64,000 nt of DNA from Thermococcus argininiproducens (GTDB taxonomy: Archaea; Methanobacteriota_B; Thermococci; Thermococcales; Thermococcaceae): assembly GCF_023746595.1 (NCBI RefSeq), contig NZ_CP080572.1, forward strand, positions 620,001 to 684,000, in the 5' to 3' direction. The notes under the pieces were generated by a model that was not told the origin of the DNA, did no database searches, and saw nothing but the letters and a program-made list of their open reading frames with translations. This document shows, piece after piece, positions 1 to 64,000 of the stretch. The translations under genes and the position numbers were made by a program. Within the stretch, counting starts at the first letter, position 1. Every line of letters starts with the position of its first letter.

Positions 1-627
1 ATTACCTCGGCTTCCGTGGTGACTTCACCCCAACTTCCCTTGAAAGTGCAAATAATTATTGACAATCTCGCGGGTAACGATGCTTATTTCGACTGGATTA
101 TAGCTGGGAGGTACCCATATGTAAGCACTCAACCACAGTATTCTTCTCCGGAGTCCAAGGCCTCAGTACAAAGTGGGAAAAACGCAAGAGCTTATAATAT
201 CCAACCTTATGTGGACTGTATCCAAGAGTATAAGTACTTCGGTGTTAGTGGTTATCCATCCTTCCTTGAGCGCTTGGAGGGAGGATCTACTACAAATAGA
301 GTGTACTATGAAACCCTCGCTGCAAAAATGCAGGAAGCAGTATATGGTGAGGCTAAATACCCAATTGGGCTTGTTAGCTTTATCCTTCCAAAAGACTTAC
401 CTCCAAATTTAGATTTCCTTGTTAGAAAACAACCTGCTGTTGACTTCATATATTTGGACTATGAAAATTACAGAAGTGATAGAAGCGATGTATATAAAGT
501 ACTTGGAATATCTTCTAATGGGGGCGTTGCTACTCCGATCATAGATGAGAATTTCTATTTGGACTATCAGATAGCAACAGCAATATTCGGGGGACGAGGA
601 GCCCAAGATTTACTAGTTTCGGGGTGA
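1..627 (+). CDS. C-terminal part of an unrecognised protein (5' end outside window)
   Basis: The frame is open from the first base, so the true start lies upstream. About 208 residues are visible, ending at the TGA at 625-627. The part seen has no membrane helix and is rich in Tyr, Ser, Asn and Pro, which would suit the extracellular tail of a larger surface or membrane protein. That is only an impression from composition. I do not recognise a domain. The stop overlaps the GGGTGAT ribosome site of the next gene, so the two are probably co-transcribed. Confidence 0.6.
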   Translation: MTSASVVTSPQLPLKVQIIIDNLAGNDAYFDWIIAGRYPYVSTQPQYSSPESKASVQSGKNARAYNIQPYVDCIQEYKYFGVSGYPSFLERLEGGSTTNRVYYETLAAKMQEAVYGEAKYPIGLVSFILPKDLPPNLDFLVRKQPAVDFIYLDYENYRSDRSDVYKVLGISSNGGVATPIIDENFYLDYQIATAIFGGRGAQDLLVSG

Positions 628-632
628 TAATC

Positions 633-1409
633 ATGGAGCTTGATAGAATCCTATATAAAATTGGTGAAATAGCGGAAGCATTCACTGGAAAATCAATCCA
701 ATGGATTAAAGACATTGTAAATCCTACTCCCTCTCAAAAACCTCCAAAGTTCAAATTCCTTAAGAAGCTGATAAAAAGAGAGCTTACAGTTCATGAATTC
801 TTAAGTTTAAACCTTCAACTCTCCTTTATCTTTTATCTCGTATTCGCTCTCTTATTGGTAGTTCTTTTTGGGAATGAGCTATATCTAACTATTATTTCGG
901 TTGCTTACTTTATTTATCTTCGCTACATACTCATTAAAAACCGTGACTTTTTCATTGAAGTTGAGCCTTACAGATTCTTCTATTATGGGCTCACTGCAAT
1001 AGGTTTTCTTTCCTTTTTGGGCTATCTCCTAATAAGAAGGTTCGCAAAGAATGTCTATTACTTCTACGCCTACCTTATAGCTATTTTTGTCATTGTATTG
1101 GTCTTTAGATACATCTACAAATCGAAGTTTACTAGGGATTGGACTTATGGGGTAGTAGAAGACGTCAAAGGTGAGCTTGTGCTGGTAAGTGTTCACGATG
1201 ACATACGAGCCAATGTGAAGCCTGGTAAATATTGGGTGGATAACACTGAAGATGTTGAAGTGGGAGATGTCGTAAAGATTCTCGTAGAAGAAAGAATCTT
1301 CAGGAGCGCTATTCCAAAGAGAGTGTTAGAAGTTCATAAAGCGAAACCTTCATCATCAAAAACCTCAACAGAACCAAAAGCTGAAAGTGAAAAGAGCACT
1401 AGTAAGTAA
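633..1409 (+). CDS. Membrane protein, DUF2101-like
   Basis: A 258-residue protein with a short hydrophilic N-terminus, about four hydrophobic segments between roughly residues 60 and 165, and a soluble C-terminal domain of beta-rich character ending in a Lys/Ser/Glu-rich tail. The layout matches the uncharacterised archaeal DUF2101 membrane family as I recall it, but this is from memory. I chose the ATG at 633 over an in-frame GTG at 624 because GGGTGAT lies four bases before it. It follows the preceding gene with translational coupling. Its last 76 bases overlap the end of a convergent gene on the other strand. Function unknown. Confidence 0.7.
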   Translation: MELDRILYKIGEIAEAFTGKSIQWIKDIVNPTPSQKPPKFKFLKKLIKRELTVHEFLSLNLQLSFIFYLVFALLLVVLFGNELYLTIISVAYFIYLRYILIKNRDFFIEVEPYRFFYYGLTAIGFLSFLGYLLIRRFAKNVYYFYAYLIAIFVIVLVFRYIYKSKFTRDWTYGVVEDVKGELVLVSVHDDIRANVKPGKYWVDNTEDVEVGDVVKILVEERIFRSAIPKRVLEVHKAKPSSSKTSTEPKAESEKSTSK

Positions 1410-1621
1410 ATAGAGGTATATGGCTCTCTTTTGTAAGTCTTCACAAACCCCCTTCCATTCTTAATTACAAGAGGTTCTACTTCTTTAGAGGGTGAGTTGA
1501 TAATAATTTCTCTCTCGTTAAATCTGCAATCTAAATTAAGGCCTTTACAAATCTTTTCGATAAATTTACATGCTTTTTTGTAATCTTTAATTTTCGCATG
1601 ATAATGTATGGTGTACCCCAT
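1334..1621 (-). CDS. Small conserved-looking hypothetical protein (95 aa)
   Basis: The start at 1621 has GGTGG seven bases upstream. The sequence is charged and globular, with no signal or membrane segment except a mildly hydrophobic stretch near residues 70-80. I do not recognise a domain. The last 25 codons are antisense to the end of the DUF2101-like gene, so one of the two 3' ends may be under unusual constraint or the small protein may be extended by mutation. The regular start signal and codon use like that of the neighbours argue that it is expressed. Confidence 0.5.
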   Translation of the reverse strand: MGYTIHYHAKIKDYKKACKFIEKICKGLNLDCRFNEREIIINSPSKEVEPLVIKNGRGFVKTYKREPYTSIYLLVLFSLSAFGSVEVFDDEGFAL

Positions 1622-1951
1622 GGAAAACCACCTATCACAAGGGCACCTGCCTTTTCAGAGGTCGATTTTGGAAATCTCGGGATGATTACTATCATTAATC
1701 TTATAAAATTTTCTATTATATTAAAGTAAAAACTAAGCGGATTCAATGGCATCTGTGCTCTACGAATTTCATGTTTCATGGCAAAAGGAGGACAGATTCC
1801 TCTAAGGCTCCTCGTTTAATAGGAAGAACCGATTTTTTGTGTTTTTGAGAAGCTTTAAATAGAATTAGGGAATAATCATGTGTAGGGAAGAAAAATAGAA
1901 CTAGGAGTGAAGAAGGGATGAAGATACTTCTAGGAGAGTTAGCATTTCTGA
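1622..1951. other. Intergenic region between divergent genes
   Basis: About 330 bases separate the small minus-strand gene from the radical SAM gene. A TATA-like GCTTTAAATAG at 1852-1861 would direct rightward transcription from about 1880 and leave a leader of roughly 85 bases before the GTG at 1965. Several overlapping open frames occur on the minus strand, but none has a ribosome site or a recognisable sequence. No repeat or strong hairpin was seen. Confidence 0.4.
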
Positions 1952-1964
1952 TGGAGGTATTAGT

Positions 1965-2852
1965 GTGGTTAACCAAGTTCAAGTGAAGTCCATTCTGAAT
2001 AAACACAAAAATAGAGATGCTTGGTTTTTAGATGATTATTCGATAAATCCCTATTACGGGTGCTCATTTAACTGCATTTACTGCTATACAAAGGGGAGCA
2101 AATATGGAGAGCATATGACAAAAAGTTTATCTGCAAAAATAAATGCTCCAACGGTTCTAGAAAAACAATTGAAACGAAGAGCAAGGAAGGGAGAGTATGG
2201 GGTAATTGCTTTATCCACCTCCACAGAACCATATATGCAAATTGAAGAGAAATTAAACCTCACTAGAAGTCTCCTAAAAATTATTTTACGATATAGATTT
2301 CCCGTCCATATTTTGACAAAGTCAAAACTTGTTTTGAGGGATATGGACATATTAAAGAAAATTGATGAAAATGCAAGACTACCCAAGGATTTAGAGCAAA
2401 AATTGGATCATAGGGTAATTATTTCATTTTCCATCTCAACTTTAGATGAAAAATTAGCAAAAATCCTTGAGCCCAGGGCACCAAAACCTACAGAACGCTT
2501 GGAAACTATGAAGAAGTTCAAAGAAGAGGGGTTTCTCACGGGAATTTGTTTCATTCCGGTTCTTCCATTTTTGTCAGATTCAGAGGAAGACCTTGATGAA
2601 ATGGTAAAAACTGCAGCAGAGTATGGAGCGGATTTTTGCTTAATTGGAGCTTTAACATTATTTGGCAGTGGTCCAAGAGACTGTAAAACCCTTTATTATC
2701 AGTTTTTGGAGGAATATTACCCTGAGCTTGTTCCTAGATATAAGAAACTTTATGGGAATTTTTGGGCGCCCTCTAATCACTATCAAAAGAGACTTGAGGA
2801 AATATCAAGAAAATTATGTGAAAAATATGGCATTAAAAGCAAGATTATATAA
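1965..2852 (+). CDS. Radical SAM protein, SplB-like (COG1533 type)
   Basis: A 295-residue protein with the radical SAM signature CSFNCIYC (residues 33-40), a CxxxCxxC cluster with Tyr before the last Cys. The order of motifs, a CYTKGS-type start followed by a TxSTEPY segment and EPRAP, resembles the spore-photoproduct-lyase-like family found widely in archaea. Substrate in archaea is not established, so I do not call it a photoproduct lyase. It starts with GTG, with GGAGGT nine bases upstream. It stands alone and converges with the guaA operon across a gap of 10 bases. Confidence 0.85.
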   Translation: MVNQVQVKSILNKHKNRDAWFLDDYSINPYYGCSFNCIYCYTKGSKYGEHMTKSLSAKINAPTVLEKQLKRRARKGEYGVIALSTSTEPYMQIEEKLNLTRSLLKIILRYRFPVHILTKSKLVLRDMDILKKIDENARLPKDLEQKLDHRVIISFSISTLDEKLAKILEPRAPKPTERLETMKKFKEEGFLTGICFIPVLPFLSDSEEDLDEMVKTAAEYGADFCLIGALTLFGSGPRDCKTLYYQFLEEYYPELVPRYKKLYGNFWAPSNHYQKRLEEISRKLCEKYGIKSKII

Positions 2853-2862
2853 ACAAAAAGAC

Positions 2863-3429
2863 TTAAAGTTCCCCACAAATCTTGACAAAATTCTTATAGA
2901 TTTCACTTCCCCTTTCTGTATGTGCAACCTCTGGATGGAACTGTATTCCATAGATTGGCAGATTTTTGTGCTTCATAGCCTCAACGGGGCAGAACTCACT
3001 CTTAGCTAAAAGTTCGAACTCCTCCGGAAGTTCTTTAACTTCATCCATATGGCTTTCCCAGACCTTAAGCTTTTCCGGAAGCCCTTTGAAAATGTCATTC
3101 TCTTCTAGAATCTCAACTTCAACCAGACTGTATTCTCCTTTTTCTCCCCTTCCCACTTTACCACCAAAGTACTTCGCTATAAGCTGGTGCCCCAGACAAA
3201 TCCCTAGGATTGGCACGTTGAATTCCTCGTAGTGTTCCAAGATTGCTCCACAGTTGCCTGTTCTATCTAAATCCGGTCCACCTGAGAATATTATACCCTT
3301 TGGGTTCATTAACTTTATTTCCTCTAGGGACGTAGTGTTGGGGATTATTTTTGCCTCTACTCCAAGATATCTAAGGGTGCGCCAAATTCTGTGAACATAT
3401 TGCCCGTGGTTATCCATTATGATGATCAT
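2863..3429 (-). CDS. guaAa: GMP synthase, glutamine amidotransferase subunit
   Basis: Class I glutaminase of 188 residues. It hydrolyses glutamine and passes ammonia to the separate ATP-pyrophosphatase subunit (5104-4181) to turn XMP into GMP. The triad is visible: Cys78 in GICLGH, His165 and Glu167 in FHPEVAH. The two-subunit enzyme is normal for archaea. The odd feature is position: a nucleotidyltransferase-HEPN pair lies between the two subunit genes. The start directly follows the HEPN stop, and its GGAGG ribosome site lies inside the last codons of that gene, so guaAa translation depends on the inserted unit. Confidence 0.95.
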
Positions 3430-3825
3430 TTAAATTTCCTCCAAAAATCCTTTTTCTGCGAGATAAGCCTTTGTAAAGTCAATAAATTCTTTTGAGAATT
3501 TCACAATTTCTTTTGCTCTCTCCTTTGGTATCTCTAGCATGACTTCATAATCAGCTTCATGTCTTAGGTTAAATCCCATTATTAAGTGAGTGTAGAGTCT
3601 GTAAGGAACTTCCCCCGTTTTTACTAGCTCTTTTCCAAAAAGAGCTATTAAAGAAGAGTGTTTCGAGACAGTGATGTTTTTAGTTAGTAGTATTGCTTCG
3701 GCACAGTAAAACATAGTATAATACGCTCTAGCTGCTGCAAAATCATAGAATCCTTTAGTTAAAAGTTCTTGACTTGCTTTTAGGCTCTTTTCTGCTTTGT
3801 TTATTAGTGCTTTAAATTTATTCAA
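3430..3825 (-). CDS. HEPN domain protein of a HEPN-MNT pair
   Basis: 131 residues, nearly all helical, with the conserved HEPN segment around RAYYTMFYCAEAIL (about residues 35-48) and a second conserved stretch around LRHEADY (about 91-97). In HEPN-MNT toxin-antitoxin systems the HEPN protein is the toxin and the MNT protein modifies it. The exact RX4-6H RNase motif is not evident, so nuclease activity is uncertain and this may belong to the non-catalytic HEPN group. It overlaps the upstream MNT gene by eight bases and is followed without a gap by guaAa. Confidence 0.8.
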   Translation of the reverse strand: MNKFKALINKAEKSLKASQELLTKGFYDFAAARAYYTMFYCAEAILLTKNITVSKHSSLIALFGKELVKTGEVPYRLYTHLIMGFNLRHEADYEVMLEIPKERAKEIVKFSKEFIDFTKAYLAEKGFLEEI

Positions 3826-4132
3826 TTTTAATTCCCTCCTTTTTCACACTTTGGAGGAAAGGTGAATCTAAAGACATGAAATCCTTCTTTGGGTAGTCCA
3901 TTATTGAAATCACGATTTCGTATTTGAGGCTTAATTTTGTGGCTATTTCGTTTACTTTTTCATATTTGTGTAGGTCTAATTTCTCCTTTACAACCAGAAG
4001 AATATCAATATCACTCTCTCTGGAGTAATCTCCTCTTGCATAGGAGCCATAGAGTATTATATCTTCAATTTCGTCCCCTAATGCTTTTTTTAGATTTTCC
4101 TTTAGCTCTCTTAAGAGCATCTGGAGATTCAT
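3818..4132 (-). CDS. Minimal nucleotidyltransferase (MNT) of a HEPN-MNT pair
   Basis: 104 residues with the polymerase-beta-type signature GSYARGDYSRESDIDILL (G-S-x10-D-x-D) near residues 29-46, plus a later acidic position in the strand around IVISIMDY. Proteins of this size and motif act as antitoxin by adding nucleotides to the partner HEPN protein. It lies immediately downstream of guaAb (gap 48 bases) and overlaps the HEPN gene, so the order on the minus strand is guaAb, MNT, HEPN, guaAa. Likely carried on the guaAb transcript. Confidence 0.85.
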   Translation of the reverse strand: MNLQMLLRELKENLKKALGDEIEDIILYGSYARGDYSRESDIDILLVVKEKLDLHKYEKVNEIATKLSLKYEIVISIMDYPKKDFMSLDSPFLQSVKKEGIKIE

Positions 4133-4180
4133 GTTCTCACCAATTTAAATTTTCCTTAATGACCTTAAAGTTTTCTTTGT

Positions 4181-5104
4181 TCACTCAAACTCAATCGTCG
4201 CTGGGGGTTTGTTTGTTATGTCGTATAAAACTCTCCCCACCTGTGGAATCTCACTTGTTATCCTGAAGGCTATTCTTTGGAGCACGTCAAAAGGAACGTT
4301 CATGGCGTTTGCAGTCATTCCGTCCAAACTCTCAACCACTCTAACCGCTATTGTCTCTTTGTAGGCCCTTATGTCCCCTTGCACACCAACGGTTTTGACT
4401 CCCAAAAGCACGGCAAAGGCCTGCCATGGTTTAAGGCCTGCTTTTTCAATTTCTTCCTCCACTATTGCGTTTGCCTCTCTTACTATCGCAACTTTTTCTG
4501 GAGTAACTTCACCTAAGACTCTAACGGCTAATCCTGGGCCTGGGAATGGCATTCTGTGGTATATTTTCTCAGGAAGGCCAAGTTGCTTTGCAACTTCTCT
4601 CACTTCATCTTTGTAAAGGTCTCTTAAAGGTTCAATGAGCTTGAGGTTTAACCTCTCAGGAAGTCCTCCTACATTGTGGTGGCTTTTTATTTTTCCTTGG
4701 CTTTCAATCCAGTCTGGAGCTATTGTGCCTTGGATAAGAAAATCTGCATCTATCTCATTGGCAACCTCTTCAAACACATCTATGAAGGTCTTGCCTATTA
4801 TTTTTCTCTTCTCTTCTGGGTCTGTTACGCCTTTAAGTGCGGTGAAAAATCTCTCTTGTGCATCTATGTAAATTAAATTTAAGCCAAATTCCTCTTTAAA
4901 TGTTTTTATAACAAATTCTGGTTCTCCTTTTCTGAGAAAGCCAGTGTTCACGAAGACTGCGTAAAGTTTATCGCCAATAGCGTTGTATGCTAGGATGGCT
5001 GCTGTAGAGCTATCCACACCCCCACTTAGGGCTATTATGGCTTTTTTCTCTCCTATCGTCTCTTTAATCTCTTTAACCTTCTCTTCAATGAATTTTTCCC
5101 ACAT
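4181..5104 (-). CDS. guaAb: GMP synthase, ATP pyrophosphatase subunit
   Basis: 307 residues. The PP-loop SGGVDSS (residues 27-33) adenylates XMP, and the C-terminal dimerisation domain contains [12 protein letters not shown]-like segments typical of the GMP synthase family. It works with GuaAa. I chose the ATG at 5104, preceded by GGTGACGCTC, over an in-frame ATG 18 bases upstream. A purine-type palindrome lies just upstream, between this gene and guaB. It is the first gene of the unit that continues through the HEPN-MNT pair to guaAa. Confidence 0.95.
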
Positions 5105-5153
5105 GAGCGTCACCTTCAACATAAAATTGTAAAATTTACTTTAAAAAATTTAT

Positions 5154-5178
5154 TATTTAAACAAAAAAAATGTAAAAA
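5154..5178. promoter_or_regulatory. Candidate purine operator upstream of guaAb
   Basis: AAACAAAAAAAATGTAAA matches the palindrome found before the other purine genes, with a spacer one base longer. A second half site, TTGTAAAAT, lies at 5128-5136 nearer the start codon, and the TATA region lies between them. It overlaps the guaB stop codon region. Confidence 0.55.
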
Positions 5179-6645
<1,467 letters not shown>

Positions 6646-6650
6646 TCACC

Positions 6651-6673
6651 GTTTTTAACATAAGAATGTACAG
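6651..6673. promoter_or_regulatory. Candidate purine operator of guaB
   Basis: TTTTTAACATAAGAATGT lies between the guaB TATA box and its start codon, overlapping the expected transcription start. Placement there fits repression. The right arm (ATGTACAG) departs from the consensus ATGTTAAA at its outer bases. Confidence 0.55.
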
Positions 6674-6697
6674 GGCTTTTAAAGTTTACTTTTCTTT

Positions 6698-6715
6698 TGA
6701 AAGGTTCGCCTTTCA
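6698..6715. other. Perfect hairpin with TTCG loop between purP and guaB
   Basis: TGAAAGG-TTCG-CCTTTCA is a seven-base-pair stem with a stable tetraloop, 30 bases downstream of the purP stop on the minus strand and just upstream of the guaB TATA box. No run of T follows in the direction of transcription, so it is not a standard terminator. It could be a 3' end processing or stability element. Confidence 0.35.
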
Positions 6716-6746
6716 GGGAGGAAGATGTCAGGAAAAGAAAAGGAGA

Positions 6747-7815
<1,069 letters not shown>

Positions 7816-7836
7816 CAAGCCCTCCTTGAGGTTTCA

Positions 7837-7872
7837 CCCTATTGTTCGCTCAACCACTAGGTTAAAATAGGG
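7837..7872 (+). other. Nested inverted repeat in the thiC leader
   Basis: CCCTATT (7837-7843) pairs with AATAGGG (7866-7872). Inside the loop AACC-ACTA-GGTT forms a second short stem. It sits between the likely thiC transcription start and the ribosome site at 7892. It does not match the TPP aptamer. It could be an mRNA leader structure or a second operator. Confidence 0.35.
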
Positions 7873-7901
7873 TTTTGTATATTGATAACTCGGTGATAAA
7901 A

Positions 7902-9179
7902 ATGACTCAGATGGAAGACGCTAAAAAAGGAATAATAACGGAAGAAATGAAGTTCATTGCTGAAAATGAAGGTATAAAAGCCGAAGAACTTAGAAAAAAT
8001 GTTGCTAAAGGTTATACTGTCATTTTTAGAAACCTCGTTCATGAGTGGGTAAAGCCAGTTGCTGTAGGTAGAGGGGTAAGAGTGAAGATAAATGCAAACA
8101 TCGGAACCTCAAGAGACATAGTGAACGTTGAGGAAGAAATCGAGAAGGCAAAAATAGCTGTTAAGTACGGAGCTGACACGATAATGGACTTGTCAACAGG
8201 TGGTGATTTGGACAAGATAAGGAAGAAAATCTTGAGAGCTGTTGATGTGCCCATTGGAAGTGTTCCAATTTATCAAGCTGCTGAGGAAATGCTCGTCAAA
8301 GGAAGGGCCATCATCGAGATGAGCGAGGATGACATGTGGAACGCTGTTGAGAAACACTTTAAGGACGGTATTGATTATGCAACTATTCACGTAGGAGTTA
8401 TAAAAGAAGTTATCGAAAAGATGAAGCGCACCACGAGAATCGTTGGCATGGTTTCAAGAGGAGGCACCTTCTTGGCAGCTTGGATACTCCATTGGGAAAA
8501 AGAGAACCCGTTCTACAAAGACTACGACTACCTTTTGGAGCTTGCCAAGGAATATGATGTTGTTTTGAGCTTAGGCGATGGTCTTAGACCCGGCGGTCTG
8601 CCAGACGCTGGAGACGAACTCCAAATGAGTGAGCTCTATACATTGGGGCGCCTGGTTAGGAGAGCAAGGGAGTTTGGAGTTCAAACGATGGTTGAAGGGC
8701 CTGGACATGTCCCAATAGACCAAATCCCAATGCAGATAAAAATAGCGAAGGTAGCAACCGATAATGCTCCCTTCTACGTCCTTGGCCCCTTAGTGACGGA
8801 CATTTTCCCAGGCTACGATCACATAGCTGGAGCTATTGGGGGAGCAATAGCCGCTTTGAATGGAGCGGACTTTCTTTGTTATGTTACACCAGCTGAGCAC
8901 TTAGGTTTGCCGACTAAAGAGCACGTTCGCCTCGGAGTGATAGCTACAAAGCTGGCAGCCCATGCCGTAAACCTAACGCGCTTTAGAGAGGAGTATTACA
9001 AAGACTACTTGATGAGCCTAGCAAGAGGCTCCCTAGATTGGGAGAAACAATTTGAGCTCGCAATGGACAAAGAGCGCTTTGAGGAAATCAGGGAAAGTAG
9101 ACCCACCTCCACTGAGGCCTGTTCAATGTGTGGAGATCTATGTGCGATACGTCTTATAAGCGACATGCTTAAAGAGTGA
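7902..9179 (+). CDS. thiC: Phosphomethylpyrimidine synthase
   Basis: 425 residues. It rearranges AIR, a purine intermediate, to hydroxymethylpyrimidine phosphate for thiamine by radical SAM chemistry. Recognisable blocks are NIGTS, MDLSTGGD, GSVPIYQA, SRGGTFLAAW, SLGDGLRPG, EGPGHVP and the C-terminal cluster motif CSMCGDLC (residues 407-414). The spacing is CX2CX3C, one shorter than the CX2CX4C I know from bacteria. The ATG at 7902 has GGTGAT five bases upstream. An in-frame TTG at 7875 lacks one. It shares a regulatory region with purP, which makes sense because it competes for AIR. Confidence 0.95.
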   Translation: MTQMEDAKKGIITEEMKFIAENEGIKAEELRKNVAKGYTVIFRNLVHEWVKPVAVGRGVRVKINANIGTSRDIVNVEEEIEKAKIAVKYGADTIMDLSTGGDLDKIRKKILRAVDVPIGSVPIYQAAEEMLVKGRAIIEMSEDDMWNAVEKHFKDGIDYATIHVGVIKEVIEKMKRTTRIVGMVSRGGTFLAAWILHWEKENPFYKDYDYLLELAKEYDVVLSLGDGLRPGGLPDAGDELQMSELYTLGRLVRRAREFGVQTMVEGPGHVPIDQIPMQIKIAKVATDNAPFYVLGPLVTDIFPGYDHIAGAIGGAIAALNGADFLCYVTPAEHLGLPTKEHVRLGVIATKLAAHAVNLTRFREEYYKDYLMSLARGSLDWEKQFELAMDKERFEEIRESRPTSTEACSMCGDLCAIRLISDMLKE

Positions 9180-9287
9180 CCTCTTTTCATTCTTTAGAAT
9201 TTTAGATTTTCCATAACAACCTTTTCTTGGGCCTAATCAGGATAAATATCTTTTTAAACCGTACAATTTCAAACATGCTTGGTAAAA

Positions 9288-10439
9288 ATGAGGAGACAAA
9301 CTTTAGGCATAGCTCTACTCATAGCATCGGCATTCACAGGTACAATCGGCTTTAGATTAGCTATCCCGGCTGTGGCTTTTTATACACGCGATGTGTTGAA
9401 CGCTTCGATGATGTCAATCTCCCTAATTTCCATAGCTTTTGTGCTCTCTCGGGCCTTTTCCTCCGTAATTGGTGGCTCACTCATCGAGAAAAGAAAAACG
9501 CTGGTCTTCTTAGGAGCTTTAGCTATGCTTGGGAACGCGTTCGTAATGCCCCTCTACGCCCTAACGAATTCTTGGGTGCAAGTCGTTGGAATTAAGCTTT
9601 TGAACGGTGTTTTTAACGGCCTCTCTTGGCCCATAGCTCAGTTTGTAATAGTCGTATCTTCACCTAAAGAGCTCAAAGGAAGGGTGACTGCTTTATACTT
9701 CCTCTTTGGGAACTTTGCCGCGTTCCTCGGAAACTACACCTACGCCCTCACCATAGGCTTAGGCATAAAAGCTCAAATGCTCTTGGCATCGCTGTCCTTC
9801 GTTGTAACCTCCCTGCTGATGCTCACAGCATATTATGCCCTTTATGAGTGGATTGTGCCTAAAAGAACTCAAAAGACCTCTGGCTCATTTGATGCAAAGA
9901 AAATCTTAGCTTTGAGCGGACTTTTCTTCTTCACGATAGCCTTCTCCTCCGGCGACATAACATACGTCTACGTTGCTGAGGCTTTGGGCATAGAAAAGGG
10001 AAGTGCCGCCACACTCATTGGATTATCCTCGTTAATTGGTGCTCTCTTAGCATATGCTCCTTCCTGGCTCGCCGATATTGGAAAAGAGGAGAGAGTGCTT
10101 AGATTTGCAGTGATTTTGGCAGCGCTCTCCCCAATTTTAGCCGCAATTAAAACTCCCTACACAGTGTTCCCAGCTCTGGTCATGACCCTATTTGCTATAC
10201 ACACGTTTAGGCCTCTCGTGAGAAAGCTCTTAGCCATGAAGGCCTCAAGAGTCTCTGCATCTATTGGCGGGCTAAATGCTGTCTCAAACTTGGGAACTAC
10301 CTTCGGCCAGCTCCTCTTTGGCTTTGCCTATGGAATCCTCGGGGATGTGAAGATTGGAGAAATCCCAATTAGACTGTCCCTCCTGATTTTCGCACCATTC
10401 TCGGTGCTTTTGATTTTGCTAGAAAAGAAAAAAGACTAA
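9288..10439 (+). CDS. MFS transporter
   Basis: About 383 residues with 12 predicted hydrophobic segments in two halves separated by a basic loop near residues 190-205 (PKRTQKTSG). The loop between helices 2 and 3 reads GGSLIEKRK, a weak version of the MFS motif A. Substrate cannot be read from the sequence. Its position beside thiC and the nad operon might suggest a vitamin or nucleobase, but that is only proximity. The TATA box TTTTTAAAC at 9251-9259 places the transcript start close to the ATG, so it is probably leaderless or has a very short leader. An in-frame TTG at 9279 is the alternative start. It overlaps nadC tail to tail by four bases. Confidence 0.85.
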   Translation: MRRQTLGIALLIASAFTGTIGFRLAIPAVAFYTRDVLNASMMSISLISIAFVLSRAFSSVIGGSLIEKRKTLVFLGALAMLGNAFVMPLYALTNSWVQVVGIKLLNGVFNGLSWPIAQFVIVVSSPKELKGRVTALYFLFGNFAAFLGNYTYALTIGLGIKAQMLLASLSFVVTSLLMLTAYYALYEWIVPKRTQKTSGSFDAKKILALSGLFFFTIAFSSGDITYVYVAEALGIEKGSAATLIGLSSLIGALLAYAPSWLADIGKEERVLRFAVILAALSPILAAIKTPYTVFPALVMTLFAIHTFRPLVRKLLAMKASRVSASIGGLNAVSNLGTTFGQLLFGFAYGILGDVKIGEIPIRLSLLIFAPFSVLLILLEKKKD

Positions 10440-11263
10440 TGAAGAATTTCCAGACTTACGTCAAAGTTCTTCACACTGTGTGTTAATGCTCCAAGGCTTA
10501 TAACGTCGATATCGAGCTTTGCATAATCTTGGATATTTTCTTCAGTTATGCCTCCACTCACTTCAATCTTGACTCTATCCCTGAGTCCTTCGTGCTTTAA
10601 AGCTTCAAGGACTTCCTTGATTTGCTCTGGGGTCATGTTATCGAGCATTATTACATCAGCCCCAGCTTTAGCAGCTTTTAGAGCATCTTCTAGGTTTTCC
10701 ACTTCGACCTCAACGACTTTATAAACAGAAAAGGCTTTTGCTCGCTTAATGGCTTCTTCAAGCGGCACTAACGCCAAATGGTTATCTTTTATTAGTATGG
10801 CATCACTCAAGCTGAACCTGTGCGGCTCACCATTTCCTATGAGTATCGCCTTCTTGTCTAGGGGTTTTAAGAGGGTTTTTCTTGTACCCGCTACTTTGAC
10901 TTTGGAACCAACTGCCCTAACTTTTTCAACAAGCTTTCTAGTTTGGGTTGCTATGCCGCTCATTCTCCCTATAATGTTTAATGCCGTCCTCTCCACTAGC
11001 AAAATTTTTCGTGCGTTGCCCTTGAGCTTTATAACTACGGCTCCCTTCTTCACTTCATCGCCGTCCTTAGTTTTAAGCTCAACTTTAACACCAAAGTGTT
11101 CAAAAAGAGCTTTTGCCTCTTCTAGGCCCGCTATAACTCCTTCTTGCTTTGCTATAATTACAGCCTCTGCATCCAAATCCTCGGGAATAACAGCTTCACT
11201 TGTGACATCACCGAATGGAACATCTTCCTCCAAAAAGCGGAGAAGGTATGTAAGGGGAATCAT
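10436..11263 (-). CDS. nadC: Nicotinate-nucleotide pyrophosphorylase (quinolinate PRTase)
   Basis: 275 residues. It converts quinolinate and PRPP to nicotinate mononucleotide, the third step of de novo NAD synthesis. Typical blocks are EDVPFGDVTSEAV near the N-terminus, ERTALNIIGRMSGIAT, AGTRKTLL, GEPHRFSLSDAILIKDNH, DVIMLDNMTPE and EVSGGI. It is the last gene of nadB-nadA-nadC, 61 bases after nadA, with its own GGTGAT ribosome site. Confidence 0.95.
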   Translation of the reverse strand: MIPLTYLLRFLEEDVPFGDVTSEAVIPEDLDAEAVIIAKQEGVIAGLEEAKALFEHFGVKVELKTKDGDEVKKGAVVIKLKGNARKILLVERTALNIIGRMSGIATQTRKLVEKVRAVGSKVKVAGTRKTLLKPLDKKAILIGNGEPHRFSLSDAILIKDNHLALVPLEEAIKRAKAFSVYKVVEVEVENLEDALKAAKAGADVIMLDNMTPEQIKEVLEALKHEGLRDRVKIEVSGGITEENIQDYAKLDIDVISLGALTHSVKNFDVSLEILH

Positions 11264-11324
11264 TTTTTATCACCTTGTTCAGTTAAGTGGTAAAGAAAGT
11301 AGAAAAGTTTACCTCTCTACTTGA

Positions 11325-12227
11325 CTACTTACTCATCTCTAGCATTCTCTCGATGGCCTTCTTGGCTTTTACAGCAATTTCTTCAGGTACTTCAATTTCG
11401 TATTTCTCGTCTCTAAGGGCCTCGTAGATGTGCTTAAGTGTAATTGATTTCATTCCAATGCAGAAGGCATCCTCATTTGCGGGATAGAACTTTTTGCCTG
11501 GATAGAGCTTTTGTAGCCGATAGATCATTTCCTTCTCAGTAAAGACAACCCACTCGTCGTGCTGGCAGGCGTTTCTAACCATTCCTCCTGTTGATACTAT
11601 TAAATCTGCTCCTTTCTGCACTTCGGGATTGCACTCGGGGTGAACCATTAGCTTTGCATTTGGGTATTCTTTTCTTGCCCTCCTAACATCTTCGAGGGTG
11701 AACTTCTTGTGAACATAGCAATGGCCCCCTTCTGGGATCGGGATAATTCTTTTGCCAGTCTTTTTAGCGACGTAGTATGCTAAATTGTTATCAGGCCCAA
11801 AAATTATCGTATCTGCGTTAAGTTTCTCTACTATCTTAGCAGCATTGGCCGAGGTTACTGTTACATCAGCGTAGGCTTTAGTTTCAGCGGTGGTATTAAC
11901 ATAAAGAACGACCGGGGCACCAGGATATTTTTCCTTAGCTTCAAGAATATGTTCCACCTTTAGCATGTTGGCCATGGCACAGGTTGCTCTTTTTGTTGGG
12001 AGGAGGACTTTTTTGTCGGGATTCAAAATTTTAGCAGTTTCGGCCATAAAATCAACGCCAGCAAAAACTATGATGTCAGCATCAACATTTACAGCTTTTC
12101 TTGCTAATTCGAGGCTATCCCCTAAAAAATCAGCTATATCTTGTATCTCAGGTAGCTGGTAGTTGTGGGCTAATATTACAGCATTCTTTTCTTCTTTAAG
12201 TCGCATAATTTCCTCAATTAAGTCCAT
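11325..12227 (-). CDS. nadA: Quinolinate synthase
   Basis: 300 residues. It condenses iminoaspartate, made by NadB, with dihydroxyacetone phosphate. The [4Fe-4S] ligands are visible as Cys83 (RATCAMAN), Cys170 (EGGHCYVH) and Cys256 (DAFCIGM), spaced as in the Pyrococcus enzyme. The ATG at 12227 follows GGAGGTGCTAAT. Upstream in-frame starts would extend it back into nadB and have no family match. It starts one base after the nadB stop, so the two are coupled. Confidence 0.96.
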
Positions 12228-12228
12228 A

Positions 12229-13614
12229 TTAGCACCTCCAAAAGCTGGGTTTCTTAAACTCCTCTCTTGTGAATGGAAAGTCTGCTCTATAGTGCACCCC
12301 TCTACTTTCCTCTCTCCATAAGGCACTCTTTAGAATACCTTCTGCGAGGCATTTAATTCTCTCATCTGCTTCAATGTTTTTAAGCTTTTTAATACCTTCC
12401 TTGAGCTTTTCTCCACGTCTCACAATCCCTGCATGTTCCCAAAGCACTTTCCTAATCTGCTCTACATCCCCGGCTTCTTGGCTAGTATTCGCTGGCTCTG
12501 TATTTTCTCTAAGTTTTGGTCTCTCTCTAAAAATAGTCCTTGAAACTTCAAGTCCGCTTACGATACATTCTAGGAGTGAATTACTTGCTAATCTATTTGC
12601 CCCATGAAATCCATTATTGGCAGCTTCTCCAATGGCATACAAGCTCTTTATGTTGGTTCTATAATAAGCGTCAACGTTTAAACCGCCAATTGAGTAATGA
12701 GCTATTGGAGAGACTGGTATCAGAGTTTTCTCAGGATCTATACCTTCCTGTTTGAGAAATGCATATATTTGGGGAAACCTTAATTTGAAGTCTTTTACGT
12801 GAGTGGCATCCAAATAAACCTCTTTCCCCTCCTGTATCTGCATATAAATAGCCCTTGCAACAATGTCTCTTGGTTCAAGTTCATTGACAAACCTCTCCCC
12901 GTTTGAATTGATCAGCTTAGCTCCAGCTCCCCTTACTGCTTCGCTTATGAGCTTTACTCCGCTCTTCCCAATGAATCCAGTGGGATGAAATTGAACAAAT
13001 TCTAAATCTCTTGCTAAAGCCCCTCTCATAACAGCATCTCCAATCAGTATGCCAAGATTGAGTGGGGACCCAGCTGTGTATTTGAATAAAGCAGTATAAC
13101 CTCCAATTGCTAAAACTGTGGCATCAAATCTTAAGAGTTCACCATCGAGAAATACACCATAACATTTGCCGTTTTCAATAGCTAATGATTCTGCAAGTCC
13201 TTTGATGAAGTGGACATTCAACTCTTTTGCCCATGTGTAAAGGATCTTTGTTACATGCTTTCCGGTTTCATTTTTGATTGTGAAAACCCTGGGAAAACTA
13301 TGTCCCCCTTCAACTTCATTTTCTTCAAATTCCAGTCCAAGTGAGAGTAAAAAATCATAGGCTTCACTTGATCTCGAAATAACGCTCCAAACGACTTCTT
13401 CATTGTTTAGATGCCTACCTGCTTTTATTGTATCGAGAACATGATTCTTTATAGAGTCCCCGCTTAAGATTGGAAATGCTATACCCGCTTGAGCCAAATA
13501 AGAATTCGTCTTTTTTATGGTCTCTCCAACAACATAGACCTCGGTTCCTTTTTTTGCAAGAGCTATTGCAGCTGTTAACCCTGCTATCCCGTTTCCTACT
13601 ATTCCTATTCTCAC
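12229..13614 (-). CDS. nadB: L-aspartate oxidase
   Basis: 461 residues, flavoprotein of the succinate dehydrogenase family. The N-terminal [10 protein letters not shown] (7-16) binds [16 protein letters not shown] (around residue 340-355) is the C-terminal flavin/substrate block, and HPTGF and the [10 protein letters not shown] active-site segment are present. It is shorter than bacterial NadB in the C-terminal helical domain, which is usual in archaea. It starts with GTG after GGGGAGAATT. First gene of the nadBAC operon. A perfect palindrome lies just upstream. Confidence 0.93.
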
Positions 13615-13621
13615 AATTCTC

Positions 13622-13639
13622 CCCGAACAAATGTTCGGG
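13622..13639. promoter_or_regulatory. Perfect palindrome, candidate nad operator
   Basis: CCCGAACAAATGTTCGGG has seven-base perfect arms and a four-base spacer, and begins eight bases upstream of the nadB GTG. The TATA-like CTTTAAAAC at about 13646-13654 (minus strand) puts the transcription start inside or beside it, the usual place for an archaeal repressor. It is GC-rich against an AT-rich background and unlike the purine boxes. No other copy was noticed in the window. Confidence 0.65.
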
Positions 13640-13711
13640 ACTTTGTTTTAAAGTTTTCTGATAAAGAGAGTCTAAGAAATACAAAAATAGTATTGCAAAA
13701 TTAAGAAAGTT

Positions 13712-15853
13712 TCACTCCCCTAAAAGCGCGGGAAGTGAGTTATAAAGTGCTTTGGCACTTTCCAAGTTTAAACTTACAGTTTCTTTGTTTTCATGTTTGA
13801 ATAGTAGTGTTTTTCCTGTTACTTTCCCGATAATAGCGAACTCATTGAAGAGGTCTTTAGCTTTCTCGAGATTCTTTTCTTCGAAGCTCACTATAAATCG
13901 TCCTTGAGTTTCTGAAAAGAGCACTTCTACTAGTGAAAGCTCCCCATCTGTCGGGATTTTTGCTATGTCTATCTCAAATCCCTTATTTCCTGCAATTGCC
14001 ATTTCTATAAGTGCGATGGCCAGTCCGCCTTTGCTAACATCATGAACAGCTTTGACAAGCTTGAGCTCGATTGCCTTCAAAATGCTCTCAACGTTTTGTT
14101 TCTCCCTTTCAAGATCGACTCTTGGGGTGATTCCCCCTTCAATGCCAAAACTCTTATAGAGCTCACTTCCTCCAAGCTCTTTTTTAGTGATTCCCACAAC
14201 TGCTATTAAATCTCCTTCATCTTTGAGCCCCATTGTTGTAATGTTTTCAAGTTTCACTTTTCCGAGACCAGCAACAACTGGTGTTGGTTTTATGGGCTTG
14301 TTTCCTACCTCGTTGTAAAAACTGACATTCCCACTGACATAAGCCAGACCAAAAGCCTTTGCTGCATCAGCTAATCCTTTAATTGTCTCTATGAAGCTCC
14401 AGTAAACTTCGGGCCTTTCAGGTGAGGCAAAGTTAAGGTTGTCTACGAGTGCTAGGGGTTTTGCCCCAACGCTAGCGAGGTTTCTTACAACTTCGGCAAC
14501 GGCACTCATTGCTCCATGATAGGGATTTAAATACGAATAAGAAGGATTTCCATCGCTCACAAAGGCTAAACCATATTCATTGTTTATCTTAAGCACTGCT
14601 GCATCAAGGCCAGGCTTTAAGACAGTCCTTCCCTGAACTTCATGATCATATTGTTGCCATATCCATGCTTTACTAACTATATTGGGGCTTGACAGAACTT
14701 CAAGGAGGGCCTCCTCAACGCTGATTTCTGGCGTTTGTACATCTTTTTCGATATCATATGGTTTAGCTTCCCACTCTATTATGGGAACGTCTGCTAATAG
14801 ATCTATAGGAAGGTCTGCTATTTTTTCGTCATTCCAATAAACAATGTATCGAGGCTCTTCTATGGTTTCACCTACAATAGTCCATTCGAGTTCGTATTTT
14901 TCAAAGATCTTACCTATCTCATTGACATCTTCCTTTCTAACGGCAAAGAGCATTCTCTCCTGGCTCTCGGAGATCATGATTTCCATTGGATTCATGTTTG
15001 GCTCTCTTTGGGGGACTCTGTCTGCATAGATTATGGCTCCAAAACCTTTCTTTCCGGCCATCTCTGAGGAAGCACATGTTAAGCCCCCACCACCAAGGTC
15101 TTTGAGGGCCTTGACTTTGCCGGTCTTTAACGCCTCAAGAGTTGCCTCAATCAAAAGTTTCTCCGTAAATGGGTCTGGAATTTGAACAGCCGAACGGTCT
15201 TCCTCCTCTGCATTCTCGCTCAATTCTTCACTCGCAAAAGTTACGCCGTGGATTCCATCTCTTCCTGTTTTATTGCCAACTAAAACAAGCAAAAGCCCAC
15301 TTTCTTCCACATAACTGTGTACAAGCTCTTCAGGTTTCATTAAACCAATGCATGCCACATTCACAAGGGTGTAATTGTCAAGGCTTTCATCAAATTCCGT
15401 TTCTCCACCAACCGTTGGGACACCGATTCTATTTCCGTAGTCAGCTATCCCCTTAACAACGTACTCAAAGAGATACTTATTGCGCTCCTTCTCTAAGGGC
15501 CCAAAGCGAATTGGGTCTAAAAGGGCTATTGGCCTTGCACCCATACAGAGTATATCTCTCACAATTCCGCCAACACCTGTGGCCGCTCCGCCGTAGGGCT
15601 CAACAGCTGAAGGGTGGTTGTGGCTCTCTATTCCAACGACTATGGCAGTGTTTTCATCAAACTTTACAACCCCTGCATCTTCTCCCGGACCCAAAATCAC
15701 ATGCTCGTTTTCAGTAGGTAAAAGCTTCAACCACTTTCTGCTTGACTTGTATGATGCATGCTCACTCCACATTACCTCAAGCATGGCCTTTTCAACTTCG
15801 TTTGGCTCTCTGCCAAGCCTTTCCTTGATCAGCTTTTCCTCGTGAGGAAACAT
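13712..15853 (-). CDS. purL: Phosphoribosylformylglycinamidine synthase, large subunit
   Basis: 713 residues, small-type PurL that works with PurQ (glutaminase) and PurS to turn FGAR into FGAM with ATP. Typical blocks are [12 protein letters not shown] near residue 28, [33 protein letters not shown] and HDVSKGGLA. The ATG at 15853 follows GGTGATTCTT. An upstream in-frame start adds eight residues with no family match. It is separated from purQ and purS by an oppositely placed ATPase gene and has its own purine box. Confidence 0.97.
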
Positions 15854-15908
15854 AAGAATCACCTCTCTTATTGTCATAAATCTGTGAAAATTTAAAGTTT
15901 TTAAGGTT

Positions 15909-15933
15909 TATTTTGACAGAAAAATGTAAAAAT
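15909..15933. promoter_or_regulatory. Candidate purine operator of purL
   Basis: TTTTGACAGAAAAATGTAAA is close to the consensus. A second half site, TCTGTGAAAAT, lies at 15881-15891 near the start codon and the TATA (AACCTTAAAAAC, minus strand) lies between. Confidence 0.6.
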
Positions 15934-15970
15934 AATGAAAATGGAGGCATGTGAAACATTAAAGCTCTGA

Positions 15971-16075
15971 TTACTCCACTATTTTAATCACATTCACTTC
16001 TTTCCCTTTGTTCTCATTCACCATACATTCGCTTGAGTAAAGAATAATCATCACGGGCTTTTCTTTTAGTTTGAA
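15971..16075 (-). pseudogene. Short coding-like remnant
   Basis: Thirty-four codons are open between two stops in the purL-ATPase gap, reading like the end of a protein (…KPVMIILYSSECMV…). There is no ribosome site before the internal ATG and no promoter that fits. It may be a decayed gene end left by rearrangement in this gap, or chance. The rest of 15934-16119 shows nothing further. Confidence 0.2.
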
Positions 16076-16119
16076 TTAATTCCATAACCGGGCACAACAA
16101 TAACTCCGTGGATTGATAC

Positions 16120-16142
16120 TTATCTGACGCTTTAACAGATAA
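16120..16142. promoter_or_regulatory. Inverted repeat upstream of ATPase gene
   Basis: TTATCTG (16120-16126) and CAGATAA (16136-16142) form perfect seven-base arms around nine bases. It lies just upstream of the likely TATA box (GCTATTAAAC, 16151-16160) of the ATPase gene, where an activator or BRE-competing repressor could bind. Confidence 0.4.
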
Positions 16143-16169
16143 CCACAAAGCTATTAAACTCTAATGCAT

Positions 16170-16195
16170 TATAGTTTTATGCATAAAACTATAAG
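16170..16195. promoter_or_regulatory. 26-bp perfect palindrome at the ATPase gene start
   Basis: TTATAGTTTTATG followed by its exact reverse complement, with no spacer, ending one base before the GGTGAT ribosome site at 16196-16201. It covers the expected transcription start. The ATPase encoded next has a winged-helix segment, so self-regulation is possible. As RNA it would form a 13-bp hairpin next to the ribosome site. Confidence 0.6.
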
Positions 16196-16203
16196 GTGAT
16201 AAT

Positions 16204-17691
16204 ATGTTCGTAGACAGAAGGGTTGAATTAAAAGTATTGCATTCTGCTTATGACTCATTAAGGAGAGACGAGAAGGTTAATGTGGCTGTTATTGGGCCGA
16301 GAAGAATCGGAAAAACAGAGCTCCTTCTTAAATTTAAGAAGGAAGCTCATGGTGTAGTAGCGTATTTAAACTTACAGCGGATTGGAAGCTTGGAATCTTT
16401 CATCTTTGCATACGCAAGAGAACTCCTCTATGAAATTGCCAATGCATTAGGGATGAGACCTGAAAGAAGTGAGCTCCTAACATGGGATGATCTGCTTATC
16501 TTGTCAGCAAAACTCAACCTTGATAGAGAGGTTAAAGCCATTAAAGAGGGAACTCTTGGGACTCTTTTTGAAATGCAGGAGTTAATCTTAGAGAAAACAG
16601 AACAAAAAGCCGTTTTCATTTTGGATGAATTTCAAGAGGTTCTTAACTTTAAAGGCTTCTTAGAGACGATGCGTGCTGTTACGGAAAAGCAAAGGAATAT
16701 CGCGTACTTTGTTTCAGGTTCTGCTGTAAGAATGATGGAGGAAATTTTGGCTCCAAAGAACCCCTTCTTTGGTCAATTCAGGCGGATTTATCTCAGGGGC
16801 CTACCAAAAGAAGACACAATAGCACTTGCAAAAACAACTTTGGAAAGGGCTGGGGTTGATACTACTCACTCAGCGCTTGAGTTGATTTACAATCTCACTC
16901 AAGGCCACCCATTTTATGTTTTAGCCCTATGTAGGCGTCTAATTGAAGAGAGTTTTGAAAAAATCAGGCGTAAAGACGTTCACTATGCTTTTCTCACCGA
17001 ACTTTTGAGCGAAAAGGGGGACATTTACATGCATTTCGAGTATCTCTTCAACGAATCGCTCTCGAGAGCTTATAAAGGCCCAATACACAAACAAATTTTG
17101 CTCGTATTGGCTCAAGAAGAAGGATTAAGACTCTCAGATATTGCTAAGCGTTTGAATAAGCCCAGCGGTGAGGTGTCGAATTACTTGAAGTTCCTTTTGA
17201 GGACGGATTTAATCTTAAGGCAAGAGGATAGATACTACTTTGCCGATAAGCTTATGCGCTTTTGGCTTGCAAAGACTTACCTTGGCATCACTGAGCTGGA
17301 CCTTAGGGGGGAGAGATTTTTGGAAGAATTGATCAAGGAGCTGGAGGAAAAGTATCTCAGGGCGAAAAAAGAGCTTGGAATCGCAAAGGAGGCTGTGATT
17401 AGGGAGAGAATGAGAGAGGCTTTTGACCTTGATTTCAAGCCTTATCGGAGAGGTGAGGTTGAGTTTGATGGCGTTGCCTTTGATGATAGGATTTATGTGC
17501 TTGAGATTAAGTGGAGGAACAAGCCTGCGACCTATAGGGATGTAGAAGAGTTCATCAGGAAAGTTAAGAATGAGTTTGGGTCTGCAGTGATGTTTTTCTT
17601 CTCAAAATTTGGATTCACTGAAAAAGCTAAGGAATTGTGCGAGAAAGAGGGAGTTAAGATGCTCACACCTAAGGATTTGGAGGTGAGGTGA
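16204..17691 (+). CDS. Archaeal ATPase with winged helix and DUF234-type C-terminus
   Basis: 495 residues. The P-loop is GPRRIGKTEL (31-40) and Walker B is VFILDEFQE (137-145). A winged-helix region lies at about 295-345, and the C-terminus has VEFDGVAFDD...LEIKW (about 420-437), which fits the D-x(n)-ExK core of a PD-(D/E)XK-like fold known in DUF234 proteins. Such ATPases are abundant and variable in Thermococcales and their role is unknown. It lies between purL and purQ in the opposite direction, which breaks what is commonly a continuous purine set. GGTGATAAT precedes the ATG. Confidence 0.85.
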   Translation: MFVDRRVELKVLHSAYDSLRRDEKVNVAVIGPRRIGKTELLLKFKKEAHGVVAYLNLQRIGSLESFIFAYARELLYEIANALGMRPERSELLTWDDLLILSAKLNLDREVKAIKEGTLGTLFEMQELILEKTEQKAVFILDEFQEVLNFKGFLETMRAVTEKQRNIAYFVSGSAVRMMEEILAPKNPFFGQFRRIYLRGLPKEDTIALAKTTLERAGVDTTHSALELIYNLTQGHPFYVLALCRRLIEESFEKIRRKDVHYAFLTELLSEKGDIYMHFEYLFNESLSRAYKGPIHKQILLVLAQEEGLRLSDIAKRLNKPSGEVSNYLKFLLRTDLILRQEDRYYFADKLMRFWLAKTYLGITELDLRGERFLEELIKELEEKYLRAKKELGIAKEAVIRERMREAFDLDFKPYRRGEVEFDGVAFDDRIYVLEIKWRNKPATYRDVEEFIRKVKNEFGSAVMFFFSKFGFTEKAKELCEKEGVKMLTPKDLEVR

Positions 17692-17747
17692 GTTTTCTAA
17701 AAGATAAATAATTGATAAGAGGTTTCTAACTATTTAGCTCTGAAAAA

Positions 17748-18419
17748 TCACCTCTTAGCATACTCCACCATTGATTTGAACACCTTTAGCCCATCCTCGC
17801 TTCCAAGCCATTTATCGCTCGCCCTCTCTGGGTGGGGCATCATTCCCAAGACGTTGCCCTTCTCATTGCTTATTCCCGCTATGTTCAAGAGCGAACCGTT
17901 TGGATTCGTCTCATCCACTATGTTGCCCTTTTCATCGCTGTATTGAAAAGTTATCTTTACCCTACTCAAATCATCAGCGTAGTAATTGCCTTCAGCATGG
18001 GCTATTGGCATTCTAATGACTTCTCCCTCTTCGTAGAATTGGGTAAACGCGGTTTGGGTATCGCTAACTTTGAGATGAACCCATTTGCAGAGAAATCTTG
18101 GGATCTTGTTTGGTCTCAATGCTCCAGGTAAAAGCCCGCTTTCGGTTAAAACTTGAAAGCCGTTGCAAATTCCTAAAATTGGCTTGCCTTCACTAGCTAG
18201 AGCTTTAACCTCTTGCATTATCTCTGCTCTAGCACTTATTGCTCCAGCTCTCAAATAATCGGCATAGCTGAAGCCTCCAGGCAAAACAACGCCATCAAAG
18301 TTTTTGAGTGAGGATTTATACCAAACTCTCTCGACTTCTCCACCAGCCTTTTTAATCGCTTCAACAGTTTCAAAGTCGCAGTTTGTTCCAGGGAACACTA
18401 TTACAGCAAAGCGAGGCAT
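17748..18419 (-). CDS. purQ: Phosphoribosylformylglycinamidine synthase, glutaminase subunit
   Basis: 223 residues, class I glutaminase. Cys85 in GICNGFQ and the His/Glu of MMPHPERAS form the triad, and FPGTNCD is the family's N-terminal block. It supplies ammonia to PurL. The ATG at 18419 follows GGTGAGTGAG, overlapping the purS stop by close coupling (purS TGA at 18421). Last gene of purD-purP-purS-purQ. Confidence 0.97.
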
Positions 18420-18420
18420 C

Positions 18421-18666
18421 TCACTCACCTAAAGGTTCTATCTGGTACTCGTATGTGTGTATGACAGGGTTCGCGAGCAAACGACGGCACATCTCTTCTA
18501 CGTCTTCTTCAGGATTTTCGCTTTCAAAAGTGAGTTCAAAGTACTTTGGAACCTTCAACTCATCAATTTTATAGCCCAAATTCTTGAGAGCCTTTCCAAT
18601 TACTCTTCCTTCTGGGTCGTTTAACCCTTCTTTTAAGCGAACTACAACTCTAGCTTTCCATTTCAT
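18421..18666 (-). CDS. purS: Phosphoribosylformylglycinamidine synthase, PurS subunit
   Basis: 81 residues, the small bridging subunit of the PurLQS complex. Recognised by the [16 protein letters not shown] start, the conserved [11 protein letters not shown] middle and the NPVIHTYEY end. The ATG at 18666 has GGTGATGATC upstream. Longer in-frame starts overlap purP and have no family match. Confidence 0.95.
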
Positions 18667-18676
18667 GATCATCACC

Positions 18677-19819
18677 TCATGTAACAACCTTCTCAAGCTC
18701 ATCCAGCTCAATAGCACGCTTTATCTCAAGCGCAATCCTCCTTCCAGTACTCATCTCTTTCCTCCAGAGAGCGTTTCCATAGGGATGTCCCATAGCCATG
18801 TGAATGTTTGTTCCACCACCGGTTCTTGGAGCGACATCATATATGTAGAAGTTTAAGTCCTTGTCAACGGCCGTTTGGAGTGTAAAGGGCCCAATAACGC
18901 CGGGTGAGTAGTACTTCTTCGCAGCCTCTACATAGCGTTCGGCCATATCAAAGACCTTCTCAAGCAAAGATTCTCTAAGTGTTGATGATGCATGACCACA
19001 AACGGTGTACTCAGGTTCAAACTGGTGCTCGGGCAAAGTTAATTGCTGAGGAGCTGGCAATCTAACATGCCCATCCAAACTTGTCTCAAAGCGCCAGTCT
19101 ATTCCAAGGAGCTCAATATCTTCATCTATTGGTGAGTAGAAGAAGTCGAAGTTGAATACGGGGCCGATAATATAGCGTTCAATCCTTGCTTTGGTCAAAT
19201 CTTCCTCAGTGATTACACCGAGCTTTATAAGCTTCTCAGCTTTTTCTCTAAACTCTTTATAGCTTGCAGCGGTGAAGAAACCACGCTCAAGTCTCTTCTT
19301 TGCGTGAGGGAGTTTGACTATAACGAGACCGACATCGTCAATTTCCTCTGGTTTAACTGGTTCAGGGTAGGGTAAGCCAGCTTTCTCTAAGAGCCAGTAG
19401 TAGCTCTTCTCCTCACTCCTTTCTTCGCTCCTTAATAGGTTTCTACTTCCAAAGAGAGGTACTAGGAACTCATTCTCCACTCTGTCTATCCCAGTGTAAA
19501 CCACAAATGAGCGGTTAGGGACGAAGATAACGTTCTTCCTCCTCAGTTCTTCCTGGATATCGATGATCTTGCCAAACTTCTCCAAAACAATTACTTCATC
19601 GATAAAGCCCTTTGTCAGACCATCCTTTGTTGTCTTTTCTTTGAAATATCTTGCATAAGTTTTGTGTCTTCCCTTTTGGGAAACAATTAGGATTTTGAAG
19701 CCCTCAGCCTTGGCCCCATCTGCTATGTCAAGAGCAGAGTGGCTCCCAATCGCCCCTATAATTATGTTCTCTTTATCGTAATTTTTTAAAACCTCTAGAA
19801 TCTGCTCTCTTTCAATCAT
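18677..19819 (-). CDS. purP: FAICAR synthetase PurP, longer paralogue
   Basis: 380 residues. The start (GAIGSHSALDIADGAK), the VPNRSFVVYTGIDRVEN block and TGRRIALEIKRAIEL near the end place it in the PurP ATP-grasp family. Two features differ from the shorter copy and from the characterised enzyme as I remember it: the nucleotide loop reads PHAKKRLERGFF rather than a Gly-rich GGRGYF loop, and the metal site reads YDVAPRTGGGTN, with Asp where Glu is usual. It is co-transcribed with purD, purS and purQ, so a purine role is likely. Whether it makes FAICAR or does a related ligation is open. ATG 19819 has GGTGAGTGAA before it. Confidence 0.88.
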   Translation of the reverse strand: MIEREQILEVLKNYDKENIIIGAIGSHSALDIADGAKAEGFKILIVSQKGRHKTYARYFKEKTTKDGLTKGFIDEVIVLEKFGKIIDIQEELRRKNVIFVPNRSFVVYTGIDRVENEFLVPLFGSRNLLRSEERSEEKSYYWLLEKAGLPYPEPVKPEEIDDVGLVIVKLPHAKKRLERGFFTAASYKEFREKAEKLIKLGVITEEDLTKARIERYIIGPVFNFDFFYSPIDEDIELLGIDWRFETSLDGHVRLPAPQQLTLPEHQFEPEYTVCGHASSTLRESLLEKVFDMAERYVEAAKKYYSPGVIGPFTLQTAVDKDLNFYIYDVAPRTGGGTNIHMAMGHPYGNALWRKEMSTGRRIALEIKRAIELDELEKVVT

Positions 19820-19820
19820 T

Positions 19821-21116
19821 TCACTCACCTCTAATTGCTTTCATGAGTTCCATCCTTTTTGCGATGCTCTCTTTAGTTCCTACATCGGCGCGGTAGAAAA
19901 TTTCACCCTTAACATGCTTTATCCCTGCAGAAGCTATTTTTTCCGCTTCTTCGAGAGAATCAGCAATTCCAACAATTGCTAGTGCTCTTGAGCCAAGCAT
20001 TGTGAAGTTTTCATCTACCGAGGCATAGTAGACCTTAGCCCCTTCTTCTCTGATTTTATCCTCACTGATTTGAACCTTAACTCCCTTGATTGGATCAGTG
20101 GGATAACCTTTGGGTGCTATATACTTTACAACGGTGGCTTTTTTCTCAAACTCTGCTTTCTTTAGATTACCATCAACAATTCCTTCTCCAATCTCTACAA
20201 GAGAAGTTCTTAAAATTGGTAGAACGTTCATGGCCTCTGGATCCCCAAAACGGGCATTGAACTCTATAATCTTTGGTTCATCGTTTGCAAGCATAAACTG
20301 GCCATATAGAATACCTTTGTAAGGAGTTCCCTCTTTATACATAGCTTCAACAGTTTTTTTCAGAGTCTCAAGAGCTTTGTGATAATCTTCTCTTGGCACA
20401 AATGGTAGCAAATGGTCTTCGCAGGAATAAGAACCCATACCTCCTGTTATTGGGCCCACATCACCCTCATATGCGTGAGGGTAGTCCTGGGCGAGAGGCA
20501 TTGGAATAACTTTCTTTCCATCTGTGAAAACTTGGAACGTGAACTCCACGCCATCAGTTCTTTCCTCAACGAGAACTTTCCCATCCTTCTCTATCAAGGC
20601 ATTTGCATATTCCTTTGCCTCTTCATTGTCTTTGAGCTGGTAGCCGACTACTTTAACTCCTTTGCCTCCAGTGAGTCCAAGAGGTTTAACAACAACAGGC
20701 TTTCCAAATTCATCTATCCATGCTTTCATCTCAGCAACGTTATTGAAAACTTTGAATAGCTTTCTTCCTGGAATTTTGTACTTTTCCATTAATGCTCTTG
20801 CAAAGGCTTTGTTTGTTTCAAGTCGGGCTGCTTCTTTTGAAGGTCCAACTGTTGGAATTCCATTTTCCTCGAGAACATTGACAATACCCTTTTCAAGAGG
20901 AGCTTCGGGCCCAATAAATGCTAAATCTACTCTCCATTTTAAAGCGAAGTCAAGGACTTTTTGAACATCAGTCTCTTTAACAAGCCCATATTCCTTTGCA
21001 ATTCTTTTAATCCCGGGATTTAGGTGTTTTGCAACTACATAAAGCTCTGAATCTTTTGAAAGAGCCTCAGCAATTGCACTCTCCCTTCCACCTGCACCTA
21101 CGAGCAAAACGCGCAT
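19821..21116 (-). CDS. purD: Phosphoribosylamine-glycine ligase
   Basis: 431 residues, ATP-grasp enzyme making GAR. MRVLLVGAGGRESAIA is the family N-terminus, FIGPEAPLEKGIV, KPLGLTGGKGVKV (ATP loop), GPITGGMGSYS and EFNARFGDPEA follow in order. ATG 21116 follows GGTGAAGATC. Upstream in-frame starts run into the promoter. First gene of purD-purP-purS-purQ, divergent from purE across a purine box. Confidence 0.97.
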   Translation of the reverse strand: MRVLLVGAGGRESAIAEALSKDSELYVVAKHLNPGIKRIAKEYGLVKETDVQKVLDFALKWRVDLAFIGPEAPLEKGIVNVLEENGIPTVGPSKEAARLETNKAFARALMEKYKIPGRKLFKVFNNVAEMKAWIDEFGKPVVVKPLGLTGGKGVKVVGYQLKDNEEAKEYANALIEKDGKVLVEERTDGVEFTFQVFTDGKKVIPMPLAQDYPHAYEGDVGPITGGMGSYSCEDHLLPFVPREDYHKALETLKKTVEAMYKEGTPYKGILYGQFMLANDEPKIIEFNARFGDPEAMNVLPILRTSLVEIGEGIVDGNLKKAEFEKKATVVKYIAPKGYPTDPIKGVKVQISEDKIREEGAKVYYASVDENFTMLGSRALAIVGIADSLEEAEKIASAGIKHVKGEIFYRADVGTKESIAKRMELMKAIRGE

Positions 21117-21160
21117 GATCTTCACCATGAATTTGTTAAAATACATTGTTTTTAAGCTTT

Positions 21161-21184
21161 GTTTTAACATATAAATGATAAAAT
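21161..21184. promoter_or_regulatory. Shared purine operator between purD and purE
   Basis: TTTTAACATATAAATGATAA, with a second half site TTGTTAAAATACA at 21133-21145 near the purD start. The purD TATA (AAGCTTAAAAAC, minus strand) lies between. On the other side AATTTATAAGG (about 21181-21191) serves purE. Confidence 0.6.
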
Positions 21185-21221
21185 TTATAAGGGTAAACCT
21201 CTAGAGGGATGTGGTGATATA

Positions 21222-21653
21222 ATGAAAGTGCTTGTGGTCATGGGAAGTAAGAGTGATTCTCATATTGCGGAGAAAGTTACAAAAGTGCTTGATGAATTCG
21301 GAGTTGGCTACGATGTAGAGGTAGCATCTGCTCATAGAAACCCGGAAAAAGTTGAGAAACTAGCAAAAAAAGACTATGATGTCTTTATTGCAATAGCAGG
21401 TTTAAGTGCTGCTTTACCGGGGGTGATAGCGGCTCATACAATAAAGCCTGTGATAGGAGTACCAGTCTCAGCAAAGCTTGATGGTTTGGATTCTCTCCTA
21501 AGTATTGCTCAAATGCCTCCAGGAGTCCCGGTTGCTACAGTTGGGATAGATAATGGAAAAAATGCAGCGTTGCTTGCTATTGAGATTTTAGCCCTAAAAG
21601 ATGAAGAACTTAGGCAAAAGCTTGAAGACTACAGGGAGAAAATGAAAGGTTGA
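21222..21653 (+). CDS. purE: Phosphoribosylaminoimidazole carboxylase / N5-CAIR mutase
   Basis: 143 residues. [10 protein letters not shown] at the start and [10 protein letters not shown] (His38) mark PurE, with [13 protein letters not shown] and [14 protein letters not shown] following. No purK is visible in the window, so the enzyme may carboxylate AIR directly or a purK may lie elsewhere. The AGLSAALPG loop is closer to the mutase pattern than to the direct carboxylase, but I cannot settle this by eye. GGTGATATA precedes the ATG. Confidence 0.95.
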
Positions 21654-21779
21654 GTATGAGGTTTAGTCTGTCTCTCTAAATTTCTTTTTGTGATTTCAAG
21701 GTTCTTTTGTCTTAACAGAGTATCTAATGAAAGTGACCCACCTCACCTTGAAGAGGGGTTTTGAAAAATATAATAAAGA

Positions 21780-23069
21780 CTAAAGTAAGTGCTTCTTTTT
21801 AATGAACTCTTGGCTTTGCCATTCTCCACTTCTTGTTTTGAGTTCTACCATGTGGGCGACTTTTTCTGCTTTTTTCTTCGCAACCTGGACATCACTATCC
21901 CACGCAAGGGCAACACCAAGACGCCTTCCTTTATAAGCTTCAGGCTTTCCAAAGAACCTAATAGTTGTGTTTGGAACATTTAATGCCCTAAAAACGTTCT
22001 TGAATCTTGGACTAAAGCCCTCTTGGTTTGCAAGAATTACGTGGGTGGCTGCAGAGGTTAGAACTGGGAACTTTCTAATGCCACCTTCTTCTAGCGCTGG
22101 GATTGGAAGTCCTAAAATTGCCCTAACGTGGAGTCCAAATTCGGAGAAGCCAGTGGGATGGGATGCCATAGTCACCATTCCTGTGTCGTGGGGCCTTGGA
22201 GAAACTTCGTTGGCCCATACTTTATCGCCTTTAACAAACATCTCCACACCAAAGATTCCAAGACCTCCAAGAACATCGGTAATCTTTTTGGCTATTTTAT
22301 ATACCTCACGCTCGGCCTTTTCACTTATCTCTGCAGGTTGCCAGCTTGAGTGGTAGTCTCCTTCAATTTGATAATGGCCAACTGGCTTTGGGAAAGTAGT
22401 AACTATCTTCCCATTCTCGTCAAAGTGTCTCACTGCCAGTTCAGTTATTTCAATATCAAAATCTATGTGTTCTTCAACTATTATTTTATCAGCACTGCCA
22501 CGCGCCTTCTTTTTTGCGACTTCCCATGCCTTTGGAATATCCTCAGGCCCTTTTACAAAGTAAGATCCCTTCCCACTGGAGCTCATTATGGCCTTGGTGT
22601 GGCATGGATACCCTATCTTCTCACATGCATCATAAAGCTCATCTAAGGTTGTTGCGTATGCGTAACGAGAAGTTGGAACCTTTGCTTCCTTTGCAAGTGT
22701 TTCTCTCGTCCTTTCACGGTGCATTGCAATCCAAGTTGCTTTGGCATTTGGTACTACAAAATAACCTTCCCTTTCAAACTCAAATAGAGCGTCGAGGTTT
22801 ATGGCCTCTATTTCCGGTACTATTGCATCAGGTTTTTCTCTTTCCACAATGCTCCAGAGGAAGTCTTTATCCTTCATATTGCCCACGTAGTTTTTATGAG
22901 CAACCTGCATGGCTGGGGCGTTTGGATATCGATCAACTGCGATAACTTCAACTCCTAATCTTTGGGCTTCTATGGTTATCTCCTTTCCTAATTCACCACT
23001 TCCAAGAAGGAGAATTTTGACAGCAGAATCAGTTAAGGGGGTTCCAATTTCGTCTCTAATACTTATCAT
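21780..23069 (-). CDS. purT: Formate-dependent GAR transformylase
   Basis: 429 residues, ATP-grasp enzyme that uses formate and ATP to formylate GAR, so no folate is needed. Blocks: IGTPLTDSAVKILLLGSGELGKE, VDRYPNAPAMQVAH, KAIMSSSGKGSY (ATP loop), FGVEMFVKGD, NEVSPRPHDTGMVT. ATG 23069 follows GGTGATATCC. It is convergent with purE and divergent from purM. With PurP, it makes formate a required substrate of this pathway. Confidence 0.97.
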   Translation of the reverse strand: MISIRDEIGTPLTDSAVKILLLGSGELGKEITIEAQRLGVEVIAVDRYPNAPAMQVAHKNYVGNMKDKDFLWSIVEREKPDAIVPEIEAINLDALFEFEREGYFVVPNAKATWIAMHRERTRETLAKEAKVPTSRYAYATTLDELYDACEKIGYPCHTKAIMSSSGKGSYFVKGPEDIPKAWEVAKKKARGSADKIIVEEHIDFDIEITELAVRHFDENGKIVTTFPKPVGHYQIEGDYHSSWQPAEISEKAEREVYKIAKKITDVLGGLGIFGVEMFVKGDKVWANEVSPRPHDTGMVTMASHPTGFSEFGLHVRAILGLPIPALEEGGIRKFPVLTSAATHVILANQEGFSPRFKNVFRALNVPNTTIRFFGKPEAYKGRRLGVALAWDSDVQVAKKKAEKVAHMVELKTRSGEWQSQEFIKKKHLL

Positions 23070-23125
23070 GGATATCACCTAAATTTATTGACGTTTGTAT
23101 GTTAAAACTGTAGAGATATTTAAGG

Positions 23126-23151
23126 ATTTTTGAACATAAAAATGATAAAAC
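23126..23151. promoter_or_regulatory. Shared purine operator between purT and purM
   Basis: TTGAACATAAAAATGATAAA with a second half site TATGTTAAAAC at 23099-23109. The purT TATA is ATCCTTAAATATC (minus strand). The purM TATA is CTTTTAAACC at 23151-23160. Confidence 0.6.
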
Positions 23152-23189
23152 TTTTAAACCCCAACACTAATTTGAGTTCGGTGATGTTC

Positions 23190-24194
23190 ATGCTGACATA
23201 TGCTCAAGCTGGTGTTGATGATGAAAAAACTCAAAAAGCTTTGAAAAGTATTATTTCCCTTGCAAAGGCCACTTTTGAGTTTAGAAGAGGAAAAATTGGC
23301 GAACCAAAAGAAGATATTGGCCATTATGCTGCACTTATGGATTTTGGAAGTTTTTATCTTGCAATGACGACGGATGGGGTTGGAACAAAAATCCTTGTGG
23401 CAGAAGCAATAGGGAAGTTCGATACTATTGGAATAGACATGATAGCAATGAATGTAAATGATTTGGTATGTGTGGGAGCTGAACCAGTAGCTTTGGTTGA
23501 TTACCTAGCAGTTAAAGAGCCAAATGATCAAATTTTTGAAGAAATAGCCAAGGGGCTTTATGAAGGGGCAAAGCAGGCAGGTATTGCAATTGTGGGTGGA
23601 GAAACAGCTGTAATGCCTGATTTAATTGAAGGACTGGATTTAGCTGGGACCGCTATAGGAGTTGTTGAAAAGAACAAAGTTATTAGTGGTGAAAAAGTAA
23701 AGCCTGGGGATGTCGTGATAGGAATAGAAAGCTCGGGAATACATTCAAACGGATTGACTTTGGCCCGTAAGCTTCTTATTCCAAAGTATGGTCTTGAGTA
23801 TGAGTACGATGGAAAACCTCTGTGGAGGCATCTGCTTGAACCCACAAGGATTTATGTCAAACCAGTTTTAGAACTCCTTGAGAGCGTTGAGGTTCATGGT
23901 TTGGCACACATTACCGGTGGGGGCTTGCTTAATTTAAAGCGCATTACTAACTATGGTTTCTCTCTTGAAATGCCCCAAATACGTGGAATTTTCAAGCTAA
24001 TTCATGAGAACGGCGTGCCTTTAGATGAGATGTTTAAAGTGTTCAATATGGGAGTTGGCTTTATTGTTATTGTGGATGAAAAAGATAAAGAAAATGCACT
24101 TAAAATTCTTAATAAGTACTATCCGAGCTTTGAGATTGGAAAGGTTACAAGAGATAAGGGGATAATAGTGGATAATTATGACATAAAGTTTTAG
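23190..24194 (+). CDS. purM: AIR synthetase (phosphoribosylformylglycinamidine cyclo-ligase)
   Basis: 334 residues. It closes FGAM to AIR, the branch point to both purines and thiamine (ThiC). [10 protein letters not shown] at the start, [53 protein letters not shown] and [14 protein letters not shown] follow in order. ATG 23190 has GGTGATGTTC before it. Upstream in-frame starts fall in the promoter region. Confidence 0.97.
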
Positions 24195-24299
24195 TTCTCT
24201 TCTATAACTTTATATGTTCTTTTCAAAAACCTCGCCTTTTAGAGCAAGATAGGTCACTTGGGAATTAAAATATAAAAAACAGATCAAGAAAAGGTTGTT

Positions 24300-24989
24300 T
24301 TATGCGGTGAGACGCTTATAGAGCTCCTCGTAAGCATTTATAAGTTCTCCTTTGTCAAAACGGAAAACGTCTTTATCGAGACTCTCTTTTGTTTCAGCAT
24401 CCCAGAAACGGCAAGTATCTGGACTTATTTCGTCTCCAAGGATTATCTCGCCTCTCTCATTTTTACCGAACTCGAGTTTAAAGTCAACTAGGATTATTCC
24501 TCTTTGAGCAAAATACTCTTTTAAGATGTCATTTACCTTTAGGGCTATGTTTTCGATTTCTTTAAGTTCTCTCTCACTCACTCCAAGGACTTTTGCATGG
24601 TAATGGTTTATCATAGGATCTCCAAGATCGTCATTTTTATAATAGAGCTCTATTATTGGTTCTGGAAGTTCCGTACCCTCTTCTAAAGGTAGTCTTTTTT
24701 TCAAGCTCCCAGCGATTACGTTTCTAACGACGACTTCAACTGGATACATTTTGAGCTTCTCTACAATGAGCTTGTTGTCACCAGCGACTCCTATGAAGTG
24801 GGTTTTGATACCCTTTTCTTCAAGTACTTTGAAGAGAATGGCACTTATTTGAGCGTTAAGCCATCCTTTGCCTTTAAATTGTGCTTTTTTCTTCCCGTTA
24901 AAAGCTGTTGCATCATCTTTAAACTCCATTATGACCTTCCCGTCATCCAAGGGGATTACCTTCTTAGCTTTGCCCTCATAAATTTCCAT
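24300..24989 (-). CDS. purC: SAICAR synthetase
   Basis: 229 residues. It joins CAIR and aspartate with ATP. Starts MEIYEGKAKKVIPLDDGKV, then FKDDATAFNGKKKAQFKGKG, VVVRNVIAGSLKKR, LVDFKLEFG and LGDEISPDTCRFWD. ATG 24989 follows GGTGATAGTT. Divergent from purF, convergent with purM. Confidence 0.97.
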   Translation of the reverse strand: MEIYEGKAKKVIPLDDGKVIMEFKDDATAFNGKKKAQFKGKGWLNAQISAILFKVLEEKGIKTHFIGVAGDNKLIVEKLKMYPVEVVVRNVIAGSLKKRLPLEEGTELPEPIIELYYKNDDLGDPMINHYHAKVLGVSERELKEIENIALKVNDILKEYFAQRGIILVDFKLEFGKNERGEIILGDEISPDTCRFWDAETKESLDKDVFRFDKGELINAYEELYKRLTA

Positions 24990-25032
24990 AACTATCACCA
25001 TGTTTGTGTAAAATCATACTATATTTAAGCTT

Positions 25033-25057
25033 TATTTTGACAGATTAATGTTAAACA
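25033..25057. promoter_or_regulatory. Shared purine operator between purC and purF
   Basis: TTTTGACAGATTAATGTTAA with a second half site TTGTGTAAAATC at 25004-25015 by the purC start. A further partial site (TGATGTTAAAATG, 25081-25093) lies nearer purF, whose TATA is probably TTTATAAG at 25121-25128. Confidence 0.6.
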
Positions 25058-25150
25058 GTGGGGCAAACTTTTTAAGTTAATGATGTTAAAATGCTCTCAG
25101 TACTAGGATTTGATTGACATTTATAAGTTAATATTTTGCGAGGGGAAGTT

Positions 25151-26482
25151 ATGAGGGAAAAATGTGGAATCTTTGCAGCCAGAACCGAAAATGCTCCTAA
25201 AAAGGGATACTATGCCCTTATTGCTCTTCAACATCGTGGCCAAGAGAGTGCAGGAATAAGTGTATGGAGACACAAAATACGAACTTTGGCTGGTAGGGGC
25301 CTAGTCTCTGAAGTTTTTCGAGGCAACGAACTGTCAAGACTCAAATCAAACATGGTTATTGCCCATGTCCGTTACTCTACCTCAGGCTCTCTTAATGAAA
25401 CCCAACCTCTCGAAACTTCTTGCCATGGGAAGAAAATAGCAGTAGCTCACAATGGGACACTTACTAATTTTCTCCCCTTGAGGAGAAAATATGAGAAAAA
25501 AGGTGTTAAATTTAAGCACTCGGTTGATTCAGAGCTTTTAGGGATTTCTTTTCTCTGGCATTTGAGAGAAACCGGTGATGAGTTTGAAGCTATGAGAGAA
25601 GTCTTTAATGAGGTTAAAGGAGCTTACTCTGTTGCTTTTCTTTTTGATGGTAAAATCTTGGTTGCCCGAGATCCGGTTGGGTTCAGGCCCCTTAGCTATG
25701 GTATGGGAGATGGTCATTATTTTGCCTCGGAAGACTCTGCTTTGAGACTTTTTGTTGAAGATATCAGGGACGTTACACCTGGAGAGGTGTTTTTAATCTC
25801 TGATGAGGTTGAGAATAAGGTCCTAGCTAAGGAGAAACACCATCACTGTGTTTTTGAGTACATATATTTTGCTCGGCCAGATAGTGTTCTTGATGGTGTA
25901 AGTGTGTATTCAGCTCGTGTTAAAATGGGCCGTGAACTTGCACGAGAAAGTCCAGCAAATGCGGATGTCGTTATACCAGTACCTGATTCAGGGAGGGCTG
26001 CTGCACTAGGGTTTTCTCAGGTAAGTGGAATACCCTACGCGGAGGGATTAATAAAGAACCGTTACATAGGTAGAACTTTCATAATGCCTGGTCAGTTTTA
26101 TAGAGAACTTAAAGTAAAACTCAAGCTTTCTCCTGTCAGGGAGATTGTCAGTGGAAAACGTGTAGTTCTTATTGATGATTCTATAGTTAGAGGGACCACA
26201 ATGAGAAGAATTGTGGCAATGTTAAGGAAAGCTGGGGCGAAGGAGGTTCATGTAAGAATAGCATCTCCACCGATAAGACATCCTTGTTATATGGGGATAG
26301 ACATTCCAACTAGGCATGAGTTAATAGCAGCATTTGGGGGCATTGAAAGAGTCAAAAAAGCTATAAACGCGGATAGCCTGGCATATCTTAGTGTAGATGG
26401 ACTAAAAAAAGCTGTAGGAAAAGGAGAGCTATGTCTGGCCTGTCTTACAGGTAATTATCCGGAATGGGCTTTCCACTTTTAA
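25151..26482 (+). CDS. purF: Amidophosphoribosyltransferase
   Basis: 443 residues. First step of purine synthesis: PRPP and glutamine give phosphoribosylamine. [10 protein letters not shown] shows a four-residue propeptide before the nucleophile Cys5. [10 protein letters not shown] and the glutaminase domain follow, then the PRTase signature [13 protein letters not shown]. Cys residues in HPCYMGID and ELCLACLTG suit the Fe-S form of the enzyme. ATG 25151 follows GAGGGGAAGTT. Its 3' end overlaps the convergent formate dehydrogenase gene by 38 bases. Confidence 0.97.
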
Positions 26483-28457
26483 GTTTTCTTATTTTCGCTG
26501 CTGAAAACTTGAATTCTGGTGTTCCTGCCTTGTTAAGGGCATTATTGGTAATCTTGTTAGCTTTAAAATGGAATGGAACTGCTACTACCCCACGGGCTAC
26601 TTTTCCGATTTTCACCCTCATACGTATTTTTCCTCGTCTTGTTTCAATTTCCACGAGATCGTTATCTTCTATGTGAAGATCTTTTGCGTCCTCTACATTT
26701 ATCAGGATTTTTGGTTCTCCCATGAGTTTAGTTAAAGAGGGGCTCCTCAATGTCATTTCACCCGTATTATAGTGACTTATGAGTCTTACTGTTGTTAGGG
26801 CGAATGGATATTCTTCGTTGGTGCTCTCCCATGGAGGGATTTGTTCCACAGCTATAAGTCGTGCTTTCCCATCTGGAGTTGCAAATTCCCACGTGTGAAG
26901 TCTTTTCTTGGGTAGAAACATTTCCTTTCCTTCTTTAAGATCTTTTACGCTCTTTTCTTCTAGTTCAGGAAATAGGTGGAAGTATTCTTCTGTTATTTCC
27001 TCCACACTAGAGTACTCAAAGCCGGGCAATCCAAGGGCCTTTCCCACTAGTGTTAGTATTTCCCAATCAGGTTTAGAGTCTGCTAGAGGCTCGTAAACTT
27101 TCTCACTCCATTGGAGCCTGCGTTCACTGTTCATATAGGAGCCCTCTTTTTCACAAAAAGCTGAAGCAGGAAGAATATAATGGGCATACTTAGCTGTACG
27201 TGTAATAAACAAATCTTGTACCACTAGAAGATCTAGCTTTCTGAGGGCTTTTCTAACCCTGGTGAAGTTGGCTTCACTAACAGCGGGATTCTCTCCCACG
27301 ATATAAAGCGCTTTTATGTCTCCTCTTTCTATTGCGTCCCAAAGTTCGGTTAAGTAGAGCCCTCTTTCTGTTGGAAGATCCTCAACACCCCAGAGTGAGG
27401 CAACTCTCTTCCTAAACTTTTCATTTTCTAGAGGTATGTATCCAGGTAAAAATTCACTGAGGGCACCCATATAAGCTGCTCCCTGGACATTGTTTTGTCC
27501 TCGCATTGGATAAAGGCCACCCTTATTTCCAATATACCCCAGAAGAAGAGCAAGGTCTATAATAGCAAGGACGTTTTCAACTCCAGAAACATGCTGGGTT
27601 AACCCCATGCCCCACATAATGGCTCCGCTTCCAGCTAAAGCAAAGTCTTTTGCAGCCTTTTGGATAAGTGATGCAGGGACTCCAGTAACTTTTTCTGCAT
27701 ATTGAGGAGTATATTTCATGGTGGCCATTCTAATCTCTGAAAAACCAGTAGTCCTGCTTTTAATGAAGTCGTCGTTGTAGAGTTCTTCTTTGATGATAGT
27801 ATGTATCATGGCATTGGCAAGTACTATATCGGTGCCAGGCTTTATGATAAACTTATAATCAGCGAAATTCATTGTAATAGTCTCACGAACATCAACAACG
27901 ATTACTTTGGCCCCTTTCTTCTTAGCACTCTTTATATAGCGTATGATTACAGGATGGGTTTCAGCTGGATTATAGCCCCATATAAGTATGGCTCCAAAGT
28001 TCTCTAGATCTTCATAGGGATTTGTTTGAGTACCAGTCCCTACAGTTGTTTTAAGTGCATGAACACTTGCTTCGTGGCAGAGTCTTGCACAGTTGTCAAT
28101 GTTATTAGTTCCAAAGAGTCTTGCAATTTTCTGGAGGAGGTAATTTTCTTCATTGGTAATCTTTGAGGAGGCTATGAAGGCCACGGCATCTGGTCCATAG
28201 AACTCCTTTATTTCGAGAAGTCTATGGGAAATTTCTTCAATAGCCTCTCCCCATGTTATTGGTCTTAAAAATTTTTTATCTCGTTTTAATGGTTTTTTGA
28301 TTCTGTCCTTTGAGAGAGCGAACTCTATTGCGTAAAGTCCTTTCGGACATAACTTTCCTCTGTTTGGTTTGCCTTTGTGAGGTTTAACAATTAGTGTTTG
28401 AGGATCAACAAGAAGTTTGCAACCAAAACCGCAATATGGGCATATGACTGTTTTCAC
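26445..28457 (-). CDS. fdhA: Formate dehydrogenase alpha-type molybdopterin oxidoreductase
   Basis: 670 residues. The N-terminal [4Fe-4S] motif is CPYCGFGC...LCPKG (Cys6, 9, 13, 37). [11 protein letters not shown] places Cys127 where E. coli FdhF has selenocysteine as Mo/W ligand. [12 protein letters not shown] and [10 protein letters not shown], then the C-terminal domain from about residue 560, follow the FdhF pattern. No partner subunit (FdhB, ferredoxin or hydrogenase) is adjacent. GTG 28457 follows GGTGATAGT. A purine-type palindrome lies upstream of its TATA box and it converges on purF, so it may make formate from CO2 for PurT and PurP. An ordinary catabolic role cannot be excluded. 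Confidence 0.88.
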
Positions 28458-28506
28458 ACTATCACCAATAAACACTTAAATAGCAAAAATAAAAATGTTT
28501 CTGATA

Positions 28507-28530
28507 AAAATTAACAAAAAAATGTTAAGA
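28507..28530. promoter_or_regulatory. Purine-type operator upstream of the formate dehydrogenase gene
   Basis: TTAACAAAAAAATGTTAA is a perfect six-base-arm palindrome with the same half-site spacing as the purL and purC/purF boxes. A half site AAAAATGTTT lies at 28491-28500. The TATA (CTATTTAAGTG, minus strand, about 28475-28485) lies between the box and the start codon, the same order as at purD and purT. Confidence 0.55.
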
Positions 28531-28546
28531 GGTTCATTTTCTTATC

Positions 28547-28809
28547 TAGTGAAAGCCTCCTCCTTTAAGGCAGGGATGTAAACACCCAAAGGTAGGCATC
28601 GAAAAAGTTAAATATCAACCGTTAGACAATATTCGAGCCACTACAAGACTGTGAGGTCTTGGACAGGCTTTAGCCTGGTTGTACATTTAATAGGCAGCCA
28701 GCGATTCTCCCGTTAGGGAAATAGCCGGTAGTGGCCGCGTGACCCGACCAGTGAGAGTAAGAGTGCATGAGCTCTACGAAGCCTCGCCCCTCAAGGTAAG
28801 GTAGGTCAC
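28547..28809 (+). repeat. Internally deleted IS200/IS605-type element (relic A)
   Basis: The left part (28547-28620) aligns by eye with the left end of the complete element at 47811, including the AAAGGTAGGCATCGAAAAAG segment and the TTAAATA promoter. The right part (about 28688-28809) aligns with the tnpB tail and right end of that element, including CGGTAGTGGCCGCGTGA and the terminal hairpin ending GTAGGTCAC. Nearly all of tnpB is missing. The junction GGCAGCCAGCGATT also occurs in relic B, so both come from one deleted family. It follows TTATC, as does the complete element. Confidence 0.7.
28690..28809 (+). ncRNA. Possible stand-alone omega (guide) RNA segment in relic A
   Basis: In IS200/IS605 elements the RNA that guides TnpB comes from the tnpB tail and right end. 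That segment is kept here without tnpB: CGGTAGTGGCCGCGTGA, a GAGAGTAAG segment and the terminal stem. Bases after 28809 (ACTGGTAAGG...) would be the guide part. Expression is unproven. Confidence 0.3.
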
Positions 28810-28817
28810 ACTGGTAA

Positions 28818-28828
28818 GGTTTATAAAT
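28818..28828 (+). promoter_or_regulatory. TATA box of tRNA-Gln
   Basis: GGTTTATAAATC lies about 30 bases before the tRNA, the usual distance in archaea. It starts nine bases after the right end of relic A, so the insertion stops just short of the promoter. Confidence 0.6.
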
Positions 28829-28854
28829 CTCCCCCTTAACTTAACATCGGGCGC

Positions 28855-28930
28855 AGCCCCGTGGTGTAGTGGCCAAGCATGCGGGACTCTGGATCCCGCG
28901 ACCGGGGTTCGAATCCCCGCGGGGCTACCA
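28855..28930 (+). tRNA. tRNA-Gln (CTG), CCA encoded
   Basis: The acceptor arms AGCCCCG and CGGGGCT pair, and the anticodon stem CGGGA/TCCCG encloses CTCTGGA with anticodon CTG. The T arm is CCGGGGTTCGAATCCCCGC and the CCA is in the DNA. No intron. Confidence 0.95.
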
Positions 28931-29013
28931 AATCGCTGGGCTCCAGATTCTTATTTCTTCTCTTCAAAAACTTTTAAATCCAATGAATTCCTTCTAGATA
29001 AGGAGGTGAGAAA

Positions 29014-29784
29014 ATGTACACCGAAGAACAGCTTTTGGGTGAGATAAAGAGGCTTTTAGGGAATGATGAGCTTTACTCTCTTTATGAGATGACTTACAGA
29101 GAATATAAGCACTATTTTGATACAACAAACTACATAGTCCTTAATATTTATCGGTTTAATGACCATGGTGCTATACATGTGCTTTTAACCACGAGAAGAG
29201 CTCTTGAGGTCTTGAATATTCTCAAAAGGTTCGGAATCAAGACTACAGCTGAGCAACTCGGTAAGTCTTTTGAATGGAGCAAGTTTATAGTGGCTTTTGG
29301 GGCCCTGTTTCATGATATCGGGAATATGATCCACAGGGATAATCACTATGAGTTTAGTGTTCTTTTAGCTGAACCCATGGTGGATGGCCTCGCTAAAAAA
29401 TTCGAGAAGGAAGATTGGCTTCTTCTAAAGGCACTTACTTTAAATGCCATCTACACCCATGACGAAGCCGTTCCATGTACGACAATTGAGGGGAGCTGTG
29501 TTACCATAGCAGATGGGTGTGATATGGAGGAGGGGAGAAGTAGATTGGCCTACAAGAGGGATAAGGTGGATATACATGCAGTTTCAGCACTAGCTATAGA
29601 TAAAGTGGAGATAAAAGAAGGAGACCCTGAGGCTCCTATCCTCGTGGAAGCTTGGATGAAGCATTTAGCTGGAATATTCCAGGTGGATGAGATCCTTACA
29701 AAGAAAGTTAAAAGCTCTCTTTTGAGTGGGAGGGTTAGGATTAGGATACACGCTGGTGACGAAATCTTGGAAAAGGTGGTATAA
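29014..29784 (+). CDS. HD domain phosphohydrolase
   Basis: 256 residues. The metal site H...HD...D is seen as His54 or 55 (GAIHVLL), HD in ALFHDIGN (about 99-100) and Asp in VTIADGCDM (about 167). The C-terminal third is charged and may be an extra domain. Substrate unknown. RelA/SpoT-like and nucleotidase activities are both known among HD proteins. AGGAGGTGAGAAA precedes the ATG. Its stop overlaps the next ATG by one base (TAATG), so the two are one operon. Confidence 0.85.
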   Translation: MYTEEQLLGEIKRLLGNDELYSLYEMTYREYKHYFDTTNYIVLNIYRFNDHGAIHVLLTTRRALEVLNILKRFGIKTTAEQLGKSFEWSKFIVAFGALFHDIGNMIHRDNHYEFSVLLAEPMVDGLAKKFEKEDWLLLKALTLNAIYTHDEAVPCTTIEGSCVTIADGCDMEEGRSRLAYKRDKVDIHAVSALAIDKVEIKEGDPEAPILVEAWMKHLAGIFQVDEILTKKVKSSLLSGRVRIRIHAGDEILEKVV

Positions 29785-30446
29785 TGTTATTTTTGGCTTA
29801 CGAAGATTTAAAATATCTGCTGAACCGAGGGTATAGGAAAAAGTATGCCCTTGAATTCGTGGCTAACCACTATCTTCTCACTTCCAAAGAGAGGTACTTT
29901 TTAATGAGATGTGTTTTCTCAGATAAGGAAATCGAAGAAAGGAAAAGGAAACTGCTAAAAAAAGATGAGCTCAGGGGGAAAGTTATTGGCATCGATGGAT
30001 TTAACGTCCTGATAACTCTTGAATCTCTACTGGGGGGAGAGGCAATTCTATGTGAAGATGGCTTTTTAAGAGATTTAAAACATCAAGGAGGTTACAGGCT
30101 ACATGAGGATACATCAAAAATTCTTGAGCTACTAGTAGGGTTCTTGAGTAATATGGGGGTTAAAGAAGCATGGTTTTTATACGATTCTCCTGTGAGCAGG
30201 AGCGGAGAAATAGCTAAGTTGACTGAGGAAATTATGGTGAGATTTAAGGTTCCTGGAAAAGTTAGCCTATCTAAATCTCCAGACCATGATTTGAAGAGGT
30301 TTGAAGTAGTTGCAAGTTCGGATATTGCAGTGATCCAAAAAGTGCCCTTAGCTGTTGACATACCAAAGATGATAGCAGAAGATAGAGGGTTGAGGTGGAT
30401 ATACTTTCTTGAAATTCTGGAGGATCCGTATCTACTAAAATCTTAA
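29784..30446 (+). CDS. DUF434 family protein
   Basis: 220 residues. The first 60 residues (YEDLKYLLNRGYRKKYALEFVANHYLLTSKER) match the DUF434 pattern as I know it. The remainder, from VIGIDGFNVLITLESLL to the LRWIYFLEIL tail, is the associated alpha/beta domain with conserved Asp (GIDGFN, FLYDSPVSRSG) that recalls a nuclease- or PIN-like acidic site. Function not established. Translationally coupled to the HD protein. Confidence 0.8.
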   Translation: MLFLAYEDLKYLLNRGYRKKYALEFVANHYLLTSKERYFLMRCVFSDKEIEERKRKLLKKDELRGKVIGIDGFNVLITLESLLGGEAILCEDGFLRDLKHQGGYRLHEDTSKILELLVGFLSNMGVKEAWFLYDSPVSRSGEIAKLTEEIMVRFKVPGKVSLSKSPDHDLKRFEVVASSDIAVIQKVPLAVDIPKMIAEDRGLRWIYFLEILEDPYLLKS

Positions 30447-30575
30447 CCATTAGATTCTTTTTTGATCTTGGGAATTTATTTGAAGATTTAGAAAACTATT
30501 TATACTTACGCGCCTTAATAATTTTTATACTATGTTCTTGTCCGCTTTGTTTTTTGCGGACTCTTAGGGGTGGGA

Positions 30576-31664
30576 ATGATGAGGAAAATTGGCTACACTC
30601 TGGCCCTGCTTTTAGTAGGGCTTGTGATAATTAGCGGCTGTATAGGCGGAGAAAAGATCACTGAGAGCATTAAGGAAGAAGCAAGCAGCGTCATAGAAAG
30701 CTATACTGAAAGTCAAAGTGAGTCTGTCACAGAAACTGAGGAGTATACTACAACGGAGTCTCCACCAGAAACCTCTACTGAAACTCAGGCTCCTGCAATT
30801 TGGGAAACTCCTTGGGATGCTTATCATCCAGTAACAATAGACGGGGAACAGTATCTGATAGTTTACATTAAATACTATCTTCGGGTCAGGACGGAAGAAG
30901 GAGGGGAGATTTACGAATATGAAGTGGAAAAGAAACGTGGAAAAGTGAAAATACATGTATATGGAAATCAGATTAATATGGAGACAGGAGAACAGCAGAA
31001 AGTAGATCTAGGTGAATTTGAAGTCTATGAATATTACGGAAAAATAACCCCTATTAAAGGGGAGGAGATGGAAAATCCACTAGAATTCAAAGTTTGGGTA
31101 AAGGAGAGGACTGAAGATAGTGATACATTCTTCCTTCTACCTTCTCTTGACTTCATGACATTATATGGAGCAGTATACATGGGAGGAGGAGATGTTATTG
31201 GAATCTCCATAACCTATGGAGATCAAAAATTCCTTTTCTATAATCCTGCAGCAGTCGGAGATATGAGTTCAATGCCATATCAGGAAGGAGATATTGGGAT
31301 AATTTCTAATATTCCTGATGTAGGCAATATCTACACAAGCTGGTATGGTTTTTATACCTTCGGAATATGGGAGGCAATTGCAGGAGAGGATCTTTACAAA
31401 GCTAAGAAAGATTCGTGGGGAGTCATGGGATACATGTTTAACTATGAGATAAACCCTGACGGAAGTATTACCCTAGGAGGAAAATCATTTAGAGTGTCAA
31501 ATGTTAGATGGACATATACCTTTGGAAATGCCCAAGGACAGGGTGAAGCCACATTAACAGCACCACTTCCGGTTCCCATAGAGAGCAAGGGTGTTTTTAT
31601 CAGTGAAGGCGTGAACATCTTTACACACATAAAAATAGAGGACATAGAGTTTGAAAAGATTTGA
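30576..31664 (+). CDS. Secreted lipoprotein of unknown function
   Basis: 362 residues. A hydrophobic signal segment ends in the lipobox-like VIISGCIGG, so the mature protein probably starts at that Cys and is anchored outside the membrane. A Ser/Thr/Glu-rich linker (about residues 30-75) follows, typical of Thermococcales surface proteins. The rest is beta-rich and aromatic. I recognise no catalytic motif. ATG 30576 is preceded by GGGGTGGGA. Stands alone, with a TATA-like ATTTTTATAC about 50 bases upstream. Confidence 0.75.
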   Translation: MMRKIGYTLALLLVGLVIISGCIGGEKITESIKEEASSVIESYTESQSESVTETEEYTTTESPPETSTETQAPAIWETPWDAYHPVTIDGEQYLIVYIKYYLRVRTEEGGEIYEYEVEKKRGKVKIHVYGNQINMETGEQQKVDLGEFEVYEYYGKITPIKGEEMENPLEFKVWVKERTEDSDTFFLLPSLDFMTLYGAVYMGGGDVIGISITYGDQKFLFYNPAAVGDMSSMPYQEGDIGIISNIPDVGNIYTSWYGFYTFGIWEAIAGEDLYKAKKDSWGVMGYMFNYEINPDGSITLGGKSFRVSNVRWTYTFGNAQGQGEATLTAPLPVPIESKGVFISEGVNIFTHIKIEDIEFEKI

Positions 31665-31699
31665 GCAAAACTTATATCTTTTCTTTCATATTTCTTAAC

Positions 31700-32341
31700 A
31701 TGTTTGAGGAACATGAACTAAAAACTAAGTTTATACGAATTGCCGGGAGAAAAATCCACCTCCTTGAGGATAAAGGTGGAGTGATTAGGTATAGGCGGGA
31801 CAATGTGGAGAGACTCATTAAAAATAGTGGAGAAAAGCTCAGAATATTGCCTTCTCCTGCAACTGGTTATGGAGTAAAACTTCTAATGATAAAATTTAAG
31901 GAACCAGTCGTGCTTCCCCCACAGGATTCTTTAATTGGGTTTGTTGAGGCTCCTATAGAGATCGATGTAAAGGTTGGAAACCTAACTATAGACCATTTCA
32001 TCTTGGGCAGAGAGAAATATGCTTTGTACGGGACACTGGAATCGGGAATTATAAGTAGATATCACATAAGTCCCTTTTATCTGGAGGAACCAGATAGTTT
32101 GGGAGTAGCAAAATTGATCGTCTCGAATCCCTCCACTGAGTGGAAATCGCTTGATAGAGTGGTAATTCCAATAAAAGGGACTCCAATGTATTATAAGGAT
32201 AAAAAAGCTTATTATCCATTGATTGTTATCACGATTAAAGATCACATTCCAGAAGTTAACAATACTGGGAGACCTCCGAAGGAGGGATTAAACTCTGTGG
32301 GAATTGAACTAGCTCTTCCAAACTTTCTCATGAGGTGGTGA
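31700..32341 (+). CDS. DUF432 family protein
   Basis: 213 residues, soluble and beta-rich. The YALYGTLESGIISRYH and LGVAKLIVSNPS segments suit the archaeal DUF432 family, whose genes often lie next to MscS channel genes, as here. The TATA-like CTTATATC at about 31669-31676 puts the transcription start very near the ATG at 31700, so translation is probably leaderless. The upstream in-frame start would include the promoter. It ends three bases before the channel gene. Confidence 0.75.
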   Translation: MFEEHELKTKFIRIAGRKIHLLEDKGGVIRYRRDNVERLIKNSGEKLRILPSPATGYGVKLLMIKFKEPVVLPPQDSLIGFVEAPIEIDVKVGNLTIDHFILGREKYALYGTLESGIISRYHISPFYLEEPDSLGVAKLIVSNPSTEWKSLDRVVIPIKGTPMYYKDKKAYYPLIVITIKDHIPEVNNTGRPPKEGLNSVGIELALPNFLMRW

Positions 32342-32344
32342 GAG

Positions 32345-33427
32345 ATGAATGTTACTAATGTATCCACTATTTTTGAACAGGGAGTGTTTGGTGAGAATCT
32401 TTTTCTAACTTTAACTATAGGTGCAGTGATTAAAGCGGTGTTAATTCTTTTGATCGGTCTTGTGTTTGCTAAGATCGTCAAGAGATACCTTATCAACCTT
32501 TCAAGAAGCACCAAGTATGTATGGATAGTGAACGAAGATACAGCGTCAACCCTCCATAACTTAATCATCATAATCGCAGTTGTGTATTCATTTGATGCTC
32601 TTGGAATTCTTTCCTATGAAGTTTTAGGGACAAGTTTAAGCAATCTGCTAACAGCATTCTTAGTCTTTTACTTCTCTTACCTCCTTGCTAAGAAGTCAAA
32701 GGACTATTGGATAATGCGTACTCCTCAACAAAGGCTTCCAGAAGTTCAACTTAAAGCAAAGCTCTTTTATTATATCTTGGTTATCTTAGCGTTTTTTATA
32801 GCTCTTAATATAGCAGGCTTCACAGGAAAATTAACTACCTTATTAGCGGCAGCAGGTATAACGGGTATTGTTTTGGGATTTGCTTCTCAGACTGTTGTTG
32901 CAAACTTCGTTTCGGGAATTTTCATGTATTTTGATAAGCCTCTCAAAATTGGGGATCCTGTTGAAGTTGGTGGTTACTCGGGCATTGTCCACGATATAAG
33001 GATACTCTCCACTAGAATAAGAACGTGGGATGGCCTTTTAGTAAGGATTCCAAATGAAAAGCTCTTTAACAGTGATATAAAAAATCTCCAGAAATACCCT
33101 GCGAGGAGAGTTGATATTATTGTAACTATAGCGTATAAAGAAGACATTCAGAAAACCATTGATCTCATAAAAAGAATGCTTGATGAAATGCCATACGTCT
33201 TAGCAGAACCCGAGCCGGCAGTTTTTGTAGATAATCTTGGGGATAATGGTGTCCACATAGCTGTTAGGGCATGGGCACCTAGTGAGAAGTGGTTTGATGT
33301 AAGAACTCAAATACTCCAGAAGATAAAGGATACTCTCGAAAGAGAGGGAATAGAGATACCATTCCCACAAAGGGTGAATTGGTTTGCTGAGGAGCTTAGG
33401 GTAAGGATTGAGGGAAAGGAGATCTAA
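32345..33427 (+). CDS. MscS-type mechanosensitive channel
   Basis: 360 residues. Hydrophobic N-terminal helices are followed by the pore helix LLAAAGITGIVLGFASQTVVANFVSGIFMYFDKP (about residues 165-200). The beta domain GDPVEVGGYSGIVHDI, with the family's DGLLVRIPNEKL, comes next, then an alpha/beta C-terminus. It would open under osmotic downshock. Coupled to the DUF432 gene, which may modulate it. GGTGAGAG precedes the ATG. Confidence 0.93.
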   Translation: MNVTNVSTIFEQGVFGENLFLTLTIGAVIKAVLILLIGLVFAKIVKRYLINLSRSTKYVWIVNEDTASTLHNLIIIIAVVYSFDALGILSYEVLGTSLSNLLTAFLVFYFSYLLAKKSKDYWIMRTPQQRLPEVQLKAKLFYYILVILAFFIALNIAGFTGKLTTLLAAAGITGIVLGFASQTVVANFVSGIFMYFDKPLKIGDPVEVGGYSGIVHDIRILSTRIRTWDGLLVRIPNEKLFNSDIKNLQKYPARRVDIIVTIAYKEDIQKTIDLIKRMLDEMPYVLAEPEPAVFVDNLGDNGVHIAVRAWAPSEKWFDVRTQILQKIKDTLEREGIEIPFPQRVNWFAEELRVRIEGKEI

Positions 33428-33429
33428 TT

Positions 33430-34593
33430 TCATTCTTTTTCTATTAGAGCATAGAAAAAGCCGATGGTTTTGTGTTTGTGAGGCCATGCTCTCATAGTGC
33501 TAGGAAGAAAACCTTCATCGTAGGGCCCGTTTAAAGGAACCAGCTTTGCCTCACTATGGCGTTTGAGGAACCATGCTATGACTTCCTCATTCTCCTCCCT
33601 CAGCATTGAACATGTTGAGTACAAAAGTCTACCTCCAGGTTTTAAAAGTTCCCATGCACTTTCAAGGAGTTCTTTTTGGGTGGATACTACCTTTGGGATA
33701 TTCTTCTCTCTTAAACGCCATCTAAGTTCAGGGTTTTTTGCTATAGTTCCGTCACTTGTGCAGGGAGCATCGAGAAGGACTTTATCAGCTATCTCTTTTC
33801 CTAGAATTTCGGGGGCTTTTCTTCCATCAGCTTTAATAATTTTTGTAATTTCAACACCTGCTCTCTTTAATACCTCCTTCATACGTTTTATTCTTTGTTT
33901 TTCAATATCAAAGGCATAGATCATGCCCTTGTTCATCATGATCTCTGCCATGTGGGCAGTTTTACCACCGGGGGCTGCTGCTAGATCTACAACAACATCT
34001 CCGGGTTTTGGGGCTAGAATTAGGGAAGCCATTGCAGAGGCCTCCTCTTGAGGTAGGGCAAATCCTTTGTTAAAGAGCCATTCTGGATTAAAAGCATCTG
34101 AGAGTCTCAACACAGTCTTAACTAGTTTGCTTCTCTCAAAACGAATATTTTTGCTTTTAAGATATTCTTCTACCTCTTTCAGGTTTGTTTTGAGAAGGTT
34201 GATCCTTATGCTCATTGGGAGGCTGTCATTGAGTGCTTTAAGAAGGTCTTCAGTCTCCTCTCCAATAAGGCTTCTCATTCTCCTTATGAACCATTCGGGG
34301 AATAGATATTCCCATTTGAGCTTTTTTTCTTTGCTATCGAGCTTGGGGATGTAGTTTAAAATTTTTGGAAGGAGATCATAGTAATAATAACCCACATATG
34401 GATGTGTTCTCTTAGAAAGAAACTGTGCTAGGCCCTTTAAATGGCCTCGTGTTTTTTCATTAGGATCCCTAAAAATAGCGACTTCTATAGCAACTCTAAG
34501 TGTTGCCCTCAGCCATGGGTCTAAGATAAGAGGAGAAGTCCCTACAAGTTCTTCGATAATTTCATCTATAACTCCAAGTCTACGCTGGATAGA
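33430..34593 (-). pseudogene. NOP2/Sun family RNA m5C methyltransferase, C-terminal part (split by IS)
   Basis: 387 codons. This part contains the SAM-binding methyltransferase domain: VVDLAAAPGGKTAHMAE, DAPCTSDGT with the first catalytic Cys, and YSTCSMLREENE with the second. The N-terminal 53 codons lie beyond the insertion at 36017-36175. Joining the two flanks gives ...GVFY|SIQRRLG... in one frame, about 440 residues. An ATG inside the element end (34641) could start a chimeric protein with 16 foreign residues, so some activity may survive without the N-terminal segment. It converges with the mscS gene. Confidence 0.9.
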
Positions 34594-36016
34594 CTGACCT
34601 CCTCCCCGTTTTTTAAGGTGGGGAGGTTTGAGGGGTTTCATTCAAACCCAACATAAAGCGGGTCTTCGACCCCTCTGGGAGGGCCTTCCCCCAATTACCC
34701 CTACCCGCCGTTAAACCCGGCAGGCTCGGGGTTATCTTTTCAACAACCCTCCTCAAAATATTAAAAGCCCCAACCAAATCAGCGTTTAGGACAAGCCCTT
34801 CCACGGGACACTTAAACAAGCCACGAATAAATCTGGCCCCTTCATGGGGCTTCCCGCAGAAGGGGCAAAGCTTTGAAGTGAAAGCCTCATCAACAAGCAA
34901 GACTTGAATACCAAACTCTTCCGAGACTTCCTTCAAGCGTTTGATAACGCTATTGAACCGCCAAACGTGGGAAAGGATGAAATTCTGCTTTTTACCCTTC
35001 TCAGAATTCCTTGCAATTCCCTTTGGATAACCCACGATTATTCTACTAATGCCTAATTGATAGAGTTTCTCAACAGTTTGCCTTACTATAGTGTTGATGT
35101 AGTGTTTTGCTTGAAGTTTTGCTTTTTCATACATTCTTCTAAGTTTTCTGCTTCTTTTGGCTCCGCTCTTGTTGATTTTAGATTGATACTCAGCAATCCG
35201 CTTTTGCCAGTAGAAAGCAATACTCTTGAGCGGCCTCCCATTAACTAAGAATGATTCACCGTTCTCAAGGTAAACGGCCATTAAGTTGTTCACTCCCAAG
35301 TCAATGCCAGCAGTTAAATTGCTTAACGGTTTTCTTGGAAGTTTGACCCAACCGTTTTCAGTTAACTTTTCCTCAACCTTTGAAATTGAAACATGAGCGT
35401 ACCATTTCCCCTTTACCTCATTGTAAATTATTTCTAAACGCCCTTGCTTGCCCTTCAAGTGAATTCTCCCCTTGAATTGAACTTCAAGCCTTTTGAATTT
35501 TCCAAGGCCTTGGAGGATTAATTTGTTCCCTTCAATTTTATACTGGTCTTTTCTGAGGATTATGAGTGGCTTCCCCTCCCTTTTATAGCCTGGAGGTTTT
35601 GGTTTTAACCACTTGGGGAGTTCTTTATTCTTCTTCATTCTAATTTGCGAGAAGAAGTCCCGCCAAGCTTCAGCATTCTTTCTTGCTATTTGTTGAACTG
35701 TTGCAGAGCCGATTTCACGCTTGTACTTCTCGTAAACGATTTTCTCAGTCTTGTTAAAGTCCACTAGCTCGTGGTTAAAGAATTGTTGTCTTCTCAAGTA
35801 GTTCACCTCATTCCAAACTTTAGCTCCAAGGTCAGCTAGCTCGAACAAAATCTTTTCTTGCTCTTTTGAAGGTTGGAGTTTTAGTGTTACTGTCCTCTTC
35901 ATATCAAATTATAGTATAATTTTTAGGCTTTAAAAAAGTAACGCTTTCCTGCTCAAAGGCTTGCTTTAGAATTCCCGCATCCCCGCTCCAAAGGGCGAGG
36001 CTTTCAGGAGAAAAAA
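34594..36016 (-). mobile_element. IS200/IS605-type element with tnpB only
   Basis: 1,423 bases. The left end (36016 downward, minus strand) follows the flank TTTTAC and carries a GCCTCGCCCTTTGGAGC hairpin. The right end has CCTCCCC...GGGGAGG, ending GGTCAG at 34594. There are no terminal inverted repeats and no target duplication, and insertion is 3' of a TTTAC-like target, all usual for this family. No tnpA is present. The interrupted gene reads on in frame if the element is removed exactly. Confidence 0.9.
34613..35902 (-). CDS. tnpB: TnpB / OrfB protein of the IS element
   Basis: 429 residues. RuvC motif I is GIDLGVNNLMAV (Asp about 197) and motif III is LNADLVGAFNI. A zinc-finger region CPFCGKPHEGARF...FKCP lies between. 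At motif II, where many TnpB have a Glu (VVEDL), the sequence is IIVGYPKG, so the second catalytic acid is not where expected. In active family members TnpB is an RNA-guided DNA nuclease. Without tnpA this copy needs a transposase in trans. ATG 35902 lies after AATTATACTATAATT. Confidence 0.9.
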   Translation of the reverse strand: MKRTVTLKLQPSKEQEKILFELADLGAKVWNEVNYLRRQQFFNHELVDFNKTEKIVYEKYKREIGSATVQQIARKNAEAWRDFFSQIRMKKNKELPKWLKPKPPGYKREGKPLIILRKDQYKIEGNKLILQGLGKFKRLEVQFKGRIHLKGKQGRLEIIYNEVKGKWYAHVSISKVEEKLTENGWVKLPRKPLSNLTAGIDLGVNNLMAVYLENGESFLVNGRPLKSIAFYWQKRIAEYQSKINKSGAKRSRKLRRMYEKAKLQAKHYINTIVRQTVEKLYQLGISRIIVGYPKGIARNSEKGKKQNFILSHVWRFNSVIKRLKEVSEEFGIQVLLVDEAFTSKLCPFCGKPHEGARFIRGLFKCPVEGLVLNADLVGAFNILRRVVEKITPSLPGLTAGRGNWGKALPEGSKTRFMLGLNETPQTSPP

Positions 36017-36175
36017 GTAAAATACTCCGGTTAACTTTGAGTTTTCCCACCCATTAATCTTATACTTTGCAAAGGCCTTTCTCTTTGCTTGTTGGCTTGG
36101 CTTTACCTCTTCACCAAGCTTAATTGCTTCAATGAGTGCATATAGCTGCCTGTCGCTCAGTTTAAGTTTTCCCAT
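36017..36175 (-). pseudogene. NOP2/Sun family RNA methyltransferase, N-terminal part (split by IS)
   Basis: 53 codons from ATG 36175 (GAGAGGGATGA before it) to the insertion point. Contains MGKLKLSDRQLYALIEAIK and ends in LTGVFY, a good fit to the NusB-like N-terminal region of archaeal family members. Reading on into the element gives a short false tail ending at 35966. It overlaps the end of the upstream methylase gene by 14 bases. Confidence 0.85.
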
Positions 36176-36785
36176 CTTCATCCCTCTCAAAACGATATAT
36201 GTCAACTAGAATTCTCTCAAGCTTCTTTTTATGGAAGAAAAATTGAGCCGGAATCTCAAAAGGCAAGGTCATGCGATGAGTTATTTTGAATTCGTTGTCT
36301 CTTATGAAGGCTTCTATAAATCTTCTTACCTCAGATTTTGCTAAGTGGATAGAATACACAACATTACTAATCTCAAAAGCCTTTAAAAGAAATGGTCTGT
36401 CTGCTTTTGGGTTTTGGCTTCCAAAAGGGGGGTTCATTATCACGGTATCCACCTTAACATTGAAGTCACTAACATCACTTTCAATGAAGTTTATATTTGT
36501 AATCCCAAGAGTTTTAGCATTTTCTATAGCTATTTTTAAAGCATTTCCATCTTTATCTATTGCATAGACCTTTTTTGCGCCCATTAAACTTGCTCCTATA
36601 CTCAAAACTCCTGTTCCGGCTCCTAAATCAGCTATAACTTTGTCTTTAACCTCCCCTAGTGTGGAAGCTAACCAAAGAAGTTCACTTGCAACATTCCCTG
36701 GGGTTTTATATTGCTCCAGTTCTGGCTTGGGGTCCTTAAAACCCTTAAGATTTGAGAGAATCATTGCAAGGTGTTTCTTTTTCAT
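36162..36785 (-). CDS. METTL5-like nucleic acid methyltransferase (COG2263 type)
   Basis: 207 residues. The SAM motif is VIADLGAGTGVLSIG (about residues 52-66), and motif IV is VIMNPPFGSQNPKADRPFL (about 115-133), the NPPF form expected for N6-adenine methylation. The short length with little beyond the Rossmann domain matches archaeal METTL5 homologues, which probably modify rRNA. ATG 36785 follows GGTGGTAGA. It lies in a run with the membrane protein upstream and the split NOP2/Sun gene downstream, so the IS separates what was a small RNA-modification operon. Confidence 0.85.
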   Translation of the reverse strand: MKKKHLAMILSNLKGFKDPKPELEQYKTPGNVASELLWLASTLGEVKDKVIADLGAGTGVLSIGASLMGAKKVYAIDKDGNALKIAIENAKTLGITNINFIESDVSDFNVKVDTVIMNPPFGSQNPKADRPFLLKAFEISNVVYSIHLAKSEVRRFIEAFIRDNEFKITHRMTLPFEIPAQFFFHKKKLERILVDIYRFERDEDGKT

Positions 36786-36793
36786 TCTACCAC

Positions 36794-37174
36794 CTATGGA
36801 TGAGTTGTTATGTAGTGGAAGAGTTCTTCCCATGTCATATTAAGCTCTAACCCCTCTATCCCAAATACAGTGCCAGCGGTTGTTAATATAAACATTATCA
36901 CAATCACTCCAAGAAGAAATCCAAATTCTGCTGTGAGCGCGACAACAAGGGCTTCTTTTAGGTTTAATTTTATTGGTCGTAGGAGGATTATAAATAGCAC
37001 TAGTATCCCCAAAAACAAGTCTATTTTGAGAGAAACCACAACCCCGAGAATCGAGATAGTCAAAATTGAATAATTCCTTAATTTTTTATACGTAAATACT
37101 TCTAAGGCCGTTTTTAAGAACATATAATAAACAATGACAAGGAGTGCATAAATCACAGTGTCAACGATACTCAT
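36794..37174 (-). CDS. Small membrane protein, function unknown
   Basis: 126 residues with about four hydrophobic helices and a short acidic C-terminus (WEELFHYITTHP). I recognise no family. It ends nine bases before the methylase start and probably shares its transcript. The TATA-like region (ATATAAATC, minus strand, about 37193-37201) lies just upstream, very close to relic B. Confidence 0.6.
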   Translation of the reverse strand: MSIVDTVIYALLVIVYYMFLKTALEVFTYKKLRNYSILTISILGVVVSLKIDLFLGILVLFIILLRPIKLNLKEALVVALTAEFGFLLGVIVIMFILTTAGTVFGIEGLELNMTWEELFHYITTHP

Positions 37175-37227
37175 GGAAGAGAATTTGAGCTTTGATTTAT
37201 ATATTCTTTCCGAAAACCTTGGCGTTC

Positions 37228-37432
37228 AAAGTGAGATGTAATCACTCCAAAGTGAGCATCAAAAGATTTAAACACTCTTGCCAATAGTAATGAGTGATTC
37301 AATACATTTAAGAGGCAGTCAGCGATTTCTGCCGTTAGGGAAACAGCTGGTAGTGGTTGTATGGTCCGGCCGGGGAGAGTAAGGGTGCAGTGAACTCTCA
37401 CGAAGTCCTGTCTTTGTGGCGGGGTAGGTCAC
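37228..37432 (+). repeat. Internally deleted IS200/IS605-type element (relic B)
   Basis: About 205 bases; the left border is approximate. GTAATGAGTGATTCAAT matches the tnpB start region of the complete element at 47901. The right part shares GGCAGTCAGCGATTTC, GGTAGTGGTTG and the final GGTAGGTCAC with relic A. The same deletion junction in A and B points to a MITE-like family mobilised in trans. The terminal GTCAC contains the dph2 stop codon on the other strand. Confidence 0.7.
37310..37432 (+). ncRNA. Possible stand-alone omega (guide) RNA segment in relic B
   Basis: The tnpB-tail/right-end part is kept without tnpB, as in relic A, but more diverged (GGTAGTGGTTGTATGGTCC). The guide part would read into the end of dph2 (AAAGCTTTTGGG...). 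Expression is unproven. Confidence 0.25.
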
Positions 37433-38472
37433 AAAGCTTTTGGGAGCTTCAAGCTTATTCCCAAGGGTTCATCTTTCCTTCTTTCTCCTCCCAAAATTTC
37501 ATCAAATTCGTAATCTTCTCTTAACCCTAGCAAAATTTCTAGTTCCTTTGGGGTTAGTACTGGTTTCCTCCAGTTTTCTACATCATCTATTGGAACCCTT
37601 GGGCATGCTACAACAACATACGCATCGAAGTCGAATCCTTCTAGGGCAGGATAACTTATGTGATTCATTGCTATAAGCTGCCCTTCTTTTCCATGTTTTT
37701 TGAGGAGTTCCAGTATTCTTCTTGCTTCTCCAATTCTCAGTTGGCCTTTTTTCGTGCTTATAATCACTCCGAATCTCTTGGCATCATAGGCTTTTGTTAT
37801 TTGTGCCCATCTCTTCCTTATCACTCTCTCTGCTTCTTCATTTACCCATATTGCATCTCCGCTGTAGGGATTTATGGCTAAGGTGGGTTTTTTAGTCGTT
37901 AAGGCTACTCCTATTGGGTGGAAATATCCAGCACCTATAAATAGAATTCCTTCTACCTCTTCATCTACCTTAGCAGAAGAAAAATTACATCCTATGACCT
38001 GTCCTAGAAAGGACACTCTCCCATCACCTTTTCCCAAGAAGACATTAAAACCTTCTCTTTCTAGGAAGGCTTTGACATAATTTAGATCTTTTATATGCTG
38101 TACTGTTGTTACAAGAGTTATTTTTCTCCCAAGCTTTTTAATCTCGCTGAGATTCTTTTTTAGAACCTTTTCCATATCGACTCTTGCAAAGGCTGGGATA
38201 AAAATAGTTGGAACCTCTAAATTCAGCTGCATATATGAGTGACCCAAGTGGATTAGAGCGTTACACCCTAATTGTTTTGCTTCTCTATCGGCTGGGTCAC
38301 ATGATCCATAATTTATGTCACCACTTATTATTGTCTCTATTCCATTCTCTTCTAAAAACCTCGCGAGTATCTGTGCCTCTCTTTTGAGACCTTCTGGAGT
38401 TTGGATAAGAACTTTTTTAGCTTTAATTTCCCTTAACTTTTCTAGAACTTCTCTCTCGTAAATTTCGTGCAT
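37429..38472 (-). CDS. dph2: Diphthamide synthesis protein Dph2
   Basis: 347 residues. It transfers the 3-amino-3-carboxypropyl group from SAM to a His of elongation factor 2 by unusual radical chemistry. The three Cys that hold the [4Fe-4S] cluster are seen in GSCDPAD, GCNFSSAK and ACPRVPIDD. GGTGAGCAC precedes the ATG. The stop TGA (37431-37429) lies inside the last bases of relic B, so the original C-terminus may have been a few residues different. All functional motifs are intact. Confidence 0.95.
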   Translation of the reverse strand: MHEIYEREVLEKLREIKAKKVLIQTPEGLKREAQILARFLEENGIETIISGDINYGSCDPADREAKQLGCNALIHLGHSYMQLNLEVPTIFIPAFARVDMEKVLKKNLSEIKKLGRKITLVTTVQHIKDLNYVKAFLEREGFNVFLGKGDGRVSFLGQVIGCNFSSAKVDEEVEGILFIGAGYFHPIGVALTTKKPTLAINPYSGDAIWVNEEAERVIRKRWAQITKAYDAKRFGVIISTKKGQLRIGEARRILELLKKHGKEGQLIAMNHISYPALEGFDFDAYVVVACPRVPIDDVENWRKPVLTPKELEILLGLREDYEFDEILGGERRKDEPLGISLKLPKAL

Positions 38473-38487
38473 GTGCTCACCACTTCT

Positions 38488-38500
38488 TTTCGAAACGAAA
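38488..38500. promoter_or_regulatory. Small palindrome in the dph2 / yhfC divergent region
   Basis: TTTCG-AAA-CGAAA lies upstream of the likely TATA box (CTTTTAAATA, about 38503-38512) of the rightward gene. It could be an accessory site for the same regulator as the larger palindrome. Confidence 0.3.
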
Positions 38501-38525
38501 TTCTTTTAAATATTTAGTTCTAACA

Positions 38526-38546
38526 ATACCTCGAACTTCGAGGTAT
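38526..38546. promoter_or_regulatory. Perfect 10-bp-arm palindrome, candidate PadR operator
   Basis: ATACCTCGAA-C-TTCGAGGTAT, centred at 38536, about where transcription should start given the TATA at 38503-38512. The operon it precedes ends with a PadR-family regulator gene, so self-repression is the simple reading. Confidence 0.65.
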
Positions 38547-38556
38547 GGTGGTGCCC

Positions 38557-39651
38557 ATGAAAAAACTTACATTGTTTTTTATCATTCTCCTGGCCACACT
38601 TGCTTTAGCAGAAAGGCCGTACGATAATGTTGCGGAAGCTACTTTTAATGCCCTCAAAACGGGAGATTACTCACTCTTAGAACCTCACCTTGATGATGCC
38701 ATGAAAAGTGCCTTTAAGGAAAATGACTTCAAAGCCTTTAGAGAAGACCTGATTTCAAAATATGGAAATCTTCAACGATATAGCTTTGTCAAGGAAGGAA
38801 AAGTTAAGGGGTTTATTCTGGGTTACTATGCCTTTGAATTTGAGAAGGCTAATGTAACTTTAAGGTTAGTGTTTAGAGAAATTAATGGGGAATACAAGCT
38901 TTCAGGTCTTTGGATTGATGCTGTAAACGCTAAGAAGTCCGGCCTCCCCTTGGGAATAGCAATTTTCTTTCCAATAGCTGGGGGATTCTTGGCCTTGTTA
39001 ACCTTCTACCTTCTTGGATTCAAAAAGATAGGTGGGGCAGAGATATTGCTAGGTTTTGTACTGGTGGCAATAACTCTCTTTGTGCAACCTTTGATTCAAA
39101 ATGCTCCTTTCTTGGGGACAAGTATAAGATCAAATTCTGACATTGTGGCTAGGGGAACCTCATTTGTGATCATTGTAGCTATATGGCTCGGATTTGTTGC
39201 AGGGTTCTTCCAAGAAGGATTGAAATACATTTTCTGCAGGAACAGATATTTACGTGATGCCCTTTTCATAGGTGTGGGGTTTGGATTAGGTGAGGCAATA
39301 TTGCTCCCACTTATACAAGTTGTTCAGCTAATGACTGTTGGAGGAATACCACCTCAACTCACAACTTCTTTGCTTTCACTGGGAGAGCGTTACTTGGCTA
39401 CTCTTTTCCATGCGGGAACAACGATTGTTCTAGCATATTCATATAAGAATGGCTTTGGGCGAAAGGCACTTTTAGTTCTGAGCATTGCTCATGGAATCGG
39501 GGATACATTTGCTGCATATTATCAGCTCACCCAATCTCGGATAACTCTTTTGATAACCTATGTACTCTTTCTACTAGTGTCACTCCTATTGCTTCACTAT
39601 GCGCTTCCAAAAGTTAGAGAGGAAAGGGAGGAAGACAGGATTGTTTGGTAA
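38557..39651 (+). CDS. YhfC-like intramembrane protease-related protein with N-terminal extracytoplasmic domain
   Basis: 364 residues. A signal-type segment (LTLFFIILLATLALA) is followed by an extracytoplasmic domain (about 20-130) that recalls DUF3887, then seven or so membrane helices. The helices carry the putative metalloprotease-like motifs FFQEGLKY, GFGLGEAI, FHAGTT and IAHGIGD, the set of Glu and His expected in YhfC / CPBP-like families. The N-terminal fusion is noteworthy. ATG 38557 follows GGTGGTGCCC. A perfect palindrome lies in the leader, and a PadR gene follows, overlapping the stop. Confidence 0.65.
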   Translation: MKKLTLFFIILLATLALAERPYDNVAEATFNALKTGDYSLLEPHLDDAMKSAFKENDFKAFREDLISKYGNLQRYSFVKEGKVKGFILGYYAFEFEKANVTLRLVFREINGEYKLSGLWIDAVNAKKSGLPLGIAIFFPIAGGFLALLTFYLLGFKKIGGAEILLGFVLVAITLFVQPLIQNAPFLGTSIRSNSDIVARGTSFVIIVAIWLGFVAGFFQEGLKYIFCRNRYLRDALFIGVGFGLGEAILLPLIQVVQLMTVGGIPPQLTTSLLSLGERYLATLFHAGTTIVLAYSYKNGFGRKALLVLSIAHGIGDTFAAYYQLTQSRITLLITYVLFLLVSLLLLHYALPKVREEREEDRIVW

Positions 39652-39991
39652 TGCCAAAGAGAAGGCCCTCACAAAGCTGAGGAAAGAAATAAGAACTGGG
39701 ATATATGCATATTTTATTCTCTCTCTTTTGAAAAAAGACAAAATGCATGGTTATGCAATAAGGAAAGCACTGGAAGAACTAAGCGATGGCAACTTTGTAC
39801 CCACTGAGAGCACTCTTTATGGTATTCTGAAAACTCTTGAGAAGTATAATCTGATAAAAGGAGAATGGATGGAAGTGGGGGGAAGGACAAGAAAATATTA
39901 TGAAATAACCCCTTTAGGAGAAGATGTTTTTCAAGAGTTGAAAAAAGAAATTGAACTTGTTAAGAGACTGCTTGAAACAGCACATCTTTGA
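39641..39991 (+). CDS. PadR-family transcriptional regulator
   Basis: 116 residues from TTG 39641 (GGGAGGAAGACAGGA before it). An ATG at 39599 is an alternative start with a poorer site. The winged helix contains YFILSLLKKDKMHGYAIRKAL, TESTLYGILKTLEKYNLI and GGRTRKYYEITPLG, the three blocks typical of PadR. It overlaps the end of the YhfC-like gene, so the pair is an operon and probably controls itself through the palindrome at 38526-38546. The ligand is unknown. Confidence 0.85.
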   Translation: MFGNAKEKALTKLRKEIRTGIYAYFILSLLKKDKMHGYAIRKALEELSDGNFVPTESTLYGILKTLEKYNLIKGEWMEVGGRTRKYYEITPLGEDVFQELKKEIELVKRLLETAHL

Positions 39992-40049
39992 ATCCTTCTT
40001 CATAGAATTCTTTTTAAGTTATTTTTTGAATTTTATTGCGGTGGTATAA

Positions 40050-40160
40050 ATGGTAAGAGGGTTCTTAAAGGAATGGAGAAGACGCTGTCCGTTCATAAAG
40101 GCAATAGAGAGATGGCGCTTTGAGAGAAAGAAGAATAAATTTGAAATAAAAAAGAAATAA
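40050..40160 (+). CDS. Very small basic protein (36 aa)
   Basis: ATG 40050 with GGTGGTATAA directly upstream, and a TATA-like CTTTTTAAGTT about 40 bases before it. The product is highly basic (start MVRGFLKEWRRRCPF, end KKNKFEIKKK) with a Trp/Arg-rich amphipathic middle. I do not know a family. The clean start signals make it more likely than chance. It could bind nucleic acid or membrane. Confidence 0.45.
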   Translation: MVRGFLKEWRRRCPFIKAIERWRFERKKNKFEIKKK

Positions 40161-40208
40161 AGTCAGTTAGTCGATCCGTTCATCACATTTCAGCGACGGG
40201 TTTGTTCA

Positions 40209-41519
40209 TCATCCAAGAATCTCTTTTGCTTCTTCTACAATTCTCTCTATGAGGACTTGTTTCTGTTCTCCACTTTCCATGTTCCTTATTGTAGCTTTCC
40301 CATCTGCTAAATCTCTTTTTCCTAGAATTATTGCAACTTTTGCTCCTATACTGTTCGCGTAATCAAGAGCCTTTCTAAGCTTTCTTCCTTGCAGGTCATA
40401 CTCTGCTTTAATGCCTTCTCTTCTGAGCATCTGGGTTATCTCTATGGCCTTTTTCTTTATTTCAACGTCTTTTCCCACGTAGGCAATGAAAACATCACTT
40501 CCAACTTTAAACTTGGGCAGTATTCCTTTATTCTCGAGTATTGGGATTAAGCGTTCTATTCCTATGGCAAAACCCGTGGCTGGTGTTGGCTTGCCTCCAA
40601 AGACCTCGATTAAATTGTCGTATCTTCCGCCCCCACCAATTGAACCTATTCCAAGCTCGTTGGGGGCTATGGCTTCAAAAACTATACTGGTGTAGTAGTC
40701 GAATCCCCTAGCTATCCCAAAATCAATGAGGGCGTAGTTTTCGACACCATAGGCTTTTAAAAGCTCAAAAAGCTCCTCAATCTTTTTTAGTTCTTCTTTC
40801 GCAATTTCACTTGTAAAAAGTTCATATGCTTTTGGTAGAACATCATTAGGTTTGCCCTTTAATTCTATTAAATCAAAAACCTTTTTAATGCCACCTTCAC
40901 TCAATCCAAAGTCTTGGAGTGCTTTTATAAACTCTTCCTTTTCCATTTTATCTTTTTTGTCAATCAGTCGCATAAGCCCAATATCATCTTTTACTCCAAG
41001 CATTTTAGCGAACTCGTCTAGGAGAATTCTGTCTCCTATGTTAACAGTAAATTCCTTCAAACCGGTACTTAGGTAGCTTTCTATAAGGAGCGCTATTACT
41101 TCAGCATCTGCTTCTATGTTTGGTGACCCTATAAGTTCAACTCCCGCTTGCCAGAACTCTCTGAGGCGACCACTTTGAGGCTCTTCATATCGAAACATGT
41201 TTCCTATGTAGTACCACTTTATGGGCTTTGGTGCAGTTTGGAAGGAGTTAACAAATAATCTGGCAACGCTGGATGTTAAATCAGGTCTAAGGGAAAGATT
41301 TCTTCCACCTTTGTCCTCAAAAGCATAAAGCTGTTCGACGACTTCTTCTCCACTTCTCAGCTCAAAGAGCTTTGTGTATTCAAAAGTTGGCGTAAGTATT
41401 TCTTTAAATCCATAAGCCTCAAATACTTCCCTTATTCTCTCGAATACATACCTACGTTTTACCATATCTTCTGGGAGTAAATCTCTCGTTCCTTTAACTC
41501 GCTGGATTCTTTCAACCAT
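40209..41519 (-). CDS. hisS: Histidyl-tRNA synthetase
   Basis: 436 residues, class II synthetase. KGTRDLLPEDM near the start, motif 2 FRYEEPQSGRLREFWQAGVELIG, the His-specific blocks ARGFDYYTSIVFE and GGGGRYDNLIEVFGG, motif 3 GFAIGIERLI, and the anticodon-binding C-terminal domain are all present. ATG 41519 follows GGTGGGACAA. Confidence 0.97.
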   Translation of the reverse strand: MVERIQRVKGTRDLLPEDMVKRRYVFERIREVFEAYGFKEILTPTFEYTKLFELRSGEEVVEQLYAFEDKGGRNLSLRPDLTSSVARLFVNSFQTAPKPIKWYYIGNMFRYEEPQSGRLREFWQAGVELIGSPNIEADAEVIALLIESYLSTGLKEFTVNIGDRILLDEFAKMLGVKDDIGLMRLIDKKDKMEKEEFIKALQDFGLSEGGIKKVFDLIELKGKPNDVLPKAYELFTSEIAKEELKKIEELFELLKAYGVENYALIDFGIARGFDYYTSIVFEAIAPNELGIGSIGGGGRYDNLIEVFGGKPTPATGFAIGIERLIPILENKGILPKFKVGSDVFIAYVGKDVEIKKKAIEITQMLRREGIKAEYDLQGRKLRKALDYANSIGAKVAIILGKRDLADGKATIRNMESGEQKQVLIERIVEEAKEILG

Positions 41520-41552
41520 TTGTCCCACCTACCCATTGAAGCAAAAAGGAAG

Positions 41553-42167
41553 TTAAAAAGTTGTTGATTTCATAAGTTTGAGGAATATTCCTCCAACACC
41601 CTCAACCATCATTTGGGCACCAATTGCCATTGTGAAAAGACCTATTATTCTAATAAATACCCCAAGGGTTGTTTTGCTGATATTTTCCATAGCGTACAGG
41701 GCCACAAGCATTAAAAGTACAGTGCTTAGGATTGCTACCATAATGGCCAACGCTGAAACTCCTATTCCATATTCAGCCGTTAGTGTTATTGCGGTTGTTA
41801 TTGCAGCTGGACCAGCTATTAATGGGGTGGCTACAGGAACAGCTGCTAGGGCAAGTATGTTTTTCTCTTTCTTTAATGTTACCATTCCACCACCTTCTAA
41901 AGCCTCAAGACCTATTTTGAAAAGCACGAATCCTCCAGCCACTCTAAGGGCGTTTAGGTCAATGTGAAACACATCCTGCAGTATTATTTTTCCAGCTAGT
42001 GCGAAAAGTATGAGGAGGAGAAATCCTATGAGGTTTGCCCTTAATATGAGTTGCTTTATGTCCTCTATGTGAAAATCTTCCCTAAGTAAACTAACTAAGA
42101 GTATCTTATCACTGGGGTCTATCATGATTATCATAAGTAATGCTGAACTTAGAACTTCAGCTATCAT
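41553..42167 (-). CDS. MarC family membrane protein
   Basis: 204 residues with six hydrophobic segments. The start around [17 protein letters not shown], the middle [15 protein letters not shown] and the conserved [16 protein letters not shown] (about 112-127) mark the MarC family. Function unknown despite its name. Upstream of hisS on the same strand with a 33-base gap, so possibly co-transcribed. Confidence 0.88.
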
Positions 42168-42235
42168 AGGCCTCGAAAGGTTTTCACAATGGTTTGTTTA
42201 TAAAGTTATACCTTCTTTGAAGACCTCTTTATTTA

Positions 42236-42340
42236 AGGTATGGATACGAGTGCTTTAAAAGTGAGTACCAAAAAATTTAAATGGTTTTTACTATGCTGTA
42301 TGCTGACCTCCTCCCCGCCTTTTAGGATGAGGTAGATCAT
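42236..42340. repeat. Composite relic of two IS200/IS605-type ends (relic D)
   Basis: The left half (about 42250-42300) resembles the left end of the element at 47811 in plus orientation (AAAAGTGAGTACC..., TTTAAATGGTTTTTACTATGCTG). The right half (42300-42340) is the right end of the element at 34594 in the opposite orientation (CTGACCTCCTCCCCGCCTTTTAGGATGAGG read in parts). The two ends of different elements abut. No coding part remains. Confidence 0.5.
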
Positions 42341-42457
42341 GCAATGATGAGACCGGCACTGGATGATGGATGATTATCACTCGGTTGTCTGAGCATTCAT
42401 AGAAAGATTTATAAACTACATCAAGATGAGTAGTGATTGAGGGCTGGGCTGTAGGGT

Positions 42458-42535
42458 CCCGCGGTAGCCTAGCCTGGGAGTGGCGGCGGACTGTAGATCC
42501 GCAGGTCCCCGGTTCAAATCCGGGCCGCGGGACCA
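42458..42535 (+). tRNA. tRNA-Tyr (GTA), CCA encoded
   Basis: The acceptor CCCGCGG pairs with CCGCGGG, discriminator A. Anticodon stem GCGGA/TCCGC encloses CTGTAGA with anticodon GTA. T arm CCCCGGTTCAAATCCGGG. CCA at 42533-42535. No intron. Relic D lies about 120 bases upstream. Between them nothing coding was seen. Confidence 0.95.
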
Positions 42536-42673
42536 CCAAAATCTTCTATCGATATTTTCCACCAATACGATTATTGTTTTGTTTTGAAATACTCTTTCTT
42601 GTCTAGTCATCTTGTATAAAAATTATCAAAAATCTTTTAACCTTCAAAGTCGTGTTAAACTATGGTGTTTAAA

Positions 42674-43108
42674 ATGAGAACCTTTCTCACGGATCAGCAA
42701 ATCAAGATATTACGCTTGAGGGCTAAGGGACTAAAACAGAGCGAAATTGCTGAAGTTTTAGGAACAAGCAGGGCAAATATCAGTATTCTCGAAAAACGTG
42801 CTTTGGAAAAAATTGAAAAGGCTAGAAATACCCTGCTTCTATGGGAACAGATAAACTCTAAAGTTACGGTTGAAGTTAAAAAAGGAGAAGACATTTTTAG
42901 AATTCCCGATGAAGTTTTTAAAAAAGCAGATAAGCTTGGGATAAAAGTACCCTATACAACAGCTGAAATTATAGCATTTTTAGTAGAAAATGCTCCAATT
43001 GTGGATAGAATAGCAAAGGAAGATTTTGTTCTCTTTTTGGATAATCATGATAAGCTCAGAATAAGTGGGTACTTACTTGATGAATTTGATGAGATAGGGA
43101 AGGACTAG
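42674..43108 (+). CDS. Tfx-like DNA-binding protein
   Basis: 144 residues. The N-terminal helix-turn-helix reads LTDQQIKILRLRAKGLKQSEIAEVLGTSRANISILEKRA in parts, the pattern of archaeal Tfx, whose founding member binds near molybdenum formylmethanofuran dehydrogenase genes in Methanothermobacter. The C-terminal 90 residues are a Thermococcales-type sensing or dimer domain with no visible metal site. Its last 36 bases overlap the end of lrgB on the other strand. Target not known. A molybdoenzyme gene exists at 26.4 kb, but a link is speculation. Confidence 0.85.
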   Translation: MRTFLTDQQIKILRLRAKGLKQSEIAEVLGTSRANISILEKRALEKIEKARNTLLLWEQINSKVTVEVKKGEDIFRIPDEVFKKADKLGIKVPYTTAEIIAFLVENAPIVDRIAKEDFVLFLDNHDKLRISGYLLDEFDEIGKD

Positions 43109-43747
43109 AGATGTAAAAATTCCATTTAATGCCATAGCAAGCCCACTAACGGCCCCAGAAAGTTCATCATCGAGTATTATCCTGGCAGTTCCGAGACCAT
43201 GAGATGAAACTCCCATTGCGAGACCTCGTGCAACTCTATCTCTCACTTTAGAGAGGTTCAGGAGTTCAACACCTATTGCATTTCCAAGAATACCAGTTAA
43301 TATTACTAAAACAGCTGTTAATGGGGGTATTCCTCCTATTTTCTCACTAACTCCTATTGCGATTGCAGTTGTGATACTTTTGGGGGCTATACTCAAGAGG
43401 AGGTTTTCACTCCCTCCAAGGAGTTTTATAAGGTAAACAGCACTGAGGATGGCTAGAGTTCCACCAAAAATAACCCCAATAAATATTTGCCTTGAATAGG
43501 TCTTAATTATACTCCGCTGCTTATAGAGGGGAATTGCGAGGCTTACAACTGCTGGTCCAAGTAGGAAACTTAAAAAGCGAGCACTCTCCATATAACTTTC
43601 ATAGCTTATTCTGGTAAATTGTAAAAAGAGTGCTATAGTAATTATTGAGAGTAAAACGGGGTTTAGATAGAATGCTTTTTTTCTTTCGTATATTTTTGAA
43701 AAGGCGTAGAAAGACCCAATTGTGATGAAGATACCCAATGTATTCAT
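43073..43747 (-). CDS. lrgB: LrgB / CidB family membrane protein
   Basis: 224 residues, about seven hydrophobic segments. LAIPLYKQR, LAIAPKSITTAIAIGVSEKIGG (about residues 127-148), GNAIGVELL and GMSSHGLGTARI-like SSHGLGTARI (about 180-190) match the LrgB/CidB pattern. With LrgA it forms a holin-like or metabolite export pair. The start overlaps the lrgA stop (ATGA type). Confidence 0.92.
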   Translation of the reverse strand: MNTLGIFITIGSFYAFSKIYERKKAFYLNPVLLSIITIALFLQFTRISYESYMESARFLSFLLGPAVVSLAIPLYKQRSIIKTYSRQIFIGVIFGGTLAILSAVYLIKLLGGSENLLLSIAPKSITTAIAIGVSEKIGGIPPLTAVLVILTGILGNAIGVELLNLSKVRDRVARGLAMGVSSHGLGTARIILDDELSGAVSGLAMALNGIFTSLVLPYLIKFIK

Positions 43748-44085
43748 CTTTCACCACCACTTAGGTATTCTACCAGCTTGGCTGTTAAAATCAATGTTAG
43801 AAGAAAGCTAATTACAAGCGTCGTAGTTATTGGAAGTATTTGGCTTTTTATAAGGCCCCAATATGCGATTATCCCAACTCCCGGCGGGATAAACATCACA
43901 CTCATGTTTCTTATGAATAACTCTGCTTCTTTTTCCACGTCTTCTATTTTAACAAGCTTGAATAAGAGCGCAAATGTTAGTAGGATCATTCCAATAACGT
44001 TTCCTGGTATAGGGAGATGAAGCACTTCAGTTATTCCTTCCCCGATGAAAAGAAAGCCGAATATGATTGCAAGTCCCTTATACAT
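43744..44085 (-). CDS. lrgA: LrgA / CidA family membrane protein
   Basis: 113 residues with four hydrophobic segments. LPIPGNVIGMILL and MSVMFIPPGVGIIAYWGLI are the family's conserved parts. Small size fits the holin-like partner of LrgB. First gene of the pair. Confidence 0.92.
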   Translation of the reverse strand: MYKGLAIIFGFLFIGEGITEVLHLPIPGNVIGMILLTFALLFKLVKIEDVEKEAELFIRNMSVMFIPPGVGIIAYWGLIKSQILPITTTLVISFLLTLILTAKLVEYLSGGER

Positions 44086-44132
44086 GGAACATCAGAAAAA
44101 ATAGGTAGTAAAAAGATAAAAAGCTAACTAAT

Positions 44133-44528
44133 TTATTCAAATATTGCTATTGCCTCTATCTCAATCTTAACATTTTTAGGCAACTTTGCTACCTGTACTA
44201 CTGCTCTTGCTGGTTTTGATTTCCCAAAGTATTCTTCATAGACTTTATTGAACTCTCCAAAGTCATTTATGTCATCCAAATAAACGTTTACCTTGGCAAC
44301 ATCTTCTACCTTAGCTCCTGCTGCCTCTAAAACAGCTATGAGATTTTTTATTGCCTGTTTTGCTTGTTCCTTTATGTCTCCTTTTATAAGTTCTCCAGTT
44401 TCGGGGTTTATTGGAATTTGCCCTGATACGAAGAGTATCTTGCTTGGATTTTCCACTAGAATTCCTTGGCTGTATGGGCCGATTGGCTGTGGAGCTTTCT
44501 CAGTATATATTATTTCTCTCTTTATCAT
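44133..44528 (-). CDS. ridA: RidA family enamine/imine deaminase
   Basis: 131 residues, usual length. [51 protein letters not shown] and [24 protein letters not shown] follow the family, with the Arg of PARA that binds the substrate carboxylate. It removes reactive 2-aminoacrylate made by PLP enzymes. GGTGATTAGAA precedes the ATG. Stands alone. Confidence 0.95.
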
Positions 44529-44660
44529 TTCTAATCACCACTCGGAGGTTGTAGCGGAGGATTATTAAAAGCTTTTTGGAAATGGGAAGAAAAGAAAGGA
44601 ATCAGCGAAGCGAAGACTCCTCATCGCATTGCTCGGGTGTCCTCGGCCTCATCATGCGTT

Positions 44661-45452
44661 TTAACTTTTTTCTAAGTATTTTTCAAGTGGTTTCGGTGGG
44701 ATATCAATTGTGAGTCCAACTTTTTCTAGGGCAACTCTCAATGCATAGATTTTTGCATGTTCTCGGAATTCTTTTGGAGCGTAGTTCTCTATAGGTATGT
44801 GTAAGAACTTATCAACAAGTGTTTTTATCTCAGTTTCGCTTTTGGCTTTTTTAATGTCTGCAAACCACTCGTTAATTCCCTTTATATTTATCTCTGCATA
44901 AATGGGGATCTTTGAGATAGTGGTTTCATTTATACTGCTTAGTAATCTCGCAATATCCGCCATAGGTGTTTTGTTGTCAATTATCAATCTTTTCACAACG
45001 ATCCAGCTTCCATGTTTGGCAGTAAAGTTCACATGCTCATCATGGTAGATAAGGGTAGTTCGTAACTCAGTTATAGGATCCTCTGGATAATTGATGGTAA
45101 GCTTCTTTAAAAGAGTCTCCCTGGTCAATAGAGCTTTTGCCACGGTAAGTAGGTGTTTTTTAAGTTTTTTATTTTCCTCAAATATCATAGGGTTAAGTTT
45201 TCTTGAGGTTCCGGGAGATTTTAATGTTTTTAGAATTTCCCAAAGTTCTTTCTCTGCTATTTCCTCAGCCAGACTCATTATTCCAGCAACGTTCATAACC
45301 TCTGTTAGATACTCTGGAATTTTTAGGTTTACAGTGTTGGATATGCTTGCAAGAAAGTGGGCTATCTCATGACTTTCCATTGCTAGTAATTTGTCTCCAA
45401 CTTTCCAATTTTTATGGTTCGCGGTAAAAGCTATATGATCTTCTATTTTCAT
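44661..45452 (-). CDS. Two-repeat soluble protein, probably DUF2666
   Basis: 263 residues made of two related halves: EDHIAFTANHKNWKVGDKLL...SISNTVNLKIPEY and DEHVNFTAKHGSWIVVKRLI...SINETTISKIPIY, about 135 residues apart. This internal repeat agrees with the uncharacterised DUF2666 as I recall it. No catalytic motif, signal or membrane segment is seen. ATG 45452 follows GGGGTGATGGAA. A 130-base gap with weak TATA-like sequence separates it from the divergent lonB. Confidence 0.65.
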   Translation of the reverse strand: MKIEDHIAFTANHKNWKVGDKLLAMESHEIAHFLASISNTVNLKIPEYLTEVMNVAGIMSLAEEIAEKELWEILKTLKSPGTSRKLNPMIFEENKKLKKHLLTVAKALLTRETLLKKLTINYPEDPITELRTTLIYHDEHVNFTAKHGSWIVVKRLIIDNKTPMADIARLLSSINETTISKIPIYAEINIKGINEWFADIKKAKSETEIKTLVDKFLHIPIENYAPKEFREHAKIYALRVALEKVGLTIDIPPKPLEKYLEKS

Positions 45453-45573
45453 TTCCATCACCCCGTAGCTTTTTGGGTTTCTATTATTTTAGCTTTTCTG
45501 CGCTTTGTAGTTTTCTTTAAAAAAAGTTTATAAGTTCACTTAAGCAACCGTAATTTGAGAGAGGTGAGGTATT

Positions 45574-47472
45574 TTGAGCGAGGAAATTAATAAAATCAAA
45601 AACGAACGCTCATATGGTGAGGAACTGGATTTGGGCCTTGAATTCCAGACTACTGAAGAAATTACTGTCCCTGAAAAGTTGATAGATCAGGTAATTGGTC
45701 AGGAGCATGCGGTTGAGGTTATTAAGACTGCTGCAAAGCAAAAGAGACATGTTCTATTAATAGGTGAGCCAGGAACAGGAAAGTCAATGCTTGGTCAGGC
45801 AATGGCCGAACTTTTGCCAACAGAGAATTTAGAAGATGTATTAGTTTTTCCAAATCCTGAAGATGAGAACATGCCAAAGATAAAGACTGTTCCTGCATGC
45901 CAAGGAAGACAAATAGTTGAACGTTATAGGCAGAAGGCAAAAGAACAAGATAATATAAAGTCGTATCTCCTGCTTTTTGTGTTATTTGTTGTTATGCTAG
46001 CCGTTCTTATGGATCGGTCAGCCCAGACTCTGCTCTTTGGAGTATTTGTACTCATAGTTTCATTAATGGCTCTTTCTAATATGAGGCTTAGAAATCAAGC
46101 TTTAGTACCTAAGCTCCTCATAGATAACTGTGGAAAAAGAAAGGCTCCCTTTGTCGATGCGACTGGAGCACATGCGGGTGCCTTGCTTGGAGACGTTAGA
46201 CACGACCCGTTCCAATCAGGTGGACTTGGAACCCCTGCCCACGAACGTGTTGAACCAGGCATGATCCATAGGGCTAACAAGGGAGTTCTCTTTATAGATG
46301 AAGTGGCAACTTTAAGTATAAAAATGCAACAAAGCTTGCTCACTGCGATGCAAGAAAAAAAGATGCCAATAACAGGACAAAGCGAGCTATCAAGTGGGGC
46401 CATGGTAAGGACAGAACCAGTCCCATGCGATTTTATCCTTGTAGCAGCTGGAAACCTAGACACTGTTGATAAGATGCATCCTGCCCTGCGTTCAAGAATA
46501 AGAGGTTACGGTTATGAAGTTTACATGAGAACAACAATGCCTGACACTATAGAGAACAGAAGAAAGCTTGTTCGCTTCGTTGCTCAAGAAGTCGTAAAAG
46601 ATGGTAAGATCCCTCACTTCACAAAGGATGCTGTTGAGGAGATAGTTAGAGAGGCCCAAAAGAGAGCTGGTAGAAAGGGGCACCTTACACTTCGCCTTAG
46701 GGATCTCGGAGGAATTATAAGAGCTGCAGGTGATATTGCTATTAGAGAAGGTGCAAAATACGTAACGAGAGAGCACATTTTCAAGGCTCTTCAACTTGCA
46801 AAACCCCTCGAAAAACAGTTAGCTGATTGGTACATTGAGAGAAAGAAAGAATATCAGGTAATTAAGAGTGAAGGTGGCGAAATAGGTAGAGTTAACGGTT
46901 TAGCAGTTATAGGGGAGCAAAGTGGTATTGTATTGCCGATTGAGGCTGCTGTTGCACCAGCAGCAAGTAAAGAAGAAGGAAAGATAATTGTTACTGGGAA
47001 ACTGGGTGAGATAGCAAAGGAAGCTGTGCAAAACGTTTCGGCTATAATAAAGCGCTATAAGGGAGAAGATATAAGCAAGTATGATATCCACGTCCAGTTC
47101 CTGCAGACTTATGAAGGAGTTGAGGGTGATAGTGCGAGTATAAGCGTTGCAACTGCTGTCATCTCGACCCTTGAAGAGATTCCAGTAAAACAAAATGTTG
47201 CTATGACGGGTTCGTTGAGTGTTAGAGGTGAAGTACTCCCAGTCGGAGGAGTAACTCCAAAAATAGAAGCGGCCATTGAAGCAGGCATAAAACAGGTTAT
47301 AATACCCAAGGCAAATGAGCAGGATGTATTCCTAAGTCCAGATAAAGCGGAAAGAATCGAAATAATTCCTGTTGAGACTATAGACCAAGTGCTTCAAATA
47401 GCTCTCGCGGACTCAAAGAAGAAAGAAGAACTCATAAGCAGAATTAAAGGGGCCCTACCCCTTCATGCCTAA
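45574..47472 (+). CDS. lonB: Archaeal LonB membrane protease
   Basis: 632 residues. AAA+ module with Walker A GEPGTGKS (64-71) and Walker [11 protein letters not shown]. Two membrane helices are inserted between them (about residues 126-165), which anchors it to the membrane as in all archaeal LonB. The C-terminal protease domain has Ser520 (EGDSASIS) and Lys563 (GVTPKIEA). No intein is present, although some Thermococcales lon genes carry one. Starts with TTG after GAGGTGAGGTATT. It is the main energy-dependent membrane protease. Confidence 0.96.
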
Positions 47473-47474
47473 TC

Positions 47475-47783
47475 TTATCCATCCAAAAGTTCAGAAAGCC
47501 CAGCACATTCAATTATCTTTTTTGCAATTTCTTTTCCCATTTCAATGTCAGTTAACTCTTTTACTATGATTTTACCGCTTGGATATATGCTTGTCTCATA
47601 TCCATCAATGACGGCTATGGCAAGCATTTTTGGAATAACGCTCCTTACCTCATAACCATTATTTCTTAAACATTCAGCAGTTTTCTTCAGATCAACTGTA
47701 ACCTCTCTCTCCCAAGAGTAGGGTTGTACTATTACTCCTTTCATTGTTGTACATGGTTTTGAGATTATCACTACCACCACCAT
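47475..47783 (-). CDS. Small hypothetical protein (about 102 aa)
   Basis: Alpha/beta protein with two conserved-looking segments, VIVQPYSWEREVTVDL and SIYPSGKIIVKELTD. The second resembles the strand-turn-strand of TBP-like repeats (YPSGK...), though I would not name it on that. The start is uncertain: ATG 47783, ATG 47801 and ATG 47744 are all possible and none has a good ribosome site. The complete IS element begins at 47811, so its upstream signals were probably displaced. It ends two bases from the lonB stop, tail to tail. Confidence 0.6.
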   Translation of the reverse strand: MVVVVIISKPCTTMKGVIVQPYSWEREVTVDLKKTAECLRNNGYEVRSVIPKMLAIAVIDGYETSIYPSGKIIVKELTDIEMGKEIAKKIIECAGLSELLDG

Positions 47784-47810
47784 CTTCACTTTTGATGCCA
47801 TGCTTTTATC

Positions 47811-49205
47811 TTTTTGGGAAGACTCCTTCCGAGAGGGAAGAGTGTAGACACTCTAAAGGTGGGCACCGAAAGACTTAAATACTTTTTACTCTGCTGCATA
47901 GTAATGAGTGAGTCCAATGTACTTGACGCAAAAGAATCACCTCCGAGTGGACAAGAAGACTTACAAACTTCTTCGTATACTAACTCACTTATCCAAAGAC
48001 TTGTACAACCTCACTTTGTACGTGACGAGACAACACTACGAACTTAATGGAATTTTTCTACCCTATGCTAGGGCCTACCACTTGCTCAAAAACAGCATCC
48101 CGTACAAATTATTGCCAAGTCAAGCGGCCCAGCAAACCATGAAAATCGTGGAGAGAAACTACCGCTCATTCTTCAGACTATTAAAAGAGCGAAAGAAAGG
48201 TAACTACAATAGGCCAATTCGCCCGCCAAAGTTTTTACCGAAAGACGGGCATTTCCTCCTAATCTTCCCTTACCAGTCCTTCAAGGTTAAAGAGGATAAA
48301 GTCATCCTAACCCTCGGGCGAAACTTTGCCAAAAAGTTTGGCGTAATGCACCTTGAAATCCCCCTCCCAAAGAATGTCAAGGGGCATAGAATAAAGGAAA
48401 TCCGCATTTTGCCAAAGTATAACGCCTTGTGGTTTGAGGTTGAGTACGTTTACGAGGTTGAGCCTGAAAAGAAGGGTTTGGATTACTCAAAGTACTTGGC
48501 TATTGATTTGGGTGTTGATAATTTTGCAACTTGTGTCTCCACCACTGGGACGGCCTTCGTTGTTGAAGGCCGGTGGTTGAAGAGTTTTAACCAGTGGTGG
48601 AATAAGAAAAAAGCCAAGTTGCAAAGCCAATATGACAAACAAGGAGTAAAATTCGGCAGAAGGATGGCTCGGCTTTTGAGGAAGAGAAAGAACGTGATGA
48701 ATAATTTCATGAATCAAGCCGTGAATTACATCATCAAGTACTGCTTGGAGAATAAGATTGGAAGCATTGTAATTGGAAAGTTGGAAGAGGCGAAGCAGAG
48801 GATTTCCTTGGGGAAAGTGAATAATCAGAACTTCCAATTCATTCCTTACGGCCTCTTCAAGCGAAAATTAAAGGCAAAGTGCGAGCGTTACGGGATTAAC
48901 TTCATTGAAGTTGATGAAGCTTACACGAGTAAGGTTGATGCCTTGGCTTTAGAGCCTTTGGAAAAGAAGGAAAAGTATTGGGGGAAGAGGGTGAAGAGAG
49001 GCCTCTTTCAGTCTTCAACTGGAGTTTTAATTAATGCTGATGTGAATGGTGCTTTGAACATTTTGCGGAAAGTAGCCGGCGATTCCCTCGTTGGAGGGAT
49101 AGTCGGTAGTGGCCGCGTGAACCGGCCCGTGAGAGTGAGGCTACCGGCAACGGGACGCCGAATGAACTCTCACAAAGCCCCGTCCATAAGGGCGGGGCAG
49201 TTCAC
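47811..49205 (+). mobile_element. IS200/IS605-type element with tnpB only (complete)
   Basis: About 1,395 bases. The left end follows TTTTATC and contains CTCCTTCCGAGAGGGAAGAG and GTGTAGACAC palindromic parts, then AAAGGTGGGCACCG and a TTAAATAC promoter. The right end is a CCCCGTCCATAAGGGCGGGG hairpin ending GTTCAC at 49205. There is no tnpA, no inverted termini and no target duplication. It is the likely source family of relics A and B. Confidence 0.85.
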
Positions 49206-49269
49206 TTCTTTTGAAGGTTTGTATTTTAGATACTCTTCGGTGATGAGTATTGAAAAAGTTAAAAATTAA
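47917..49269 (+). CDS. tnpB: TnpB / OrfB protein, zinc finger missing
   Basis: About 450 residues. RuvC motif I is AIDLGVDNFATC and motif III is INADVNGALNIL. Motif II reads SIVIGKLEEAKQ, without the Glu seen in many TnpB. The zinc-finger region has no Cys pairs: after VDEAYTSK it runs VDALALEPLEKKEKYW. Both departures are shared with a known branch of OrfB proteins, but they make nuclease activity uncertain. The frame reads past the element's right end at 49205 to a chromosomal stop at 49269. GTG 47908 is an alternative start. Confidence 0.88.
   Translation: MYLTQKNHLRVDKKTYKLLRILTHLSKDLYNLTLYVTRQHYELNGIFLPYARAYHLLKNSIPYKLLPSQAAQQTMKIVERNYRSFFRLLKERKKGNYNRPIRPPKFLPKDGHFLLIFPYQSFKVKEDKVILTLGRNFAKKFGVMHLEIPLPKNVKGHRIKEIRILPKYNALWFEVEYVYEVEPEKKGLDYSKYLAIDLGVDNFATCVSTTGTAFVVEGRWLKSFNQWWNKKKAKLQSQYDKQGVKFGRRMARLLRKRKNVMNNFMNQAVNYIIKYCLENKIGSIVIGKLEEAKQRISLGKVNNQNFQFIPYGLFKRKLKAKCERYGINFIEVDEAYTSKVDALALEPLEKKEKYWGKRVKRGLFQSSTGVLINADVNGALNILRKVAGDSLVGGIVGSGRVNRPVRVRLPATGRRMNSHKAPSIRAGQFTSFEGLYFRYSSVMSIEKVKN
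49075..49205 (+). ncRNA. Possible omega (guide) RNA at the right end of the element
   Basis: Overlaps the tnpB tail. AGTCGGTAGTGGCCGCGTGA and GTGAGAGTGAGG are kept in relics A and B, and the segment ends in the CCCCGTCC/GGGCGGGG stem, the layout of guide RNAs of this family. The guide would begin at 49206. Not shown to be expressed. Confidence 0.4.
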
Positions 49270-49285
49270 AGTTCGAAATTAAATC

Positions 49286-50332
49286 ATGCTGCTTGAAATA
49301 CTCCTAGGAATAATACTCCTTTGGGATGGTTATTTCTTCTTAAAGTATTTACTCAGCCTTTTTAACCCATATAAAACTAGAGGGCATCTTCCCATTATTA
49401 GTGTTTTAATACCAGCATACAATGAGGAAAGGACTATCGTTGAGACAATAAAGTCAGTTCTCTCTCAAGATTATCCGAATTTTGAGGTAATTGTCATTGA
49501 TGATGGGAGTGAAGATGGTACTTTTGAAAAGGCGAACTTAGTCTCTCATCCGAATCTTAGAGTTTTCAAAAAGGAACATGAGGGGAAAGCAAGAGCTCTG
49601 AACTTTGGTCTCTCAAAAGCCAGAGGAGAGATAATAGTTACCACTGATGCAGACACTGTATTGGCACCAAATGCATTGAGAGGATTGATTGAACGTATCT
49701 ATTCAAAGGAGATTGTAGGAGTTGGTGGTCAAGTTCGAGTTTTGGGAAGCTCTTTCCTTGATAGAGCTCAAGATGTTGAACATCTCAGGATAGCCATGTT
49801 TAGAAGGGCCAAAGAACTTGAGGATCTAAGTGTTGCTCCAGGTCCAATATCGGCTTTTAGAAAGGATGCCTTAGAAAAAATTGGAGGTTTTGTTGATAGT
49901 GAAGTTGAAGATTATGCAACTACAAAGGAAATCAAAAAGTTAGGAAAAGTTGTGTATGCCCCAAAGGCAAAAGCCTATACAAAAATGCCAAAAACACTTA
50001 AAGTTCTCTGGAAACAGCGAAAGAGATGGTTTATTGGGGATTTGAAGCACTTAGGGGGAGGGTTTGAAAAAGAGCTGGGCTTCCTACTTTTGGGAGATTT
50101 TATAGCTTTTTTGGATATAGTGATTCCTGTTGTACTTATTTTAACTAAAAACTGGAGCTTATTCACTCTATTCATGGGCTTTGAAATTTTAACTTCTCTT
50201 ATTCCTACGGTGGTGGAGGGAGGCGCAGTAGTAAATGCTGTGATTTTTCCATTCTTTTTGTGGTATTGGGCCATTTTCTATTTGTCACTTCACGTTTATG
50301 GGTACTTTTCCGAGCTTTGCCACAAAATTTAA
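49286..50332 (+). CDS. Membrane-bound family 2 glycosyltransferase
   Basis: 348 residues. An N-terminal helix is followed by the GT-A domain: SVLIPAYNEERTI, VIDDGSEDGT, TTDADTVLAP (DxD type), SEVEDYATT and QRKRW (QxxRW), then three C-terminal helices. This arrangement is that of processive or lipid-linked sugar transferases. The sugar is unknown. The start is 17 bases after the end of the tnpB frame, with no ribosome site, so it is probably leaderless from TTAAAAATTAAAG. Confidence 0.88.
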   Translation: MLLEILLGIILLWDGYFFLKYLLSLFNPYKTRGHLPIISVLIPAYNEERTIVETIKSVLSQDYPNFEVIVIDDGSEDGTFEKANLVSHPNLRVFKKEHEGKARALNFGLSKARGEIIVTTDADTVLAPNALRGLIERIYSKEIVGVGGQVRVLGSSFLDRAQDVEHLRIAMFRRAKELEDLSVAPGPISAFRKDALEKIGGFVDSEVEDYATTKEIKKLGKVVYAPKAKAYTKMPKTLKVLWKQRKRWFIGDLKHLGGGFEKELGFLLLGDFIAFLDIVIPVVLILTKNWSLFTLFMGFEILTSLIPTVVEGGAVVNAVIFPFFLWYWAIFYLSLHVYGYFSELCHKI

Positions 50333-50346
50333 ATAATTGAAAGTTT

Positions 50347-50372
50347 CTATATAGACTATATACTCTATATAG
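50347..50372. promoter_or_regulatory. 26-bp near-perfect palindrome upstream of PiT transporter
   Basis: CTATATAGA C TATATA C TCTATATAG: the arms match except for one symmetric position. It starts 49 bases before the ATG and lies where the TATA box or transcription start should be (TTTAAATAATT at about 50329-50339 is the likely TATA). A dimeric regulator responding to phosphate is a reasonable guess. Confidence 0.45.
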
Positions 50373-50395
50373 TTATGTAACAAGGGGAGAGAAAA

Positions 50396-51316
50396 ATGGA
50401 ATGGGTCATATTTCCAGCTCTTTTTATGGCATGGGCTATAGGTGTAAATGATAGTGCAAAAGCAGTTGGCACTGCTGTAGGTTCTGGATTATTAGGATTT
50501 AAAAAAGCCATTCTAATTATTGTAATATTCACTACTCTTGGCGTGTTTTTTGGGGGGAGAGGAGTTTCTGCAACTGTTGGAGAGTTGGGTATGGAGTTAA
50601 GTACTAATTCAATAGGAGTAGTTCTCTTTAGTGCTGCCACAGCTGTTACTGTCTCGAGCATGAGAGGTTTGCCCATCTCAACTACTCAATCAATTATTGG
50701 CGGGTTAGTAGGGGCAATTTTGGCATTTGATTTGAGAGTGAAGTGGGGAATTCTCCTCAGGGTGGTTTTTGCTTGGGTCTTGTCTCCCCTAGCAGCTGCT
50801 TTTGTGGCAGTTGTTGTTTATGAAATTTATACAAGGCTGTTCAAAGGAATAAAACAAATCCAGCTTATTGAGGTAATGTATAAGTGGCTTATTTTCACGA
50901 GTGCAGCATTTTCTGCTTTTAATTTAGGAGCAAATGAGCTCTCTAATGTTGTAGGGCTAATGGGGGTTATAGGTGTTAATGGTTTCTTTAAAGGTATTCT
51001 TTCTCTAGCACTGGCTTTTGGGGCATTAACATTCAGTTATGAGGTAATTATGAGTATTGGTAAAAAGCTAACTCCCCTTGATCCTCGATTGGCCTTTTCA
51101 TCTCAATTTGGCTCTGCGATAGCCGTGACTACTGCAAACGTTTTGGGTCTTCCTGTTAGTTCTGGCCAGGCTGTGATTGGAGGAGTGACAGGGTTAGGTC
51201 ATTACGTAGGTAACCCTATTAATTGGGAGCTAGCTCGTGGTATAGTATTAAGTTGGCTTTTTACTCCACTGATTTCTGGAAGTTTGACATTCTTGTTTTT
51301 GCACTTGCTTCCGTAG
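50396..51316 (+). CDS. PiT family inorganic phosphate transporter
   Basis: 306 residues, about ten hydrophobic segments in two repeats. The signature GVNDSAKAVGTAVGSG is near residue 15, GLPISTTQSIIGGLVG near 90, and the second repeat has NLGANELSNVVGL and LPVSSGQAVIGGVTG. It moves phosphate with a cation. AGGGGAGAGAAAA precedes the ATG. Monocistronic by spacing. Confidence 0.93.
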   Translation: MEWVIFPALFMAWAIGVNDSAKAVGTAVGSGLLGFKKAILIIVIFTTLGVFFGGRGVSATVGELGMELSTNSIGVVLFSAATAVTVSSMRGLPISTTQSIIGGLVGAILAFDLRVKWGILLRVVFAWVLSPLAAAFVAVVVYEIYTRLFKGIKQIQLIEVMYKWLIFTSAAFSAFNLGANELSNVVGLMGVIGVNGFFKGILSLALAFGALTFSYEVIMSIGKKLTPLDPRLAFSSQFGSAIAVTTANVLGLPVSSGQAVIGGVTGLGHYVGNPINWELARGIVLSWLFTPLISGSLTFLFLHLLP

Positions 51317-51358
51317 GTTTTTAAACCCAAAATTTTGAAACTGTTGTGGTGAGAGAAA

Positions 51359-53101
51359 ATGAGTGAGTTCAGATTTGAGATAAAGGCGAGAGACGCAGCG
51401 GGTAGAATAGGGCGAATTGAAGTCAATGGAAAGAAACTGGAGACTCCGGCAATAATGCCGGTTGTAAATCCAAAGCAGCTTATAGTGACTCCAAAAGAAC
51501 TGAAAAAGATAGGATTTGGCATCATTATCACAAACTCTTATATCATTTACAAAGACGAAAAGCTTAAAGAAGAGGCTCTTGAAAAGGGTATCCATGATCT
51601 CCTGGATTATGACGGAATAATAGAAGTGGATTCTGGCAGTTTTCAGCTTATGCGATATGGAGGAGTTGACATAAGTAATAGGGAGATAGTTGAGTTTCAA
51701 CATAAAATCGGGGTAGACATAGGAACTTTTCTTGACATTCCCACAATACCCGATGCCCCCAAAGAAAAAGCTGAAGATGACCTGAAAATAACTCTTGAGA
51801 GGGCTAGAGAAGCTGAAGAACTTAAAAACATAGCAATGAATGCGACAGTTCAAGGCTCAACACATCTTGATTTGAGAACTTATGCGGCCAAAAGACTTAG
51901 TGAAATGAACTTTGAGATTCATCCTATAGGGGCAGTTGTTCCTCTTATGGAAAGTTATCGATATAAGGACTTAGTTGACATTGTTATAGCTTCAAAGGTC
52001 GGTTTGAGGCCAGATAGACCAGTTCATTTATTTGGGGCTGGACACCCAATGATATTCGCTCTTGCCGTGGCCATGGGGATTGATCTCTTTGACTCTGCAT
52101 CTTACGCCCTTTATGCGAAGGATGATCGTTATATGACTCCTGAAGGAACCAAACGGCTCGAAGAGCTTGAATATTTCCCGTGTTCCTGTCCAGTCTGCTC
52201 TCGTTACACTCCCCAAGAGTTAAGAGAAATGCCGAAAGAGGAGAGAACAAGATTATTGGCCCTTCACAACCTCTGGGTCATTAGGGAGGAACTTAACAGA
52301 GTAAAACAAGCAATAAAAGAAGGTACTCTCTGGGAATTGGTGGATGAACGCTCGAGGTCTCATCCCAAGATGTTTGCCGCTTATAAAAGACTCCTTGAGT
52401 ATAAAAAGTATCTAGAGGAAAATGAACCAATAACAAAGGCTTCAGCCTTTTTCAAAGTGAGTGAAGAAATGATGAAAACACCAGTAGTTTTAAGGGCTAA
52501 AACAAGGGCTAAGAAGGTTAAAGAGAAATTCTCGAAAACAATGAGACATCCAATTTTTGGAGAGATCCCAAAATATCTTGGCTTGAGTTTTCCTTTTGCT
52601 CAAAGTGAAGGTGAAGAGGACTTTGTTATAGAAAAGCCCAGTAAAGATGAAGTTAAGTTTTACGTCCAAGCAGTCGCTGAATACCAGTTCGGAGAAGGGG
52701 CAAGTGAAGCGTTTAAGGATGTTTTTGTCGAATTATCTAGGAAAACAGGAATGCCAAGACAAATAAAAGTTAAAGGCAAGCATATAGCAACTTTTAGGGC
52801 TGAGGATGGCCTTTTAACTCTTGGAATTGAAGGAGCTAAGAGACTTCACTCATTTCTTCCGTATCCGAGGATGAGGGTTGTTGTCAATGAGGATGCAGAA
52901 CCTTTTGCAAAAAGAGGAAAAAATGTCTTTGCAAAGTTTGTAATTGATGCCGATGAGAGTATAAGGCCTTATGATGAAGTGCTTGTAGTGAATAAGAATG
53001 ATGAACTTTTGGCAACTGGGCAAAGCTTATTGAATGGTAGAGAACTAAAGATTTTCCAGCAGGGATTGGCTGTAAAGGTAAGGAGAGGAATTGAACGGTG
53101 A
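51359..53101 (+). CDS. tgtA: Archaeosine tRNA-guanine transglycosylase
   Basis: 580 residues. It swaps guanine 15 of archaeal tRNA for preQ0, the first step of archaeosine. VDSGSFQLMRYGG has the conserved Asp91, FLDIPT the other catalytic region, and CSCPVCSRY the zinc ligands. The C-terminal part (from about 500) is a PUA domain (DGLLTLGIEGAKRL...YDEVLVVNKNDELLATG). GGTGAGAGAAA precedes the ATG. Confidence 0.96.
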   Translation: MSEFRFEIKARDAAGRIGRIEVNGKKLETPAIMPVVNPKQLIVTPKELKKIGFGIIITNSYIIYKDEKLKEEALEKGIHDLLDYDGIIEVDSGSFQLMRYGGVDISNREIVEFQHKIGVDIGTFLDIPTIPDAPKEKAEDDLKITLERAREAEELKNIAMNATVQGSTHLDLRTYAAKRLSEMNFEIHPIGAVVPLMESYRYKDLVDIVIASKVGLRPDRPVHLFGAGHPMIFALAVAMGIDLFDSASYALYAKDDRYMTPEGTKRLEELEYFPCSCPVCSRYTPQELREMPKEERTRLLALHNLWVIREELNRVKQAIKEGTLWELVDERSRSHPKMFAAYKRLLEYKKYLEENEPITKASAFFKVSEEMMKTPVVLRAKTRAKKVKEKFSKTMRHPIFGEIPKYLGLSFPFAQSEGEEDFVIEKPSKDEVKFYVQAVAEYQFGEGASEAFKDVFVELSRKTGMPRQIKVKGKHIATFRAEDGLLTLGIEGAKRLHSFLPYPRMRVVVNEDAEPFAKRGKNVFAKFVIDADESIRPYDEVLVVNKNDELLATGQSLLNGRELKIFQQGLAVKVRRGIER

Positions 53102-53170
53102 ATTTTTCGTTTTGCTCCAGCAACGCAATCTTTTTATTTTTGCTGCAGGTAATTAAGAAGAGGTGAAGAT

Positions 53171-54838
53171 ATGAGTAAAGTCGGTATTGTTTATGGGGAA
53201 TCAAGCACTGATTACTTTACTTTTATTGTTGATCCAAGAAACATGCCCAATTTTGGTGAATTTGTGGTAGTTAAGAATAGAAACGGAGATGAGGTTCTTG
53301 CAGTTGTTAAAGGCGTGAGAAATATAAACTGGCTCATGGGAGCTGGGAAAGGAAGTTATGACTATATTGAAAAAACAGTCAATGTTTTTTCTAAAGGTGT
53401 CATCGATAAAAGTGAGTCGATAATAGCTAGTGCTAAGGTTCTAGGTGTTCTTAAGACTAAAGAGGACATAGAAAGGGGAAATTTTGAATTCAGACAAATA
53501 CCAAATAGAGTGCCTATTAAACCAGGGGAAGTGGTTAAGCTAGCAAACGATGAAGACCTGAAGAAGATTTTTTCTAATGGCCACATAAAAATTGGCCGTC
53601 TTTTGGCGAGAGAAAATGTTGAAGTTGGATTGGATGTAAATAAGCTTGTTTCAAGGCATTTTGCAGTTTTAGCTGTTACGGGAGCAGGGAAATCTAATAC
53701 TATAGCAGTTCTCTCAAAAGAAATTATTGATAAGACAAATGGAACCATAGTTATTCTCGATCCTCATGGCGAATATTCAACCCTTTCGTGGAGAAGTTCA
53801 AAGGTAAATCCAATAAAGGCTACTATTGATCCAGCGAAAATAAAAGTAAGTGAGCTTGCGACACTCTTAGGAGTCGCAGAAAATGCAGCACTTCAAAGGA
53901 GATTCTTGAGTCTGGCCTATTATACTGTGGAATGGGAAGCAAAGAAGAACTCAAAGATTTTGGGGGGCATGGCCTTTGTAAATGCCCTAGAAAATAAAGT
54001 TGAAGAATGGATTCGAGCGTATGAAAGTAAAGAGAAAGGTGAAGATGTTATTATTAAATATTACGATTCTCAAGGAAAGCAACTAGAAAGGAAAATACAG
54101 TCGCGAGATCTAGACTCACTAATAAGATTAAAGGACTATCTTCAAGAACTTAAAACCAATTTTGGCGAGTTCATAAAGCTAGGAAACATATTATCGGAAA
54201 TAGTCCCTGGAATGGTTAATGTTATAGATTTAAGTGGTATGGAAGAGGATCAAATGATTGCCCTTGCATCTTATCTTTTAAGAGGAATATTAAAACACAG
54301 GGTTCAGTACATGAAGGCAGTTAGAATGAATGATTCTTCAAAAATAAGAGAAACCAGAGAAAAGTTCCCGGCATTAACAAAGCCCATTCTCGTGATAGTT
54401 GAGGAAGCCCATATATTTGCTCCTCGGGAACACAAAACTCAAGCCGCTTACTGGCTGGGTAAGATCGCTAGGGAAGGAAGAAAATTTGGTATAGGGCTTG
54501 GTATAGTATCTCAAAGGCCTAAGAAACTTGATGATGATATACTGAGTCAAACAAACACGAAAATAATCCTTCGGTTAGTCGAGCCTCATGACCAAAGATA
54601 CGTACAACAGGCAAGCGAACAAATAAGCGAGGATTTGCTTATAGACATAGCCGCTCTTGGAATTGGTGAAGCTGTAGTAGTAGGCTTTGCGATACCGTTA
54701 CCTGCTATGGTAAAAATATACAACTTTAAAGAAGAGTTTAATGGATATTACGGTGGAGGGGATATTGATATCGTAAAAGAATGGAGTGAGATTGAGGAGG
54801 AGAGTGAGATAACACTGGAAGATCTTGCAGGTGAATGA
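53171..54838 (+). CDS. herA: HerA bipolar DNA helicase/translocase
   Basis: 555 residues. An N-terminal HAS barrel is followed by a FtsK/VirB4-like ATPase with Walker A VTGAGKSNT (about 169-177) and Walker B ILVIVEEAHIFAP. The block IAREGRKFGIGLGIVSQRPKKL has the sensor Gln and Arg finger. It pumps DNA for NurA during end resection. First gene of herA-mre11-rad50-nurA. GAGGTGAAGAT precedes the ATG, and the promoter region has CAGCAA/TTGCTG arms about 25 bases apart. Confidence 0.96.
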   Translation: MSKVGIVYGESSTDYFTFIVDPRNMPNFGEFVVVKNRNGDEVLAVVKGVRNINWLMGAGKGSYDYIEKTVNVFSKGVIDKSESIIASAKVLGVLKTKEDIERGNFEFRQIPNRVPIKPGEVVKLANDEDLKKIFSNGHIKIGRLLARENVEVGLDVNKLVSRHFAVLAVTGAGKSNTIAVLSKEIIDKTNGTIVILDPHGEYSTLSWRSSKVNPIKATIDPAKIKVSELATLLGVAENAALQRRFLSLAYYTVEWEAKKNSKILGGMAFVNALENKVEEWIRAYESKEKGEDVIIKYYDSQGKQLERKIQSRDLDSLIRLKDYLQELKTNFGEFIKLGNILSEIVPGMVNVIDLSGMEEDQMIALASYLLRGILKHRVQYMKAVRMNDSSKIRETREKFPALTKPILVIVEEAHIFAPREHKTQAAYWLGKIAREGRKFGIGLGIVSQRPKKLDDDILSQTNTKIILRLVEPHDQRYVQQASEQISEDLLIDIAALGIGEAVVVGFAIPLPAMVKIYNFKEEFNGYYGGGDIDIVKEWSEIEEESEITLEDLAGE

Positions 54839-54839
54839 A

Positions 54840-56162
54840 ATGAAATTTGCTCACATAGCAGATGCTCATCTGGGAAGGGAGCAGTTCCAACAACCTTTTA
54901 GGTACAGAGATTATCTAAACGCTTTTAGACAGGCTATAGAAAAGTCAATAGATGAGAGAGTAGACTTTATACTACTTGCAGGTGATCTTTTTCACGTAAG
55001 CAAGCCATCTCCAAAAGCTATTAGAGACGCAGTAGAAATTTTGAGCTTAGTGAAGAAAAAGAATATACCCGTTTTTGCAATAGAGGGAAACCACGATAAA
55101 ACAATAAGAGAAACTTCAATATACGATCTGCTTGAGCATTTGGGATTAATATACACTGTTGGAATAAAGAAAACTCCAAGAGAGAGCGAGTTTCAGAAAA
55201 GTGTCAAGAAGGGAAATCTCTATCTTGTCTATGGGGTTTTTGGGGATATTGAAATTTATGGTCTAAGACATAACAACAGATGGCAACTTATTAAGAATGG
55301 ACGAAGTATCCTAAAGAGTATTTTTAGAGGAGGTTCTAATTCAGTTCTAATGCTTCACCAAGCAATTGATTATCTTGCTGAGGGCACACCCTACAAAGAT
55401 GCCTTTGACTTGAAACTCAGTGAGATTCCAGAAGGATTTAGGTACTATGCATTGGGACATATCCACATGAAAAAGGAACTTAGAAAAGAAGAAAGTGGTC
55501 TTTCGGGGGATATTATATATCCGGGATCATTAGAACGAACTGAAATTAGAGAAGCGAGTCACAAGATAACTTACGATAGGAGAATAAGTGTTAAAAAACT
55601 TGAGGAGAACATTAAGGGCTTCTATGTTGTTGAGGACTTTGAGCCACGTTTCGTAGAAATAGAAACTCGACCATTTTATAATGTCCTAATAAAAGGAAAT
55701 TCAAAAATAGAACTCAGAAATAAGATTTCTGATATTAGGGAACATGTAGAAAAAGATAGTATAGTACTCATAACTCTTGAAGGGGTTGTTAAAGGAGGAG
55801 TGCATGTAAGCGAGTTCTATGATCTGTTAAAAGATTGGGATCTCTCATATTACAATTTTAATAATAGAGTGTCTTCAGAGGTAGTGGGGATAGATCCAAC
55901 GAAAACTGTAGACGAGCTTTTAAATGAGATATTGTCTGATTTTGAAAGAGATTTATTCTTACAACTTGCGAATGATCCAAGAAAGTTCTCAGAAGAACTT
56001 GATAACTTTATTGATTGGTTGATGGGGGTATATAAACATCCTAAGTCCTCAAGGGAGGCGCGAATTATTGAGGAGGAAAATAAAGAGAGACAAAAGGAAG
56101 ATAAACCCAAGGTAAAGGGTCCCAAAGCTAAGACTATTGATGCTTGGCTTGGTATGAGGTGA
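54840..56162 (+). CDS. mre11: Mre11 double-strand break nuclease
   Basis: 440 residues. Metallophosphoesterase motifs are ADAHLG (Asp, His), LAGDLFH, GNHD, and later LMLHQA and GHIHM. A charged C-terminal region (about 380-430) would hold the Rad50-binding part. ATG 54840 is one base after the herA stop, with GGTGAATGAA upstream. It trims and opens DNA ends with Rad50. Confidence 0.97.
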   Translation: MKFAHIADAHLGREQFQQPFRYRDYLNAFRQAIEKSIDERVDFILLAGDLFHVSKPSPKAIRDAVEILSLVKKKNIPVFAIEGNHDKTIRETSIYDLLEHLGLIYTVGIKKTPRESEFQKSVKKGNLYLVYGVFGDIEIYGLRHNNRWQLIKNGRSILKSIFRGGSNSVLMLHQAIDYLAEGTPYKDAFDLKLSEIPEGFRYYALGHIHMKKELRKEESGLSGDIIYPGSLERTEIREASHKITYDRRISVKKLEENIKGFYVVEDFEPRFVEIETRPFYNVLIKGNSKIELRNKISDIREHVEKDSIVLITLEGVVKGGVHVSEFYDLLKDWDLSYYNFNNRVSSEVVGIDPTKTVDELLNEILSDFERDLFLQLANDPRKFSEELDNFIDWLMGVYKHPKSSREARIIEEENKERQKEDKPKVKGPKAKTIDAWLGMR

Positions 56163-56167
56163 GAGAA

Positions 56168-58831
56168 ATGAGGATAAGATCCCTTAAAATAAAGAATTTT
56201 AGAGCTCATGAGAGTTCTTACATTGAATTTAATGATGGGATTAACTTAATAATTGGTCAGAACGGTTCTGGTAAGAGCTCAATTCTTGAAGCAATCTTCG
56301 CTGCCCTTTATCTTGGCCATGGGAGTTTTCCTAGAGGATATAAAAGGGTAAATACGAGAATAGGAAAATCCGGGTTTGAACTAGTTCTAAAGTTTGAACA
56401 TAACGATAAACGGTATGAAATTGTAAGAAAGTCTAATGCTGAAAGCTATCTTAAAGAACATGGAGCAATCCTGTATGACAGGGATAGTGACATTGCTAAA
56501 TGGTCTGAGAAGCATCTCTATCCTCTCCACGTTTTTAGAAATGCTCTTTATATAAAGCAGGGTGAGATAGAGAACATTCTAATTGATGAGAATGTCAGGG
56601 AAAAGGTTCTTAGAAAAGTCTTGGGGATTGAAGATTTTGAAAATAGTGCTAACAATGCCCAAGAGGTTGTTAGGGAGCTGAGAAGGAAAAAAGACTATCT
56701 AGAAAAGTTAATTCAAACTTCTGGAGATCTTCAAGGAAGAATAGAAGAGCAAGAGAAAAAGCTTAAGGAGATACTTGTTAGAATAAATGAGCTTAGAAAG
56801 CAGGAGATTGAAATTTCAGAAAAGTTGTCTGGAGTTTCAAGGAGATATGAGTATCTCAAAAAACTCAGTGAATTATTGGGTCAAAAAGAAAAGGAAAAAC
56901 TATCAACCGAAGGCTCATTGAAACAACTTGAAACGGAGATAAAGAATATTAAAGAGAGAATTTCGGAGTTAGAGAAAGAACTTAATGAACTGGGAGATAA
57001 GGAAAAACGTCTAATAGAGATTCAATGGGTGGAAGAAGAATATAGAATGCTTAATGCTATTCTCTCAAAGAGAGCTGAGATCCAAAAAATTGAAATTGAA
57101 GAAAGTCGGTTAGAAGAACGAATTAGGGGAATACAAAGAGAGATAAGTGAGCTTAGCTCAAAAGAAAAGGAATTTCAGGAAGCTAAAAAACTCGAAAAGG
57201 AAGTTTTAGAGAGATATAGAACATTGAAAGGATTTGCGGAAGAGTATGAGAAAGTTAGACAGTTACTTGCTGAAAGGGAGAAATATTTGAAGGAGCTTGA
57301 AAAAGCAGGTTATACCAAAGAAAAGCTTACTAAGGAGCTAGAAGAAGTTGAAAAGGCAAAAGAGAAGTTAAAGGAACTTGAAGATAGGCTCGTGAGCCTA
57401 AAAGGTGAGCTTAACGGATTGAACAGAATTGAGTGGAAACTAAGGGATAACTTATCGAAACTAGAGGGTGCAAAGGAATGTCCTCTTTGTAAGAGGCCTA
57501 TACAAGAGCATGATAAAGGGGAAATCGAGAGAGAATATAAGCTGGAATTCGCCAAGATAGAAGAAAAGAAGAAAGAAATTAGTAAACAGCTTAAAGAACT
57601 CAAAGAAGAAAAAGAGAAACTTGAAAGGATTAAAAATAGAGAAAAGACTTTAATCAAGCTCTATAAGACATTGGAGTTCCTAGAAACTGTTGAAAAGAAG
57701 CTCAAAAGGTATGATATTGAAAGATTGAAAACAAGTTCTGAAGAATTCGAGAAAGTGAGGGAGAAGGCTATTGAGATAAAAAAAGAAATTATCCGATTGA
57801 AGAGGGAGACAGAGAGGCTTGTTAAAGTAAAAAAGGAACTGGAGACTATATCAAAAGATTTAGAGAATCTTAAAGGAAGAAAAAGAGCGATTCTTCAAGA
57901 AATAAGAGAGAGAGGATTTACTTCTTTTGAAGAAGTGGAAAAGAGGATAAGAAAATTGGATCCCATATACAAGGAGTACATAGAGCTTAGGGCAGTTCCA
58001 AAGGAGATTGAAACTCGGAAAAAGAAGCAAAATCTCTTAAAAAACGCATTAGAGAAGAAAGAACGAGAATTTAATATCCTTAAAGAGAATCTTAAAGTTA
58101 TTTATAGGGAGTTAGAGGAGCTAAATAGACAATTCAGCGAGGAAGAATTTGAGGCTATCCGTAAAGAGCATTTAAATCTATCGAATACTCATGCTGCTTT
58201 GCTCAAAGAGATTGAGGGTAGTGAGGTTCTTAAAGAAGAGGTCCTCAAAAATCTAGAAGAGCTCAAAATAAGACTTGAGGAGGTTAAAAAGGCCGAGAAA
58301 GAACTTGAGCTTGTTGGTAGGATGATAGCAGACATGAAAACCTTGAGAGAAAAGTTGCTTAAACTAAAAGCAGAAGCAGAAAGGAAAGGTTTAAGTGAAG
58401 TGGAAAGAGTTGCAAGTGAACTTTTCTCTGAAATGACGGAAAGAAAGTATCAGGGAATAAAAATAATCAGGGAGAAAAAGTTTGGTAAAGAGAGAATTAG
58501 GATAGTTGTCCTTTATCAAGGACAAGAGAAAGAAATTGACTTTTTAAGTGGAGGCGAAAAAATAGCTCTTGGATTATCCTTTAGGCTGGCATTATCGCTT
58601 TACAAAGTGAAAAACATGGAGCTCTTAATTTTAGATGAACCTACTCCATTTTTGGATGAAGAAAGAAGGAAAAAGCTGGTAGAGATAATAACTCAGCATC
58701 TAAGAAAGATCCCACAAGTGATAATAGTTTCACATGATGAAGAATTAAAGGACGCAGCGGATTATGTTATCAGAGTTACTCTTGTTGGTGGAAGGAGTAA
58801 TGTAGAGGTGGAAAGTCTTGGCGCGTATTAG
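56168..58831 (+). CDS. rad50: Rad50 SMC-like ATPase
   Basis: 887 residues. Walker A GQNGSGKSS is near residue 30 and the Q-loop at KQGEIENIL. Two long coiled coils follow, with the zinc hook CPLC (Cys438, Cys441) at the apex. The C-terminal lobe carries the signature LSGGEKIALGLSFRLALS and the Walker B LLILDEPTPFLDEE. ATG 56168 follows GGTGAGAGAA, five bases after the mre11 stop. No intein or frame break. Confidence 0.97.
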   Translation: MRIRSLKIKNFRAHESSYIEFNDGINLIIGQNGSGKSSILEAIFAALYLGHGSFPRGYKRVNTRIGKSGFELVLKFEHNDKRYEIVRKSNAESYLKEHGAILYDRDSDIAKWSEKHLYPLHVFRNALYIKQGEIENILIDENVREKVLRKVLGIEDFENSANNAQEVVRELRRKKDYLEKLIQTSGDLQGRIEEQEKKLKEILVRINELRKQEIEISEKLSGVSRRYEYLKKLSELLGQKEKEKLSTEGSLKQLETEIKNIKERISELEKELNELGDKEKRLIEIQWVEEEYRMLNAILSKRAEIQKIEIEESRLEERIRGIQREISELSSKEKEFQEAKKLEKEVLERYRTLKGFAEEYEKVRQLLAEREKYLKELEKAGYTKEKLTKELEEVEKAKEKLKELEDRLVSLKGELNGLNRIEWKLRDNLSKLEGAKECPLCKRPIQEHDKGEIEREYKLEFAKIEEKKKEISKQLKELKEEKEKLERIKNREKTLIKLYKTLEFLETVEKKLKRYDIERLKTSSEEFEKVREKAIEIKKEIIRLKRETERLVKVKKELETISKDLENLKGRKRAILQEIRERGFTSFEEVEKRIRKLDPIYKEYIELRAVPKEIETRKKKQNLLKNALEKKEREFNILKENLKVIYRELEELNRQFSEEEFEAIRKEHLNLSNTHAALLKEIEGSEVLKEEVLKNLEELKIRLEEVKKAEKELELVGRMIADMKTLREKLLKLKAEAERKGLSEVERVASELFSEMTERKYQGIKIIREKKFGKERIRIVVLYQGQEKEIDFLSGGEKIALGLSFRLALSLYKVKNMELLILDEPTPFLDEERRKKLVEIITQHLRKIPQVIIVSHDEELKDAADYVIRVTLVGGRSNVEVESLGAY

Positions 58832-60053
58832 TCAAAGTCATCTTAATGATGTGAAGAGATATTTAGACTCTCAGCTGGAGAGGATTGAGGGATTAAAGAG
58901 GTTGGTTGTAGAAGCAGGATATAAGTGGGAAGATTTTCCTCCTGAGAGAAAAGCAAACGTTTTTGCCATTGATGGGAGCAGAATGGTGAAGAGATTGAGC
59001 GGGGCTATAATCTATGCAGTTTCATCTGTTGCTGTGGGAGAGGACATTCTTCAATGGCATGAAATCGGTTTGGTATCTCCATATAAACACGTTGATGAAA
59101 GAATAAGGCTCCATATGGAAATGCTTGAGAACAGGATGGGCGCTTTAACATTTGAGTTGAAAAATGCAGATCTTATTTTAATGGATGGTACGCTAAGTGG
59201 TTCTATAGCACGTCCCCCTGCTTATTTAGAAAGTGCCACAAGGCATTTCTATGAGGAAGATAAAATTGGTACTATAAATCTGGTTAAAGGTTTTTTAGAA
59301 CTTCTTGACTCGGAGTGGGATAAATGGAAGAGGGCTCTTGACAAGGAAGGTGTTATTAACTACTCTACAGTGATGGCCAGAAGAGAAGAAGTTTTTGAAT
59401 TGTTAAAGCCGTATGTTGTTGAGGAAGAACTTGTTGAAAAAATAGAAAGTGATCCAAATTACAGGGAGGACTTCATAATATTTCTTGAATACTTGGAGTA
59501 CCTTCACTCAATAGATAAGCTCCTCCAGGGTAAAGTGGCATTTGTGGCAAAAACTTTCTACACTGATGACATAATAAAACAAGTTACAGAAGGTAAGAAG
59601 GAGAGCAAGCATGCCTTGATGCCTGATGTTCCAATAATAGACTCAATCTCGAAAAAGAGAGGTTATATGCGGTTTAGATATAGGGAAACTAGAAAATGGT
59701 CTCTTCCAGAGGTTATCAAAAAAGCTGCAGGAGATAAGTATCTTCAAAGGGTCATGCTCTTGTTCCCCGAGGAGGGAAACCCAGTTCAGAGTATTCAACC
59801 GGCTTATGTGAGGTTTATTGAGAATGGTGTCATATATCTCCTAGAAGCAATTGAGCTTGATGATGAGCTATTATCTGCAATACTCTCTGTTTCTGAAGAT
59901 GAGTACATTATACCTCTAGAGTATGCTCATCACACTGTTGTTATAAAGAAGCAAGAGTTTGATACTTATGTAGATGCCATACTTAATGCTTTAATAGGAG
60001 AAGATCGAAGATATCTAGCATTTTTGAGATATGGTAGAGAGCCATTGGAATGA
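58818..60053 (+). CDS. nurA: NurA 5'-3' nuclease
   Basis: 411 residues. The NurA fold is marked by FAIDGSRMVKRLSG with metal-binding Asp52, LILMDGTLSGSIARP (second Asp) and the C-terminal YAHHTVVIKKQEFDTYVDAIL. It resects 5' ends when bound to HerA. Starts with TTG inside the rad50 end (14-base overlap), with GAGGTGGAAAGTC upstream. Last gene of the operon. Confidence 0.94.
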   Translation: MARISQSHLNDVKRYLDSQLERIEGLKRLVVEAGYKWEDFPPERKANVFAIDGSRMVKRLSGAIIYAVSSVAVGEDILQWHEIGLVSPYKHVDERIRLHMEMLENRMGALTFELKNADLILMDGTLSGSIARPPAYLESATRHFYEEDKIGTINLVKGFLELLDSEWDKWKRALDKEGVINYSTVMARREEVFELLKPYVVEEELVEKIESDPNYREDFIIFLEYLEYLHSIDKLLQGKVAFVAKTFYTDDIIKQVTEGKKESKHALMPDVPIIDSISKKRGYMRFRYRETRKWSLPEVIKKAAGDKYLQRVMLLFPEEGNPVQSIQPAYVRFIENGVIYLLEAIELDDELLSAILSVSEDEYIIPLEYAHHTVVIKKQEFDTYVDAILNALIGEDRRYLAFLRYGREPLE

Positions 60054-60184
60054 TTCTCAATCTAACTCATTTTTTTAATTAAGAACTTGCTTATTTCTGC
60101 TAATATGTCCTTCCTATCTTTAAATAACAAATTCTAAAGCTCTCAATCAATAAGATTAAAAACTTACAAAGCAAATATTAAAAC

Positions 60185-60691
60185 ATGAGTGTCTCTTCCC
60201 GAGATTTCCTTCCCCGAAGGATACCTCTAAGTCTCATTACAATTCGACCGGCCACCCTTTTTGACTTAAACGAGATCATGCGTATTGAAAGACAATCGTT
60301 TAGAGAACAATACCCTAGAGGATTATTTCTAATGTTCCTTGAAGCAAATCGAGAAACTTTCCTAGTTGCTGAGTATAATGGTCAAGTCATTGGTTATGTC
60401 ATGGGTTATTTGAAGCCGGATATGGAAGGACATATAATGAGCATCGCAGTTGATCCCCTTTACAGGGGGAATGGGATAGGCAGAGCATTAATGGAAGCGG
60501 TTATAGATAGGTTAATAAAGCGGGGTGCTCGGTATATAGGGTTGGAAGTTAGGGTTAGCAATCAGGGAGCGATAAAACTCTATGAACGACTAGGGTTTAA
60601 GAAGATGAAAATTATCCGGAGGTATTACTCTGATGGAGAAGATGCCTACTATATGATGTTAACTCCAGAGAGTTGGGGGGGCAAGAGTTGA
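60185..60691 (+). CDS. rimI: GNAT N-acetyltransferase, RimI/Ard1-like
   Basis: 168 residues. The acetyl-CoA loop RGNGIGRALMEAV (Q/RxxGxG/A) is near residues 97-109, and IMSIAVDPLYRG, VRVSNQGAIKLYERLGF and the Tyr-rich end YYSDGEDAYYMML match archaeal RimI/Ard1, which acetylates protein N-termini. The first 15 residues are basic and may be a tail. The region 60054-60184 before it is AT-rich. There the only notable sequence is TATA-like. Confidence 0.9.
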   Translation: MSVSSRDFLPRRIPLSLITIRPATLFDLNEIMRIERQSFREQYPRGLFLMFLEANRETFLVAEYNGQVIGYVMGYLKPDMEGHIMSIAVDPLYRGNGIGRALMEAVIDRLIKRGARYIGLEVRVSNQGAIKLYERLGFKKMKIIRRYYSDGEDAYYMMLTPESWGGKS

Positions 60692-61200
60692 GCGAGTTCA
60701 AATTTTATATCAGTGGAGAGAGGGTTTTCAGTACCATGGAAAGTGCGATAAATAAACTTTATAACAAGAGACATTACGGAGAGGTTATCAGTGGAAAGTT
60801 ATTTCTCTCATTTATTGAAGCTGCCTATCTCCTTGAAAAAGAGTGGATTAGGGTTTTTGAGGGTGAAAAGGAACTAGGTCTTGAAGAACTTTTTGAAAAA
60901 GGTAGAAAGAAAGATGAACAGTTTGACTTAAAATTCTTGGTATACAAGGATCTTAGAGACAGGGGATACACTGTCAAGACTGCTCTTAAATATGGCTCTC
61001 ATTTTAGAGTATATAGGAAGGGTATGGAAGAGCATGCCGACTGGCTTATCTGGGTTGTAAGTGAGAGTCAAAAAATGCATCCAAATGACTTGATTGCAAG
61101 GGTTAGGGTGGCCCATGGAGTGAGGAAAAAGATGGTTCTTGCAGTTGTTGATGAGGATAATGATGTTGTTTATTATCAAGTTGAAAGAGTAAAGTTTTGA
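60688..61200 (+). CDS. endA: tRNA-splicing endonuclease
   Basis: 170 residues, the size of homo-oligomeric archaeal EndA. The catalytic triad is seen as Tyr109 (SHFRVYRKG), His116 (EEHADWL) and Lys147 or 148 (VRKKMVLAV). It cuts introns at bulge-helix-bulge sites. Starts with TTG 60688 overlapping the rimI stop (TTGA), with GGGGGGCAAGAG before it. An in-frame TTG 15 bases upstream is possible. Confidence 0.93.
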   Translation: MSEFKFYISGERVFSTMESAINKLYNKRHYGEVISGKLFLSFIEAAYLLEKEWIRVFEGEKELGLEELFEKGRKKDEQFDLKFLVYKDLRDRGYTVKTALKYGSHFRVYRKGMEEHADWLIWVVSESQKMHPNDLIARVRVAHGVRKKMVLAVVDEDNDVVYYQVERVKF

Positions 61201-61218
61201 AAATAAGAAAAGTGGAAA

Positions 61219-62406
61219 TCACTTGAGGAACTCAGTTTTCTTTCCAAGATCCTCAAATGCATCAATTACATATTGTAGGTCTTCTTTGCTGTGGGCTGCT
61301 GAGGGTTCAAGTCTTATTCTCGCGGTTCCTAATGGAACAGTTGGATATACGATAGCCTGTGCAAAAATATTGTATTCCTCGTATAATCTTCTACTGAATT
61401 CTTGAGCAAGTTTTTCATCATAAAGCATCACTGGGGTAATTGGGTGTTTGGTATTTCCAAGATTGTACCCAATATCACGGAGACCCTTTTGAAGGAAGTA
61501 TGTGTTGTCCCAAAGCTTTTTGACGAGCTCATCACTGTGTTGAAGAATCTCAACAGCAGCAATAGCTGCAGCGACATCTGGTGGATTTACTGCACTGGAG
61601 AATAGGAAGGGTCTTCCTCTTTGTCTTAGGTAATCTATTGCTTCCTCTGGGCCGGCAACGTAACCCCCGATGACACCAAAAGCTTTGCTTAGAGTCCCCA
61701 TCTCGAAGTCGACTCTATCATGGAGATTGAAGTGATCCACTATACCTCTTCCGTGTTCTCCTAAAACACCCTCACCATGGGCATCATCCACATAAACCAT
61801 GGCATCATATTGCTCTGCTAACTCTACTATTTCTGGTAGCGGAGCTAAGTCACCATCCATTGAGAAAACTCCATCCGTGACTATGAGTTTTTTCTTCTTG
61901 CTTTTAACCTCTTCAAGCTTCTTTTTGAGGTCTTCCATATCAAGGTGCTTGTAGATAACTTTGGGAGCACCGCTTAATCTCATACCGTCTATGATGCTCG
62001 CGTGGTTGAGTTCTTCGCTTACAAAAACTCCATCTTCGCCTTTCTTTATGAGGGCACTAATGGCTCCAAGGTTTGCATTATAACCACTCTGGAAGAGAAT
62101 CGCAGCCTCTCTCTTTTTGAATTTTGCCAGTTTCTCCTCGAGCTCTACGTGGAGTTCCATTGTACCAGCTATAGTTCTAACAGCTCCCGCACCTATACCA
62201 TAGTCGAGAATTGCTCTTATTGCGGCTTCTTTGATTTTTGGATGTGCGGCAAGGCCAAGGTAGTTGTTGGAACACATGTTAAGAACCTTCTTCCCATCCA
62301 CAACAACCCAGGGGCCTTGAGAACTTTGAAGGACTCTAATCTTAACATAGAGGCCTTTCTCTTTAAGTTCATTAAGCTCCTCAGTAATCCAATCAAGCTT
62401 CGCCAT
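61219..62406 (-). CDS. kbl: 2-Amino-3-ketobutyrate CoA ligase-type PLP enzyme
   Basis: 395 residues, alpha-oxoamine synthase family. [39 protein letters not shown] (207-214) and [13 protein letters not shown] with PLP Lys241 are all present. It is annotated as Kbl (glycine C-acetyltransferase) in relatives, but this family also includes serine palmitoyltransferase and KAPA synthase, so the acyl donor is not certain. ATG 62406 follows GGTGGTGCAT. It ends 18 bases from endA, tail to tail. Confidence 0.88.
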
Positions 62407-62539
62407 ATGCACCACCGAGTAGAATATCTACTTTTTACACCTATAAAAGTTTTTCATGTATCTCAATGATATGTCTACGGTTACCCCTGGAGACAATATA
62501 ATGGCTTTTTTGTATGTATTGCTTTAGATTAGATCCTAG

Positions 62540-62566
62540 AAATTTACGATTATCGGCCGTAAATTT
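62540..62566. promoter_or_regulatory. Operator-like inverted repeat over a strong TATA box
   Basis: AAATTTACG and CGTAAATTT are perfect nine-base arms around nine bases. The right arm runs into TTTTATATATT (62564-62574), the best TATA box in this gap. Binding here would block TBP, so repression is expected. Confidence 0.6.
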
Positions 62567-62592
62567 TATATATTTCAAGTGCTTAATTTTTG

Positions 62593-62656
62593 TGGGTCTT
62601 CGTAGGGAGGACAGAGCAAAGCCGCAAAGTTAGAATGTTGGCCTGCTTGGTTTTTA
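62593..62656 (+). ncRNA. Possible small structured RNA
   Basis: Begins about 25 bases after the TATA box at 62564-62574. Two stems can form: GTCTTC (62596-62601) with GAGGAC (62607-62612), and AGC-AAA-GCC (62615-62623) with GGC-CT-GCT (62640-62647). A TTTTT run follows at 62651-62655, as for an archaeal terminator. It matches no riboswitch or sRNA I know. If no termination occurs it would be a leader of the gene at 62753. The remainder of this gap (62407-62539, 62657-62752) shows only a weak TATA (TTATATAAG) at about 62719. Confidence 0.35.
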
Positions 62657-62752
62657 ATTATAATTAAATTTCAGGATTAGGGATATGATTGTGCTAAATA
62701 GGAGGTTGTAGATGATTATATAAGATGTAGAAACACAAGGGGTGAATTCCTA

Positions 62753-63661
62753 GTGATAAGAAAATTAAAATGGGACTTTTATTTAGTTCTTGTTTTATCT
62801 GTGGCTTTTATCCTTATCTTTTCTGTTTCGCTTGGAATCTACAAGGACAAGATGACTAAGAATGAGTTCTGGGATAGATTCATTGGTGAAAGATTAGCCT
62901 ACGTTTATGTAGTTCCAAATGAGAGTATAGAGGCAACTATTTTCTGGTGTCCTTCCTCTATGAAATTAGAGAAAGATAAGCTGAAAGATAATATTAGTGT
63001 AACTATTTCCACGCCCTTAGGTTCACTGGTTCAATACAAAGGAGAAGATCTGCAAAGGTCATTCAGAGGATACTTTAGAATGATTATACCAATGCAGCTT
63101 TTGGGCTTTGAGTCTGGGAGCTACGAGTTGGAGAATGTAAACTCCTACATTTATGTTACCACTCCAACTAGAACAGAGAAGTTTACCATCTCCTTAGGAA
63201 ATTGGATCATTGAAACTGGCAAAGAAATTGCCCCAAAATTAATTATTACCGAAAACAGCCGATATGCTACTACATTTGTAAACGATTCTAAACTGGTAAA
63301 ATATGAGATAGGGTTGTTTAACCCAACAAATGAGAGCATCTACATTATGAACATTTTTCATCCCCTAGACTCTCAAAGCTTAAGAACTCTCGCTATAGCT
63401 TGTTACAACACCACATCCATTTTAGACTTACCAAAAGTGGAAGATGGATCAAAAATTCCAAAAGAGAATCTTCTTTCTTCCACAGGGTGTCAGATACCTC
63501 CAAGAGAAAAAAGATACCTTGTCATGTATATCGAAGTTGATCCTACAGTTGAAATGCTCTTATTGAGACCAAAAATAGAGTACAAATTGAACAATAGTAC
63601 TTTTTTCATGCCCGGAGCAACAATGGAATTTGTTAGAATAACAGAAAGGTGCACAAATTAA
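62753..63661 (+). CDS. Membrane-anchored extracytoplasmic protein, function unknown
   Basis: 302 residues. One N-terminal hydrophobic segment (about residues 9-29, FYLVLVLSVAFILIFSVSL) with no clear cleavage site suggests an anchored protein with the rest outside. The outer part is beta-rich, has several NxS/T glycosylation sites (NES, NNS, NDS, NTT) and four or five Cys. I do not recognise a domain. It starts with GTG after GGGGTGAATTCCTA. Confidence 0.7.
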   Translation: MIRKLKWDFYLVLVLSVAFILIFSVSLGIYKDKMTKNEFWDRFIGERLAYVYVVPNESIEATIFWCPSSMKLEKDKLKDNISVTISTPLGSLVQYKGEDLQRSFRGYFRMIIPMQLLGFESGSYELENVNSYIYVTTPTRTEKFTISLGNWIIETGKEIAPKLIITENSRYATTFVNDSKLVKYEIGLFNPTNESIYIMNIFHPLDSQSLRTLAIACYNTTSILDLPKVEDGSKIPKENLLSSTGCQIPPREKRYLVMYIEVDPTVEMLLLRPKIEYKLNNSTFFMPGATMEFVRITERCTN

Positions 63662-63777
63662 TAGTTTTCCCAATTTAAGAAGAGTTTGCTTTTCTGTTCT
63701 AGATTTTTGGGATGTAAGTTTCTATATAACAATGTTTAAGTAAAAATCAACTCTCTCTAAAACTATGAAAAGTCCAA

Positions 63778-63790
63778 AGCTTTTAAATAT
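63778..63790 (+). promoter_or_regulatory. TATA box of rfcS
   Basis: GCTTTTAAATATC lies about 45-58 bases upstream of the rfcS start and predicts a short leader that contains the AGGTGATCG ribosome site. Confidence 0.5.
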
Positions 63791-63835
63791 CTGCTTGAGT
63801 ATAAAGAAGTTAGGTTACGATAATAGGTGATCGCT

Positions 63836-64000
63836 ATGGTTGAGGCGGTAAAAGAGGTTAAAGAAGTCAAAATTCTTGAAAAACCTTGGGTTGAAAAGTA
63901 CAGGCCTGAGAGACTTGATGACATTGTTGGTCAGGATCATATAGTGAGGAGATTGAAGCATTATGTTAAGACTGGTTCGATGCCCCACCTTCTCCTAGCT
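63836..64000 (+). CDS. rfcS: Replication factor C small subunit (5' part)
   Basis: The first 55 residues are visible. [30 protein letters not shown] is the standard start of the archaeal clamp-loader small subunit, and PHLLLA leads into the Walker A that lies beyond the window. It loads PCNA on DNA with RfcL. The Val/Lys-rich first 12 residues are a short extension. An intein further on, known in some relatives, cannot be judged here. Confidence 0.92.

Follow-up and report, generated by a model that had tools for sequence, protein, structure and literature searches.

Can a transposon remnant that has lost its tnpB gene, and kept the part of it that encodes a guide RNA, still supply guides to a TnpB protein encoded elsewhere in the genome? 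The question is raised by two short elements, relics A and B, which lie in a stretch of 64,000 nucleotides of the Thermococcus argininiproducens genome (the window). A sequence-only reading had proposed that both derive from an IS605-type element and could act in trans with a related tnpB at 47.9 kb. We find that A and B are real tnpB-less elements and not chance resemblances; both contain the tnpB coding end and the right end.

Relic A (28546..28809, plus strand, 264 bp) belongs to a class with a two-hairpin leader, and relic B (37201..37432, plus strand, 232 bp) to a short-leader class. Each follows a TTAT motif, lacks tnpB and has a 3' part made of the tnpB coding end plus a right end, the same right end as that of the tnpB element at 47810-49205. 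Relic A is flanked by CTTAT on its 5' side and by ACTGGTAAGGTTTATAAATC, its would-be guide, on its 3' side; for relic B these are TTTAT and AAAGCTTTTGGGAGCTTCAA. In relic A, a TATA-like element (GTTAAATA; 28607..28614, plus strand, 86 nt 5' of the scaffold), with a BRE-like CGAAAAA just before it, is followed by a leader that runs from downstream of this box to 28692 and forms two hairpins (28644..28676, plus strand; CAAGACT-GTGA-GGTCTTG and AGGC-TTTA-GCCT), and then by a decayed scaffold with the right end (28693..28809, plus strand). Relic B has its TATA-like element (TTTAAACA; 37267..37274, plus strand) 47 nt 5' of the scaffold, a short leader built from the tnpB start, and its scaffold and right end at 37314..37432 (plus strand). 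These boundaries are supported by empty alleles in related genomes. That of relic B in G079 is exact, with TTTAT joined directly to AAAGG, and those of relic A in G079 and G084 have an exact 3' junction (ACTGGTAAGG) and a mutated 5' target. The joined-flank query used for empty sites comprised 2537 of about 2600 bases, so that query coordinates are slightly shifted, with no effect on the conclusions. At window 37174-37201, relic B interrupts the TATA box of a minus-strand gene (36794-37174), and the outer end of the relic restores an A/T-rich box.

The motif GGCAG[C/T]CAGCGATT had been taken as a deletion junction shared by A and B. This was a mistake: it is the start of the scaffold, encoding V-A-G-D-S in tnpB, and the 14-mer is present in all 20 good copies in the genome, including the full tnpB genes (where it reads GTAGCCGGCGATT, with a few substitutions). 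Nor do A and B form a pair of their own, being 2 of 15 relics in the genome. The two also differ in architecture, through the leaders described above. We dropped the idea of one common deletion behind A and B, because their leaders differ when aligned.

Viewed across the family, the leaders fall into classes. Class I relics, which are B and 12 others in the genome, consist of a left end, BRE/TATA elements, a leader of about 20 predicted transcribed nucleotides derived from the tnpB start, and the scaffold. Relic A, L002 and one G079 copy have the longer two-hairpin leader, which no tnpB-carrying copy examined has; a leader with the same layout recurs in some 20 copies from G078, G082 and G083. 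Its hairpins are 97.5% paired; a test for covariation in the leader hairpins alone was not significant. L191, in G082, represents a separate and clearly independent deletion with a different junction; like several of the leader types, it ends on the 5' boundary of the scaffold or close to it.

What the relics have in common is this scaffold. It occupies the position of an omega RNA, covering the 3' end of tnpB and the right end and lying next to the guide, and it spans about 134 nt with four stems and a pseudoknot and shows compensatory changes. In an alignment of 46 copies containing relics only, 96.2% of cells are paired and 12 pairs are changed on both sides; the covariation is 0.186, compared with 0.110 for shuffles and 0.04-0.08 for slid controls, in which pairing falls to 37-50%. 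The pseudoknot pairs the 6 nt that directly precede the guide (GUUCAC) with a hairpin loop (GUGAAC) and itself covaries, being GGUCAC:GUGACC in four relics. It is placed as in the ISDra2 TnpB omega RNA, in whose structure the bases just before the guide pair far upstream and not with a nearer candidate (PMC10097598). The relic scaffold variants CCTCC:GGAGG and CCCTC:GAGGG also occur in the tnpB copies that share their genome; some of the covariation may therefore stem from recombination with tnpB, with no selection on the relics. For the family as a whole, the proposal that the kept segment is an omega RNA is supported by the fold with its pseudoknot, the kept promoter and the presence of intact cognate TnpBs. 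A scan of the window with Rfam gave no omega-RNA family at gathering score, and placed a C/D-box RNA, sR45, at 44600-44659.

Copies were collected in three ways: by searching the genome at the DNA level, by searching for the tnpB protein, and with a covariance model based on 19 copies. The 1.946 Mb genome holds 20 good scaffold copies, 15 of them tnpB-less and 5 within tnpB genes (3 intact, 2 broken), so that omega RNAs with no nuclease ORF coexist with intact cognate tnpB genes. TTAT lies directly 5' of 17 of the 20, target duplication is absent, and the element ends, with subterminal hairpins, are those of the tnpB copies. Empty sites exist in relatives for relic B, L005, L006, L007, L018, L019 and others. 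Of the 94 genomes of the family, 35 contain matches. Relatives carry dozens of copies, with large relic populations in T. argininiproducens, G078, G082 and G083, while nearly all of the strong copies examined outside the genus retain tnpB, as do those in G074-G077. Could A and B nevertheless be isolated, unrelated deletion scars of no significance? Neither has a stable fold and their leaders differ, as such scars might; yet their ends, TAM, scaffold and layout are common to 13 other relics in the genome and to dozens in relatives. As an account of the family, this explanation is refuted by the copy number and the shared architecture, and we give it very little credence for A and B. The genome also has partial copies: L058, L057 and L059 (281.9, 688.3 and 1902.2 kb) are short left-end fragments with roughly the first 30 tnpB codons and no right end. 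In L010 (568.7 kb) the left end of a tnpB copy adjoins an inverted right end and not TTAT.

The complete tnpB-bearing element in the window (47810..49205, plus strand) has TTTTAT as its 5' flank and ends in ..GCAGTTCAC. Its tnpB (47908..49269, plus strand) encodes 453 aa with the RuvC acidic residues D200, E293/E294 and D378, and with no CxxC at the usual place of the CxxC zinc finger. An intact omega-RNA scaffold (49071..49205, plus strand; 164 bits, fold z -5.9) lies within its 3' end. The reading frame meets no stop inside the element and reads through the right end into the flank. A second TnpB, encoded between A and B at 34613-35902, is only 28% identical and represents a different TnpB lineage, of which the genome holds several intact copies.

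Against these copies, A and B fare poorly. Their scaffolds score 98 bits (A, model R1) and 86.5 bits (B, the lowest of the 20 good copies under the covariance model), compared with 133-166 for the other 18. The fold z of A is -0.2 with the leader and -0.9 for the scaffold only, that of B -0.7 and -0.3, whereas tnpB copies reach about -5 and the relics of this genome have a median of -3.5. A and B are thus the two most decayed copies, and they are unlikely to serve as working guides, the role in which the sequence-only reading had cast them; both have lost stable folding. Their targets give the same answer. The guide of relic B begins AAAGCT, whereas the empty allele of the sister genome has AAAGGC, a difference at positions 5-6, and for relic A the empty alleles of relatives have no TTAT motif. 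The further suggestion that a matching site is repressed found no support within the window, where near-matches to TAM plus guide are the right ends of the relics themselves and others at chance level only.

A TATA-like box 5' of the scaffold is kept in 15 of 15 relics of this genome, at 45-47 nt in most short-leader relics and 86 nt in the long-leader class. L006 (1281.3-1281.6 kb of the genome), an intact copy, has a native TATA box on one side and on the other the one tRNA-Thr(CGU) gene that was found, exactly 17 nt beyond its right end. Simple BRE/TATA scoring gave no TATA-like site between the start of the L006 scaffold and the tRNA. The tRNA would therefore be reachable only by transcription through the scaffold, and by this layout the L006 scaffold is very probably transcribed. 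The same site and arrangement occur in L198 of G082 (upstream flank 81% identical), the elements being 87% identical and the coding flank 81%, and the site is empty in G079, G084 and G078, including the close sister of each carrier. One way to view such stand-alone omega-RNA genes is as a pool of many guides for few TnpBs, in which proteinless elements would be kept by the cutting of empty alleles, and one of which would by now have become an obligatory promoter and leader for a tRNA, with tRNA 5' processing trimming its guide to 17 nt. We offer this larger picture tentatively, as a possibility that falls short of even chances. Several relics have tRNA genes (Gln, Thr, Met, Val) within about 150 nt (window 28855-28927, L006, L019, L199), a proximity for which enrichment above the intergenic expectation is not established.

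A further reading is host domestication, in which individual relics would be kept for guides that repress or regulate a neighbouring site with a TnpB-like protein. In its favour, several relics are found in promoter regions, B interrupting the TATA box of the adjacent gene, and the site beside tRNA-Thr(CGU) is occupied in two distant genomes. Conservation of orthologous relics, considered as a sign of host use, fails. Relic B is 79.8% identical to its ortholog in G084, itself a decayed copy, with flanks at 89-94%, and the orthologs L002 and L154 are 85.4% identical, with flanks at 93-95%. That the relics diverge faster than their flanks argues against domestication, as does their absence in close sisters. 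In addition, the cognate TnpB keeps its catalytic residues and the guides of A and B have no promoter match in the window, neither of which fits a TldR-type repressor, and their TAM plus guide matches elsewhere in the window do not exceed chance. Host domestication is thus disfavoured, and we consider it highly improbable.

Another line of evidence concerns how relics come and go. Relic B is absent from G079 and leaves no scar there, although the flanks place G079 nearer to T. argininiproducens than G084, which carries B; a copy at 474 kb has the same pattern of presence and absence. Precise excision is the usual behaviour of IS200/IS605 elements and would explain the scarless absence, for which replacement by recombination is also possible. 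In G084 all copies are decayed and a cognate tnpB is absent. G079, a draft assembly, has two well-kept intact relics and no tnpB was found in it, so the correlation between tnpB and relic preservation is not clean. The genome contains a single TnpA, and the end hairpins of its element (CTCCTTCCGAAAGGGAGG; ..GGGGGTAGTTCAC) are very similar to those of the relics, making it a possible helper of the relics in trans.

This similarity brings in the main rival, which is a serious one. The relics may be plain MITEs, left by internal deletions of tnpB and moved in trans by a Y1 transposase through their end hairpins, in which the scaffold is a passenger with no RNA function and owes its recognisable state to the youth of the copies and to recombination with tnpB genes. 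The hairpins of the TnpA element fit this account, and so do the decay of old copies and the loss of the promoter or part of the scaffold in L148, L193, L196, L197, L020 and L255. IS605-derived PATEs and MITEs are, moreover, well known. However, IS200/IS605 transposition requires neither the promoter nor the whole scaffold, yet both are retained in most young copies, together with an intact pseudoknot. Different leader classes also end at the same scaffold edge, and the TnpA element has the apparent target TTTAAC, as against TTTAT for the relics. We therefore regard passive hitch-hiking as a real possibility, yet one with less than an even chance of being correct.

Given the anatomy, copy number, conserved pairing and insertion after TTAT observed here, we lean, on somewhat better than even grounds, towards the relics being a family of guide-RNA-only miniature IS605-type elements that would load TnpB in trans. 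Each begins with a left end that bears an archaeal BRE/TATA promoter, continues with a short leader and the omega-RNA scaffold, pseudoknot included, and closes with the right end; the sequence 3' of the insertion would become the guide. The elements would be moved in trans by a Y1 transposase and transcribed from their own promoters. The relic RNA would then load the cognate TnpB, empty alleles on sister chromosomes, which are numerous in polyploid Thermococcus, would be cut, and the cut alleles would be refilled from the occupied copy. Such homing in trans is plausible because TnpB acts in gene drive and retention among multicopy DNA (PMC11870625) and Thermococcus kodakarensis carries 7-19 chromosomes (PMC4502288). 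A and B would be old, decaying members whose activity has probably been lost.

By analogy, the relics are best read as equivalents, for an archaeal TnpB, of the Fanzor ghost loci. These loci, described in Spizellomyces punctatus, contain an omega RNA but no protein gene, and their RNAs acted in trans with SpuFz1 in human cells (Saito et al. 2023, PMC10432273). In both, nuclease-less copies outnumber the nuclease genes, keep their ends and the guide-adjacent omega RNA, and have stem variants of their own (PMC10432273). Fanzor, however, is eukaryotic and flanked by inverted repeats, whereas the relics have an archaeal TnpB, IS605-type hairpin ends and an archaeal promoter, and their activity in trans is predicted from sequence where that of the ghost RNAs was assayed in cells. 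The relics resemble PATEs of Haloquadratum and Halanaerobium in being short and transposase-free, with IS605-type hairpin ends and no target duplication, but PATEs are described as palindromic ends only and the relics retain a guide-RNA scaffold and a promoter (PMC3119063, PMC7290912). As in the ISDra2 omega RNA (reRNA), the relic RNA would start in the 3' end of tnpB and continue across the right end, with a guide from the 3' flank and a terminal pseudoknot, and the motif 5' of the insertion occupies the place of the TAM; unlike in ISDra2, the relic RNA gene stands apart from tnpB with its own promoter and leader. Altae-Tran et al. 2021 reportedly found stand-alone IscB omega RNAs in Ktedonobacter racemifer, with many nuclease-less copies in one genome. 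Those belong to IscB, in a bacterium, and have a different scaffold, whereas the relics belong to an archaeal TnpB.

If the preferred reading of the relics as guide-only elements holds, archaea have parasites of TnpB that consist of a guide alone, comparable to the ghost loci of Fanzor, and one nuclease can serve many guide genes that are independent of one another. Such sharing is related to the presumed origin of CRISPR arrays. The role of TnpB in retention could be tested in T. argininiproducens by deletion of three genes. The family also offers naturally occurring variants of a thermophilic omega RNA that is compact and has its own promoter.
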